Positions 1 through 44,550 of a stretch of 44,550 bases of DNA are shown in pieces (the stretch's first letter is position 1; every line of letters begins with the position of its first letter). Position numbers and translations under genes: made by a program. Source of the stretch: a virus; IMG/VR virus record IMGVR_UViG_3300022669_000019, positions 1 to 44,550 of that record; one strand, 5' to 3'. The notes below the pieces were generated by a model. It saw nothing but the letters and a program-made list of their open reading frames with translations. It ran no database searches and had not been told where the DNA came from.

Positions 1-99
1 ATCCCCGAGAGCTTTCTCCCCTCCTCCCCCCTTGGCTTTCGGGCCAGGGGGGGTTTTTGGTTGCCTACTTTCCCCCGGTGGTGGCCGGGGAAACGCCCG
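1..99. repeat. Terminal direct repeat, left copy
   Basis: Bases 1-99 are identical to 44452-44550. A 99-bp exact overlap at the two ends of a contig is what a circular or circularly permuted genome gives after de Bruijn assembly, so the simplest reading is a complete genome of 44,451 bp. A true short terminal repeat of a linear virion genome is possible but less likely, since the boundary falls just downstream of a promoter -10 element and inside a terminator cluster, with no other mark of a physical end. Confidence 0.9.
26..58 (+). terminator. Intrinsic terminator T1
   Basis: An 11-bp stem (26-36 with 43-53, one G-T pair) rich in C and G, a six-base TTTCGG loop and five T residues at 54-58. 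Plus-strand orientation. It would end the early operon (stop at 44420) or the short transcript of the promoter at 44424-44451. Confidence 0.85.
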
Positions 100-128
100 C
101 TTCGTAGTTGCGTGCGAAGCGGGTTTTT
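96..128 (+). terminator. Intrinsic terminator T2
   Basis: Perfect 9-bp stem CCCGCTTCG (96-104) with CGAAGCGGG (115-123), a 10-base loop and five T residues at 124-128. It is the second plus-strand terminator in the ladder. A further GC hairpin without T tract lies between T1 and T2 (about 69-93), and a perfect 7-bp hairpin, GCTGGGA/TCCCAGC, follows at 135-151. Confidence 0.8.
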
Positions 129-160
129 CAAATCGCTGGGACGGTCCCAGCAATGTGTCG

Positions 161-209
161 CCCATCCTGTAAGATTTGTTACCAAAGGTCTTGCAGGGTG
201 GGTTTTTTT
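161..209 (+). terminator. Intrinsic terminator T3
   Basis: A 14-bp stem (161-174 with 189-202, two G-T pairs) capped by a second small stem TTTG/CAAA with a TTAC loop, followed by seven T residues (203-209). It is the third plus-strand terminator within 210 bases. Bases 210-372 hold no gene or signal that I can support. Confidence 0.8.
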
Positions 210-372
210 GTTGTGCCTGCCATGGCACCCTGAGCCGGTACGGACAGCTAAATCGGCACGGACGCCGGCCGGCTTGGGCCTTGGGGTCATTCAACGAACA
301 GACTGATTTGCACCGTCGGATTGCCGTATTCGGGAAAAACCACTTGGGCCTTGTCCCAAATCTTGCCGATCA

Positions 373-1053
373 TCAGCCCCGACGCGATCCGACACGCTTT
401 GTATGGTGCATGGTTTTGGGCACCAGGCGAGGCATTGGTCGATGGGTGGCGTTCCATCTTTCGCAAGCCCGAACATCCTCATCCGTTTCCTTCTCGCCCG
501 GCGGGATGATCATCATGGCATGAACATGATTGGTGGCATCGACCGCGTTTTCAGGGACCAGGACACGCACCAATACCCCTGGGAGCTTTGGAACCCGCTT
601 AACCTTTTTTTCCATCGCCCTTATTTGCCATTCATCAGAAGGTGGCTCGTATCCCATCACTTCAAATTCGGATGGAAAAACGTAACGATTTTCACATCCA
701 AAAGGATTGGCCGAATTATTCTCAACAGCTGACACTTCGTTCGATCCCACATGAAAGGGATGCTCATCACGATCGACCTCCATCAACTGTCTTGGCGCAA
801 AAACAGGCGTTTTGAGATCAAAAAGACACCGGATAATTTCAACCACCAACTCCTGGGATATGTCCACATTCAAGGCTGTTGGCCGATTATAAAAATCCGA
901 TATTTCTACGAGACGACGAACGCCACCAGCGAAACTTCGACACGGCAACAGCATCTTGCCGGCCCGCACAACCGTCTTGTAGCCAACGAGAACGTACCCA
1001 GATTCCCCCTGGTAACCAGCGGCTCTTTCAACCAATTTTTCACTAAAGCACAT
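373..1053 (-). CDS. Hypothetical protein, 226 aa, last gene of minus operon
   Basis: I do not recognise this protein. It is soluble, with no signal peptide or membrane segment. The N-terminal half has alternating hydrophobic strands, and the C-terminal 90 residues are charged and rich in Met, Arg and His. It lies 30 bp downstream of the exported-protein gene at 1084-1572 and is the last minus-strand gene before the terminator ladder. The ribosome site before the ATG at 1053 is weak. The final 35 residues read poorly and another frame stays open there, so a late frameshift cannot be excluded. Confidence 0.65.
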   Translation of the reverse strand: MCFSEKLVERAAGYQGESGYVLVGYKTVVRAGKMLLPCRSFAGGVRRLVEISDFYNRPTALNVDISQELVVEIIRCLFDLKTPVFAPRQLMEVDRDEHPFHVGSNEVSAVENNSANPFGCENRYVFPSEFEVMGYEPPSDEWQIRAMEKKVKRVPKLPGVLVRVLVPENAVDATNHVHAMMIIPPGEKETDEDVRACERWNATHRPMPRLVPKTMHHTKRVGSRRG

Positions 1054-1083
1054 GGTGTTTCATTACTTGCTTCAGGGTTGTTT

Positions 1084-1572
1084 TTATTGCGATATGGCGT
1101 CTAAATCCTCGGGCTGAAGATCCAAAGACAGAATCTTGATCAACGCGGCCGTCAACTCATCGGTCGCCTGCAACACCTGATCCTCGCGCGTCACGACGAT
1201 GTCAAATGTTTCAACCAAAGTATTACGCAGCGGGTTGGCCGGATCGTCTGGATACCCCCACATCTTCAAGGTGTAGTTGCCTGGCTTCAAACGCCAACGA
1301 ATCGGTTCGGTCCCAGGCGTACCGCCATTGCTGCCCACCAAGTTGATGTCGCCGTTCAGGGCTGTGCCGGATATCAACTCGATTGGCTGGGGCGTGCCAG
1401 CACCAGGCTGCAACCAGGCCCATTGAGCATCGACAACCAAAATCTTGCGTACCAAGTTCGGCACCGGATCATCGGTGATCGTCTTCGTGGGTATGTGAAC
1501 TTGTGCGACTGCTGCCTGAATCAAAACAAGCACAACGATGGTTGTGCAGATGGTGGTCCATAACCTGGTCAT
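1084..1572 (-). CDS. Sec-exported hypothetical protein, 162 aa
   Basis: The N-terminus is a clear Sec signal peptide: Met-Thr-Arg, a hydrophobic core over residues 5-20 and an Ala-Val-Ala cleavage box before Gln24. The mature part (about 140 aa) is beta-rich, with a segment that includes RWRLKPGNYTLKMWGYPDD, and ends in a short acidic helix. No cysteine lipobox and no enzyme motif are visible. The start ATG overlaps the stop of the gene upstream (1569-1572, ATGA), indicating translational coupling. An exported phage protein could act in lysis, superinfection exclusion or the cell envelope; which one is not shown. Confidence 0.75.
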   Translation of the reverse strand: MTRLWTTICTTIVVLVLIQAAVAQVHIPTKTITDDPVPNLVRKILVVDAQWAWLQPGAGTPQPIELISGTALNGDINLVGSNGGTPGTEPIRWRLKPGNYTLKMWGYPDDPANPLRNTLVETFDIVVTREDQVLQATDELTAALIKILSLDLQPEDLDAISQ

Positions 1573-2300
1573 CCTTGATCTCCTTTGTCGTCTGGATGCT
1601 TGCCGCGTTGTTTGCGGTATTGCTGGGCTCGGGCCTTTTTATCCCACCCCATGGCGATCATCTCCGCTTTGGTGAAGCAACGGGTAAACAACTTCTGCCC
1701 TACGGATAAATCTCGCTCGGTTGGACAATAAGGTCCCTCAAATTCAAATTGACGATACAACCGCCCACGATACCGGACCATGCCATCAGCAACGTGCTCG
1801 ATGGGATCCTCAGGCTGCTTTGTGGCCTCGACGGGATCCTCTGGGATGGGCGTCGTGAGAAGGCCCGACGGATTCTCGGCCGTAGGTCGTGGTGCGTTCC
1901 AATTAAATTTGGATCGCTTGGGTATTTGCGATGGGGTCATTCGCTGTTGATTCAACATCTGGAAGACCGTGGCGACACTGTTTTGGAGATATCGCCTTCG
2001 TTCACGCACCAACGCGGCATTGCCTCGCTGCTCCCTGAACGCTTCAGGCAACGTTTGACGTGGCAAAGGACCGATCCAACCGTCAAGGATCTCACCGCAG
2101 GTCCGCCCATCCAAATACTTACTGAAATTCGTTTCAGCTTGATACCGTCGCCCCTCGGTGTAAAAGGTGATGTCAACCAGGAGGATCGATTGGTCATAGG
2201 TGGGATCAACCTTGACCGATGCTTTTTTAACATCGGTTCGGTAGTTGGCTGCCTTCTGCAGAACAGCGGCGACCTGCATGGGTGTTAAAGATTGATCCAT
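1569..2300 (-). CDS. Hypothetical protein, 243 aa
   Basis: Not recognised. I prefer the start MDQSLTPMQV at 2300 because a longer form from 2363 would overlap the upstream gene by 32 bp. The N-terminal 80 residues look like an alpha/beta domain (ILLVDITFYTEGRRYQAE), the centre is Arg/Gln-rich, residues about 150-185 are Pro/Glu-rich linker, and the C-terminus is basic (Lys/Arg/Gln). It ends in an ATGA overlap with the exported-protein gene. It belongs to the terminase-to-373 minus operon. Confidence 0.7.
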   Translation of the reverse strand: MDQSLTPMQVAAVLQKAANYRTDVKKASVKVDPTYDQSILLVDITFYTEGRRYQAETNFSKYLDGRTCGEILDGWIGPLPRQTLPEAFREQRGNAALVRERRRYLQNSVATVFQMLNQQRMTPSQIPKRSKFNWNAPRPTAENPSGLLTTPIPEDPVEATKQPEDPIEHVADGMVRYRGRLYRQFEFEGPYCPTERDLSVGQKLFTRCFTKAEMIAMGWDKKARAQQYRKQRGKHPDDKGDQG

Positions 2301-2331
2301 GGAATGGCCTAACAACCAATCATACCGCCGA

Positions 2332-2922
2332 TCAAGCTGGCGGACACACGGCCAGGGCTTCACGAACGTATCCGATCGATGCGTTAAACTCCGGCCGGTC
2401 TTCCATCAATCCGATCAACCCTTCCAGGTTTTCCCTTGCGATAAATGCTGCCTGCCTGGGAGTGGCTTCGACGACCATCGGATATTCGGGCTGTAAAGTT
2501 ACTCCCGGCGGCTCACACGCCGGCGGAGCTTCTTGGCCTTCATCCTTGGTCAAAAAAATGGGCTGTTGCGATCCACTGAAAATCCTATCTTTCTCCTCGG
2601 GTGGCTTGGCGTGCCATACCTCCGAGTCAATCAAGATTGGTTCGGGATGGTCGGGATCGACACCATGGGGACAAAGGGTTTTACCGTGTTCGGTCCCCAT
2701 GGCCAGGTCAACGATCGACTCAGCCAGGGCGTTGATCGATTGAGGCCCCAACTCAGACACGTTGGCAACCACTGAACGCAACACGGCGGCCGCACTCTTG
2801 AAGCCGTTATGAAACACCACAAAATCGGGACGATGCTCAAGCGAGTAAGTCGTTGCCATGTCCCACGCCGGCCGCTTGCGCACAGCCGCCAACACAGTTT
2901 CTAATTGAGTCGAGAAATTCAT
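2332..2922 (-). CDS. Hypothetical protein, 196 aa
   Basis: Start MNFSTQLETV at 2922 is chosen because GAAGGG lies six bases upstream; a longer frame to 2991 would run into the Acb2-like gene. The sequence has a helical N-terminal third, a middle segment with a CPHG motif and many Pro/Glu residues, and a helical C-terminus. No family is recognised. It lies directly downstream of the Acb2-like gene and is probably co-transcribed with it, which makes it a candidate accessory or counter-defence gene by position only. Confidence 0.7.
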   Translation of the reverse strand: MNFSTQLETVLAAVRKRPAWDMATTYSLEHRPDFVVFHNGFKSAAAVLRSVVANVSELGPQSINALAESIVDLAMGTEHGKTLCPHGVDPDHPEPILIDSEVWHAKPPEEKDRIFSGSQQPIFLTKDEGQEAPPACEPPGVTLQPEYPMVVEATPRQAAFIARENLEGLIGLMEDRPEFNASIGYVREALAVCPPA

Positions 2923-2966
2923 ACCGTTCCCTTCATTTTCAATTTTTCCATCGGCCGGCTTCAGCA

Positions 2967-3284
2967 TCACTTCCCTTGCAAAACGACGCACTTATTGGCG
3001 GTCATCATCCCCTCATGAATCAGACGGATTGCAGCGGTTTGATCGGCACTGCCACGGGTGTTGTCTTTCACAACCTGGGCACACGCCATACACGCCCGAC
3101 GAATCCGTTGGATTTGCTGGACTTGCTCATCGTTCGGCTTGTGGTATGAAAACATCCGATTGATCGATTGATCTGTGATCTGCTGTCGATCAAGATCCGT
3201 TTGCATCTCTCGAATCTGTTTGCTCAGCTCGACGTACTTGTCCGTGCCGGACTTAGTTGGTTTTTCGGTTTTGGTCTTTTCCAC
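2967..3284 (-). CDS. acb2-like: Acb2-like anti-CBASS cyclic-oligonucleotide sponge, 105 aa
   Basis: Acb2 proteins are small phage proteins that form hexamers and bind cyclic di- and trinucleotides, so that CBASS effectors are not activated. Residues 42-105 follow the family pattern as I remember it: NRxFxYHxP (here NRMFSYHKP, 42-50), a spacing of charged residues and an IRR helix (61-63), a middle turn, then a helix ending in a TANK segment (95-98) that corresponds to the WANA segment of known members. The conserved Tyr of FxYH, part of the ligand site in characterised Acb2, is Tyr47. An extra 40-residue charged N-terminal helix precedes the core. The start is GTG with AAGGGG five bases upstream. 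This is a remembered motif match, not an alignment. Confidence 0.65.
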   Translation of the reverse strand: MEKTKTEKPTKSGTDKYVELSKQIREMQTDLDRQQITDQSINRMFSYHKPNDEQVQQIQRIRRACMACAQVVKDNTRGSADQTAAIRLIHEGMMTANKCVVLQGK

Positions 3285-3308
3285 GAATACCCCTTAAACA
3301 AAGCGAAT

Positions 3309-3602
3309 TTACCAAGAATTTTCGCCAAGAACGGCCTTAGCGGCATCAATCAATTTGTCATCAATTTGAGTTGAATTATCTTTTGAATTGGCGTTTTGCC
3401 AATCTCTGAGCTCCAAAATCATATAAGCCAAGCTATCGTTGGTCCAAGACTCAAAAGATAAATACCGATGTATCGCATCAGCCATAAGATCAGAAAAATG
3501 CTGGACGTGGTTCTCCCCCTCCCCGGGTTCACTGGTGACCCGGACAGTTGTATCCGAATCTCTTATCGTGATGCTGATGCTGTTGCCTTCTTCGCTTGCC
3601 AC
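3309..3602 (-). CDS. Hypothetical acidic protein, 97 aa
   Basis: Soluble, acidic, with a beta-rich N-terminus (SISITIRDSDTTVRVTSE) and a helical C-terminus. The start is GTG at 3602, with GGTGAT about nine bases upstream. It begins immediately after the duplicated terminase tail (3607-3762), so its leader is part of the duplicated unit and contains a TTGACA (minus strand). It is followed after 24 bp by the Acb2-like gene. Function unknown. Confidence 0.65.
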   Translation of the reverse strand: MASEEGNSISITIRDSDTTVRVTSEPGEGENHVQHFSDLMADAIHRYLSFESWTNDSLAYMILELRDWQNANSKDNSTQIDDKLIDAAKAVLGENSW

Positions 3603-3643
3603 GGCCTAATCATCACCAATGATGGCAACGCTGTCAACAATCG

Positions 3644-3760
3644 CTATTTCTTGGCGTAGGGGTCGGATTTCTTCTTCCTCCGAGGATTCAAAGTCTCCTC
3701 CAGGCCCATCACATCGCCGAAGGTTCCGGGCTTGTACGGCCTTCTCGGGCGTGTGAAATG
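3644..3760 (-). pseudogene. Broken duplicate of the terminase C-terminus
   Basis: Read on the minus strand, this stretch encodes 38 residues and a stop that match the last 38 residues of the terminase (3966-4082) at 33 positions: HFTRPRRPYKPG, then T for S, FGDVM, and so on to DPYAKK. Homology continues past the stop to about 3607 (matching to about 3930), including a TTGACAGC element, and ends abruptly beyond 3762. Upstream, the frame meets a stop codon without any start, so the copy is not a gene. The two units lie about 322 bp apart. The copy has diverged mainly at silent or conservative sites, so the duplication is not recent. Confidence 0.8.
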
Positions 3761-3965
3761 GGTCGGGATCGGACCTGCGGACCTGCGCTCGGGCTCCTGG
3801 CGCGCCCAACATCACAGGCAACCGAGGTCCTGACCCGCAAGCCCCGGGAGCTACCCGAGGTCCCCATGGAGCCCCTCGTGGGCCCCAATGGTTCACGAAG
3901 CGTGCCTATTCACCCAGTGAACCTGCGGACATGATCGCCAACGATGGCAATGCTGTCAACCATTC

Positions 3966-5735
3966 TTACCGCTTCGCGTAGGGGTCTTTTTTCTTCTTCC
4001 GGCGAGGGTTCAGGGTTTCGTCGAGCTTCATCACATCTCCGAAGCTTCCGGGCTTGTACGGCCTTCTCGGGCGTGTGAAATGGATGATCTCTTTACAGCC
4101 GTGCGTCAAGTAGGCGGAGGCCATGACCAGGTCATCAAACTCACCTGAAGGAGCACCGGTCACCAGGTCCACGGATCGGGCGACGTCGTCAATGACGTCG
4201 GTTTTGTTGCGTGGCTTGAACTGATAGCGTTTGTGCTGGGTGATGTTATCGCTCGACACCAACATGACGTCCTTGCGTCGAATGGCCAACCGATGATCTG
4301 CGATGATGGTGTCGCCCACCCCTCGATGATGGCCCAAAAGGTCACTGTGCCGGCGGGCAACCGTTTGCTCGCGTCGTTGATGATACATATACGAATAACC
4401 CATTTCGTCGTACAGGCGACGCAGGCAAGGAAGCCCGAATTGACGTTCACCGACGATGAAAGCCTCGTAGTAGAGCATCCCCAGCGAGTAGAGGATCTCA
4501 GCGAAGTAGATGTCACCCCAATGACCCACGGCTTCGGCTACCTGGCGGACCTGCCCATCGGAAGTCTTGATCCCAACGACGGCGGCATCGTAATCCTTTC
4601 CGACCAGGCCGGCCGCGAAGTCGGCACCGATAACGTAGTTATCTTGTTCCTTGATGTCTGGGGGCTCATAAATGGTGATCCGGCCACCTTCGATCTCCAT
4701 GCCGGGACGCCACTCGAAGAAGTATTCGTTTCTGGCTCCAAAGAACCGATGACCCATTTGCTGTCCACCAGCGGCGATGATTGCAGTTTGCAGTTTATCG
4801 TCGGCCGCTTGGTCCTCATCGGGCCGGAAGACGATCGCTCCTTGTTCCCCGGCCTGAGTTTCCTTTGCCATTTCTTCAAGAGCTTCAAAGAAGAAAACCG
4901 GCATACCAGTGAAGTCCGCATACCCACCTTTCAGACGGACGTGACGTTCTTTTTCGCTGGCGGTCGTGATCGACTCGTAGTGGGCATAGTCTTCCTCAGT
5001 CATCTCCGGGTTGTCTTCGATCCCTCCGACGTTCCAAACGAAGGTCTTGGGATGGGGCTGGGCATCCAAAGCGGCTTCGTTGGTCATACCCAACTCACGG
5101 CAGAAGTTCTCCCATGGCTGGATGACGCCTGTGACAAACCAGGTAATCCCCAGCGTCATCGTTGACGCGACCATGTATCGGGTTTTCTTTTTGCCTCGCC
5201 GGCGATACATCATTTCATTCCAGAACTTGCGATCTGGGTGCTCATCGAAGTACACCGCATCGAGCTGCACACCCTGCACCGCTTCCCAGCTCGAATCGCT
5301 CGACAACAGATAACAACGTGATCCGTTGGGCCAGATATAGCAATGCTTCTGCTCCTTCCAGATCCACCCTTTGGTGAACACCGATTCGATCTCCGGCCGC
5401 ATGATGTCGTACTGTTGATATTTTTGACAAAACCACACCGCATCGGTGGGCCGGTCTGGATTGGGCATGACGTGCGGCTTGAAGGGGTCGGAGCGCTGCA
5501 TGAGCATATCGACATCCAACGCCATGCAAGTCGTCTTCCCCCAGCCATTGCCAGGGATCAAGATGCGATAGACCTTGTCTGATTTAAGGGATTGGGTTTG
5601 ACCGTGATCGTGTGGATGGATCAGGTCACCGGGCCGCGAGTCGCGTAAATAACGCTTCGACTCTTGGGCCAGCGTCAGTTCGACGATTTCAGCGGCTTCC
5701 TGTGGCGTGAACAGTTGGGAGCACGCTACAGCCAT
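3966..5735 (-). CDS. terL: Terminase large subunit, 589 aa
   Basis: Motor ATPase and nuclease that package DNA through the portal into the prohead. The N-terminal ATPase domain has a variant Walker A, GNGWGKTT (residues 62-69), and a Walker B VYFDEH with Asp164 and Glu165. The nuclease domain starts near residue 365 with ADFAAG (Asp372), then Asp381/Asp383, and a late acidic site in FDDLVMASAY. The C-terminus is very basic (RRKKKK). Length is usual for the family. It follows a virion protein gene after 12 bp. No small subunit adjoins it; the HTH protein at 23581-24324 is a distant candidate. Its last 38 codons are duplicated just downstream. Confidence 0.93.
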   Translation of the reverse strand: MAVACSQLFTPQEAAEIVELTLAQESKRYLRDSRPGDLIHPHDHGQTQSLKSDKVYRILIPGNGWGKTTCMALDVDMLMQRSDPFKPHVMPNPDRPTDAVWFCQKYQQYDIMRPEIESVFTKGWIWKEQKHCYIWPNGSRCYLLSSDSSWEAVQGVQLDAVYFDEHPDRKFWNEMMYRRRGKKKTRYMVASTMTLGITWFVTGVIQPWENFCRELGMTNEAALDAQPHPKTFVWNVGGIEDNPEMTEEDYAHYESITTASEKERHVRLKGGYADFTGMPVFFFEALEEMAKETQAGEQGAIVFRPDEDQAADDKLQTAIIAAGGQQMGHRFFGARNEYFFEWRPGMEIEGGRITIYEPPDIKEQDNYVIGADFAAGLVGKDYDAAVVGIKTSDGQVRQVAEAVGHWGDIYFAEILYSLGMLYYEAFIVGERQFGLPCLRRLYDEMGYSYMYHQRREQTVARRHSDLLGHHRGVGDTIIADHRLAIRRKDVMLVSSDNITQHKRYQFKPRNKTDVIDDVARSVDLVTGAPSGEFDDLVMASAYLTHGCKEIIHFTRPRRPYKPGSFGDVMKLDETLNPRRKKKKDPYAKR

Positions 5736-5747
5736 GACGCCTCGTTG

Positions 5748-6425
5748 TTACGTTGGATCGTGGATCGGATTACCAACCGGGCCTGTCTTGGTGATGATCT
5801 TTCGGACCACACCATCGACGTGCGCATTGACCTGGCCGGCCGCAGCAAGGCAGTACACCCCTTCTCCCGCTCGACCACGACGAAGCATATCTGGGTGATG
5901 GATGTTGACCTCGCCACCACTGGCCACATACGTCGCCGCCTCGATCACTGATCCAGACCGTTGTAAGGGGGTGGAGGTAATGTCCCCGTCTGCCGTGGTA
6001 TCGGTCCACGACGCTGTCGCCACGTTGATCGTGGTAGCGTCAGCGGTCGAATCGTAGCTGGACCCCGTGGAGGTGTATGTCCCATCATTCGCTGTTGAGT
6101 TGGCAATATCGAATACCCGGCCCGCCTCGAATTCCTGCTCACGGTTGCCCGCAATGGTGACCGTGTCTTCGCCGGCACCGCCATCGGTAATCGCTGTGAT
6201 CGCTTCGGCAGACGCAAGATCGTCCATGTCGAAGAACAACGCGGTCGCACCGGACACAGCCGGGACCACCGAAGCTAAGGAAATTCCCAGATATTCGGTC
6301 AACGACAAAGTCTTGGCCGCATTGGTGTCTTGCCGAGTCAGGGCAACCCGAACAATCCCCGAGGCGTCAGAGCTACTCAATTCCCCGTGGACCAAAAGGC
6401 CGATGGCTCCAAGTTGCTCGCCCAT
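5748..6425 (-). CDS. Virion protein, 225 aa (structural, unassigned)
   Basis: A Thr/Ala/Ser/Gly-rich beta protein without signal peptide, of the kind seen in phage decoration and tail proteins. A segment at residues 90-145 is dominated by Thr, Asp and Ala. The start ATG has a full AAGGAG seven bases upstream (6435-6440 on the plus strand). It is the first gene of the minus operon that carries the terminase and is divergent from the lectin-fold gene at 6493. Its exact place in the particle is unknown. Confidence 0.65.
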   Translation of the reverse strand: MGEQLGAIGLLVHGELSSSDASGIVRVALTRQDTNAAKTLSLTEYLGISLASVVPAVSGATALFFDMDDLASAEAITAITDGGAGEDTVTIAGNREQEFEAGRVFDIANSTANDGTYTSTGSSYDSTADATTINVATASWTDTTADGDITSTPLQRSGSVIEAATYVASGGEVNIHHPDMLRRGRAGEGVYCLAAAGQVNAHVDGVVRKIITKTGPVGNPIHDPT

Positions 6426-6492
6426 AAGTCAACTCCTTGCGATATTATTAGCCCAGATCGCCACAAGGGCAATATACACAGGAATTGGCAAA

Positions 6493-7245
6493 ATGGGTAA
6501 CATCATTCAGCCGGCAGGCCTCCTTGGCCCAGACGTGATCGACCCTTCTGCCATTTCTGGCCTTCAATTGCGACTCGAATCAGACGTCGGCGTCACCGTC
6601 ACCGGCAGCGGGGTGAGCACCTGGGCCGATCAATCCGGCAATAGCAACGATTTCACCCAGACCGTGGACGCAGATCGCCCGCCATTGGCCACAAACGTCA
6701 TCAACGGGCTTCCGGTGGTTCGGGGGGATGGTGTGTCGGATCACCTGGTGAATACGTCAGGGCCGATCGTAGCCGGCTCTGCGACAAAGACGATCTTCAT
6801 GGTCGTCGACCCGAAAACCATTGGCGGCGGCACGCTGTTCATGGACGGTCAGCGGAATAACCCGCCATCAGGGGATGACGGCCGATTTCAACGGTTCACC
6901 CCATCCCTGGCCCGCGTCATCGACGACACAGGCAACACGACCTTCGCGGACATGACCGCCAACGAGTTCCACGCCTGGATCTACAGCCAGACGGCCGCCG
7001 ACATCGACAGCTATACCCTCCAACGGGATGACGACACCCCTCTGACCCCTTCGGCCTCTGCCAGCAACATCCCAACCGTCGCCGGCGTGTCCTCGATCTT
7101 CGCCATCATGGACGATGCCATCACGCCCGTCGCCGGCAATTACTATGCGGCCGACTTCGCGGCTCTGCTGATCTACTCGCCGGCTCTGAGCTCAGCCAAC
7201 ATCCAAAACGTGTTCAACTACCTGGCCAACAAGTACGCCCTCTAA
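6493..7245 (+). CDS. Lectin-fold (LamG/concanavalin-like) tail or fibre protein, 250 aa
   Basis: The start ATG at 6493 has AGGA nine bases upstream; a longer frame back to 6067 runs across the divergent gene and is rejected. The protein looks like the jelly-roll lectin family: LQLRLESDVG, then STWADQSGNSNDFTQ, VVRGDGVSDHLV and a C-terminal YSPALSSANIQNVFNYLANK helix, a pattern common in phage and bacterial carbohydrate-binding modules. It is the only plus-strand gene between 1 and 24341, isolated between two minus operons, as expected for an exchangeable receptor-binding gene. Role inferred. Confidence 0.7.
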   Translation: MGNIIQPAGLLGPDVIDPSAISGLQLRLESDVGVTVTGSGVSTWADQSGNSNDFTQTVDADRPPLATNVINGLPVVRGDGVSDHLVNTSGPIVAGSATKTIFMVVDPKTIGGGTLFMDGQRNNPPSGDDGRFQRFTPSLARVIDDTGNTTFADMTANEFHAWIYSQTAADIDSYTLQRDDDTPLTPSASASNIPTVAGVSSIFAIMDDAITPVAGNYYAADFAALLIYSPALSSANIQNVFNYLANKYAL

Positions 7246-7260
7246 TCGAACGGGCTGGTT

Positions 7261-7300
7261 CCCCTACTATGTATTTGTTTTATAGTCTTCGTAGTAGGGG
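7261..7300. other. Inverted repeat after the lectin-fold gene
   Basis: CCCCTACTA (7261-7269) and TAGTAGGGG (7292-7300) form a perfect 9-bp stem with a 22-base loop rich in T. It starts 15 bp after the stop of the lectin-fold gene and lies between convergent genes. It lacks a T tract after the stem, so it is not a textbook terminator. It may be a weak bidirectional terminator or part of the adjacent repeat-bearing site. Confidence 0.6.
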
Positions 7301-7387
7301 CCGGTGAAATTGTGGACAATTTGACGCCCAGGATTCACAAGCACCAACAATAGCAACGATTGCAACCCGAAACAGCACCTTGAAAAA

Positions 7388-7498
7388 CTGTCGGTTACCT
7401 GTCGGTTGCTGTCGGTGAATGTCGGTAGCGTGATCGGTGGGTGTGAAGATGGAGAAGATGGCCCAAAGTTACCGACAGTAACCGACAGCAAACGTCAG
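7388..7498. repeat. Cluster of CTGTCGGT repeats, candidate origin (iterons)
   Basis: Four direct copies on the plus strand: CTGTCGGT at 7388, 7399 and 7409 and ATGTCGGT at 7419, spaced 11, 10 and 10 bp. After a 44-bp gap come the inverted form ACCGACAG at 7471 and 7481 and a decayed copy, AACGTCAG, at 7491, spaced 10 bp. Spacing of one helical turn puts all copies on one face of the DNA. The site lies between convergent genes (ends 7245 and 7545), so it controls no obvious promoter. Origin iterons, a partition site or a packaging site are possible. An open minus frame across it (7267-7491) only reflects the repeats. Confidence 0.75.
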
Positions 7499-7544
7499 CT
7501 TTTCCACATTTGAATGTAGACCACCCAGTCCCCCCAATCCATCA

Positions 7545-8072
7545 TCAGACCTCGAAGCAGGGCTCATCTCCCAGGTGGTCGCCCATGGTCTTCTGGTGGT
7601 TGAAAAAGCTCCCGCAGGCTTCGGCGGCCGTGGTGGTTTTTTTTGTGTAAGCCAAGACGGTATCGGCGAAGTAGTAGGCAGCCTTGGGCACGCTGATTCG
7701 GTTGAAGGCGAAGGCGATGCCCTGTTCGGTGGGCCGATAGATACCCAGCCGCTTCTTGGATGGATCTGAATCGTTGGGCATGATTTTGACCATCTTCCAC
7801 ATCTTCAGTTTGCCGATGCAGTTGCCTTGCAGCACCCAAGACGCATTGTCCTGTTCGGCCTGTTTGGGGACGTGGATCCAGTCATTGGTGAGCTGGTGGT
7901 GGCCGACCAACCAGCACAACACCTTGACCATGGAATAGTTGAGGTTGGCTTTATTGATTTTCGCCCACCGGCCGCAGCAAAGGCAATGCGTCCCGTGCTT
8001 GATGTTCTGACTGAGCAGCTTCTGCGCGTCTTCCAGCGTCATCAGCGGCCTGTAGTCAAACAGCGAGTCCAT
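7545..8072 (-). CDS. Zinc-ribbon plus winged-helix DNA-binding protein, 175 aa
   Basis: Residues about 29-35 hold CLCCGR, a Cys-x2-Cys zinc knuckle following His and Cys, and residues about 45-125 look like a winged helix (MVKVLCWLVG, then DWIHVPK, GKLKMWKMVKIMP, RLGIYRPTEQGIAFA). I recall similar zinc-plus-winged-helix proteins in phages without known function. The start ATG has GGAGG seven bases upstream and overlaps the previous gene by 17 bp. It is the last gene of its operon and lies next to the repeat cluster at 7388-7498, so it is a natural candidate for the repeat-binding protein; that link is inference. Confidence 0.7.
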   Translation of the reverse strand: MDSLFDYRPLMTLEDAQKLLSQNIKHGTHCLCCGRWAKINKANLNYSMVKVLCWLVGHHQLTNDWIHVPKQAEQDNASWVLQGNCIGKLKMWKMVKIMPNDSDPSKKRLGIYRPTEQGIAFAFNRISVPKAAYYFADTVLAYTKKTTTAAEACGSFFNHQKTMGDHLGDEPCFEV

Positions 8073-8259
8073 CGGCTGTCCTCCAGAATTCGATTGGAAA
8101 TTCAGGCACCAACTTTTGATCGACCATAACCTCCATCACGAACGCGGCTTCCTCCACGCTCGAACAGATCATCCCTTCGACCCCTGTGAAGCCCATGATC
8201 TCGCCGTCCTTCAGAACGATCGGCACGCGGCTGGGCAGCGAAGCGGCAAGGACAATCAT
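8056..8259 (-). CDS. Hypothetical protein, 67 aa
   Basis: Small soluble alpha/beta protein. The start ATG at 8259 directly follows the TAG of the upstream gene, with AAGG eight bases before it inside that gene. It overlaps the zinc/winged-helix gene by 17 bp. No family recognised. Confidence 0.65.
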   Translation of the reverse strand: MIVLAASLPSRVPIVLKDGEIMGFTGVEGMICSSVEEAAFVMEVMVDQKLVPEFPIEFWRTADGLAV

Positions 8260-8511
8260 CTAATCACCCTTGGGGCTGAGTTTTCCTGAAAGAATCAACC
8301 GGGCGTTATTGGCTTCACGGATTAACTTCACAGCCATCATCTCCGCTTGAACTGGCTCCAAAACGATTCTGTTACTTGCTTTTGTCAGATTAATCATCAC
8401 ACGGGCATCGTTGGGCACTTTATTGTCTGTATGATCGGTTGGGATTACCGCGAAGATCTCCAACTCATGATTGGGCATATTGTCTTGATCAGTAGCTCTT
8501 GAAAAACTCAT
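8260..8511 (-). CDS. Hypothetical protein, 83 aa
   Basis: Small alpha/beta protein with a regular strand pattern (HELEIFAVIP, ARVMINL, RIVLEPV) and a C-terminal helix. The ATG has GAAGGA about eight bases upstream and overlaps the preceding stop as ATGA (8508-8511). Function unknown. Confidence 0.65.
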   Translation of the reverse strand: MSFSRATDQDNMPNHELEIFAVIPTDHTDNKVPNDARVMINLTKASNRIVLEPVQAEMMAVKLIREANNARLILSGKLSPKGD

Positions 8512-8918
8512 TTCGATGGATCCTTCAAATTCACAGCTTCCCGTTCTTCAGGCGTCAGCTTCGCTAACGCCTGGGCTCTCAATTTATTCTGACGAGCCAA
8601 GGCCCTGGCCCATTGCCTCTTCTTGATGTAGACCTCCTGGTGTTCTTCCCACCAATCAGCAAGCCGACGGGCTTCACGCTCACGGCCGTTGTAAATAATC
8701 CATGCTTTGTCATGGTCCGACATCATGGTGCAGACGTCGCACAACGTCGATGTCGCATGATTGAGCTTCGACGTATCGGGGTAACAATCGTGTGCGTTCT
8801 TTCGCACCCAATTGGGCAAAATCATGCCTGGGTTTTTGCTTTGGACGTACAGCAACAATTGACATACCCGATTCATTTCGGATTCATGCTTGCTCGGATT
8901 TTCAGCTTGACACGGCAC
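8508..8918 (-). CDS. Hypothetical helical protein, 136 aa
   Basis: The GTG start at 8918 is supported by AAGGAGG six bases upstream. The protein is helical and charged, with two cysteines in TLCDVCT (Cys-x2-Cys) and a long basic helix rich in Arg, Ala and Lys near the C-terminus (KKRQWARALARQNKLRAQ). A DNA- or protein-binding role is possible. It overlaps its neighbours at both ends (17 bp and 4 bp), typical of this tightly packed operon. Confidence 0.65.
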   Translation of the reverse strand: MPCQAENPSKHESEMNRVCQLLLYVQSKNPGMILPNWVRKNAHDCYPDTSKLNHATSTLCDVCTMMSDHDKAWIIYNGREREARRLADWWEEHQEVYIKKRQWARALARQNKLRAQALAKLTPEEREAVNLKDPSK

Positions 8919-9258
8919 GATCGGCCTCCTTCTTCGCTGTCTCCATCATCCGGCCCATCCGAACCTTGTGACGGGCCAGGGCCATCACGCCGGCACGGCC
9001 ATCAAGATCGTAATTCTTGACCACTTCACAAAGCGTGTAACAAATCTCAGTCCCGCAAATCCAAAAAACAATGTCTCCCTTTGGAGTAATGCTTTCAACC
9101 CTCCAATCGATATCGAATCCCAGCACAGTCGAAAAGGCTTCTATTCCGATGATAAGCTTATCGATGTTGCCTTCTGCCTTGATTCCACGAAGTCGGTCAA
9201 ATTGACTTCTCGACCAATACTTGAACCGACGAATTCGTTCAGCCAGGACATTGCGCAT
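8902..9258 (-). CDS. Hypothetical protein, 118 aa
   Basis: I choose MRNVLAERIR at 9258 because AAAGG sits seven bases upstream; the longer frame to 9510 is a shadow of the gene above. Basic N-terminal helix, then a small beta region with two cysteines (FWICGTEICYTLCE) and a basic C-terminal helix. It overlaps the last 118 bp of the replication-like gene in another frame, an unusually long overlap in this genome. Unknown function. Confidence 0.6.
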   Translation of the reverse strand: MRNVLAERIRRFKYWSRSQFDRLRGIKAEGNIDKLIIGIEAFSTVLGFDIDWRVESITPKGDIVFWICGTEICYTLCEVVKNYDLDGRAGVMALARHKVRMGRMMETAKKEADRAVSS

Positions 9259-9773
9259 ATGGGTACCTTTCCTTTTTCTTTGATCCAGTGTCGCATCAAC
9301 TTGACGTGAACATCTTTGACGCCGGCCTGGGCCATCAGGTTCATCCCCACGACCCACGCCTGGGCGAAACCCGATGGCGTCGGAAAGCCACGGGCTTTTA
9401 ACGCTGCCCGATCGTGGCGTGCGTCCTTCATGGTGTGAGTCTTGGTTCGATCCCGATACTTCCGCGTCCTCAGTGTGGATTCGGCCAGGGCCGACGGGTG
9501 GGCGAGACAATGAACGATCAGCGTCGCCGACCGTCCTTTGGTGCTGATGGCGTGATTCTTCCGGGCGGCGGCATACATGACACGAAAATCATTAGCCGAC
9601 ACATGCAATAGTTTTGCCCAGATGTCTGGGTTGGTCCAGGTGACCTTGAAAGTACCCGCCGGCGATCCGTGCTGATGAACATGGCACACCAACGCCACCC
9701 AGGCCCACGCACAGCTCGGCGGCAGGTCAGCCAGCCAGGGATTCTCCCGGACGACATCTTGCAACTTGTTCAA
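9141..9773 (-). CDS. Replication-initiator-like protein, about 210 aa
   Basis: The start is placed at a TTG (9771-9773) that overlaps the upstream stop as TTGA and has AGGGAG five bases before it; the longer ATG form would overlap 100 bp of the previous gene. The N-terminal 110 residues (PSCAWAWVALVCHVHQHG, then a WTNPDIWAKLLHVS helix-turn-helix-like segment) resemble the N-terminal winged helix of phage replisome organisers. The C-terminal half is basic. Neighbours are a RusA-like resolvase and the repeat cluster, consistent with a replication module. Family assignment is tentative. Confidence 0.5.
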   Translation of the reverse strand: MNKLQDVVRENPWLADLPPSCAWAWVALVCHVHQHGSPAGTFKVTWTNPDIWAKLLHVSANDFRVMYAAARKNHAISTKGRSATLIVHCLAHPSALAESTLRTRKYRDRTKTHTMKDARHDRAALKARGFPTPSGFAQAWVVGMNLMAQAGVKDVHVKLMRHWIKEKGKVPICAMSWLNEFVGSSIGREVNLTDFVESRQKATSISLSSE

Positions 9774-10042
9774 GCCCGCTCCCTGCTTATTTTGACGATT
9801 GACATCACGACGATATCGGTTGGCAAGCCCCAAACCGGCCACTCGCTCATGTAGGTGACCAAGACCTCGCACTTTCTACGAGTATAGGACTCGGTGCCGG
9901 GGTTCCATTCCCGCAGAATCAGCACATCGCCAACCTTGAATTGGCGATCCTTGATAGACCTGATCTCATGTGTTTTTGTGCCGTCACGAACTGCCGCGAA
10001 TGGGGCCGGTAGGATTTTCAGGCGATGCGTCATCATTGCCAC
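9770..10042 (-). CDS. DUF3850 / ASCH-like (PUA-fold) protein, 90 aa
   Basis: The pattern HRLKILPAPFAAVRDG, KTHEIRS, FKVGDVLILREWNP, CEVLVTYM and a terminal VVMSIV strand matches the small DUF3850 family, ASCH-superfamily proteins thought to bind RNA or modified nucleotides. It is nearly full length for the family. The start could be Met1 or Met4 (ATGATG); no strong ribosome site is seen. It overlaps the membrane protein gene upstream by 59 bp and shares TTGA with the gene below. Biological role in phages is unknown. Confidence 0.75.
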   Translation of the reverse strand: MAMMTHRLKILPAPFAAVRDGTKTHEIRSIKDRQFKVGDVLILREWNPGTESYTRRKCEVLVTYMSEWPVWGLPTDIVVMSIVKISRERA

Positions 10043-10412
10043 AGTTTACATCATTGCTATTGTCTTTTCCAGCCCGAACGACCATGATGTCGCGGCCCAT
10101 AAACTTTTCGGGTGGTGGTAGGCCCCTCGTTCTCGACCAATCTGCCATGATTTCGTACTCGTATTTGGTGACGATGGCCAGGGTGTCGGAATCCTGATCC
10201 AGCAAGCGTTTGAAGATCGGTGAGACTCTATTCCAAACGAACTCGCGTTCGGCCTGCCGGGCCTTCATGTCATAAATTAGACCGCTGGCCTTTGTAACCG
10301 ACGCATTGGCCCTTGATATCAATGAGCGTACTTTCATAATCGAGGTAATGACCAGGGCGATCATTGCGACGCTGTAAAACGCTAAGATTACAATGGTTTG
10401 GATCGTCGTCAT
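9984..10412 (-). CDS. Membrane protein with N-terminal TM helix, 142 aa
   Basis: A hydrophobic segment at residues 5-26 (TIVILAFYSVAMIALVIT) forms one N-terminal membrane helix, followed by a basic and helical cytoplasmic- or periplasm-facing part. GGGG lies about seven bases before the ATG. The gene overlaps the 3' end of the RusA-like gene by 143 bp in another frame. A single-anchor protein with a helical tail could be a holin- or spanin-type lysis protein, but no motif proves this. Confidence 0.55.
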   Translation of the reverse strand: MTTIQTIVILAFYSVAMIALVITSIMKVRSLISRANASVTKASGLIYDMKARQAEREFVWNRVSPIFKRLLDQDSDTLAIVTKYEYEIMADWSRTRGLPPPEKFMGRDIMVVRAGKDNSNDVNCGNDDASPENPTGPIRGSS

Positions 10413-10737
10413 CGATTATCCCCAAGGCTCCTTGATGGCCTTTTCCTGATTTTTTCGGTTTCCTCAACACATCTTCGAGCGGCTTCACGGCCCCATACAG
10501 ATTGACCACATCCAAAGCCCGCTGGCCCTTTCCCCACAGCCGAGTAATTTTCAGGCGGACCGGACCAGTAAAAATTGGGATGCCGCCGGATTGACGACAA
10601 AACGACTCGACAATCTGGGCGATCTGCTTCTTGCGTCGGTGTCGGTGTATCCAATGCTTGTCCTGGGTGCGATTGAGCGATCGCGGGAAGAAATCAGGGA
10701 TGAACAGTTCCCAGCGATCTGGGTATTGATCATCCAT
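10270..10737 (-). CDS. rusA-like: RusA-like Holliday junction resolvase, 155 aa
   Basis: RusA nucleases are small Mg-dependent dimers that cleave Holliday junctions and branched DNA before packaging. The signature is visible: RALDVVN (Asp76), KPLEDVL (Asp89) and GIIDDDD (109-112), the order and spacing of the RusA acidic residues, after a PRSLNR N-terminal strand. The last 45 residues overlap the next gene by 143 bp and may be a phage-specific extension. The start overlaps the stop upstream by 8 bp. With the initiator-like and repeat elements downstream it suggests a DNA-processing module. Confidence 0.75.
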   Translation of the reverse strand: MDDQYPDRWELFIPDFFPRSLNRTQDKHWIHRHRRKKQIAQIVESFCRQSGGIPIFTGPVRLKITRLWGKGQRALDVVNLYGAVKPLEDVLRKPKKSGKGHQGALGIIDDDDPNHCNLSVLQRRNDRPGHYLDYESTLIDIKGQCVGYKGQRSNL

Positions 10738-10927
10738 CTGTTTCGTGTTCTTTCATCGCCAACGTCATTTCGAGCTTTCTCACTTTCAATTGCTCAGCCA
10801 ACAACTGCTTGCGGACGTGGGCCAGCTCATTCACGGTCTTGAATGATTTGGACGGGAAGGCCACTTTCCACCAACACCAGACGACCAATCGAACAACAAA
10901 GCAAAACGGAACCAGACAGACGATCAT
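10730..10927 (-). CDS. Small single-TM protein, about 65 aa
   Basis: A very hydrophobic segment near the N-terminus (MIVCLVPFCFVVRLVVWCWW) is followed by a positively charged helix of about 40 residues. I place the start at Met 10927; an upstream ATG at 11011 would give 93 aa. Neither has a good ribosome site, so the start is uncertain. One membrane anchor plus an extended helix next to a similar gene (11051-11332) suggests a holin/spanin pair by analogy only. Confidence 0.5.
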   Translation of the reverse strand: MIVCLVPFCFVVRLVVWCWWKVAFPSKSFKTVNELAHVRKQLLAEQLKVRKLEMTLAMKEHETDG

Positions 10928-11050
10928 TTGATTACGCGGAAAGTCTACCCAGCAAACCCCGTAGAAGACACTAACTCTTTCGTATGGTGGAATGCAGCAG
11001 AAGAAAGCCATCGACGCATCTTATCAATACTGCCATTGCTGGCAAGATTG

Positions 11051-11332
11051 CTACGGATCGGCCGGCAATACGACATCGAGCTTCTGGGCGATCAGCTTGA
11101 TCGCGACATCCATCCGGTGAAGCGTGCCCAGGTGAATATCGAGCTTATCGTCGGTCGCTTCTTTGTACGTTTCAAACTCGCGGCGAAGGCTGGCGGTTTC
11201 AGCTTGCAAGATCGCCAGTTGAGTCTTATCAGCCCATAGGTAATTCGTGACCGCTGTTGTGGCGACCACCGCACCCAACACCATGGTTAGCGGGACAAGG
11301 GTATATTTATTGATGGCACGGCCTTCGGTCAT
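11051..11332 (-). CDS. TM plus coiled-coil protein, 93 aa (holin/spanin candidate)
   Basis: Start MTEGRAINKY at 11332 with GGGAAG nine bases upstream; a longer frame to 11431 overlaps the Tat-signal gene. Residues 10-29 form one membrane helix (YTLVPLTMVLGAVVATTAV), then residues 35-90 form a charged coiled coil. This is the shape of inner-membrane spanins and some holin-like proteins. It lies between another small TM gene and a Tat-signal gene, so this cluster is the best candidate lysis region. Confidence 0.6.
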   Translation of the reverse strand: MTEGRAINKYTLVPLTMVLGAVVATTAVTNYLWADKTQLAILQAETASLRREFETYKEATDDKLDIHLGTLHRMDVAIKLIAQKLDVVLPADP

Positions 11333-11379
11333 GGTTACTTGCTTCCCATTGCTGTGCAGGGCCAAAGCCATTGGATTAC

Positions 11380-11601
11380 CTATACCCTTAGAAACTCCAA
11401 TCGAACGGATCTTGTTGTCGGATAGCTCCACAATCGCTCCTCAAAACGATTAAGCAGATCAGTCGTGGCTGCTTCACGCCGCAGGCGGAGCAACTCCGCG
11501 TAGGTCATTGGCCGGCGGACAGTCCATTTGGGCATCGGAACCATCGCAACGGCGGCCGTCGCAGCCATGATCTTCAGAAACGTGCGGCGAGTAACTTTCA
11601 T
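11380..11601 (-). CDS. Small protein with a twin-arginine (Tat) signal, 73 aa
   Basis: The N-terminus reads MKVTRRTFLKIMAATAAV: the RRTFLK box of the Tat system followed by a mildly hydrophobic Ala-rich core and a Met/Pro region. The mature part would be only about 45-50 residues, basic and helical (MTYAELLRLRREAATTDLL). No cofactor motif is seen. Tat export normally carries folded proteins, so a phage protein this small with a Tat box is unusual. The start at 11601 is three bases after the upstream stop. Confidence 0.65.
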   Translation of the reverse strand: MKVTRRTFLKIMAATAAVAMVPMPKWTVRRPMTYAELLRLRREAATTDLLNRFEERLWSYPTTRSVRLEFLRV

Positions 11602-11603
11602 GT

Positions 11604-11912
11604 CTAATCCCGTTCGTATCCACCCTGCACCATGATATCTCGCTCCTGGGCCTGGGTGTTGACGACGACCTTGCCGTCGGGCGTGCAGGGCTGGCCCGGC
11701 ATGTTCCTCGGCAGGCGATTGGAAACGTAGGGCTTCCAAACCGCTGTCGGCCGGCTTGGCACAGACATAATCCGCGTCGCCTTGACCATGTATCCAGTTT
11801 CGGGGTCAACGACCTCATGCTCGGTCCCGGGCTCGGGGAAGTCCGGCCCGTTGGCTGGGCATACTTTGGTCAAGATTCGCCCGTCTGCTGTCTTAAATTC
11901 ATATTCTGGCAT
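11604..11912 (-). CDS. Hypothetical protein, 102 aa
   Basis: Short beta-rich N-terminus (MPEYEFKTADGRILTKV), then acidic and Pro-rich segments, and a basic C-terminal half. The ATG has GGAG five bases upstream. A 9-bp inverted repeat in the leader (about 11926-11963) ends next to this ribosome site and might affect translation. No family recognised; the N-terminus recalls small zinc-binding regulators, but only two cysteines are present. Confidence 0.65.
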   Translation of the reverse strand: MPEYEFKTADGRILTKVCPANGPDFPEPGTEHEVVDPETGYMVKATRIMSVPSRPTAVWKPYVSNRLPRNMPGQPCTPDGKVVVNTQAQERDIMVQGGYERD

Positions 11913-11925
11913 AAATTACTCCGTT

Positions 11926-11963
11926 TTTTAGGCTTTCTTCAAGTTTTGGGTGTTGCCTAAAAA
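11926..11963 (-). promoter_or_regulatory. Inverted repeat in the leader of the 102-aa gene
   Basis: TTTTTAGGC and GCCTAAAAA form a 9-bp stem with a loop of about 20 bases, ending a few bases before the GGAG of the gene at 11604-11912. Position suggests translational control or a weak terminator after the 47-aa gene; there is no direct proof. Confidence 0.4.
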
Positions 11964-11993
11964 CCCCGAAGCCCAAGCGTTCACCGTTTTTGA

Positions 11994-12137
11994 TCACTTC
12001 TTGGATCGTCTGGCCTTGCTGGCTTCCACGGCCCGAAGTTGCTTCACCGCACCAGACTTGCTCTTAGGGTTCTTGGACAATGGCCGGCCCGTCGATGTCG
12101 TTGCCTTGTAACCGCCTCGAACCTTTTTGATACTCAT
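11994..12137 (-). CDS. Small basic protein, 47 aa
   Basis: A short gene beginning MSIKKVRGGYKATTSTGRPL and ending in a Lys/Arg-rich helix. AGGAG lies nine bases before the ATG. Very basic (about one third Lys or Arg), so nucleic-acid binding is likely. Small proteins with a similar KKVxGGYK start occur in many phage genomes near packaging genes, from memory. Downstream of the portal in the same minus operon. Confidence 0.65.
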   Translation of the reverse strand: MSIKKVRGGYKATTSTGRPLSKNPKSKSGAVKQLRAVEASKARRSKK

Positions 12138-12192
12138 GGCTTACAACTCCTGGCAATAAAAACGGTAATAATCTGGCCTTGATTCCCCTGAT

Positions 12193-12414
12193 CTACGAAG
12201 TTTTGTTTTCATCCAACTTGTGATCACCGCACCAGTCTTGCTCGAACACGGCAGGAAATCCATCGTGCGTCGGTGCATGGCGGCGGCAGCGACCCAAGAC
12301 TGGCATCGGTATCTCGATTGCTGTGTCGGGCTGCTTTTGTTCCTTGGCTACGAACCACATGCACGATGAACACCGCATCTGTTTGGCTCGATGTTTCCAG
12401 GGATCTTTTGACAT
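12193..12414 (-). CDS. Small zinc-binding protein, 73 aa
   Basis: Start MSKDPWKHRA at 12414 with AAAGGAG seven bases upstream. Cysteines occur as RCSSCMWF, GRCRRHAPT and DWCGDH, giving a Cys-x2-Cys, Cys-x3-His and Cys site that looks like one zinc centre. I recall similar short proteins in phage and prophage genomes with the GRCRRHAPT...GFPxV...DWCG pattern but no known function. It follows the portal gene by 47 bp. Confidence 0.7.
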   Translation of the reverse strand: MSKDPWKHRAKQMRCSSCMWFVAKEQKQPDTAIEIPMPVLGRCRRHAPTHDGFPAVFEQDWCGDHKLDENKTS

Positions 12415-12461
12415 CAGTTCACTCCTTTGGTTGGATGGATCACGAATGAAGCTCAAAATGA

Positions 12462-14273
12462 TTAAGCGACGCGGTTCATTGGATTCATGCCCACCGCACC
12501 GGCCTGCTGGGGCCTCGGGCCTGCCACCTGGCCGTTGACGGTGAACTGGTTGCTTGGGCTGCCTGGGCCGGCCTCACGCCCAACCTGGCCCGGCTGCTGC
12601 TGCGATCGTTGTCCTGGGAAGCCCAGACGCGACGGAGCACCACGTTGCGGCGGCGGCTGCTTCCCGAGGACCAAGGACGGGGGCGACATCGGGGGCTGAC
12701 TGAACGCACCAAACAATTCAGGGATGGACCATTCGTCAGATTTGCCGGGCACCTTCAGAGCGATTTCGATGTCGCGCAGGACGTTCATCCAGCGGGCGTA
12801 TGGGATTTGTGGGGCCAGCATCATGACCTCTTTCCATATTTGATAAAAGGTCAGAATGTTGTCCTTGGCTGTCATCTCCATCTGCATCGTGTTGACGCGG
12901 ATCGACATACCAAAATCGTCCCACGTCGCACCGCCATCGGTCGGGGTTGGGCCACCGAAGAACAAACCTTCCAACAACTCGCCCGAGTATGGATCTCGGC
13001 GATTGACTGGGATGACAAAGCCTTCGGTGTGGAAGCAATACCACCCGATTTTCCACAGGCTTGAGCTTGTCGACCTCAAGATCCGTTTTTTCAAGAACGT
13101 CACGCGAGCACCCAGGGCATCGTCGGCGATTTTGGCTTCTGTAGCTGTATCCGCCTGGCCGACGCTACCCTGAATCGTGGCAGTCAATCCACTGATCCGA
13201 TCCAATCGGTTTCGGATGTACTCGACAAACTGGAAGGTCTTTTCGGTTGCCGCACCCAATTCAACTTGAAGGAAATTGCCTGTGATGCCTTTGACCGGCA
13301 CGATCTCCCCATCCTCCGCGTCAGCAAGCTTGTTGCCCAGGTGCGGGTTGTTGGCTTCAACCAGACCGATCACCTTCCGCCTGGCGGCCGCTCGCCCCAT
13401 CGCTCGGGCGTGGATGTTCAAGTCGCGGGCCTGATCCTCCACGGCGACCAAGGGCGGCAGGGGCCAAGCCTGGCCCGGTACGGGATAAGCGTCATAAAGT
13501 TCGTAGGGGCCGCATTTCGGACCGTAATAGGGCCGCTCCTTGTAAAGTTCAGCCACTTCAGACGATTCGACCAGCACACGGATCGTGTTACGGTTTCGGA
13601 TCCAAACGCTGTAGCACTTGACCCGTTGCCGGCCCAATTCCGAGCCAGATTTGCGGTTGTAGGGCGATTTGCGTGTTTGGCTACTGATTGAAGCATCCTC
13701 GCCGGGAGTGAGCATCTCCAAGGTTTCGGGTTTCACGTCGGGATCGTTTTGCAGGTCATCCAGGTCCACCCAATACCAATGGCCTCGAAACTCATCGTTG
13801 ACCGTGTCTTCGGCCAGCGAATCCATGAAGAAGTTGCGATAATTGATCCGGGCCACGACTGGTTTGACGTTCCCTCGGCTGAATCGCTGTTCTTCATCCA
13901 GGTAGTGAAGCGTCACACCACGACAAGCCATGTAATCGACGTATACCGGCTCATGAACCGTTGCCCAATCCAAATCCTCGACGACGCTGGTAATGCCGTC
14001 TTCCATGGCCTGGGCCACGATCTTGTGGCCAATGACGCGCTTGGCTTCGACCTGCACGCCGGGATTGCCGGCAGAGAAGGTGGGCAGCATGTTGGACATG
14101 AAGGCATAGCCGAAGTTCTCGGGCTCGGGCTCCATCTCCCCCAGGTCTTTGCGATACCATCGGCCGGTGATCCGACGCATGATGTCGTTGGCACCTTCGC
14201 TGTGCTCCTCTGTTTCCTCGATGGCAGCTTTGACCTCTTTCCAGAGGTCGCCGGTTGTTGGATTAAAGGCCAT
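12462..14273 (-). CDS. Portal protein, 603 aa
   Basis: The dodecameric ring at the unique head vertex through which DNA passes. Size fits podovirus portals. Support: an N-terminal helical clip (LWKEVKAAIEETEEHSEGANDIMRR), a central region with WYWVDLDDL and a long helix containing DQARDLNIHARAMGRAAARR, then EKTFQFVEYIRNRLDRISGL, the crown-side helix, and a Pro/Gln/Gly-rich C-terminal tail of about 70 residues. GGAG lies seven bases before the ATG. It lies downstream of the giant polyvalent gene and far from the capsid gene, an unusual order. Confidence 0.75.
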   Translation of the reverse strand: MAFNPTTGDLWKEVKAAIEETEEHSEGANDIMRRITGRWYRKDLGEMEPEPENFGYAFMSNMLPTFSAGNPGVQVEAKRVIGHKIVAQAMEDGITSVVEDLDWATVHEPVYVDYMACRGVTLHYLDEEQRFSRGNVKPVVARINYRNFFMDSLAEDTVNDEFRGHWYWVDLDDLQNDPDVKPETLEMLTPGEDASISSQTRKSPYNRKSGSELGRQRVKCYSVWIRNRNTIRVLVESSEVAELYKERPYYGPKCGPYELYDAYPVPGQAWPLPPLVAVEDQARDLNIHARAMGRAAARRKVIGLVEANNPHLGNKLADAEDGEIVPVKGITGNFLQVELGAATEKTFQFVEYIRNRLDRISGLTATIQGSVGQADTATEAKIADDALGARVTFLKKRILRSTSSSLWKIGWYCFHTEGFVIPVNRRDPYSGELLEGLFFGGPTPTDGGATWDDFGMSIRVNTMQMEMTAKDNILTFYQIWKEVMMLAPQIPYARWMNVLRDIEIALKVPGKSDEWSIPELFGAFSQPPMSPPSLVLGKQPPPQRGAPSRLGFPGQRSQQQPGQVGREAGPGSPSNQFTVNGQVAGPRPQQAGAVGMNPMNRVA

Positions 14274-14333
14274 CTTGGTTCTCCGTTATCGTAGCTTTCG
14301 ACAAAATTACGCCACTGGGGCACATGATTGACA

Positions 14334-14900
14334 TCATGCAGCTAACTGGTTCCTGATAAACGGGCTTTGGCGATAGCGATAGCCTCGTCCACTTGGGCAT
14401 CGGTCAAGCCGGCTTCGGCCATGATCGCCATGTGCTGTTTTTCTGTTAATTTTCCATCCTCTCTTGCCAGCTTGAATTGAGTCACGGCGAGGGCATAGAG
14501 GGCTTTGGCGGTCTGTAACGCTGCCAGGATCTCGGCTGGTGTCATTGGACAACTCCTTTTCCGCCAAATCAATGAGCACGTTTTCGATGATCTGCATGAG
14601 CTGATCGAACGTCGGCCCACCGTCCGGCAATAATTCCTCGGCGGCTTCCAAAATGCGACGTGCGTTTTGGAGCTTCTCACCGTATTGGACGATTTCTTCA
14701 TCGGATAGATTGACCTGGTTGGCCAAGAAGACCCTGTTGGCCGTGTTCAAAGCGTCACGCATTTGAAACCAACGGTCCTTGGGCGTGCCTGCACAGCCAC
14801 CACTCATCGCCAGAATGGCCACGACGGCCCCAATAATCACAGCATCGCACACGGCCAAAGCAATCGTTTTCCATCTGATACGCTTTTCGATCGTGGTCAT
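14334..14900 (-). CDS. Lipoprotein-like protein, 188 aa (C-terminus uncertain)
   Basis: Start MTTIEKRIRW at 14900, just after the giant gene stop (14902). A membrane or signal segment at residues 11-32 ends in MSGGCAG, a possible but imperfect lipobox with Cys36. Residues 40-115 are helical and acidic. Beyond about residue 118 the sequence turns into low-quality Arg/Gly/Ser text that coincides with the overlapping 67-aa gene, so either the real product ends earlier through an error or frameshift, or the overlap is genuine. Candidate envelope or lysis protein. Confidence 0.5.
   Translation of the reverse strand: MTTIEKRIRWKTIALAVCDAVIIGAVVAILAMSGGCAGTPKDRWFQMRDALNTANRVFLANQVNLSDEEIVQYGEKLQNARRILEAAEELLPDGGPTFDQLMQIIENVLIDLAEKELSNDTSRDPGSVTDRQSPLCPRRDSIQAGKRGWKINRKTAHGDHGRSRLDRCPSGRGYRYRQSPFIRNQLAA
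14342..14545 (-). CDS. Small helical protein, 67 aa, nested at the lipoprotein 3' end
   Basis: A strong AAAGGAG seven bases before the ATG supports this start. The protein is entirely helical (MTPAEILAALQTAKALYALA..., then ...GLTDAQVDEAIAIAKARL) and soluble. It lies in a different frame inside the 3' part of the lipoprotein-like frame, and ends 68 bp before the portal gene. Such nesting recalls Rz/Rz1 spanin pairs, but here the inner protein has no lipobox or anchor. Function unknown. Confidence 0.7.
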   Translation of the reverse strand: MTPAEILAALQTAKALYALAVTQFKLAREDGKLTEKQHMAIMAEAGLTDAQVDEAIAIAKARLSGTS

Positions 14901-14901
14901 T

Positions 14902-17900
14902 TTATCGTCGCCTTTCTTCCGCACGACGGCGGATCTGGTGAGTTTCTCGGGCCGTATTGATGATTTCATCGTAAAGATTCGTAACTCGTTGATCCAAGAG
15001 ATCCGCGTCAAACTGATCTCGGTTTCGGTACAGGTTCCGCATCTCACTGAACCGCTCACTCATGCGACGATGCGCACTGGTGTACTCGGGCCACAGGGCC
15101 AGGGCCGAGTCGTACTGACGGGCATAGAGGTCGTACCGCTTTGGGCTATCCTCTCGGGCCTTGAGGCCACTATTGATCCGCTTGAGCCGGTCAAAGTCGT
15201 CATAGAACCGCGTCACCGCTTCGTGTCCGCTTCGGGTGTGGGATGCCAGGAACCGGCGAACAATCAACCAATCATCAAATTCAAGAGGTTCGCCAGTCTT
15301 TGCGTCAGGGTCAACAGCACGGATGAACGGATCAATCCCGACCTGCACCGCGTCACGGCCCAGGCCGCCGGTCCAACCCTGAATTAGATAATCGATCTTG
15401 GCCGGCGGGTAATCTATCCATCGACCCATGATCCTGGCGAACTCACTCGACCGCGTCGCTCCCTGCTCACCGAGGGGCAAATCCTTGTCTGCACTCGATA
15501 CGATCTCATGGTCACGATAGAAGCTATAGCCTTGATCGCCGGCCATGACTTCGATCAACGGTTGAAGGCCCGCGATATTAAATGTCGGCCGCAGCTCCGA
15601 AAGCAGCGAATGGATAATACCCTCAAACGCTCGCCGGTCGCCTCCTGGCTCGCCTGTTTCGGGATCGATACCGAACAACAAGGCAAAACTACGCTCCGCA
15701 GCAATGCTGAACGCTCCCAAACCGTAAGGCTTCGGCAGCTTCAGGTATGTCGGCCGGCCGCGATCATCTGAGCCGGTCGGGAAATACCAGTACCGATCCC
15801 GCATCCCCCTGGGTTTCGACCAATAATCATCGTTGTCCCAATTCATGAGCATCGAAATCAACGATGGCACGATCGAGTATGTAAAGATCCGGCCGGCGGC
15901 TTTCATCGGACTCTTTTTGATGAATCGGCCCAGCTTGTCCACCCCGAGCATGGCTGCATTGAAAAAGACGATGACCTCATTGGCCTGCTTCGACCACGTC
16001 CCACCACGTTGGAAATCCAAGGTGATGTCGGCCGCAGCCTGGCCGGCTTCGGCGATCGCCTCAAACTCGGGTGCTCCGCGTCGCTTGGATTGCTCATAGG
16101 TCACTGCAAACTCACCAAGACGATTCGACAACTCAAAGGCCCGATTGAGTCGATCAATACCTCCCAGCTTCGCAATGTCACGGATCGCAGATTTGACGTT
16201 GTCGCCCTTGATCAATCCTTTGAGCCGTGGCTTCTCAAACATCTTCTCGAAGTCGAGTTTCGCGGTCCGTGGGTTGTAATACTCGCCAAACAGGCCCGCC
16301 ATGTCCGCTCCGCTGGCCAAAAACAGGTCATGGATATCACCACCGACAAAAGCCTGCTTCATGCCCTTGAGACGGAGCCTGGTTTGCTCGGGCAGCTTCC
16401 GCATGTCGGATTCAGTCATGGTCAATGATTGATTCAGGTCACGGAGGAAGTTGGGCACAAAGAACGACGGGTTAAATTGCGTTGCCCCAGCTCGAAGGAT
16501 TCGCCCAGGTATACCGATCACCTTGACGAACAGATTGGTGCCGGCTGGGTTGTTGAGCCCTTCAAGCAGATCAAAGAGTCGGGCGTCCTTGATCTCATAG
16601 AAGACGGGCTTACCCTTACGAAGCACTGAAACCTCTCGATTGTCTCGATCGGTGCGATTGTCTGGCCGCCAAAAGGTTTTACCCTGCAACGACGCCAAGG
16701 CCCGCACAAGGTTCATTTGCTCATCTTCGCTGAGATTCTCCAAATAGGGCGGTAAAACGATCTCACCGTCCTTGGTCACCCCGATGCCGATCTGTGTCAT
16801 GAATTCGGTGCCCAATTCCTGGGCCGTCACACGCATCGACTTCATGGGCCGATCACGCTTATCGATCCATCGGCCGACGCCGGGCGTACCCTTTTCGACG
16901 TGGTTGATGATGCCAAGAGCCACTTGATTGAGCCTGGCATTGCCGACGATCCCCTGCATGGAAGCCATGAACGATTCAAGCGGTGGGAATAGCTGTTCGC
17001 CGAATCCTTCACGGAACCGACTGATTCCGCTTGCGCGGCCTGTAAAACCGCCTCGGCTGGTCGGTGCGTACTTCCGCTGTAGGGCGTCTTCGGTCTTTTT
17101 GTGCCTGAAGGTGATGTATTCCAGGTTTTTGACCATGATCAACAGGGCTTGCTTGGTGTCAATCAGATTATGGCCGACCGCATACTCGCCAATTAGCCAT
17201 CGGTTGAACTCTTGAAATTCTTCGGCTGCCTGCTCAAACTCGGGATGGGTGCCTTCAACCCGCTGAATGAACTCCCTGAGCTGCGAGCTGCTGGTCTGGT
17301 CTTTGAGTCGCTGGTCTTGCGGCAAGACGTGGAGGCCCTGGCCCCGCTTCTCCAGGGTACGACGTGCCACCATGTAATCCTGCCAAATACGCAGATTGTT
17401 TTTGATTGGCTCAAGGATCTCCAACAGGCCCTTGCCGGTCTTGCGTTTGGCCGGATCCGCGACGTCGAACCGGCCCCGCTCCATCATCAGCTTGATGTCA
17501 CCGCTGATATGGCCATTGACGCGCAAGGCCATGGTGTGCGGATCCAAATGGGCCGGCAGATCGCCCAAGCCCAGGTCTTGCTTGAAAGTGACCAACCGCT
17601 GATATCGATCAAACAACCTCGACCGCACATCATCCCACAGGTTTCGAGCACTAAACGACGCCAACCGGCCGGGCTCATCGTGTGCGATGAACTGGTCGAT
17701 AGGGTTGTTGGTGGCAATGGTCACCGAATTCAGTAATCGCACGCGAGCATCGAGCAGGGCCAACCAGACCTCGGGATGATGCGTCGTCAAGGTCTGAACA
17801 ACCTGTTGATAAACTGTCGGTGCTCGCTTCTTCAGGTGCCTTGGATTGGTCACCAAGAACCGAACCACTTCGGCCCAACCTTCGGTTGCATAGCCACCTA

Positions 17901-20900
17901 CATTGGGTTTTCGGTCACCGTACAGGTCTTTGCCGAGGGTCTGCAATTCCTTGGACCATGCCTTGGGGAAATCGTAAGCACTGATCGTTTTGGACATTCG
18001 CCGGGCAGTTAAATCGTTCTTGGATGGCCGCGTCGCACGGGCAAACATGACTTTGTGAAGGTGATGGCCCAGCTCATGGACAAAGGTGCTGACATACGAA
18101 CCACGCTTGAGCCTGATCGCCTCTGACTCGATCCGATAGAAGCCGGCAGCCCACCGGCTCAAGATGCGTTGCCGGGCAAGGCCAGGGGGTCCAAGTCCAA
18201 ATCGGCGGGCAAGGTCCGAAATGATCTTGTAGATGTTGTCCAGCTCCAAACTCTCACCGCCATCACGACGGGCTCGGGCTCTTGCGATTGCCGACTTGAC
18301 CTTCTTGGGCCGGTCGGCCAGGCTCCTTCGAAACGCTCCCTCCTTGGCCCCAAGGGGATTCAAATCGTTGGTATAGCTGCTGGTGTCAACGGGTGGGGCC
18401 TCGGCCGCTGCCGGCTTTCGCTTCGGCGGCTTCCCCTTCTGTCTACCGCTGGCCGGCTCGAAACTCAGATCGCCGGGGATGACCGCCATTGGAGCACCTG
18501 CGACGCCTGGGGCCTCATCGGCGACCGACTCGGGTTTGGCTGGTGTCGTGTACTTCATGGGCATGATGACAGATGTGACGTAGCGCGTCGGGGTCATGGC
18601 CCGGAAGATGAATGGTTGCTTGCCGCTGACGTTGTTGGCGAAGACCTCCACCGTCTTGGCGCCCATGGCGTTGATGAACTCGATAGTTCCGAGCATCCGT
18701 GTGGGATCGATGCCAAACTCAAGCTCCGTCGCACCCTCTTTGACGTTGATCTCGGCATGGCCCAGCTTGCCACCCTTGGCGAATCCAAGCGTACCGTCTG
18801 GGTTGACCATGACCATGGCAGATAGATCGTCCATCTCCTCGGCCAAAATGTTGATCCGCCGCAGATGGTTGGCCACTTCATCGACGTCGAGGGTGGCCGT
18901 CTTGGCTCCCGCGTTCTTGTCGTAGCCAGCGAGCATCTCATCGATTTTTGGCAAAATCTCTTTGACGAACCGACTTTCCGTGGCGGCTGGCTTCAGTCCG
19001 TCCTTGCCGATCCCATGAGCCCCATCCTTGCCCCAATTCTCCGACTCGTTGGTGATGCGCACGGCCGTCCTGGCGTCGGTGGTCACCAGACGCTTGCCAC
19101 CTTCATCGATGAACACATGCCGACGCTCGAACGGTGCGTCTTTGGTGATCAGGGACACTGCCTTGAGCCTGGCCGGCTTGTTCGACGCGGGCTTCGGCAG
19201 CTTCTTGGGGCCTGGGACCTTCTTCTTGGTGGGCCCTGGTGGTGGTCGTCGCTTGGGATCACGCTCAAACTCTTTGCGGATCTTCTCTTGCTGTGCCTTG
19301 ATCTTGGCATCGTCGGTCGGGTAGAACCACAGTTGAGCACCGGGCACGCCGGTGTCTTGCTCTAATAAATCCGCGTTTGGCTCGACTTCCGGCGTGCCTT
19401 CTTCGGGCTCACCTTCGGGTTCGACTTTGGCTTCGACTTCGGCTTCGGCCTCGGGTTGGGTATCGTCTTTGGCACGGGTTGGACCTTTCTTTTTGAATTG
19501 AATGATCGTTGTCGATCCAAATATCTCACGCAGACGTTTCACGGACCCGCCATCGGGAGCAACGTCGGTAGATTGGCGGACGTTAACGATCACGCCGTCA
19601 TGTCCCATTGCCTCGATGCGGTTCCTTGCTGCCCTCAAGATCGGCAAACGTGGCTTATTTTCAAGTGGTATTGATTCAACACCGGCAATTTCGGCCAACT
19701 GTTTGTCGGATTCGATCACGAACGGGTTTTCGAGCGTGATGGTTTTCTTCTGGATGTCAGGTCCAAAGACCCTGGCAAAAGATTCTGAAATAGCCCAATA
19801 GGTGCCATCACCCAATGCGTTCTCCGATACACCTTCAGCCAAAACCGATTGGCTTGCATCCCTCCCCACGCCCCTGACGGCGTCAACCTCGGTTGGCTGG
19901 CCGGTTGAAACAGGACTCAAAATATCAGTTTGTTGTTCCAGGCCGGACAACTCAGCCCTCATTTTTTCGATTTGTTCTTCCGGTAGATTGTTCTTCCTGG
20001 CGGTCTTTACCAGTTCCTCGATATCGGTCGGCCTGGCCACCACAGCCGAAGCCTTCACTGGCTTCGTTGATTTGGAAACGATTTTCTTCGCCTCCTCACG
20101 GCCGGGCAGGCCCTCGGCCTTCTTCAATGCACCCTTGCGGGCCTCAAGGTTCTTGTCGGCTGCCTGTCGCAATTGCTTGATGTCGGTGTCTACGCCGGGC
20201 TCACGGATCGTGAATCCGAAGCCCAACAAGGTCTTGAGCCCACCGGGAAGCTTGACGCCCTGCTCCTCCATGGCTGCGACGTAGGCCCGTTGCATACGCT
20301 GGCCCACCATCTCGGCCTGTTCGGCTGTGACGTCGTACAAGGCGAACTCGAACTCATCGCCACCAAGACGAGCCACGACCCCGAAGACGTCGCCAGGTCG
20401 GCCGTCTACACCTGACCGGACGCTGTCTTCCATGGATTTGGCGGCTGCAACCAAGGCACGATCGCCGGCTTCATGGCCCAACAAGTCGTTAACTTGCTTG
20501 AACAAGATCAGATCGATGCCACCCACAGCCAGGGCCTTGCCCTCGGTGTCGGCTCGCTCGATCAGATCGGCCATCTGTTCGTTGGCTGCACGGAGGTTGG
20601 CAATCCCGGTCAGTTCGTCGATGCGGGCGAGGTCATACTCTCGCTCGACCGCTTCTTCGGCCCTTTCAGCTCGGCTTTTTTCCACTCGCTCAGCTTCCCG
20701 GCCTTCTTCTGGTGCTTGTTCCCGAGGTTTGTCCTTTTCTTCCGTCGGAGGTTCTGCACGCTCTGCTTTCCCTCCCGCTTCGATATCGACTTCTGTAATT
20801 CGGGCTTCCAATTCATCGATCAGGTTCCTTGTCCTGGTCAACGTGTCCTTGGCCCTGGGGCTGCTCACGCCATACGGATCCTGGGCCGCACGCTGAAGCT

Positions 20901-23460
20901 CTGTCAATCGTTTTTGGACGCTACGCATCGACTCGATGTCGCCGGCCTCGATCGCGGTGCGGGCGATGCTTTCTAAGTTGCGCACCCGTGGATCTTGGGC
21001 CTGGCCCGCTTCCATTCGCTTACGCGACTCGATTAAAGCGGTACGCGGGTCTTGACCTGGTTTGACGCTGAAGGTCGTGCCGGTGGTTGGGTCCGTGTAC
21101 TGCTGGCTGATCACGTTGCCGGCGGCATCGAGCTGCGGGCCGTTGTAGACAACGCCTAATCGTTCCGCCGTCGCTTGCGGGCCAGCCTGGTCGATCTTGG
21201 GCTCATCATCAGGCCGTCGCCCGGCTTCTGGACGCTCTCCTCTGCCAGCTCCTTCGACGGGTATTTCTTCTTCGACAGGGGGGGCAGGAGGTCCGACAGC
21301 ACCTTCGGGCGGGGCTTGCCCAATAGTGCCTGCTTCAATTTGCTGCGCCAAGCTCTCAGGAACATAGCCGCGAATTGTACTGGCTCCCCGTTGCTGTGCT
21401 GCAAGGGTGCGGTGTGTGCCGTCGATGGTGTCCAGGGGTCGAGATCCGAGCCCGCCAATCACAATCACCGGCGGCAGGTCGGCAAGCTCGGCTTCGCTCT
21501 TGGCTGCGATCTCTTGGACCTTCGACTCGATGACCTCGCCCTTGGTGCCTTTGCTGGCCTCGATCAGATCGACCGGGATGTCGATCAGGCGGAACCGTTC
21601 GCCGGCGGTTGACGCCAACGCCTCGATGGCCCCAGCGTTCTTGGCATCCATGTACGTCTTGCCGTACCAATCAGCTACCCGGCGAGCGGTGGGAAGGATC
21701 CTGGGGTCTTTCCGGGCCGGCGGTTTGATTCCCGTGCCCTTGGGCGGTTCAGGCGGTTGGGCCGGCTCCTCCTCCTTCTTGACGACCTTTGGGGCCTCGG
21801 GTGCAGATTCCCTACCTTGCCTGGCTTGCGCAGCTATACGCCCAGCTTGTTGGGCGCGATCGATCCTGGCGATGATCTCGGCTTCGGCCTCCTGCTGGAT
21901 GTCGGCCCGGATACCCTTCCCCCCTTGAGCTGCCCCCACACCTGCACCGACCAGACCGCCAGCAAGCGCGGCAGTGATCACTCTCTTGGTGTTCTCCCAA
22001 GACACGACCGGGCCAGTTGCTCCGCCGGCTTCAAACTCGGCCAACACGCCGACCATTTCCTGGGCCGCTTCCTGCGAACCTTCGATGACCGTGCCCCGTA
22101 ATGCCCCCTTCAGGCGGTTGATGGTTTGTGGATTGGCCAGCACAAACGCATCGATTGGGGCCTTTTCCAGTAGGGCATTGACGACGCCGACGCTGATCCC
22201 CGCGTACAACGCCCGTTGATTGGCCTCCTGGTGGCTGTATCCCTTGGACACAAGCTGATCGTAGACGGTCCGATACGCTCCGCCGCCTTCTTTAGCGCCC
22301 ATGAAGCCCATGCCGCCGAGCTGGGTTGAGAGTCGAGCCAGACGGCCATTGAGCCCGGCCAGCTTCGCACCACCACCGCCGACGCTGGAAGCCACCAACG
22401 TTTGAGCCAGGTCGCCGGCTACGCCACCCATAGTTTCGGCAAATCGATTGACCTTGCCCATCATGCCCGGATCGCGGCTCGTGCCTAATAGTCGGTTCTC
22501 GCCGGCCTGACGCGACCAATAATCTTGGATCGCTGCTTGCTGCTCACGCATGCCGAGGTCGTCGCCGATGGTTCGTTCAAGGAATTCGGAGATGCCGCCG
22601 GCACCGATCGTGCCCACAAAGGTTGCCAGTGAATCTTGGAAGCTTTTGACCGCACCGGTCCCCGCCGCAATCGCTGGTTGGAGAATGCCCGGAGCCCGAT
22701 CAACCAGCGGATCCGTGGCTTGTTGGATCTGGGCAAGCTCTTGGTTGAGTTGGTGTCGGTCGATGACCGTCCCGATCTCTCCCGCGTTCGATGGGTTGTA
22801 GCCATAGCGGGCCAGTTGACGGTGCATGTAGTTGTAGACGTCAGAGTCCCTCGCATCGGGATGGGCAGATCGGTATTGCTGGGCCAGTAGATTGCCATAT
22901 TCGTCCCTATCTCTGAGATATCGGGCTTCTGGGCTGTTCTCGCGGTCGAATTGCTCCCCCAGCTCTTCCCGCTTCTTGTCGAATTGCTCAGGCCCGATCG
23001 ATGCGTACAGGTCTTGCCGCTGCTGGTAGGTCATTCGCGGCTGGATCGCGCCGAGATGGACACCCAGCCGGCCCAGGGGATCAAGATCGGTCTGACGCTG
23101 GAACGTGGGGCCAGCCATGGCCGTTTGTTCGACTTGTTCGAGCCATTGGCCCATCTGGTTATCGATGAACTTCTGGCGATCCTCGCCGGTGACCGTGTGC
23201 GGCTGCTGGTCCCTCATCCGTTCAAGCTGATCGGCGGCCCTGACATCAACCTGGCCCTGCCTCATGGTGAACGGTTCGGAGATGTTGTGTTGAGCCCTGG
23301 ACGGACCTGTGAAGCCGCGACGCTCATACTCAGCAGTCAAAGCCTGGATGGGTGCAGGAGCTTGCAGGCCCCGACGCTTGAACTCCATGCCAAGACGCAC
23401 GGCCGGCGGTAGCTCGGTCGCGGGCATCGGCTGGATGGGTCGGGTCATCGCCGAGGTCAT
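14902..23460 (-). CDS. Giant polyvalent virion protein, 2852 aa (ParB-like, GGDEF, ART-like, clamp-like, metallopeptidase, LPD38-like)
   Basis: Probably carried in the virion and delivered with the DNA. Order of parts by residue: 1-560 helical with weak hydrophobic stretches; 610-705 ParB-like domain with DTIDGTHRTLAAQQ (677-690); 940-1115 GGDEF cyclase with DELTG (948), metal Asp983, FK (987), Asn991, Asp1000 and intact GGDEF (1033-1037); 1190-1325 ADP-ribosyltransferase-like domain (Arg1196, then GDGTYWAIS and FARVFG); 1428-1637 DNA-clamp-like domain (TTDARTAVRI at 1460, IMPMKY at 1632); about 1740-1880 zinc peptidase HELGHH (1795-1800) with Glu1860/Glu1864; 2329-2640 LPD38-like region starting FNPSFFVPNFLRD. 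Charged Glu/Pro/Lys linkers separate the parts. Start ATG at 23460, weak ribosome site. Domain calls are by motif memory. Confidence 0.85.
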   Translation of the reverse strand: MTSAMTRPIQPMPATELPPAVRLGMEFKRRGLQAPAPIQALTAEYERRGFTGPSRAQHNISEPFTMRQGQVDVRAADQLERMRDQQPHTVTGEDRQKFIDNQMGQWLEQVEQTAMAGPTFQRQTDLDPLGRLGVHLGAIQPRMTYQQRQDLYASIGPEQFDKKREELGEQFDRENSPEARYLRDRDEYGNLLAQQYRSAHPDARDSDVYNYMHRQLARYGYNPSNAGEIGTVIDRHQLNQELAQIQQATDPLVDRAPGILQPAIAAGTGAVKSFQDSLATFVGTIGAGGISEFLERTIGDDLGMREQQAAIQDYWSRQAGENRLLGTSRDPGMMGKVNRFAETMGGVAGDLAQTLVASSVGGGGAKLAGLNGRLARLSTQLGGMGFMGAKEGGGAYRTVYDQLVSKGYSHQEANQRALYAGISVGVVNALLEKAPIDAFVLANPQTINRLKGALRGTVIEGSQEAAQEMVGVLAEFEAGGATGPVVSWENTKRVITAALAGGLVGAGVGAAQGGKGIRADIQQEAEAEIIARIDRAQQAGRIAAQARQGRESAPEAPKVVKKEEEPAQPPEPPKGTGIKPPARKDPRILPTARRVADWYGKTYMDAKNAGAIEALASTAGERFRLIDIPVDLIEASKGTKGEVIESKVQEIAAKSEAELADLPPVIVIGGLGSRPLDTIDGTHRTLAAQQRGASTIRGYVPESLAQQIEAGTIGQAPPEGAVGPPAPPVEEEIPVEGAGRGERPEAGRRPDDEPKIDQAGPQATAERLGVVYNGPQLDAAGNVISQQYTDPTTGTTFSVKPGQDPRTALIESRKRMEAGQAQDPRVRNLESIARTAIEAGDIESMRSVQKRLTELQRAAQDPYGVSSPRAKDTLTRTRNLIDELEARITEVDIEAGGKAERAEPPTEEKDKPREQAPEEGREAERVEKSRAERAEEAVEREYDLARIDELTGIANLRAANEQMADLIERADTEGKALAVGGIDLILFKQVNDLLGHEAGDRALVAAAKSMEDSVRSGVDGRPGDVFGVVARLGGDEFEFALYDVTAEQAEMVGQRMQRAYVAAMEEQGVKLPGGLKTLLGFGFTIREPGVDTDIKQLRQAADKNLEARKGALKKAEGLPGREEAKKIVSKSTKPVKASAVVARPTDIEELVKTARKNNLPEEQIEKMRAELSGLEQQTDILSPVSTGQPTEVDAVRGVGRDASQSVLAEGVSENALGDGTYWAISESFARVFGPDIQKKTITLENPFVIESDKQLAEIAGVESIPLENKPRLPILRAARNRIEAMGHDGVIVNVRQSTDVAPDGGSVKRLREIFGSTTIIQFKKKGPTRAKDDTQPEAEAEVEAKVEPEGEPEEGTPEVEPNADLLEQDTGVPGAQLWFYPTDDAKIKAQQEKIRKEFERDPKRRPPPGPTKKKVPGPKKLPKPASNKPARLKAVSLITKDAPFERRHVFIDEGGKRLVTTDARTAVRITNESENWGKDGAHGIGKDGLKPAATESRFVKEILPKIDEMLAGYDKNAGAKTATLDVDEVANHLRRINILAEEMDDLSAMVMVNPDGTLGFAKGGKLGHAEINVKEGATELEFGIDPTRMLGTIEFINAMGAKTVEVFANNVSGKQPFIFRAMTPTRYVTSVIMPMKYTTPAKPESVADEAPGVAGAPMAVIPGDLSFEPASGRQKGKPPKRKPAAAEAPPVDTSSYTNDLNPLGAKEGAFRRSLADRPKKVKSAIARARARRDGGESLELDNIYKIISDLARRFGLGPPGLARQRILSRWAAGFYRIESEAIRLKRGSYVSTFVHELGHHLHKVMFARATRPSKNDLTARRMSKTISAYDFPKAWSKELQTLGKDLYGDRKPNVGGYATEGWAEVVRFLVTNPRHLKKRAPTVYQQVVQTLTTHHPEVWLALLDARVRLLNSVTIATNNPIDQFIAHDEPGRLASFSARNLWDDVRSRLFDRYQRLVTFKQDLGLGDLPAHLDPHTMALRVNGHISGDIKLMMERGRFDVADPAKRKTGKGLLEILEPIKNNLRIWQDYMVARRTLEKRGQGLHVLPQDQRLKDQTSSSQLREFIQRVEGTHPEFEQAAEEFQEFNRWLIGEYAVGHNLIDTKQALLIMVKNLEYITFRHKKTEDALQRKYAPTSRGGFTGRASGISRFREGFGEQLFPPLESFMASMQGIVGNARLNQVALGIINHVEKGTPGVGRWIDKRDRPMKSMRVTAQELGTEFMTQIGIGVTKDGEIVLPPYLENLSEDEQMNLVRALASLQGKTFWRPDNRTDRDNREVSVLRKGKPVFYEIKDARLFDLLEGLNNPAGTNLFVKVIGIPGRILRAGATQFNPSFFVPNFLRDLNQSLTMTESDMRKLPEQTRLRLKGMKQAFVGGDIHDLFLASGADMAGLFGEYYNPRTAKLDFEKMFEKPRLKGLIKGDNVKSAIRDIAKLGGIDRLNRAFELSNRLGEFAVTYEQSKRRGAPEFEAIAEAGQAAADITLDFQRGGTWSKQANEVIVFFNAAMLGVDKLGRFIKKSPMKAAGRIFTYSIVPSLISMLMNWDNDDYWSKPRGMRDRYWYFPTGSDDRGRPTYLKLPKPYGLGAFSIAAERSFALLFGIDPETGEPGGDRRAFEGIIHSLLSELRPTFNIAGLQPLIEVMAGDQGYSFYRDHEIVSSADKDLPLGEQGATRSSEFARIMGRWIDYPPAKIDYLIQGWTGGLGRDAVQVGIDPFIRAVDPDAKTGEPLEFDDWLIVRRFLASHTRSGHEAVTRFYDDFDRLKRINSGLKAREDSPKRYDLYARQYDSALALWPEYTSAHRRMSERFSEMRNLYRNRDQFDADLLDQRVTNLYDEIINTARETHQIRRRAEERRR

Positions 23461-23580
23461 CCCAGGATTCTACCCCAATTTACGCAAATTGCCCGGGTGT
23501 GTGCCCAGACCAATGCTCCACCACAACCCATTTTATCCAGACATGGGCTATCCGATGCTTACCACAGACGATCTCACTTG

Positions 23581-24324
23581 TTAAATCTTGTCGAGCTTCT
23601 TCATCTTTTCGGCCTGCTGCTTCTCGAATCGCTCGGCCTTGAGCTTCATGGTTTCGGTGGGGTTTTCTAATCGCTTGATCATGTTGTACAGCTGTAGGTC
23701 ATTCATCTTTGCCGGATCGGTCAATTCAGCTTCACCCGATGCGGCGGTATCGCTGCCCACCGCCGGCACACACCCCTTACGCAACGACGCGGCCGTCGCC
23801 TCCGCCTGGGCGCCCAATTTGATGAACTGGTCCACCATGCGGCTCTTGACCATCAATTCGCGGGCGTGCAGGACGGGGAGTTCAATCCCATCCTCCCCTC
23901 TGATCTTCGTCAAGGTCCGGCCTTCCCTGACGGCCTGCTCGATCGCCACCAGGTCGCCCAGGTACATGCGAAGGGTCCGGGTCAACATCCCAAGGGCTTC
24001 ATTGCGTTGCAGCTCCCACTTGGCAGCGGCCAACTCGATTTGATCTTGTTTGATGCGATCCAGCCGTCTTCGATCCGCGGCCAACGTGCTACGGACGACG
24101 TGATAGCTGTGCCCTGTGGCTTCAGACACCAAGACGATTGATTGGAGCTTCGCGTAAGACGTCCAAATCTCAATCTCGATATCTGCCTGGGTGATCTCAT
24201 CGCCCCCCCTGGGCTTGCCCCTGGGCTTGCGTGACCGTTTCTTCTTGGCAACCTTCTTGGCAACCTTCTTGGTCTTTTTGACCTTCTTCGCGGGAGCCTT
24301 CTTCGTTGATCGCTTGGTAACCAT
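23581..24324 (-). CDS. Lys-rich tailed HTH protein, 247 aa (small terminase candidate)
   Basis: Residues 1-40 are a histone H1-like tail of repeated Lys/Ala (KKAPAKKVKKTKKVAKK), expected to bind DNA non-specifically. Residues 55-95 look like a helix-turn-helix (VLVSEATGHSYHVVRSTLAA), followed by long helices suited to a ring oligomer and a charged C-terminus. This arrangement fits a small terminase subunit or a virion-associated DNA-binding protein. AGGTGAT lies ten bases before the start. It is directly upstream of the giant gene (120-bp gap, 23461-23580, without visible signal). Assignment tentative. Confidence 0.5.
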   Translation of the reverse strand: MVTKRSTKKAPAKKVKKTKKVAKKVAKKKRSRKPRGKPRGGDEITQADIEIEIWTSYAKLQSIVLVSEATGHSYHVVRSTLAADRRRLDRIKQDQIELAAAKWELQRNEALGMLTRTLRMYLGDLVAIEQAVREGRTLTKIRGEDGIELPVLHARELMVKSRMVDQFIKLGAQAEATAASLRKGCVPAVGSDTAASGEAELTDPAKMNDLQLYNMIKRLENPTETMKLKAERFEKQQAEKMKKLDKI

Positions 24325-24334
24325 TAGCTACGAT
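24306..24334 (+). promoter_or_regulatory. Possible promoter for the plus-strand 100-aa gene
   Basis: TTGATC at 24306-24311, a 17-bp spacer and TACGAT at 24329-24334. A transcript would begin about at the ATG at 24342, so the mRNA would be nearly leaderless; no ribosome site is seen before that ATG. It overlaps the start of the divergent HTH gene. The -10 is weak. Confidence 0.35.
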
Positions 24335-24341
24335 ATCACCT

Positions 24342-24644
24342 ATGGCAACAATCAAAAAACTTCACAAAGTTACCCCAGGGCCTCAACGGCATGAAGAAAC
24401 GGTCGTTGGCTATTACGAATACGCGGCCAAGTTTTTCAAGAAACATTTTGGCCTGAAGCCTGTCCGGTACACTTTTTATATGTATATGGCTAATGGTTAT
24501 CCAGTCGCCAAGCACGGCCCGAGGGTTGCTGTCCCGATCTTCAAAGAGGCCAAACGTCCCATGACCACGAAAGAATCGATGGAACGATTCTTGACGATCG
24601 TGCGCAGACTCGAACGCCAGCACAATCGACGGTACGCCTCTTAA
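24342..24644 (+). CDS. Hypothetical basic protein, 100 aa, plus-strand orphan
   Basis: A lone plus-strand gene between minus-strand genes. The protein is basic and aromatic (VVGYYEYAAKFFKKHFGL, RYTFYMYMANG), with a C-terminal helix rich in Arg (RFLTIVRRLERQHNRR). A 95-residue minus-strand frame covers the same bases, but its composition looks random (many Phe, Arg and His without periodicity), so I favour the plus-strand reading. Function unknown; an isolated counter-oriented small gene is typical of a late-acquired cargo gene. Confidence 0.55.
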   Translation: MATIKKLHKVTPGPQRHEETVVGYYEYAAKFFKKHFGLKPVRYTFYMYMANGYPVAKHGPRVAVPIFKEAKRPMTTKESMERFLTIVRRLERQHNRRYAS

Positions 24645-24681
24645 TCTTTCCTGTCTTCGTGGTATCGGGCGACGGCACTGC

Positions 24682-25299
24682 TTACCTCCGCTCAGTTGGA
24701 TTCACCCATCCAGTCAATAACAACTCGAAAAAATCAGCTTCCTGCTGCATAGGCACCTTGACGTAGGCGTCACCATCCAGTTCCATCATGTTGTCGCCGT
24801 ACATGGGTATGTCGCAGGCCAGGTCTGCTTCACTACAAACCTCCCGCCAAACGTATCCACCATGAACACGGTAATCGTTGTGCAGAAGGCCACCGCGTCG
24901 CCTGGGCGTCACCATGCGTTTGCTAAAGGCCGCCGGCCCGGTCCGTATGGCCAGGATCAAACCCCAATTCTCCTCATTGGCGATGAACAGATCGAGATTG
25001 ATAGGCACTCGGGTGGAAATCAGCTTGAATTGCTTGTACTTGGGGCCGTCTTTAAGGGTGTCCAAATGACCGAATAGCTTCATGTTGTCCAACACCGGAT
25101 CGAGAAGCGATCGTTTTTGGCCAGAAAACAAGCCATCGATTTGTTGTTTTGGCTGGGCAACGATCTCGATGTCTCGGACCAATGCTTCACCCCGACGGAT
25201 GGAGCCCGCGACAGCAACACGCCAGCAGTTCGGCTCAAATTTATAAATCAGCCGGTCCGCTATCTTGTCCACATTCGCTATCTTGATTCCCTTGCTCAT
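24682..25299 (-). CDS. DNA polymerase X-type nucleotidyltransferase, 205 aa
   Basis: Residues 28-50 read VAVAGSIRRGEALVRDIEIV, the palm motif of family X polymerases (G-S-x-R-R-G then D-x-D), here with D43 and E45 in place of the second Asp. The third acid is Asp103 in INLDLFIA. Residues 116-140 (LAIRTGPAAFSKRMVTPRRRGG) match the region where PolX enzymes hold the primer and nucleotide. The 8-kDa lyase and fingers domains are absent. Start MSKGIKIAN at 25299 with GGAG six bases upstream. A repair or end-joining role is possible. The Glu at the D-x-D site may reduce catalysis. Confidence 0.75.
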   Translation of the reverse strand: MSKGIKIANVDKIADRLIYKFEPNCWRVAVAGSIRRGEALVRDIEIVAQPKQQIDGLFSGQKRSLLDPVLDNMKLFGHLDTLKDGPKYKQFKLISTRVPINLDLFIANEENWGLILAIRTGPAAFSKRMVTPRRRGGLLHNDYRVHGGYVWREVCSEADLACDIPMYGDNMMELDGDAYVKVPMQQEADFFELLLTGWVNPTERR

Positions 25300-25834
25300 C
25301 CTGATCTCCGGCCCTTTTGAATACCATTGGAGTCTCGGCCACCTTCCGCCACATGGCAATCATATTCGAGCCACAAGCCAGACTGATGTTGGCCGACTTT
25401 TTTGTGGCAGACGCCGGCTTGGATGCGATTTTTGTTTGGAACTGGAAGCCGGCATACGTGAATAACTGCTTGAGAAAATCGCGGATCGTATGTTCGTAGA
25501 TGTTGCGGGTCTGTTGGAACCGTTCGGCGTCGTCTTCGATCTCCTGGGTGAAGTGCAGTTCTGACTGTAGGGCTTCATGTAGGTGATCCAGCACCTTGGC
25601 CAGCACACAGCCGGCGATCATGTTGTACCCCTGAAGCATGACCGGACCATAGACCTTGGGGTCGAAGTTGGTGGATTGCTCACGACAATCAAAGTCGTAA
25701 CCGTTCTCCCCCAGGATTGCGACAGCCCCGACCATGACATCGCACTCGCTGCCGTCCAGCTCGTTGATCAACTTATCCATTTCGCCACGCACCCAGGTCG
25801 GGCACATGACCTTGAGCGGTTCATTGTCACTCAT
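25241..25834 (-). CDS. Hypothetical protein, 197 aa
   Basis: Start MSDNEPLKVM at 25834 with AAGGA about nine bases upstream; the longer frame overlaps the gene above. Mostly helical, with an acidic N-terminus and a basic patch (KIASKPASATKKS) before the C-terminal tail rich in Asp, Gln and Glu. It overlaps the PolX-type gene by 59 bp. No family recognised. The location beside a nucleotidyltransferase suggests a DNA-metabolism accessory role by position only. Confidence 0.65.
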   Translation of the reverse strand: MSDNEPLKVMCPTWVRGEMDKLINELDGSECDVMVGAVAILGENGYDFDCREQSTNFDPKVYGPVMLQGYNMIAGCVLAKVLDHLHEALQSELHFTQEIEDDAERFQQTRNIYEHTIRDFLKQLFTYAGFQFQTKIASKPASATKKSANISLACGSNMIAMWRKVAETPMVFKRAGDQDEQGNQDSECGQDSGPADL

Positions 25835-26060
25835 CGAGTTGAATCCTTGTAAGGCCCTTTTTGCCGTTGTACCACACGACATTGTCTTGCGTGGGCATGA
25901 CCTCCGAAACAATTTCGGTTTTGCTCTTGGCCTCTACTTTTTTCTCACCCATATCGACCCCAACGATGTACGGTTCACCCCCACGTGTGTGGGGACATCG
26001 ATCAACTTGCCCTCTTATGCGTCTCAAGTAATCGATGTGATTTTGCGCAATATCAGACAA
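25827..26060 (-). CDS. Hypothetical protein, 77 aa or 41 aa, start uncertain
   Basis: The full frame begins at a TTG (26058-26060) without a usable ribosome site: the G5 run before it sits one base away and is part of an inverted repeat, CCCCC-AAATT-GGGGG (26062-26076). A second hairpin, CCCCAC-GTGT-GTGGGG (25979-25994), lies inside the frame. An alternative ATG at 25952, with GGGG five bases upstream, gives a 41-residue product ending GKKGLTRIQLDE, which I think more likely. It overlaps the next gene by 8 bp. Confidence 0.45.
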   Translation of the reverse strand: MSDIAQNHIDYLRRIRGQVDRCPHTRGGEPYIVGVDMGEKKVEAKSKTEIVSEVMPTQDNVVWYNGKKGLTRIQLDE

Positions 26061-26128
26061 ACCCCCAAATTGGGGGTGAATGGTTTTGCGTTCAGGCCGA
26101 TCAGTCTCGCAATACTCTGACCGGCTAC

Positions 26129-26953
26129 CTATAAATTTTTTGAATGAAGAATCGTCTGGTCCTGTGAGTACAACCCCTGATAAATCTTCACGCCTGGGAC
26201 ATCCTTCAAGCCGTCACGAAGCAGATGGCCGACCTGGTCCATGATCGCTTGTTGTGCCGCCGCCAGGCTCTCCGGTTGGGGCCTCAAAAACCATCGTCGC
26301 GTTGAGGGATCGGGATCAAGCCAACAGACCAACGGAAGCCGGATATCAAGTTCAGGATTCATGTAATGCCGCACGCTGAACGATTGCAGTTCGTCCGGCA
26401 GTTCAACGTTACCCGCCACCTGTTTTTCAATGTTTGCCCCAAGCGATTCGCGGCCACGTTCTCTGCTCTGCGATGCCGCATCGTGATCGACAAACGACAA
26501 ACTCGATATCTGTTTCAAAAATTTTGGGTCGTTGTGCGTTTTGTGCAACTCGTACCGCATCAATGCGTAAAGCTGCTTCGCCTCGATCAATGGATTTTGT
26601 TCCCTGGCTTCAAAGAATTTTTTTTCATCCGTTGGCTCAAGAACGATAGATGCCTGTTCACGGCCGTTTTGAGTATCAAAAATCAGGCTCACGCTGTTGC
26701 TGTTGTAAGCAATCGCCATTCGCTGGGCCTCCGCGACATGCGTATCGAAGTGATTTTTGACAAGGTCAATCAAATCGCTGAAACGATTGATGCTCAGGGT
26801 GCGATAGCCTGGCTCGGTTTCAAGCCTACTGACATTGCCACTGGCGTCGTGCAACCAAATGACGTGCGGTGGATCACCTGGCCGACGAACCCAATTGGAT
26901 TTACGGGCCGCGTCGGTTATGTCTCGAATCCATCGCATTGCTTCTTCAATCAT
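26129..26953 (-). CDS. Hypothetical protein, 274 aa (weak DUF2303-like resemblance)
   Basis: Start MIEEAMRWIR at 26953 with AAGGA eight bases upstream; the frame is open to 27052 but that would overlap the gene above. The protein reads as a well-ordered alpha/beta protein: RTLSINRFSDLIDLVKNHF, SVSLIFDTQNGREQASIVL, then a helical middle and a late beta segment with WFLRPQPESLAAAQQ. The layout recalls phage DUF2303 proteins found in recombination modules, but no strict motif confirms it. Bases 26061-26128 below it hold only the hairpin noted for the next gene. Confidence 0.55.
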   Translation of the reverse strand: MIEEAMRWIRDITDAARKSNWVRRPGDPPHVIWLHDASGNVSRLETEPGYRTLSINRFSDLIDLVKNHFDTHVAEAQRMAIAYNSNSVSLIFDTQNGREQASIVLEPTDEKKFFEAREQNPLIEAKQLYALMRYELHKTHNDPKFLKQISSLSFVDHDAASQSRERGRESLGANIEKQVAGNVELPDELQSFSVRHYMNPELDIRLPLVCWLDPDPSTRRWFLRPQPESLAAAQQAIMDQVGHLLRDGLKDVPGVKIYQGLYSQDQTILHSKNL

Positions 26954-27048
26954 TGTTCCAATCCTTTTTGTGGTGAAGCTGTTTTCTTTCATGCTGCGAT
27001 CACGCATCCGCAGCGTTGTTTCAAACCATATTTGCCAATTAGATGGGC

Positions 27049-27483
27049 TCACATCGTCCCGGTTTCTGGCACATCGTCCTGGTCTACCACTTCGCCGGTT
27101 TCACGATCCACTCTGTCATAATTGAACGTGTTTTGGCGTGGATCGAGCGGAGATCCCACGTCGAAGACCTGCTGCCCGTCGCCGGTCGCCAACATTGGAT
27201 AAGGGGCAGACCGCTGCACCGGCAACACTTTCTTGACGATAAATTCAGTATCGACGACATCGAGCACCGCCGTATCCTTGTTGAGCACGGGCCGCAGCTC
27301 CGCGATCAAATGAATCTTGCGAGCACTTTTATCAGCCGGCCGATCAACAATGTCGAGGGTTGCCAATCTCAAGGCTTGATTGAAGGCGATACAAACACGG
27401 CCGTTATCCAATTCGGAAATGGATTGGAGGGTCAACGTCCGTTTGCTGGGAGGTAACAACGGGGGTTTGGGCGGTGTATCCAT
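27049..27483 (-). CDS. Hypothetical protein, 144 aa
   Basis: A Pro-rich start (MDTPPKPPLLPPSKR), a beta-rich core (TLQSISELDNGRVCIAF, RKIHLIAEL, TEFIVKKVLPV) and an acidic tail. AAAGGAG lies seven bases before the ATG, and a promoter (27504-27533, minus) lies just upstream, so this gene probably starts a new transcript. It overlaps the frame below only in non-used upstream codons. Function unknown. Confidence 0.7.
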   Translation of the reverse strand: MDTPPKPPLLPPSKRTLTLQSISELDNGRVCIAFNQALRLATLDIVDRPADKSARKIHLIAELRPVLNKDTAVLDVVDTEFIVKKVLPVQRSAPYPMLATGDGQQVFDVGSPLDPRQNTFNYDRVDRETGEVVDQDDVPETGTM

Positions 27484-27503
27484 AGCGATGCTCCTTTGAT
27501 CGG

Positions 27504-27533
27504 ATTATCTGCCATGGTTGCCATCACTGTCAA
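27504..27533 (-). promoter_or_regulatory. Sigma70-type promoter for the 27483-23581 gene group
   Basis: On the minus strand, TTGACA (27533-27528), an 18-bp spacer and GATAAT (27509-27504), then 14 bases to an AAAGGAG site and the ATG at 27483. It separates the virion genes from the PolX/HTH/giant-protein group and supports separate expression of that group. Confidence 0.6.
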
Positions 27534-27538
27534 TTAAC

Positions 27539-27700
27539 TTAACTATCGAGCTGTTTTTTCCACTTGGCGACTTTGTATTCGTGGAGCCAGGCTTGCCCAA
27601 ATTGCCAAAGGAATAGATAGATACCAAAGACGGGAATGATCAAAAGCCGCTGCCACCAATTGAACGCACCGAAACACTCTTGGATAAGTGCTTCAAACAC
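27539..27700 (-). CDS. Small membrane protein, 53 aa (holin candidate)
   Basis: GTG start at 27700, one base after the TGA of the gene above, with AGGG about nine bases upstream. The sequence begins MFEALIQECFGAFNWWQ and has one hydrophobic, aromatic-rich helix (RLLIIPVFGIYLFLWQFG), then an amphipathic basic tail (EYKVAKWKKQ). The shape and size fit a class III holin or another small phage membrane protein. It closes the structural gene block and is followed by a promoter for the next group. Confidence 0.6.
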   Translation of the reverse strand: MFEALIQECFGAFNWWQRLLIIPVFGIYLFLWQFGQAWLHEYKVAKWKKQLDS

Positions 27701-27701
27701 A

Positions 27702-27953
27702 TCACGACCCTGCCTCGACCGGCTCGCCCGGCGTGTCTTGGAAGATATCGACGGGCTTCATGAACGGCCGCAGCTTTTCCAAAGCCAAATCAAATTGTTG
27801 GCAATTCTCCGAACCCATGACCACGGCAACCAGATAAATGGGCGTACCGTCTTCTCGCCTGGCCGTGGCCCAACCCAATGGCTCGATTGGTTCCCGTGCG
27901 ACCATGGCACCGGCGACGTCGCGGGCAACTTTGGCGGGGTTTGGTGTTGGCAT
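27702..27953 (-). CDS. Hypothetical protein, 83 aa
   Basis: Small alpha/beta protein (KVARDVAGAMVAR, then EDGTPIYLVAVVMGSENC). Its ATG overlaps the stop of the gene above by one base, and its own stop is one base before the GTG of the membrane protein gene, so the three genes are translationally linked. Family not recognised. Confidence 0.65.
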   Translation of the reverse strand: MPTPNPAKVARDVAGAMVAREPIEPLGWATARREDGTPIYLVAVVMGSENCQQFDLALEKLRPFMKPVDIFQDTPGEPVEAGS

Positions 27954-28840
27954 TACGGTCCACTTAAAAATCGGTTCAACATGGCCGGATTCTCCCCGAG
28001 CTGCTGTAATTCCGCATCACTGAGGGATCCGAATCGTTCATCCATGCCGAGGCCCTGACCCTGGTTCAATCCTTGGGGCTGCCGGCCGCCTTGGCCTGGC
28101 ACACTTCGACCGTTGGGCATGGCACCCATCTGACTCGCTCCACCGGAAACCTGCTCCCTGGCCTGAATGATCGCTTGGACATAAGGAGCCCACCGCTGGC
28201 CGATTCCACCCGATTGCAGATAGTTGTTGAGCTGCGACGTCGGCAGAGCCGATAGGCCTTGTGCGGTTTCCAAGGCTCGCTGTTGGGTTCTGGCTGCTGA
28301 TTCAGGACTGACGGCCCTGGCGGTGTCGTAGGGGATCAGATTGCCGAATTGCTGGGCCTCTTGGGCCGCATACGCCTTATCGGGCACACCACCGGCCCCA
28401 AGAGCTGGGGCGGTTCCACTGACTTGAGCCCGACGCTCGATCTCCGTCAACCGCTGTTGATGCAATCGGACATCGCGTTCTTGCTGGCTGGCGGCTCCAA
28501 GAAGTTCTTGTTGGAGGTCTGCTTGTGCTCGGATACCCGCCTCGGCCATGCCGGCCTCCATCTGAGCCCGAGCAAGGGCATCACGCTGGGCCAACTGGTC
28601 ATATTGGAGCTGCTGTTGGGCACCAAATTGGGCCTGTTGGGTCTGGATCTGCTGGCCGGCGATGCGTTCCCTGGACTGGATGCCCTGAAGCTGCGCCGCG
28701 GTAGCTTCTCGACCCTGCTCGATCTGGGCTCCAAGCGCTCGATTCGCCATCTGGCCTTGAGCCAGTGCCCCGGTCTTGGCACCTTCAAAGGCCAATGTGC
28801 CCAGAGCTTCGACGTCCTCGTATGAAATCACGACCGGCAT
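27953..28840 (-). CDS. Gln/Ala-rich internal virion-type protein, 295 aa
   Basis: Start MPVVISYEDV at 28840 with AGGAAGG six bases upstream; the frame to 28876 overlaps the gene above. The first 170 residues are one long helical segment rich in Ala, Gln, Glu and Arg, typical of internal or ejection proteins of short-tailed phages. The C-terminal 100 residues are Gly/Gln/Pro-rich and end in a short helix (SLSDAELQQLGENPAMLNRF). It pairs with the similar gene at 28852-29964. Confidence 0.6.
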   Translation of the reverse strand: MPVVISYEDVEALGTLAFEGAKTGALAQGQMANRALGAQIEQGREATAAQLQGIQSRERIAGQQIQTQQAQFGAQQQLQYDQLAQRDALARAQMEAGMAEAGIRAQADLQQELLGAASQQERDVRLHQQRLTEIERRAQVSGTAPALGAGGVPDKAYAAQEAQQFGNLIPYDTARAVSPESAARTQQRALETAQGLSALPTSQLNNYLQSGGIGQRWAPYVQAIIQAREQVSGGASQMGAMPNGRSVPGQGGRQPQGLNQGQGLGMDERFGSLSDAELQQLGENPAMLNRFLSGP

Positions 28841-28851
28841 AATCGACCTTC

Positions 28852-29964
28852 CTAATCTGCGAATCCCCAACCCCACGGCACACCACCACCGGCCATAAAT
28901 TCGGCGTTGGTCATACCGGCAGGGATCTGGACCGTTCGCGTCGATCCAATAGGTGCCTGGGCATGGACGCTTCGTACCCTGATCGTTGCTGTACGGCCTC
29001 CGCCGCCGGTTGGGCTCACTTCACCACCCTTGGCCTCGAAGCCCGCTCCGCCACCCGTGGGCGTAATAGCGCCCGTTCCTTGCGGTTGGGTGACATCCAT
29101 GGGGGCTTGGCCGTCGCCGGTCGGTTGGGCCTGACCCTGACGGAATCCGAAAACACCCGCTCCGCCAGCCCCGCCGGCCCCTGGTTGATCCGTAGGGGGA
29201 ACACCACCGCCACCAGCTCCGACATTGCCGCCGGCCGCTGCAAAGGATCGACCGTTTCCAATCGGCATACGCTGGCCACTCGCCCCGAGGACATAGGCAG
29301 TCCCCGACGGCCCGCCTGAACCACCCCGAAGCCCAAACCGTGGATCTTCCGCCTGTCCTGATTCGGTCGTTCGACTCGGACCGAACCGACTTGGCTGGCC
29401 AAAGGCATCGAGCCCGGCCCTGGCGTTGGCCGATAGACCCGTGAAGATCGTCTGGCCGGCCGCCTCCTGGGCACCAGCACCGGCACCAGCCTGGGACAAC
29501 AAGCCATAAAGCGATCCAAGGTCTGGCCCCTGATCGGTTCGCCGTTCCATGATGCCGGTTCGACCGGCTCCCATCCGTTCTTCGGCACCAGCTCGGGCCT
29601 GAAGCACGCCAGCCTTTTGCCGGCCCACCTGCTCGGTCAATTCACGCTGGCCCCTGGCGACATCCTCACCGACACCACGCCGCACGGATTCGCGGATCGT
29701 GGTATTGCCAAGCCCTCGGCTGATCAAGTCTTGTTCGGCCTGGGCAAAATCGCGGGTGCCGCGAATCTCGATTCGTTCGGCCTGCGATTCGCCCAGATTC
29801 TCCAACAGATCAAACGCCTGGCCGTAGGTCGCTCCAACACGCTCTTGGTTGGCCGCGTCCCGCGTCAAGATGTCCTGATAACGCTGCTCATTGGCCGCAT
29901 TGGCTTGATCGTGGAGCTGGCGATAGGTGTCAAGAATCGCTTGGTAATCAAATTGCTGAGCCAT
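28852..29964 (-). CDS. Ala/Gly-rich internal virion-type protein, 370 aa
   Basis: Residues 1-135 are helical and charged (coiled-coil type, beginning MAQQFDYQAILDTYRQLHDQ). Residues 140-340 are low-complexity Gly, Ala, Pro, Gln and Thr. The last 35 residues form a compact tail (RTVQIPAGMTNAEFMAGG). The composition fits a flexible ejection protein stored in the head. It is transcribed with the next two genes and with the tail genes upstream. Assignment by composition and position. Confidence 0.6.
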   Translation of the reverse strand: MAQQFDYQAILDTYRQLHDQANAANEQRYQDILTRDAANQERVGATYGQAFDLLENLGESQAERIEIRGTRDFAQAEQDLISRGLGNTTIRESVRRGVGEDVARGQRELTEQVGRQKAGVLQARAGAEERMGAGRTGIMERRTDQGPDLGSLYGLLSQAGAGAGAQEAAGQTIFTGLSANARAGLDAFGQPSRFGPSRTTESGQAEDPRFGLRGGSGGPSGTAYVLGASGQRMPIGNGRSFAAAGGNVGAGGGGVPPTDQPGAGGAGGAGVFGFRQGQAQPTGDGQAPMDVTQPQGTGAITPTGGGAGFEAKGGEVSPTGGGGRTATIRVRSVHAQAPIGSTRTVQIPAGMTNAEFMAGGGVPWGWGFAD

Positions 29965-30011
29965 GGATCGATCCTCGTTTACAGTTTACCTAATTTACCC
30001 AATTACCCACA

Positions 30012-30821
30012 CTATGCCGCGTCGCTTATGGCCAGGTCGTAATCGATTTGAATGTCTGTAGTGCCGGCTCCCGCTGTACCGGCCCACCAGATATCCGTTT
30101 TGGGTGGCAGGTTTTCAAAAGCCCTGAGGATTTCATTTGTGTCGCCGGCGATACCGGGAACCTGATGCAAAATCCGTTTGGCACCCGTGAACGGAGTCGT
30201 GACGTCATCAGCGTTTTCATAGCGATAGGCGAGAACCTCGGCCCGCTGAGCTGAATCAACATTGACCGACAAGCGAATCAACTTGGCGTTTTTCCCGGCC
30301 GGCACGGTGTAGTGGCTCTTTTGGGTTTCGCCCTTGCCCGCCTCGATATTGGCTTGAATCGCTCCCCCGCCTGTGGCCCTGATCGTGATGTTGCCGACGT
30401 TGGAGCCGTGGTAAGTGCCGCAAGTGGCTATATAGGCGTAATTGATTCGTAGCATCGACTCGGCGGTCGTCACGTTCGTCATGCCGTTCAATGTGTACGT
30501 TTGAGTCTGCTCAACAAAACTCGAATCGAGATATTCGATAACCAGCGTTTGGGCACCAGTGTTGGGCGTCACGCCGTTGTCCGTGGCATCCGATGAAACG
30601 ATGTCCATCTGTACTGCCGATTGGAGCCAGGTCAATACGCCGCCGTTAAACCAAAGGTCTTCTTCGGTGGTTCCGACGACCGAGTTTCGGCCCCGAATTG
30701 TTTTTGGATTCAATCCGGCTATTTGATTTTCAGCCGCCGCAAAAGCAATCTCGTTGGCCACGACGATCTCTTGGCCAACGGTCGATTGCGGAGGCGGGAA
30801 TAGTGTCGGATGAACAGCCAT
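30012..30821 (-). CDS. Virion structural protein, 269 aa
   Basis: A beta-rich protein with Thr/Gly/Asn repeats: DIVSSDATDNGVTPNTGAQT, TLVIEYLDSSFVEQTQTYTL, then IRATGGGAIQANIEAG. I recall related sequences among virion proteins of marine podoviruses. It begins one base after the stop of the 109-aa gene. Exact place in the particle unknown. Confidence 0.65.
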   Translation of the reverse strand: MAVHPTLFPPPQSTVGQEIVVANEIAFAAAENQIAGLNPKTIRGRNSVVGTTEEDLWFNGGVLTWLQSAVQMDIVSSDATDNGVTPNTGAQTLVIEYLDSSFVEQTQTYTLNGMTNVTTAESMLRINYAYIATCGTYHGSNVGNITIRATGGGAIQANIEAGKGETQKSHYTVPAGKNAKLIRLSVNVDSAQRAEVLAYRYENADDVTTPFTGAKRILHQVPGIAGDTNEILRAFENLPPKTDIWWAGTAGAGTTDIQIDYDLAISDAA

Positions 30822-31151
30822 TTACGGGCTCACATCGGCGTAGGATGCCGAAAAGGTTAATTGGTTCGTGGCCACCGCCGCATCAAGCACCAACTCGATC
30901 AACTTGTTCGTGGCGTCGAGCACATAGCCGCCAAGCGTCAAGGTTTCCCCGACGACCATCGTTTTGCGAACCATGCGACGGTTGGTTCCGCCGGTGTCAT
31001 ATTCGATGTTCACGATCGCCGACGCGGTGTCACCGTTGTAAATCTGGATTTGGCTGATCTGACGTTGAACGCCCGACGCCGGCGCAGCTACCACGGTCAC
31101 TACGGTCGTATCGTTCGAGCTTCCTTCGTTCGATCCGGGTGTGAAGGCCAT
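30822..31151 (-). CDS. Small virion protein, 109 aa
   Basis: All-beta small protein (TVVTVVAAPASGVQRQISQIQIYN, continuing into IVNIEYD and LTLGGYVL), similar in feel to small tail or head-completion proteins with a TTVVxVVAAP start. It overlaps the neighbour above by one base. Part of the tail gene run. Confidence 0.6.
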   Translation of the reverse strand: MAFTPGSNEGSSNDTTVVTVVAAPASGVQRQISQIQIYNGDTASAIVNIEYDTGGTNRRMVRKTMVVGETLTLGGYVLDATNKLIELVLDAAVATNQLTFSASYADVSP

Positions 31152-31537
31152 TACATTGCTCCGTAAAAGAAGGCCATCGATGCGGCCTTATCCGCGTTGG
31201 CCTGAATCGCATTGACTGTTTGGGGTGCGGAACCCGTCTTATTGAAAAATTCTCGACTCTTGGCCTCGCTGTTCAGCGTGTTGGCGAACGCCATGGCCCT
31301 GTGAGATTGCCCAATAGCGATCCCAATCACTTCCGATCGAAACAAAGCGCTGATCGCCAGCTCGCCGGCATCATTGACCAACCCGCCACCCTCTTGCAGA
31401 TTGACCGACAAAAAACCTTCAGGCGTCAACTCAATCACTTCGCCGACGCTGATGAAGTCGAGAAAGAGATTTTGGTCCGATTGCAGACGTCGCAATCGCG
31501 TCGCTTCCGCCGGTACTCTGTCCATGGGCCTTGGCAT
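31151..31537 (-). CDS. Hypothetical virion-region protein, 128 aa
   Basis: Mixed protein: a basic N-terminus (RLRRLQSDQN), a small beta region (VGEVIELTPEGFLSVNL) and a helical Ala-rich C-terminus. Its ATG overlaps the stop of the nozzle gene as TAATG. Not recognised; probable tail or head-completion component by position. Confidence 0.6.
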   Translation of the reverse strand: MPRPMDRVPAEATRLRRLQSDQNLFLDFISVGEVIELTPEGFLSVNLQEGGGLVNDAGELAISALFRSEVIGIAIGQSHRAMAFANTLNSEAKSREFFNKTGSAPQTVNAIQANADKAASMAFFYGAM

Positions 31538-33807
31538 TACAATCCCTGCCTTTGCCGACCGACGCCGGCGACCATGACGGTCCCATTCTCAAAAGCCCAA
31601 GTCTCGCCGGCCGTGTTGTTGCGGATCCTGAATTGCAGGGCATTGGCTCGAAGCCGCTTTCGGATCGGCAGGTTGCGACCGGCCACCAACGTCTTGGTGA
31701 ACAGGCTCGTCGTTGATACCGCTGCCTCCCTGGGTGTCGTGCCCCGATAGATGTCCAATGCACACGACGCACCGCCGCCGCTGTCGAGATTCATCTGCAG
31801 ATCATCCATCTGGAATTGAGCCTGGGGCATCGATGGATGGAGAATCGGGAAACGCACAAAACTGTCGATTGCAGTCCCGTCATCGTTGCTGACACTTGCG
31901 TCAAAACTCCTCAAAAAACTGTCATAGCCGCCCAAGATCAATGCTCGATCGTCTTCCTTGTCCGCATCGAACAGATGGGTGTAGGTCGGGCCGACGCTGG
32001 TTGGATACTGATCACGCCACCAACTGTCTGTCCGCTGATCCCACCAGTAATGATCGCCCGACGACGTGGGCTCATTCTGTGGCACGATGAAGATGTGCAC
32101 GCCCTGCCATTCGCGGTCGTATTCCAAAAAGATGGCGTTGTTCTGGAAGTCGATCGACGAGAAAACACGATCCATCTTCTTCGAGCTGATCAACTCGGGT
32201 GCCCCACTGCCTGGCGACATCCGATAAAGACCGTTCTGGCCCAAGAAATAAAGAGTCGAGCCCGTGTCCCAGGTCCAGGCTTCGGGTCCGACGACACCTA
32301 TTTGTCGGCTGATGCTGTCGATTTCGCCGCCGGCTGCGGGATCGCCTCGCATCACCCAGAGGGTATGGTCACCCCCCATGAACATCAGATCGTCTTGATG
32401 TGGGATCAATGCGGTGACGATGTCGCCCAGGACGCCCACATCAGACGCATTGCCGGCCACGGCCTGCGTTGCACTGGTTACCGCCGGCGAATAATCCCAA
32501 TCGAATGGATCACCCGAGGCACTCAAGAACCAGTTTTCAGGCTCCTCCGATAAGCCGGACATGGCGATTCGGCCACGGTATAACGCGATGATCCGGCAAC
32601 CGATTGTCGTGTCGATTGTGCCTGCCGGCAACGATCCGGCCGTTACAGCAGTCGCCCAATCAAGAACCGCGTCAGTCCCCAGATCGAGGTATTGGTAGTT
32701 GGCCGACAAGCCATCCGCCAAGAACACGTCTTGAAACGCCGCCTGCGACCGAAGAATACCCGAGCCCTTCATGGCACCCGTGCCACCTGTCGGCGAGGTC
32801 AAGCCGGAAGCCTTGGTCCCCTGAAAGACATTCCCGCCGGCAACAACGATCAGCTTGGTGCTGCGCAACGAGCTGGGCGTTACCCCAATTTGGAGACTCA
32901 GATCCAATACGTTCCCGCGTGATCCACCACCTTCAAAAGTTCCCCATGCAATACCGACATTGCTCGAATACTGTGTGGCTGTCACGGTCCATAGCGTCGA
33001 ACCGTTGGCCTTCATCGTGAACAGGTTGCCACTTACTTCGAGTGAATAGTCTTGAGCGGCACCAACTCCACCCGGCGGGCTGGCAAACGTAGTGGACCCC
33101 GTATCGACTGTTAACACAGTCGTCGCCGGATCATGTCGAACAGGTCGTACAAGAATGTCTGATCCTGAAATTGACAACAAGATTGAAAAGAAGGTGCTAT
33201 TGATATCTGGGCTTGAAGGAACCCGGAAATAGATCACAGTCAAACTTGGAGAACCTATCAGTTCTGCTTTGGCGTTAATGATGTATTTGGTGCCAATGGT
33301 GATCGAAGGACCAGCATATAAAGCGGCACCAGAATTATTTGCACCTACACTGTTTCTTTGCATCGACCGCGAACTACCACCACCGGCCGCATTAACTTGC
33401 GTGCTTTCAGTCGTGCTTTCAGATCGAGCGAAAAAATTGTTATTCCCGTAGTAGGTTTCCCACACGCCCGGATCAACGACATCCAGCTCACCCAGGGAGA
33501 CACTGGTATCGTTGAAATTGCGCGTGAACGGTGTTGAGTCGGCAATGATCGCCGTCGGGTCAAATGCTTCGACCACCGAATTGATGTTCTGGATGGGATC
33601 TGAGCTGCTGACCGCGTCGGCGATGTACTTGCTGATGCCTGTACGCTGGCCGCCACGCTGGCGACGTTCCAACGAATCAAATGGCCGCATGTTCAGGACA
33701 TGGTCACATCGAGCGATAACGACGCCCGCTTGGCCGGCGTAGGGGTTATTTTCATTGATCCCACCCATTGGAAACGGGACAGGGATCGGATTTTTGTTTT
33801 GCGGCAC
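31537..33807 (-). CDS. Tail nozzle / tubular protein B-like, 756 aa
   Basis: Forms the distal tail tube of short-tailed phages. The N-terminus has PVPFPMGGINENNPY, the Gly-Ile-Asn opening usual for these proteins. The second half has repeated strands of a propeller-like fold (IALYRGRIAMSGLSEEPENW, FDWDYS, LIPHQDDLMFMGGDHTLWVM, DTGSTLYFLGQNGLYRMSPG). Residues about 95-300 look like an inserted lectin-type domain (Ser/Thr/Gly-rich strands). I start at GTG 33807 because GGAGG lies five bases upstream; a TTG four codons earlier contains that site. Confidence 0.75.
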   Translation of the reverse strand: MPQNKNPIPVPFPMGGINENNPYAGQAGVVIARCDHVLNMRPFDSLERRQRGGQRTGISKYIADAVSSSDPIQNINSVVEAFDPTAIIADSTPFTRNFNDTSVSLGELDVVDPGVWETYYGNNNFFARSESTTESTQVNAAGGGSSRSMQRNSVGANNSGAALYAGPSITIGTKYIINAKAELIGSPSLTVIYFRVPSSPDINSTFFSILLSISGSDILVRPVRHDPATTVLTVDTGSTTFASPPGGVGAAQDYSLEVSGNLFTMKANGSTLWTVTATQYSSNVGIAWGTFEGGGSRGNVLDLSLQIGVTPSSLRSTKLIVVAGGNVFQGTKASGLTSPTGGTGAMKGSGILRSQAAFQDVFLADGLSANYQYLDLGTDAVLDWATAVTAGSLPAGTIDTTIGCRIIALYRGRIAMSGLSEEPENWFLSASGDPFDWDYSPAVTSATQAVAGNASDVGVLGDIVTALIPHQDDLMFMGGDHTLWVMRGDPAAGGEIDSISRQIGVVGPEAWTWDTGSTLYFLGQNGLYRMSPGSGAPELISSKKMDRVFSSIDFQNNAIFLEYDREWQGVHIFIVPQNEPTSSGDHYWWDQRTDSWWRDQYPTSVGPTYTHLFDADKEDDRALILGGYDSFLRSFDASVSNDDGTAIDSFVRFPILHPSMPQAQFQMDDLQMNLDSGGGASCALDIYRGTTPREAAVSTTSLFTKTLVAGRNLPIRKRLRANALQFRIRNNTAGETWAFENGTVMVAGVGRQRQGL

Positions 33808-33825
33808 GGTAACCTCCAAGCAATA

Positions 33826-33854
33826 CCCCCGCCGGCAACCTGTACCGGCGGGGG
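33826..33854 (-). other. Perfect GC hairpin between tail genes
   Basis: CCCCCGCCGG (33826-33835) and CCGGCGGGGG (33845-33854) form a 10-bp stem with a 9-base loop, just after the stop of the lectin-fold gene and before the ribosome site of the nozzle gene. No T tract follows, so it is more likely an mRNA stabiliser or attenuator than a terminator. A similar GC hairpin (GGGGGGC/GCCCCCC) lies at 35790-35808. Confidence 0.6.
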
Positions 33855-33873
33855 TGGCTACAAAGGTTTTCGA

Positions 33874-34986
33874 TTAAGCCGCCGTCAACGTCCGGTTGAC
33901 TCGCACGCTGCGAATCTTGACGTTCCGAACAGCCACCGCCAAAGCCTGCACGCCAATGAATGGGATGAGGTTCACGCCAGCCGTCAAAGCACTGGACGTA
34001 TGCTTCAGCAAGCCGTTGACATAGAAGCGGGCAACCCGATTGCTGTTGATCTCGACCGCCAGGCGGACAGTCGTAGCGGCCTCGACGACTCGGTCCGTAT
34101 CTGTCTCAACGTCCGTGCCGGCGATCGAATCCGCAGCCGTCCAATTGACTGTCGAAACAGCTCCTTCCGTGCTGAGTTGGAACTTCGCTTGATCGTCGTC
34201 CGTGGTGAGGTCCAGGGCCGCCGTCAAACCAAATCCAGCATGAAGCAAAACCGTGGTGATCGTTGGGATTTCAAGCACCCATTCCACCCGTGCGGAGTGC
34301 TCTGGCTCCCATTCGATGCTGGCGAGCTGCGAGCCGGTTCGTGGGCTCATGATGATCTGATCGTTGTCAGCTCCGGCCGTGGCAATGACGATGCCGCCAT
34401 CGACATCGAGCGAAACGTCCGCATCGGCCGCATTGGTGCCGCTGATGATCCAGTTCGGGTTTGCACCCGACAGACCGCTGGCACCCTCGACACCATATTC
34501 GACCTGAATCGAGAGAACGCCGGTGGCTGCCGTCAGCGTGCCAGCGAAGTCCAAGGCAATCGAGTCGCCGGCCGCCAGGACCAGGTTGGCCGCCGTCGCG
34601 TGAAGCGTACCGTTCTGGATGGTGTTGGCCGTACCCTTGAGGTCAAGAGTGGATGCCAATAGATCGCTACCCGATCCAATGGCTGTGCCGCTGGGCACTT
34701 TCTCGGGCATGACCGTAACTGCACTGCCGTCGGTGCCGGCTACGGTAACCGTCAAATCGATCTTGGTGACGGTACACGCCGCATCGGCCGTGAAAACACG
34801 CTTATCGACACTTGTGGCCAGATATTCAGCATTGATGACCTCAGTGCGGAAAGCTGGCGTCGCGGCCAAGCTGGGCACCTTCTCGAACAGGTCATACAGT
34901 TCATACCGTTCTTGGTAAGAGCCGAAAGGCGCTCGGTCCAGCAATTCTCGTTTGATCAGTTCTTTGACAGGGTTTGGGGCTGGCAT
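33874..34986 (-). CDS. Virion protein with C-terminal lectin-fold domain, 370 aa
   Basis: Residues 1-50 are helical (VKELIKRELLDRAPFGSYQE), residues 55-170 are beta-rich and resemble a tail or decoration domain, and residues 185-365 look like a concanavalin-type jelly roll (SIEWEPEHSARVEWVLEIPT, FYVNGLLKHTSSAL). Such proteins are found as tail-side or head-fibre components. It lies between the adaptor and nozzle genes. Precise role not shown. Confidence 0.65.
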   Translation of the reverse strand: MPAPNPVKELIKRELLDRAPFGSYQERYELYDLFEKVPSLAATPAFRTEVINAEYLATSVDKRVFTADAACTVTKIDLTVTVAGTDGSAVTVMPEKVPSGTAIGSGSDLLASTLDLKGTANTIQNGTLHATAANLVLAAGDSIALDFAGTLTAATGVLSIQVEYGVEGASGLSGANPNWIISGTNAADADVSLDVDGGIVIATAGADNDQIIMSPRTGSQLASIEWEPEHSARVEWVLEIPTITTVLLHAGFGLTAALDLTTDDDQAKFQLSTEGAVSTVNWTAADSIAGTDVETDTDRVVEAATTVRLAVEINSNRVARFYVNGLLKHTSSALTAGVNLIPFIGVQALAVAVRNVKIRSVRVNRTLTAA

Positions 34987-35006
34987 AATTTGCTCCGTCT
35001 GCCGAT

Positions 35007-35762
35007 TTACGGCGATGCGACCACGGGATCAGGGATTCCGCGATCGGGATATCCAAATGGGGTAAGTCGCCGCTTGGGATGTACCGCACCGTGCGGCACG
35101 CCAAAGCTCCCAACCGACAACCCGTCTTTCGTGATGCAATCGACGATGAGAGCCTTAAACTCAGCCGTGTAAGCTGATTGGGGATCGTCATCGTAATCGG
35201 TCGAAGCGAACGCCCTGGCGAGGAGCGACGCCGGCCGATCCATGTACGCAGGCCACTGCGGACGATCTGCATCGTTGACCAGCCGCCTTAAAAAACGCCG
35301 GTAAACGATTTTCAAACCACCGACCTGTGTTTCGGCCGGTGTGGGGTAGAGGGCAAGCGTCGGTAGCGACAATCCGGCATCTTCTTGGCCCAGCTCGACG
35401 TTGCCCGTGTTGATGACATAGAAAAATCCACTGGTCCATGAACGGACTGGATGTTGGCGGAACCAAAGCAAGGTCTGCCAAGACACCGGGATCATCTGAT
35501 CCGTCCAACTTTCGTCGTGCTCCAAAGCGATCAACGTGCCAAAATCAGCCGGCAGCTCGACATAGTCTTGGTCCGCCGTGATATCCAACTCGTTTTCGCC
35601 TGTGCTGGTCCATTGCCAATCGTTCATGGTGGCAATGTGCTCCAACGCATCGTTGACGATGTCACCAGCAGAGATATCCAGGTCCGCGACGTCGGGATTG
35701 CCGATGGCGTGGAGAACCTGGGCCTTGTAGCTGGCGAATGTGCGTCGATCACCTTCGGCCAT
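35007..35762 (-). CDS. Head-tail adaptor-like protein, 251 aa
   Basis: Start MAEGDRRTFA at 35762 with GGGAGG nine bases upstream. The sequence follows the podovirus adaptor pattern: a helical N-terminus with GDIVNDALEHIATMNDWQW, a beta domain with ELPADFGTLIALEHDESW, then LYPTPAETQVGGLKIVYRRF and a late helical segment ASLLARAFASTDYDDDPQSA. These proteins form the ring beneath the portal. Its place before the nozzle gene agrees. A GC hairpin lies in the 71-bp gap above. Confidence 0.65.
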   Translation of the reverse strand: MAEGDRRTFASYKAQVLHAIGNPDVADLDISAGDIVNDALEHIATMNDWQWTSTGENELDITADQDYVELPADFGTLIALEHDESWTDQMIPVSWQTLLWFRQHPVRSWTSGFFYVINTGNVELGQEDAGLSLPTLALYPTPAETQVGGLKIVYRRFLRRLVNDADRPQWPAYMDRPASLLARAFASTDYDDDPQSAYTAEFKALIVDCITKDGLSVGSFGVPHGAVHPKRRLTPFGYPDRGIPDPVVASP

Positions 35763-35789
35763 GACTGAATACCTCCCAACACCAGCCAA

Positions 35790-35808
35790 GGGGGGCATGG
35801 AGCCCCCC
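35790..35808 (-). other. GC hairpin between decoration and adaptor genes
   Basis: GGGGGGC (35790-35796) and GCCCCCC (35802-35808) with a 5-base loop form a 7-bp all-GC stem; flanking CC and GG can extend it across a mismatch. No T tract follows in either direction. It sits 25 bp below the stop of the gene at 35834 and may stabilise the upstream message. Confidence 0.5.
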
Positions 35809-35833
35809 AAGGCCGATCAGGAATGAAACCGAA

Positions 35834-36379
35834 TTAAGCACCGACTGAGCCGACGGACGAGCCCCAGCCGAACAAAATGACCTCGGCTGTGGCACTGGCA
35901 GCCGCCAGGTCGGTCGCAACATCCGAGATGATCCGTCCGACGACGCCCTGCGCACCGTCTGCCGCCGCAATTAAGCGACGATTGGCCCCTGTGGTGTCGG
36001 CCATCACGGCCACGCCACAAGACGATCGAGCTGCTGCCCAATTAGTTCCGCCGACCTTCGCGGTCACACGGCCACTGATCTGGATCTCGACCTCGGTGTC
36101 GTCTGCCCCTGCTCCTGAAAGCAGGCTGGTCACGACACCCACCAAACCAATCAATGGGCCGGCTGCGACATTCACGATGTTGTGAAACACCGCTTCTTCT
36201 AAGCCGGCCAGGGTTACGCCACCCACGCCCGAAAGGGCTTGGGTGGCTGCATCTGACGCATCAATGTCAACGGCCATCAGGTCGCCGACGACCAAAGCGG
36301 TCGCACCGCCACGATTCACAACACGCAACCGCTTGTTTTCAAATGGTTGCTGTCCCGGTCGATTCGTACCTTGAAACAT
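35834..36379 (-). CDS. Capsid decoration-type protein, 181 aa
   Basis: A Gly/Ala/Val-rich beta protein starting MFQGTNRPGQQPFENKRLRV, with VNRGGATALVVGDLMAVDID and a stretch that includes AGGVTLAGLEEAV-like strands. It is the first gene after the capsid gene and lies below a terminator, like decoration or stabilisation proteins in other phages. GGATC lies near the ATG. Assignment rests on position and composition. Confidence 0.6.
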   Translation of the reverse strand: MFQGTNRPGQQPFENKRLRVVNRGGATALVVGDLMAVDIDASDAATQALSGVGGVTLAGLEEAVFHNIVNVAAGPLIGLVGVVTSLLSGAGADDTEVEIQISGRVTAKVGGTNWAAARSSCGVAVMADTTGANRRLIAAADGAQGVVGRIISDVATDLAAASATAEVILFGWGSSVGSVGA

Positions 36380-36460
36380 GGTTTTGATCCTTTCGTCTTT
36401 GGCTCTTTGGAAGTCAGCAGTTTCCGGCGTTCGTCCTTTGAGACTCAGAAGTTAGGGGTT

Positions 36461-36499
36461 AAAAAGAGGGACAGGCCCACCCACAAAGGGGCCTGCCCC
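36461..36499 (-). terminator. Intrinsic terminator after the major capsid gene
   Basis: On the minus strand, an 11-bp stem (36499-36489 with 36478-36468, one G-T pair) with a 10-base loop and then TCTTTTT (36467-36461). It lies 12 bp after the capsid stop. A partial terminator here would give the capsid gene more message than the tail genes that follow. Confidence 0.85.
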
Positions 36500-36510
36500 A
36501 TTTCTCCGCT

Positions 36511-37599
36511 CTATGCGGCCGTAATCAAGCCTTGACGCTTGCGGCTTCGCATAAAGATGTTGTAGTACGTCGTTTTCCAAACGACGTAGCTAAACGGTTG
36601 TCGTGGATGCTGCATCGGGTCTTTCTCCGTCATGTACTTCTCGGAGTGGAAGATCGGATACAGATATTCCAGGTTGATGTAATAGAAGAACGGTTGGCCC
36701 GAGGGGATAGCCACACCGTTGTTCACCAACGCGGTGTCCAGGGTGCTGATGTACTCCACGGGCAGACCCGCGTAGGCCACCTTGCCGGCAATCCAACCCA
36801 AGTTATTGGCGGGCGTCAGCCGGTCATTGCTGTCTCGGGTCAAGCTCTGCAAGAGGGTCACGCCGTCCAGGTTGGTCGCAATGACCATTCGCTGAAGACG
36901 ATCGTTCTCATAGTATTCTTGAGCCCCACCCATTGGGGAGATGAAACGGACCTTGTGCCACATGCGGTCCATGGCACGAACCAACCCGCTGTTGGTATCG
37001 GTTGGGTTGTCCGAATCATAAGTCTCGGTCTGGTTCCGCCAACCAGCTTCGTTCGTCGGATTGACACCCATCAGGGTCGTGAAACCCGTCGGGGCCAGCC
37101 CGTCGGCCGTGATGAACGAATTGATCGAATAAGGCACTTTGCCGTCGGCGGCTTCCATACCCGCGTTCGATGGTGCAGACCACAAAGCGTCCTCGATCTT
37201 GTTGTAGAGCGAGGTATGACAAGCCTGCCGCTTCGACTTCAACAGGTTCTTGTAATAAGTCTGCGGATCACCGCTATTTAGCGTGATCTCCTGTTCGGTG
37301 TACGAATAGTGATCGGCGATGAAACGCCAATCGACTTGGATGCTGATCAACGAATCAACGTTCTGGATGTCCAAGTCTTCGTTGGGGTGATAGAACTCAG
37401 CGGTTCCCACGTCATTGAGCTGAATCCGATCGACGATCTTCTGACCAGACTGAACACTTTGAGCCGCGTCGCGGCCCTTGAGCATACGGCCCAGCATGTA
37501 GCTGTTTTTGACAGCGTCGTTGATGATGTCGTCGGGGCTTGTGGCTACCTTGACGCCGGTTGCCCGCACGAAGGCGTTAAAAGATGCAAGTGATGGCAT
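36511..37599 (-). CDS. Major capsid protein, 362 aa
   Basis: The shell protein of the head. It follows a scaffold-like gene and precedes a strong terminator, the usual capsid context. Sequence features: an N-terminal helical arm (MPSLASFNAFVRATG), an acidic E-loop region (AEFYHPNEDLDIQNVDS), ADHYSYTEQEITLN, a conserved helix with LLKSKRQACHTSLYNKIEDAL, and a C-terminal part with FFYYINLEYLYPIFHSEK. Length fits an HK97-fold capsid without an added domain. The fold is inferred from context; no residue motif proves it alone. Confidence 0.75.
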   Translation of the reverse strand: MPSLASFNAFVRATGVKVATSPDDIINDAVKNSYMLGRMLKGRDAAQSVQSGQKIVDRIQLNDVGTAEFYHPNEDLDIQNVDSLISIQVDWRFIADHYSYTEQEITLNSGDPQTYYKNLLKSKRQACHTSLYNKIEDALWSAPSNAGMEAADGKVPYSINSFITADGLAPTGFTTLMGVNPTNEAGWRNQTETYDSDNPTDTNSGLVRAMDRMWHKVRFISPMGGAQEYYENDRLQRMVIATNLDGVTLLQSLTRDSNDRLTPANNLGWIAGKVAYAGLPVEYISTLDTALVNNGVAIPSGQPFFYYINLEYLYPIFHSEKYMTEKDPMQHPRQPFSYVVWKTTYYNIFMRSRKRQGLITAA

Positions 37600-37644
37600 G
37601 GATGGCTCCTATGGATCCATGCCGCACTGGTTTGGCTGGCTCGC

Positions 37645-38754
37645 CTACCGCTTCATTTCAGCTCCAAGAGTTTCGTTGAAAGCGTTATCGTATATCTCAT
37701 CTTCAGTCTTCGGCCGGGCTTGACCCTTGCCGTGACCTGGGATGGGTTGTTGCTTAAGGCGTTCTTTGTTCGTATTTGCAAGCGCGACCTGTGCGGCTGA
37801 CTCGGTTTTTGTTCCAAGCTCAGATTTGGCCGCCTCGGCAATTGCTGCTCTAACCCGATTGAGTATTGGCCCCTCACCTGTGCGGTGTTTGGAGCCTTCC
37901 GATTTCCAATCAGATTCAAATTTGTCAATCACCTGTTGGCGTACCGCGTCTTTGCTTAACGACGGATAATCACCAACGAGGTTGCTAATGGCATTGTCCA
38001 GAGTCAGTTCTACGATCACCTGATTCATCAGCTTTGAGCCGTTTTCAGTGGTGTCGATTCGGCCCCCTGTGGCTTGGATCTGGGCTGTGGCTTCATCAAG
38101 CCGTTGCCCCATCGTTGCCATCAGTTTCCCGACTTCGCCCATTTCCGGCCCAAAGTCTTCAATCAGTTGATCCGACACCCGCTTGGCTTCATCTGCGAAC
38201 GTGGTTGGGGGGTTACCCTTGTCCTTTTCGCCTTCGCCGGCCTTGGGATCTGGTGACTCGCCGCTTTGTTCGACTCGCTTCGATAGCTGCTCTAATTGCT
38301 CAGAGAGCTTCTTGTACGAGGTCGTCTGGTCTGCTTCCCGCTTCTGAGCGTTCTCGAAATACGCTGTCCGCTGGGCTTCAGTCCAGCCGGCGACCATTTC
38401 CGGTTCAATGTGCTGACGCTTCAGCAATTGAATCTGTTCGCCGGTCAACTGCGTCGATGCCGCTGTCCCGTCTGGCTCTTTGCCAGACCCTTGGCTTTCA
38501 GCCGTCGGGGCTGGGTCCTCGGGGGTGCCTTTGGGCGGAAGATGCTCTGAAGATGGAGCAGTTTCCGGGTCTTTGGCGTTTGGCCCCATGAAATCCTTAA
38601 ATGCAGCGTCGTAGATGTCGGGTTCATTGCTTGCCGGCGGGGGTACCGCTGGTGGCGTAGAGCCCGGCGTCTGCTCGCCGGCATCGGATCGTGGGGTCAC
38701 CCCTGTCGGGTCATTTCCGACGGCTGGGGTGCCGGGTGACACTGTTCCTGACAT
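37645..38754 (-). CDS. Scaffold-like protein, 369 aa
   Basis: Highly acidic and charged, with a Pro/Gly/Thr-rich first 100 residues, a central coiled coil (SYKKLSEQLEQLSKRVEQS) and a helical C-terminal half. It lies 45 bp before the capsid gene, as scaffolding proteins do. A short motif, DIYDAAFKDFMG near the N-terminus, recurs as EIYDNAFNETLG at the C-terminus; a repeated short helix could be a capsid-binding element. Bases 38755-38830 above it hold no gene. Confidence 0.7.
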   Translation of the reverse strand: MSGTVSPGTPAVGNDPTGVTPRSDAGEQTPGSTPPAVPPPASNEPDIYDAAFKDFMGPNAKDPETAPSSEHLPPKGTPEDPAPTAESQGSGKEPDGTAASTQLTGEQIQLLKRQHIEPEMVAGWTEAQRTAYFENAQKREADQTTSYKKLSEQLEQLSKRVEQSGESPDPKAGEGEKDKGNPPTTFADEAKRVSDQLIEDFGPEMGEVGKLMATMGQRLDEATAQIQATGGRIDTTENGSKLMNQVIVELTLDNAISNLVGDYPSLSKDAVRQQVIDKFESDWKSEGSKHRTGEGPILNRVRAAIAEAAKSELGTKTESAAQVALANTNKERLKQQPIPGHGKGQARPKTEDEIYDNAFNETLGAEMKR

Positions 38755-38830
38755 AGCGTCCTCGGCTGCCTTGGGGTCGCGCTTACTTGGCCGTGGGGGT
38801 TACCCACTAAAAACCGTCAGCGTTCCTCGG

Positions 38831-38950
38831 CTACGCCACCATTTTATGGCAAGGCTGGCAATCTTGGCAAATCGGGCAAGTTGGGAAGTGTGGGTCGTCG
38901 TGTGGGCCGAATGTAACCATGTACATTACCTGGTTACATTTCAGCCACAT
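38831..38950 (-). CDS. Possible 39-aa cysteine-rich protein
   Basis: A short frame starting MWLKCNQVMYM and ending TCPICQDCQPCHKMVA. Four cysteines occur at three-residue steps (CPICQDCQPC), a compact metal-binding pattern, with a fifth near the start. No strong ribosome site precedes the ATG (GGA six bases away). The frame stays open without an ATG for about 130 bases upstream, so a longer product from a rare start is possible. It fills part of the 38755-39075 gap. A 7-bp inverted repeat, TGTAACC/GGTTACA, lies within it (about 38909-38935). Confidence 0.35.
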   Translation of the reverse strand: MWLKCNQVMYMVTFGPHDDPHFPTCPICQDCQPCHKMVA

Positions 38951-39075
38951 GATGGATCCGAACGAACCTAAATGGGATTTACCAGTACGGGTTTCGCCCA
39001 GAGTCCAACGCCGAATCGCCCAGCATGTGGCCGCTGGCAGCTTGTTGAATTGTAGTGTGTTCCACAGGGAACCGT

Positions 39076-40335
39076 CTACCCGAGCATATTGGAGCCGATG
39101 ATCTGGCTGGGCTTGCCTCCACCCGTGCCGCCACCAACGACCAGGCCGACAATCTGCCGGGCTGCACTATCGGGATCGCTCCACTGCAAACTAAAACTCA
39201 AGGCACCGAAAGAGCTGTATTCGGCCAGGCCATCGATCGTCGGGCCTGCGGCGGCTACCGCTCCGGTCGTGGTTTCATGTACGCCCGTCGTGACATGGGA
39301 GATCCCACACTCGGAGGTCGCCACGTTGTCGTCGCTGACCGCCAACATGCTATTCTCCCTCGATCCATCCATTGCCCCGATGGTGAGTCTCGAATCAGCC
39401 TGAAGGCCAGTCGCCACGGTGTTGTTGACACCCATGATCAACGCGGCCGATGGTGCAATCCCGACCGTGTAGCTTTTGGTGCCGGCCGAGGTCCGGGTCG
39501 TACCGTTGAAGACTTCCAGGCTCGCCCCCTTGATGGCGAAATATAGGAACTTCCGGCCCGATGCGTCGGCCTTTCGTTGAATCCAATCCCATCCAGAAGC
39601 CGTAAAAGCACTAAATTCATTCTCTCGAATGGTGACACCCGAGAAGGAGATATTGATATTGCAGAGGGTGGCTTGCTGCATACGCTTGGCCACCGTCGTC
39701 GCCTGGGCATCATGATCACTGATCGCCAGGGCAAATTGACTGCCGGATGAATCCACCATCCCGATCGACAAGGCAGCACCATTACCGCCAGCAGGAACCG
39801 CATTTGAATCACATTCAATAAAAACCAAGAAATCGGGCTCAAAGGCCAAGGGTGTAAACGAGATCGTCGCGTCTACGGTCGTGCTGGTTGAATGGCTCAG
39901 ATTGCCCGCTGCAACATTGGTAATGCCATCGTCTTGGATAACCAGATAACAGACCTCCACGCCGGTCCCAGACGGATTGGTCGTCCATTGAACTGTAAAC
40001 GTGCCGGCACCCGTTGCGGAGATCGTGCCAACGGCGGCGGCACTGCTGATGAACTCGATGACCAGGGCATTTTCCTGCATCTGGCGTTCGGAATTGGACG
40101 TACCAACACCATCTTCGGAGACACAACCGCCGGAAATCTCGTTTGATCCGCCATCACTGATCCCAAATGCAGCACAAGCGTCGGCGTTGGCTCCGCCCGT
40201 ACCCGTCGCCCCATTGGTCCACATGATGATCAAATTCGGCGTCAGGGACGAATTGTTCAGCGTGATCACATTGGTGGCATTGGCAACACCACTACCGTCT
40301 TTGGTGAATACGCCAACCTCAGATAGCACAGCCAT
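39076..40335 (-). CDS. Virion protein, 419 aa (structural, unassigned)
   Basis: A beta-rich, Thr/Ser/Gly/Ala-rich protein without charged clusters: repeated strands such as NVITLNNSSLTPNLIIMWTN, FEPDFLVFIECDSNAVP and APSAALIMGVNNTVA. Two halves share the pattern of hydrophobic strand followed by FEPD or IAPSAALIM, suggesting two related beta domains. It ends GGGTGGGKPSQ. It is the second gene of the structural operon, so a head or tail structural role is likely. Confidence 0.6.
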   Translation of the reverse strand: MAVLSEVGVFTKDGSGVANATNVITLNNSSLTPNLIIMWTNGATGTGGANADACAAFGISDGGSNEISGGCVSEDGVGTSNSERQMQENALVIEFISSAAAVGTISATGAGTFTVQWTTNPSGTGVEVCYLVIQDDGITNVAAGNLSHSTSTTVDATISFTPLAFEPDFLVFIECDSNAVPAGGNGAALSIGMVDSSGSQFALAISDHDAQATTVAKRMQQATLCNINISFSGVTIRENEFSAFTASGWDWIQRKADASGRKFLYFAIKGASLEVFNGTTRTSAGTKSYTVGIAPSAALIMGVNNTVATGLQADSRLTIGAMDGSRENSMLAVSDDNVATSECGISHVTTGVHETTTGAVAAAGPTIDGLAEYSSFGALSFSLQWSDPDSAARQIVGLVVGGGTGGGKPSQIIGSNMLG

Positions 40336-40345
40336 GATGAACCTC

Positions 40346-40690
40346 CTACGTCAAACCAATCCAGGTTTTCGCAGTCGTCTGGCTGATCTGACCCGTTTGG
40401 TATAGGTGTAACGAGTTCTCAATAGTTTTGATGTATTGCAACTGCTCGGCCAACGTGGCCAGGGCGTTGTACGCTGCGATCATCTCGTTGAGTTGAGTTT
40501 CGTCGGCATCAGCAGCCGGCTCCTCGGTCAGCAACCAAAAAGCGATGACCTGGGCCTTATTCACCGCGACAGGTGTGGGTGCCGCCAAAAGTTCAAGTGT
40601 GCCCGAGAACTCATGAACGGGCAAACGTGAAAATCCATTCTCGCCGGCATTGGTGCCGGCGTTTGGAGCAAAATGATCAATGAGTGCCAT
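40346..40690 (-). CDS. Hypothetical protein, 114 aa, first structural-operon gene
   Basis: Start MALIDHFAPN at 40690 with AGGGGG seven bases upstream; the longer frame to 40819 has low-complexity codons and no ribosome site. An N-terminal Gly/Asn segment is followed by alternating helices (LNEMIAAYNALATLAEQLQY). It precedes the 419-aa virion protein by 10 bp and is the first gene of the minus structural run. A minus-strand promoter in 40691-40998 is expected; the best candidate is TCGACG with TATAAA 18 bp away, which is weak. Confidence 0.6.
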   Translation of the reverse strand: MALIDHFAPNAGTNAGENGFSRLPVHEFSGTLELLAAPTPVAVNKAQVIAFWLLTEEPAADADETQLNEMIAAYNALATLAEQLQYIKTIENSLHLYQTGQISQTTAKTWIGLT

Positions 40691-40891
40691 AATTGGTCCC
40701 CCTGTTAATGGTCTAACACCATCATCGGGGATTGTGTCAATCTGGGCAATCTGGTCAGGTTTTGGAGGCGACGGGCTGGCTCTTGGCGCCAGTCTTCGCC
40801 GCATTGGGCTTGCTGACACGGTCTGATCCTGGCCACCCGTGACGGTCCTCGGCCTGGAATTGCAGATTGCGAGCTTTGTATGTTGTAAATT

Positions 40892-40952
40892 TATAATCGG
40901 GACGCTACTTGATCGTCGACATCGTTGACATCATTGCTATTATTGATAGACT
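40892..40952 (+). promoter_or_regulatory. Early promoter region
   Basis: The main promoter is TTGACA (40925-40930), a 16-bp spacer and TAGACT (40947-40952), about 47 bases before the ATG at 40999. A perfect TATAAT lies upstream at 40892-40897, with only a poor -35 (TTGCGA, 19-bp spacer), and may be a second weaker promoter. The main one shares its TTGACATC start and 16-bp spacing with the promoter at 44424. The 308-bp gap 40691-40998 is otherwise without genes. Confidence 0.7.
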
Positions 40953-40998
40953 TTAACGATGATTTTGGAGGCGGAACCACTAACGGACAGGAGAGAAA

Positions 40999-41550
40999 AT
41001 GAAACCCAATAAAGAAGTAGGAGCACTGCGGGGCGCTGCTCAGGACGCCATGCGGTGGGCACAGGCAGATATGCCGTCAACGGGCTACAAGGCCATCGAG
41101 CGGCACCGTCTCATAAGCGACATACTCGACGCGACGTACAAGCTCGCCACGATGCAGTCACTGGACGATATATGGCGTGCTGCTGGTCAGCCCGACCGAT
41201 CCCACATCGACGACGCGACGCAGGCGCGAGAGGATGTGTACGATGGAGGTACACTTAATCCACGGCCGGAGATCGGCGTCGATTACGACTACAACGTGAT
41301 CTCGAACGAGGTAGGGGCACTGCTGGGCGCTGCTCAGGACGCCATGCGGTGGGCACAGGCAGATATGCCGGCGACGGGGTACAAGGCCATCGAGCGGCAC
41401 CGTCTCATAAGCGACATACTCAACGCGACGTACAAGCTCGCCACGATGCAGGCACTGGACGATATATGGCGTGCTGCTGGTCAGCCCGACAGAGTCCACA
41501 TCAATGACGCGAAGCAGGCTCGGCTGGACGTTGAGGCCCGCAATCCCTAA
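40999..41550 (+). CDS. Tandem two-domain early protein, 183 aa
   Basis: Two copies of an about 80-residue helical domain: residues 6-90 and 103-183 share EVGALxGAAQDAMRWAQADM, TGYKAIERHRLISDIL and DDIWRAAGQPD with only a few changes. A single-domain relative follows at 41568-41834. AGGAGAG lies five bases before the ATG and the early promoter is 47 bases upstream. The domain has a conserved RWAQ and GYKAIERH core; I do not recognise its family. It is the first gene expressed, so a host-takeover or regulatory function is possible but not shown. Confidence 0.75.
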   Translation: MKPNKEVGALRGAAQDAMRWAQADMPSTGYKAIERHRLISDILDATYKLATMQSLDDIWRAAGQPDRSHIDDATQAREDVYDGGTLNPRPEIGVDYDYNVISNEVGALLGAAQDAMRWAQADMPATGYKAIERHRLISDILNATYKLATMQALDDIWRAAGQPDRVHINDAKQARLDVEARNP

Positions 41551-41567
41551 CCGAAAGGCAGGAAACG

Positions 41568-41834
41568 ATGGAAGCTAACCGAAACACCGAAGTATCGGCT
41601 CTATTGGTTGCAGCACGGACCGCCATGCGGTGGGCACAGACCGACATGCCCGCCACAGGCTACAAGGCGATTGAGCGCCACGCCGCAATCGACCAGATAC
41701 TGCAATTATCCGAGCGGCTATCCGTAACACAGTCGATGGACGATATATGGCGAGCCGACGGCCAACCCGACGACCAACGGAACATCAACGACGCGACACA
41801 GGCTCGGATTGCGTTCGAAGACTGCAACCCCTAA
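41568..41834 (+). CDS. Single-domain paralogue of the preceding gene, 88 aa
   Basis: Matches either domain of the gene before it: VSALLVAARTAMRWAQTDMP, GYKAIERHAAI, DDIWRADGQPD and DATQAR. It is more diverged than the two internal copies are from each other, so it split first. Its leader (AAAGGCAGGAAACG before the ATG) is repeated almost exactly before the next gene at 41852, showing that the leader was duplicated too. Confidence 0.75.
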   Translation: MEANRNTEVSALLVAARTAMRWAQTDMPATGYKAIERHAAIDQILQLSERLSVTQSMDDIWRADGQPDDQRNINDATQARIAFEDCNP

Positions 41835-41851
41835 CTGAAAGGCAGGAAACG

Positions 41852-42493
41852 ATGAAAATCGAAGCGAAAGTCGCTGAGTGGGCAACCGCCTCGACCGGCG
41901 ACGCCTACGGCGACGTCTATATGATCTACTACACCGTATCGCTGGCTATAGACAATAGGCGCCACGAGTTGCGAGGATTTTTTTTGGGCGGATGGATCCC
42001 GGCGGGCGCGCATCAGGATATAGACGGGTCTGGACTGGCAGATTGGGGCAGCAGCCAGCCAGGAGGGTGGCGGACATGCGACACCGACGGCCAGGAGAGC
42101 GGAGCGATACGCGTCTCATATGATGATGATGGACAGATCCGGGTCGGCAACGGTGAGGCCGCAATATCGCTCACCGGCACGAGAGACGACGCAGATCGGA
42201 TCGAGCGTGCTATCGAGGACGCCATCTCGGCCTCAGACATCGACCTGGACGAGCCGGACGCCGAGCCCATCTACGACTACATAGATCCTGTCGATGGACT
42301 GGACGCCCTACCGATCCGCGTCGGAAACTACATGGGTGCTGGCCCAGTACTGGCGTGGGAGGATGGTCCAGACTACGCCATAGCGCCCTATCCGACCGAC
42401 GCCGACATCGAGTCGGCGATATCAGCGATCCGCGATCCGCTGCGAGCGATTATCCGGCACGAGGCCGACGCATTGATTGACCCGGAGGATTAA
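41852..42493 (+). CDS. Hypothetical acidic protein, 213 aa
   Basis: Start at 41852 with the repeated leader GGCAGGAAACG; the frame back to 41747 overlaps the gene before it in another frame and is rejected. The protein is acidic (many Asp, Glu), with a beta-rich first half (YGDVYMIYYTVSLAIDN) and an internal near-repeat of DAEPIYDYIDPVD-type segments. No signal or membrane segment. Small acidic early proteins often act as mimics or inhibitors of host proteins, but nothing here proves it. Confidence 0.65.
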   Translation: MKIEAKVAEWATASTGDAYGDVYMIYYTVSLAIDNRRHELRGFFLGGWIPAGAHQDIDGSGLADWGSSQPGGWRTCDTDGQESGAIRVSYDDDGQIRVGNGEAAISLTGTRDDADRIERAIEDAISASDIDLDEPDAEPIYDYIDPVDGLDALPIRVGNYMGAGPVLAWEDGPDYAIAPYPTDADIESAISAIRDPLRAIIRHEADALIDPED

Positions 42494-42497
42494 CACC

Positions 42498-42608
42498 TTG
42501 CCGCAGCAGATCCCGTTTACCGATTTTCCGTTTGATGACCTGGCTGAAGATGATGTCTTCAAGCTGTACGTTTGTGACACGATCCTGATGCTTCCATCGG
42601 AGTATTGA
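42498..42608 (+). CDS. Small acidic protein, 36 aa
   Basis: A TTG start (42498) with GGAGG nine bases upstream, at the end of the preceding gene. The sequence PQQIPFTDFPFDDLAEDD is acidic and aromatic, then VFKLYVCDTILMLP. Its stop is one base before the next ATG (42610), which suggests coupling. Too short to place in a family. Confidence 0.5.
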   Translation: MPQQIPFTDFPFDDLAEDDVFKLYVCDTILMLPSEY

Positions 42609-42609
42609 T

Positions 42610-42891
42610 ATGACCACGACCGAAATCATGCCTGGCGTTCACGCCGAATTACTCTATCGAGATCCCACGCCGTTCCGGGGTGTGGTCTTGATAGACATTT
42701 GGATCATCGGCAACCTCTATTCGGCCCAGGCGGTGCGGTACAAGCAAAACTGTGCCACCAAAGAGATGGAGGTCGTCAAGATCGGGCCAGTTCTTGAGAG
42801 TGCAGAACGATTGCCCGACATCATGCTGGCCGTGATGGAGTCCGTCAAAGGCAGCAAACACGACGTTGTTTTTCTTAAACATGGAGATTGA
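42610..42891 (+). CDS. Hypothetical protein, 93 aa
   Basis: Small alpha/beta protein (VVLIDIWIIGNLYSAQ, then EVVKIGPVLESAERLPD and a helix). It begins one base after the stop of the 36-aa gene and ends in close coupling with the next one (42894). Not recognised. Confidence 0.65.
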   Translation: MTTTEIMPGVHAELLYRDPTPFRGVVLIDIWIIGNLYSAQAVRYKQNCATKEMEVVKIGPVLESAERLPDIMLAVMESVKGSKHDVVFLKHGD

Positions 42892-42893
42892 TA

Positions 42894-43235
42894 ATGGCTA
42901 AAAGGCGAAATTGCTGGATCTGCAAAACCTGTGGATTTAAAGGAAGTGGCCCCACATCCATGAATGTTCACTACAAGGCAAATCCCACACACGCAACCGA
43001 GAAATCGGTGATTAATTCTAACGACCGACCCAAAAAGCGTGAATTGAGCAAAAACCCCGAGGCAATCCGAGCAAGGCAATACTATCGAGATTTGAAATCT
43101 GGCAAACGGGTCAAGAATCCAAAAAAACCAATCCTTTTACCAGCCACCGGATGTAATTATTGCCCTGGCTGTGGCTTATTCCTCGGCCCATCCAATACGG
43201 CTATTCAACTCACTGAGGAAGTGAAAAAAGGATAG
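42894..43235 (+). CDS. Two-zinc-finger protein, 113 aa
   Basis: Start at 42894 with GGAG seven bases upstream. The N-terminus has CWICKTCGFKGSG followed by His and His (Cys-x2-Cys-x12-His-x6-His), a C2H2-like finger. The C-terminus has CNYCPGCGLFLGP, a Cys-x2-Cys-x2-Cys knuckle. The middle is basic (KKRELSKNPEAIRARQYYRDL). DNA or RNA binding is likely, and a transcriptional role in the early region is possible. Confidence 0.7.
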   Translation: MAKRRNCWICKTCGFKGSGPTSMNVHYKANPTHATEKSVINSNDRPKKRELSKNPEAIRARQYYRDLKSGKRVKNPKKPILLPATGCNYCPGCGLFLGPSNTAIQLTEEVKKG

Positions 43236-43238
43236 ACC

Positions 43239-43493
43239 ATGCTTGACTCTGCACGCTGGCGAATCATCATCCTGGCCGAACACGCTGGATATCACGCCAA
43301 GTACATCCAATACATCGTCCGCAAGTACGACGGCGAACGTTACAGCACATCGACGATCTACAAGGTTTTGAAGGATGCCGGCGTATCGCTCCGCGATTAT
43401 CGCAACGGCAAGACCAAGGCATCACAAAAACGAGTGATCGAGCTGGGTTGCGGCAAGAAGAACGTCAAGAAACCAAGGGGATTGAAGCAATGA
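43239..43493 (+). CDS. Helix-turn-helix protein, 84 aa
   Basis: RWRIIILAEHAGYHAKYIQY and STSTIYKVLKDAGVSLRDYR form a small helix-turn-helix of the homeodomain-like kind, followed by a basic tail (KKNVKKPRGLKQ). It lies three bases after the zinc-finger gene and overlaps the next ATG as ATGA. A DNA-binding regulator is the natural guess. No ligand or dimer domain is present. Confidence 0.7.
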   Translation: MLDSARWRIIILAEHAGYHAKYIQYIVRKYDGERYSTSTIYKVLKDAGVSLRDYRNGKTKASQKRVIELGCGKKNVKKPRGLKQ

Positions 43494-43675
43494 CCACGAT
43501 CGACAAAACCAAACTTGTGACGATTAAGATCAACCACATTGGCGAACTTAAAGAAGGCCAAATCAAGGTCGGTTTGAACAAAACACACCACGGCCATCGT
43601 GTAACTATCACCATGCCCTTGGCGGCCTGGCTCGATCTCGAAGAAAAGCTGAAGGATATCGATTTCAATGGTTAA
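43490..43675 (+). CDS. Hypothetical protein, 61 aa
   Basis: Start at 43490, overlapping the previous stop as ATGA; the longer frame to 43448 has no ribosome site. Small beta-rich protein (KLVTIKINHIGELKEGQIKV) with a helical end. It overlaps the next gene by 8 bp. Unknown. Confidence 0.65.
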   Translation: MTTIDKTKLVTIKINHIGELKEGQIKVGLNKTHHGHRVTITMPLAAWLDLEEKLKDIDFNG

Positions 43676-43922
43676 AGCAGCACCCCACAAAATCAAAGAA
43701 CTGTATGCCTTCATCGCTACCGAAAAAGATGGCACCGAGGGCATTATGAGCTATTACGCCCGCAATGCCGGGACGTGGGTACCCATGATCGGGTCCGACT
43801 TCATGCGGGTCGATGCACTGAAGCTGATCGCCGATAAGATGTGCGCGACAACCGGCCACACTTACAGGATCAAGCGATTCGTTCCCGGCGATCCCCACGA
43901 TGTCACGGATCAATACAAATGA
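43668..43922 (+). CDS. Hypothetical protein, 84 aa
   Basis: Small alpha/beta protein: HKIKELYAFIATEKDGTEGI, SYYARNAGTWVPMIG, then a helix. The first strands and the Thr-Glu-Lys-Asp-Gly-Thr-Glu-Gly turn suggest a compact single domain. It overlaps the neighbours at both ends (8 and 4 bp). No family recognised. Confidence 0.65.
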   Translation: MVKAAPHKIKELYAFIATEKDGTEGIMSYYARNAGTWVPMIGSDFMRVDALKLIADKMCATTGHTYRIKRFVPGDPHDVTDQYK

Positions 43923-44200
43923 TCAAAGACGAACAATTGAAACTGTGGAAGCTGTCTGATTTGATTCGTGTTCGGGTCGCCGAGCTATGCCCAGAGCTGA
44001 GATTGTCAAGCATCAAACCCACCAACGACAAATCAATCACGTTCGTTTATCGCGGCCCCAACGGTTGGATAAAAACAACCCGCCACATCCTTGAAATAAG
44101 CAGACCGGGCGACATCGAGAAGGTTGCTCGGGCCACAGCGGCTTTCATCGTCAGCCAATACCAAAAACTTGAGAATTGCCACAATGATTATCACCATTGA
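43919..44200 (+). CDS. Hypothetical protein, 93 aa
   Basis: Start at 43919, sharing ATGA with the previous stop; the frame back to 43841 is rejected. Mixed alpha/beta with a basic middle (SITFVYRGPNGWIKTTRHIL) and a helical C-terminus. It overlaps the last early gene by 17 bp. Not recognised. Confidence 0.6.
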   Translation: MIKDEQLKLWKLSDLIRVRVAELCPELRLSSIKPTNDKSITFVYRGPNGWIKTTRHILEISRPGDIEKVARATAAFIVSQYQKLENCHNDYHH

Positions 44201-44420
44201 ACTTATGAACGCATCGCTTAAATCGCCGATCTGCCCATCGTGCGGCCGGCGAAAGGCCAGACAGCATCGGTTTTGCCGTGAGTGCTTCTTGAATGTCCCG
44301 TATGTTGTTCGTCAGCAAATCGAGAACGCCGTGGCCGAGATACCTAAGATCAAAGGGATGGGCAAGGCCCTGGAATCCCTGAACGTCAACGAACCATATT
44401 GGCCGAATCTTGGTAAATAA
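44184..44420 (+). CDS. Zinc-ribbon protein, 78 aa, last early gene
   Basis: CPSCGRRKARQHRFCREC (Cys-x2-Cys, basic loop, Cys-x2-Cys) is a zinc ribbon of the kind found in small DNA- or RNA-binding proteins, followed by a helical tail. The start is at 44184, with a later Met (residue 8) as an alternative. Its stop is four bases before the TTGACA of the junction promoter. Confidence 0.65.
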   Translation: MIITIELMNASLKSPICPSCGRRKARQHRFCRECFLNVPYVVRQQIENAVAEIPKIKGMGKALESLNVNEPYWPNLGK

Positions 44421-44423
44421 TGG

Positions 44424-44451
44424 TTGACATCGTTTTCATCTTTGCTATACT
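44424..44451 (+). promoter_or_regulatory. Strong sigma70-type promoter at genome junction
   Basis: TTGACA at 44424-44429, a 16-bp spacer and TATACT at 44446-44451. Both hexamers are close to consensus. It begins four bases after the stop of the last early gene (44420). Transcription would start near the first bases of the repeat and meet a perfect terminator within about 50 nt. No plus-strand gene follows until 6493. The spacer resembles that of the early promoter at 40925 (both begin TTGACATC and share the 16-bp spacing). It may drive a short non-coding RNA, or antiterminated transcription antisense to the minus-strand genes. Confidence 0.7.
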
Positions 44452-44550
44452 ATCCCCGAGAGCTTTCTCCCCTCCTCCCCCCTTGGCTTTCGGGCCAGGG
44501 GGGGTTTTTGGTTGCCTACTTTCCCCCGGTGGTGGCCGGGGAAACGCCCG
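44452..44550. repeat. Terminal direct repeat, right copy
   Basis: Exact copy of bases 1-99. It starts one base after the last base of the TATACT element of the promoter at 44424-44451 and ends inside the second terminator hairpin, so on the circle this promoter reads directly into the terminator ladder at 26-209. Confidence 0.9.

Follow-up and report, generated by a model that had tools for sequence, protein, structure and literature searches.

A divergent GGDEF domain in an LPD38-type polyvalent protein of a phage, with a preserved substrate site and altered near-invariant residues

The locus described here raises the question of whether a phage may carry, within a giant protein whose class is predicted to leave the particle together with the phage DNA, a GGDEF domain that can still serve as a source of c-di-GMP. 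The window, i.e., the whole stretch of 44,550 bases that was analysed, is one entire virus record (IMGVR_UViG_3300022669_000019). The record starts and ends with the same 99 bases, an exact direct terminal repeat (1-99 and 44452-44550), because of which the genome was taken as complete. The ORF of interest shares this genome with packaging and head genes, namely those of the major head protein (MCP), an adaptor and the large terminase subunit (Table 1). A tRNA search of the genome found none, PADLOC returned no matches, and the majority of the remaining ORFs that were tested in family searches matched no family. When the MCP, the LPD38 region and the GGDEF domain were each used as a single-protein query against viral contigs, no relatives were retrieved; since this was so for the MCP and LPD38 scans, the phage is isolated among the collections searched. 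Two repeats were also seen in the genome: a small plus-strand gene present in two to three tandem copies at 40999-41857 (a 227-nt unit with 91% identity, other parts with 76-81%), and a 153-nt direct repeat, 82% identical, at 3609-3761 and 3931-4083, at the 3' end of the terminase gene.

Table 1. Positions of features in the window and, for the polyvalent protein, in its amino acid sequence
Feature	Residues	Position	Strand	Evidence
Terminase large subunit (TerL)		3966-5735		
Probable portal		12462-14273		SU10_portal match, score below cut-off
Polyvalent protein ORF, uninterrupted	2852 aa	14902..23460	-	Pfam LPD38 and GGDEF matches
C-terminal core common to phage LPD38 proteins	~2001-2830	14971..17460	-	75-86 of 87 relatives over 2041-2761
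LPD38 domain	2544-2706	15343..15831	-	Pfam, 75.6 bits against cut-off of 27
HExxH (HELGH), probable zincin-like metallopeptidase domain	1795-1799	18064..18078	-	Motif; Pfam match below cut-off
GGDEF domain	946-1110	20131..20625	-	Pfam, NCBIfam, model
GGDEF signature	1033-1037	20350..20364	-	
Displaced RxxD (RPGD), eight residues ahead of GGDEF	1021-1024	20389..20400	-	
Asp1000, guanine-specificity position (Ser in Hypr cGAMP synthases)	1000	20461..20463	-	
Asp983, metal site	983	20512..20514	-	
Leu956 (Arg in 50/51 comparators; EcGReg R306 position)	956	20593..20595	-	
DELTG	948-952	20605..20619	-	
Charged helix ahead of GGDEF domain	925-940	20641..20688	-	Helix 6-21 of modelled segment
ParB-like DGTHR motif	680-684	21409..21423	-	Motif only, no Pfam support
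SU10-type adaptor		35007-35810		47.7 bits against cut-off of 27
Major head protein (MCP)		36511-37599		phrog_9953

Two Pfam domains, GGDEF and LPD38, scored above their own cut-offs in the giant ORF, so that LPD38 is fused with an unrelated enzymatic domain in one large protein, as is characteristic of phage-type polyvalent proteins. LPD38 has been reported only from such proteins (PMC5512222), and by its sequence, with an LPD38 C terminus and an HExxH motif, the window protein is one of them. Homology to 87 phage LPD38 relatives spans residues ~1750 to 2830 and is strong from residue 2001; the first ~1670 residues have no relatives within the same set. The HExxH motif is also present in nine of the 87. 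By eye, residues 1180-1345 (19426-19923, minus strand) resemble phage ADP-ribosyltransferase (ART)-like domains (DGTYWAISESFARVFG...LENPFVI), with no support from Pfam. Since Pfam returned no matches for the ParB-like and ART-like segments or for residues 1480-1760, none of them is claimed as a domain.

The GGDEF assignment itself was straightforward. The domain, which falls inside the interval of 20100-20640 where a first-pass annotation of this DNA had placed it, scored 80 bits with Pfam (cut-off 23.8; 2.2e-22) and 68 bits with NCBIfam TIGR00254 (cut-off 37.4), and searches of NCBIfam, PHROGs and the PDB all agreed on its identity. The PleD-family model matched at 3e-20 over residues 932-1108. 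Structure prediction pointed the same way: folding from the single sequence produced a poor model (pLDDT 61), which was superseded by an alignment-based model of the GGDEF segment (52 aligned domains) with a pLDDT of 92.7 and a pTM of 0.87, and the best solved-structure matches of the latter included WspR, SiaD, SadC, GcbC, DosC and PleD, at E-values between 1e-13 and 1e-10. It is to be noted that this fold match supports the assignment but not independently, because the alignment behind the model consists of GGDEF domains. Residues 946-1110 are thus a genuine GGDEF domain, far above chance. In the model, the charged helix preceding the domain is similar to the stalk helix found in many diguanylate cyclases and may play a role in dimer formation. 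An argument for foreign origin from base composition was dropped because GC3 is similar in the GGDEF segment (0.74) and the MCP (0.71).

The domain is a rare addition to LPD38 proteins, since all 88 further LPD38 ORFs that were checked lack one. Eighty-seven of these, from IMG/VR and named phages and including a few cut by contig ends, were searched with a GGDEF profile that also detected ordinary GGDEF domains; it scored the window at 7.6e-38, a value partly by construction because the profile contained the window's own domain. The remaining one came from a genome scan, for which a seven-row LPD38 alignment proved too diverse and a four-row alignment worked, returning a single locus, in Bacillus litorisediminis, which likewise lacks a GGDEF domain. 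That locus (L182, 7337 onward) encodes an LPD38 protein of 1445 aa and is a probable prophage. The GGDEF domains in the best 80 of 453 IMG/VR matches lie in ORFs of 183-1002 aa, and a further polyvalent case may exist among the rest of the 453. A GGDEF-like fold match was also seen in BFVD A0A516M277, a 1143-aa fragment of a viral protein, which is possibly a second polyvalent GGDEF protein.

The explanation that we tentatively prefer is that a GGDEF domain on an LPD38-anchored, probably virion-carried polyvalent protein makes some c-di-GMP after ejection, without the normal feedback. The domain would have been acquired from a bacterial diguanylate cyclase; the giant protein would be carried in the virion and ejected together with the DNA; the neighbouring metallopeptidase-like domain would possibly release the GGDEF domain thereafter; and the latter would pair with a second copy, bind GTP, and, once inside the newly infected cell, produce some c-di-GMP free of normal product inhibition.

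Whether such a domain could act as a cyclase depends in the first place on its residues. Those named in the first-pass annotation (DELTG, D983, FK at 987-988, N991, D1000 and GGDEF) were all found under the same numbering, and the GG(D/E)EF motif is intact in a domain that exceeds the curated cut-off. Every residue expected to contact metal or GTP is present (D983, F987, K988, N991, D1000, E1036 and K1109), the last of these being the C-terminal helix lysine found in 51/51 comparators. These comparators were 51 GGDEF domains from viral contigs, in which 28 columns were at least 90% conserved; they had been selected with the motif [FL]Kx[IVY]NDx[YFL]GH, a choice that biases columns 987-996 and leaves the four positions discussed next unaffected. 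The window domain is changed in four of the 28 near-invariant columns, namely R956L, D985I, S1080G and Y1106E (none mentioned in the first-pass annotation), as against no more than two changes in any comparator, and in the domain tree it has the longest end branch (1.45; median 0.56). In EcGReg (DosC), mutations were made at L300, D333, F337, K338, N341, D342, D350, L353, R372, G374-F378 and also R306, with D333, F337, K338, N341 and D350 reported as substrate or metal contacts (PMC5549716). The window domain has the identical residue at every one of these positions except R306, which corresponds to Leu956, the correspondences here, as well as those to Hypr enzymes and IsPadC, being derived from motif register and chain offsets and not from structure superposition. 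In this register D333 equals D983, and the offset is a constant 650 up to L353 and 659 at R372 and the GGDEF motif, the shift being due to a nine-residue insertion between the counterparts of L353 and R372.

The catalytic core as read from the sequence is therefore kept in its metal site, GTP site and general-base residue, but the earlier description of the domain as catalytically complete goes too far and is not supported in that form, several near-invariant residues being lost. This loss is an argument for the strongest rival explanation, in which a domain that still folds and binds GTP has little or no cyclase activity and either serves the virion protein as a module for structure, GTP sensing or oligomerisation, or is in the process of being lost. 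We regard this as a serious possibility. The R306A mutant of EcGReg was without function in vivo (PMC5549716), and the arginine in question, which follows GLxN and is 94% conserved among predicted diguanylate cyclases, corresponds to the cross-dimer Arg537 in IsPadC and to Tyr304 in the Geobacter Hypr enzyme (PMC6456294). In other cyclases it contacts the base of the partner subunit. The long branch, and the absence of GGDEF from all of the 88 other LPD38 ORFs checked, also favour this rival. On the other side, the known metal and GTP contacts are all in place and the signature motif is unaltered, whereas decaying GGDEF domains usually lose the motif early. Moreover, Leu956 is not necessarily fatal, because GacA variants with a GGDEF motif, Tyr at the arginine position and Asp at 348 remain active, GTP-specific diguanylate cyclases. 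Overall, the residue pattern leaves cyclase activity about evenly balanced.

With regard to product inhibition, the RxxD motif indeed lies eight residues ahead of GGDEF, as the first-pass annotation had noted, and not five as in 44 of the 51 comparators; the usual I-site spacing is thus lost. The displacement results from an insertion between D1000 and GGDEF, a gap of 32 residues here and of 22-25 residues in 50/51 comparators. In the alignment, the columns normally occupied by the I-site hold Arg1015 and Asp1024, with the insertion between them. From this loss of spacing it follows that canonical product inhibition is unlikely. It does not follow that the enzyme is an uninhibited source, as had been suggested, since in other diguanylate cyclases I-site mutations can lower activity as well as relieve inhibition (PMC5549716).

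Delivery, the other element of the preferred explanation, was addressed through the LPD38 class, membership in which supports the earlier placement of the domain in a protein of a type predicted to enter the cell with phage DNA. In Pelagibacter phage Lederberg and in isolate ct8d5349, the LPD38 gene is located two genes behind an annotated internal virion protein gene and directly ahead of a tail fibre gene. By analogy with these relatives, packaging of the polyvalent protein in the virion and its ejection with the DNA are most likely. The rival in which the protein is not ejected, and either works late in infection inside the cell that makes it or is only an assembly scaffold, draws on the fact that neither virion proteomics nor other direct evidence of packaging was found for any LPD38 protein, that of this phage included; given the class and the synteny of the relatives with internal virion protein genes, we consider it unlikely. 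The most far-reaching form of the ejection scheme, in which a feedback-free diguanylate cyclase raises host c-di-GMP at DNA entry, before phage gene expression, is itself rather unlikely. The weakest rival, a promiscuous domain or one that makes another dinucleotide such as cGAMP, can point to the missing cross-dimer arginine, a feature shared with the mainly cGAMP-making Hypr enzymes (PMC6456294), but is very improbable, since Ser or Thr occupies position 1000 in the natural Hypr enzymes and the Asp found here drives GTP specificity. Asp1000, as in GTP-specific cyclases, predicts the use of GTP and so c-di-GMP as product over cGAMP.

Under the preferred explanation of a virion-carried cyclase with some activity, motility or surface behaviour of the host may be affected, or the product may act as a decoy, and the proposals that the host is switched to a sessile state or its immunity misled are speculation; the first-pass reading as a whole is partly supported. 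The immunity proposal also meets an objection: bacterial STING, the known defence that responds to c-di-GMP, is reported to drive infected cells into suicide when it senses this molecule (PMC8748872), and on that account a phage source of c-di-GMP would harm the phage in a STING-bearing host. If active, the domain would allow a direct test of whether phages use second messengers from virion-delivered enzymes, an idea proposed in 2017, of which no experimental test was found in the literature. It also offers a concrete case in which the substrate site is intact while both the cross-dimer arginine and the usual spacing of the I-site are lost, and can thereby inform the minimal requirements of a cyclase.

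Several known systems bear comparison with this locus. The LPD38 proteins of named phages, i.e., Lederberg gp8 and those of Escherichia phage Pondi, Bacillus phage Pony and Achromobacter phage CF418P1, share the C-terminal ~800 residues at 21-26% identity, and the genes of Lederberg and ct8d5349 are placed among structural genes; unlike the window protein, none of the four named-phage proteins has a GGDEF domain. With the bacterial cyclases WspR, SiaD, PleD and DosC/EcGReg, the window domain has in common the fold, the metal and GTP residues and the GGDEF motif, but it differs in lacking the canonical I-site spacing, in the four substitutions R956L, D985I, S1080G and Y1106E, and in residing inside a phage protein of 2852 aa. 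Phage-encoded GGDEF domains also occur in gp350 of Bacillus phage G, in Bacillus phage SP-15 and in others, with BFVD matches among them, but there as separate proteins of ordinary size that are not polyvalent. Comparable too are the polyvalent proteins of Iyer et al. (2017), some of which were described as carrying GGDEF domains, one of them a giant prophage protein of Acetonema longum in which GGDEF is combined with zincin and ART domains; these were proposed to interfere with cyclic-nucleotide responses of the host or to act against rival elements (PMC5512222), and the idea of a phage GGDEF domain acting on host signalling is therefore not new. In contrast to the GGDEF polyvalent proteins of that study, neither a SWI2/SNF2 nor a methyltransferase domain was detected in the window protein. 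The Acetonema protein (WP_004096050.1), likened here by its published description, is also a giant phage-type multidomain protein that combines GGDEF with a zincin-like metallopeptidase, whereas in the window the GGDEF domain is joined to an LPD38 core in a complete 44.5 kb phage. Thus, GGDEF domains in polyvalent proteins were already known, and the window domain is a new, divergent example of them.
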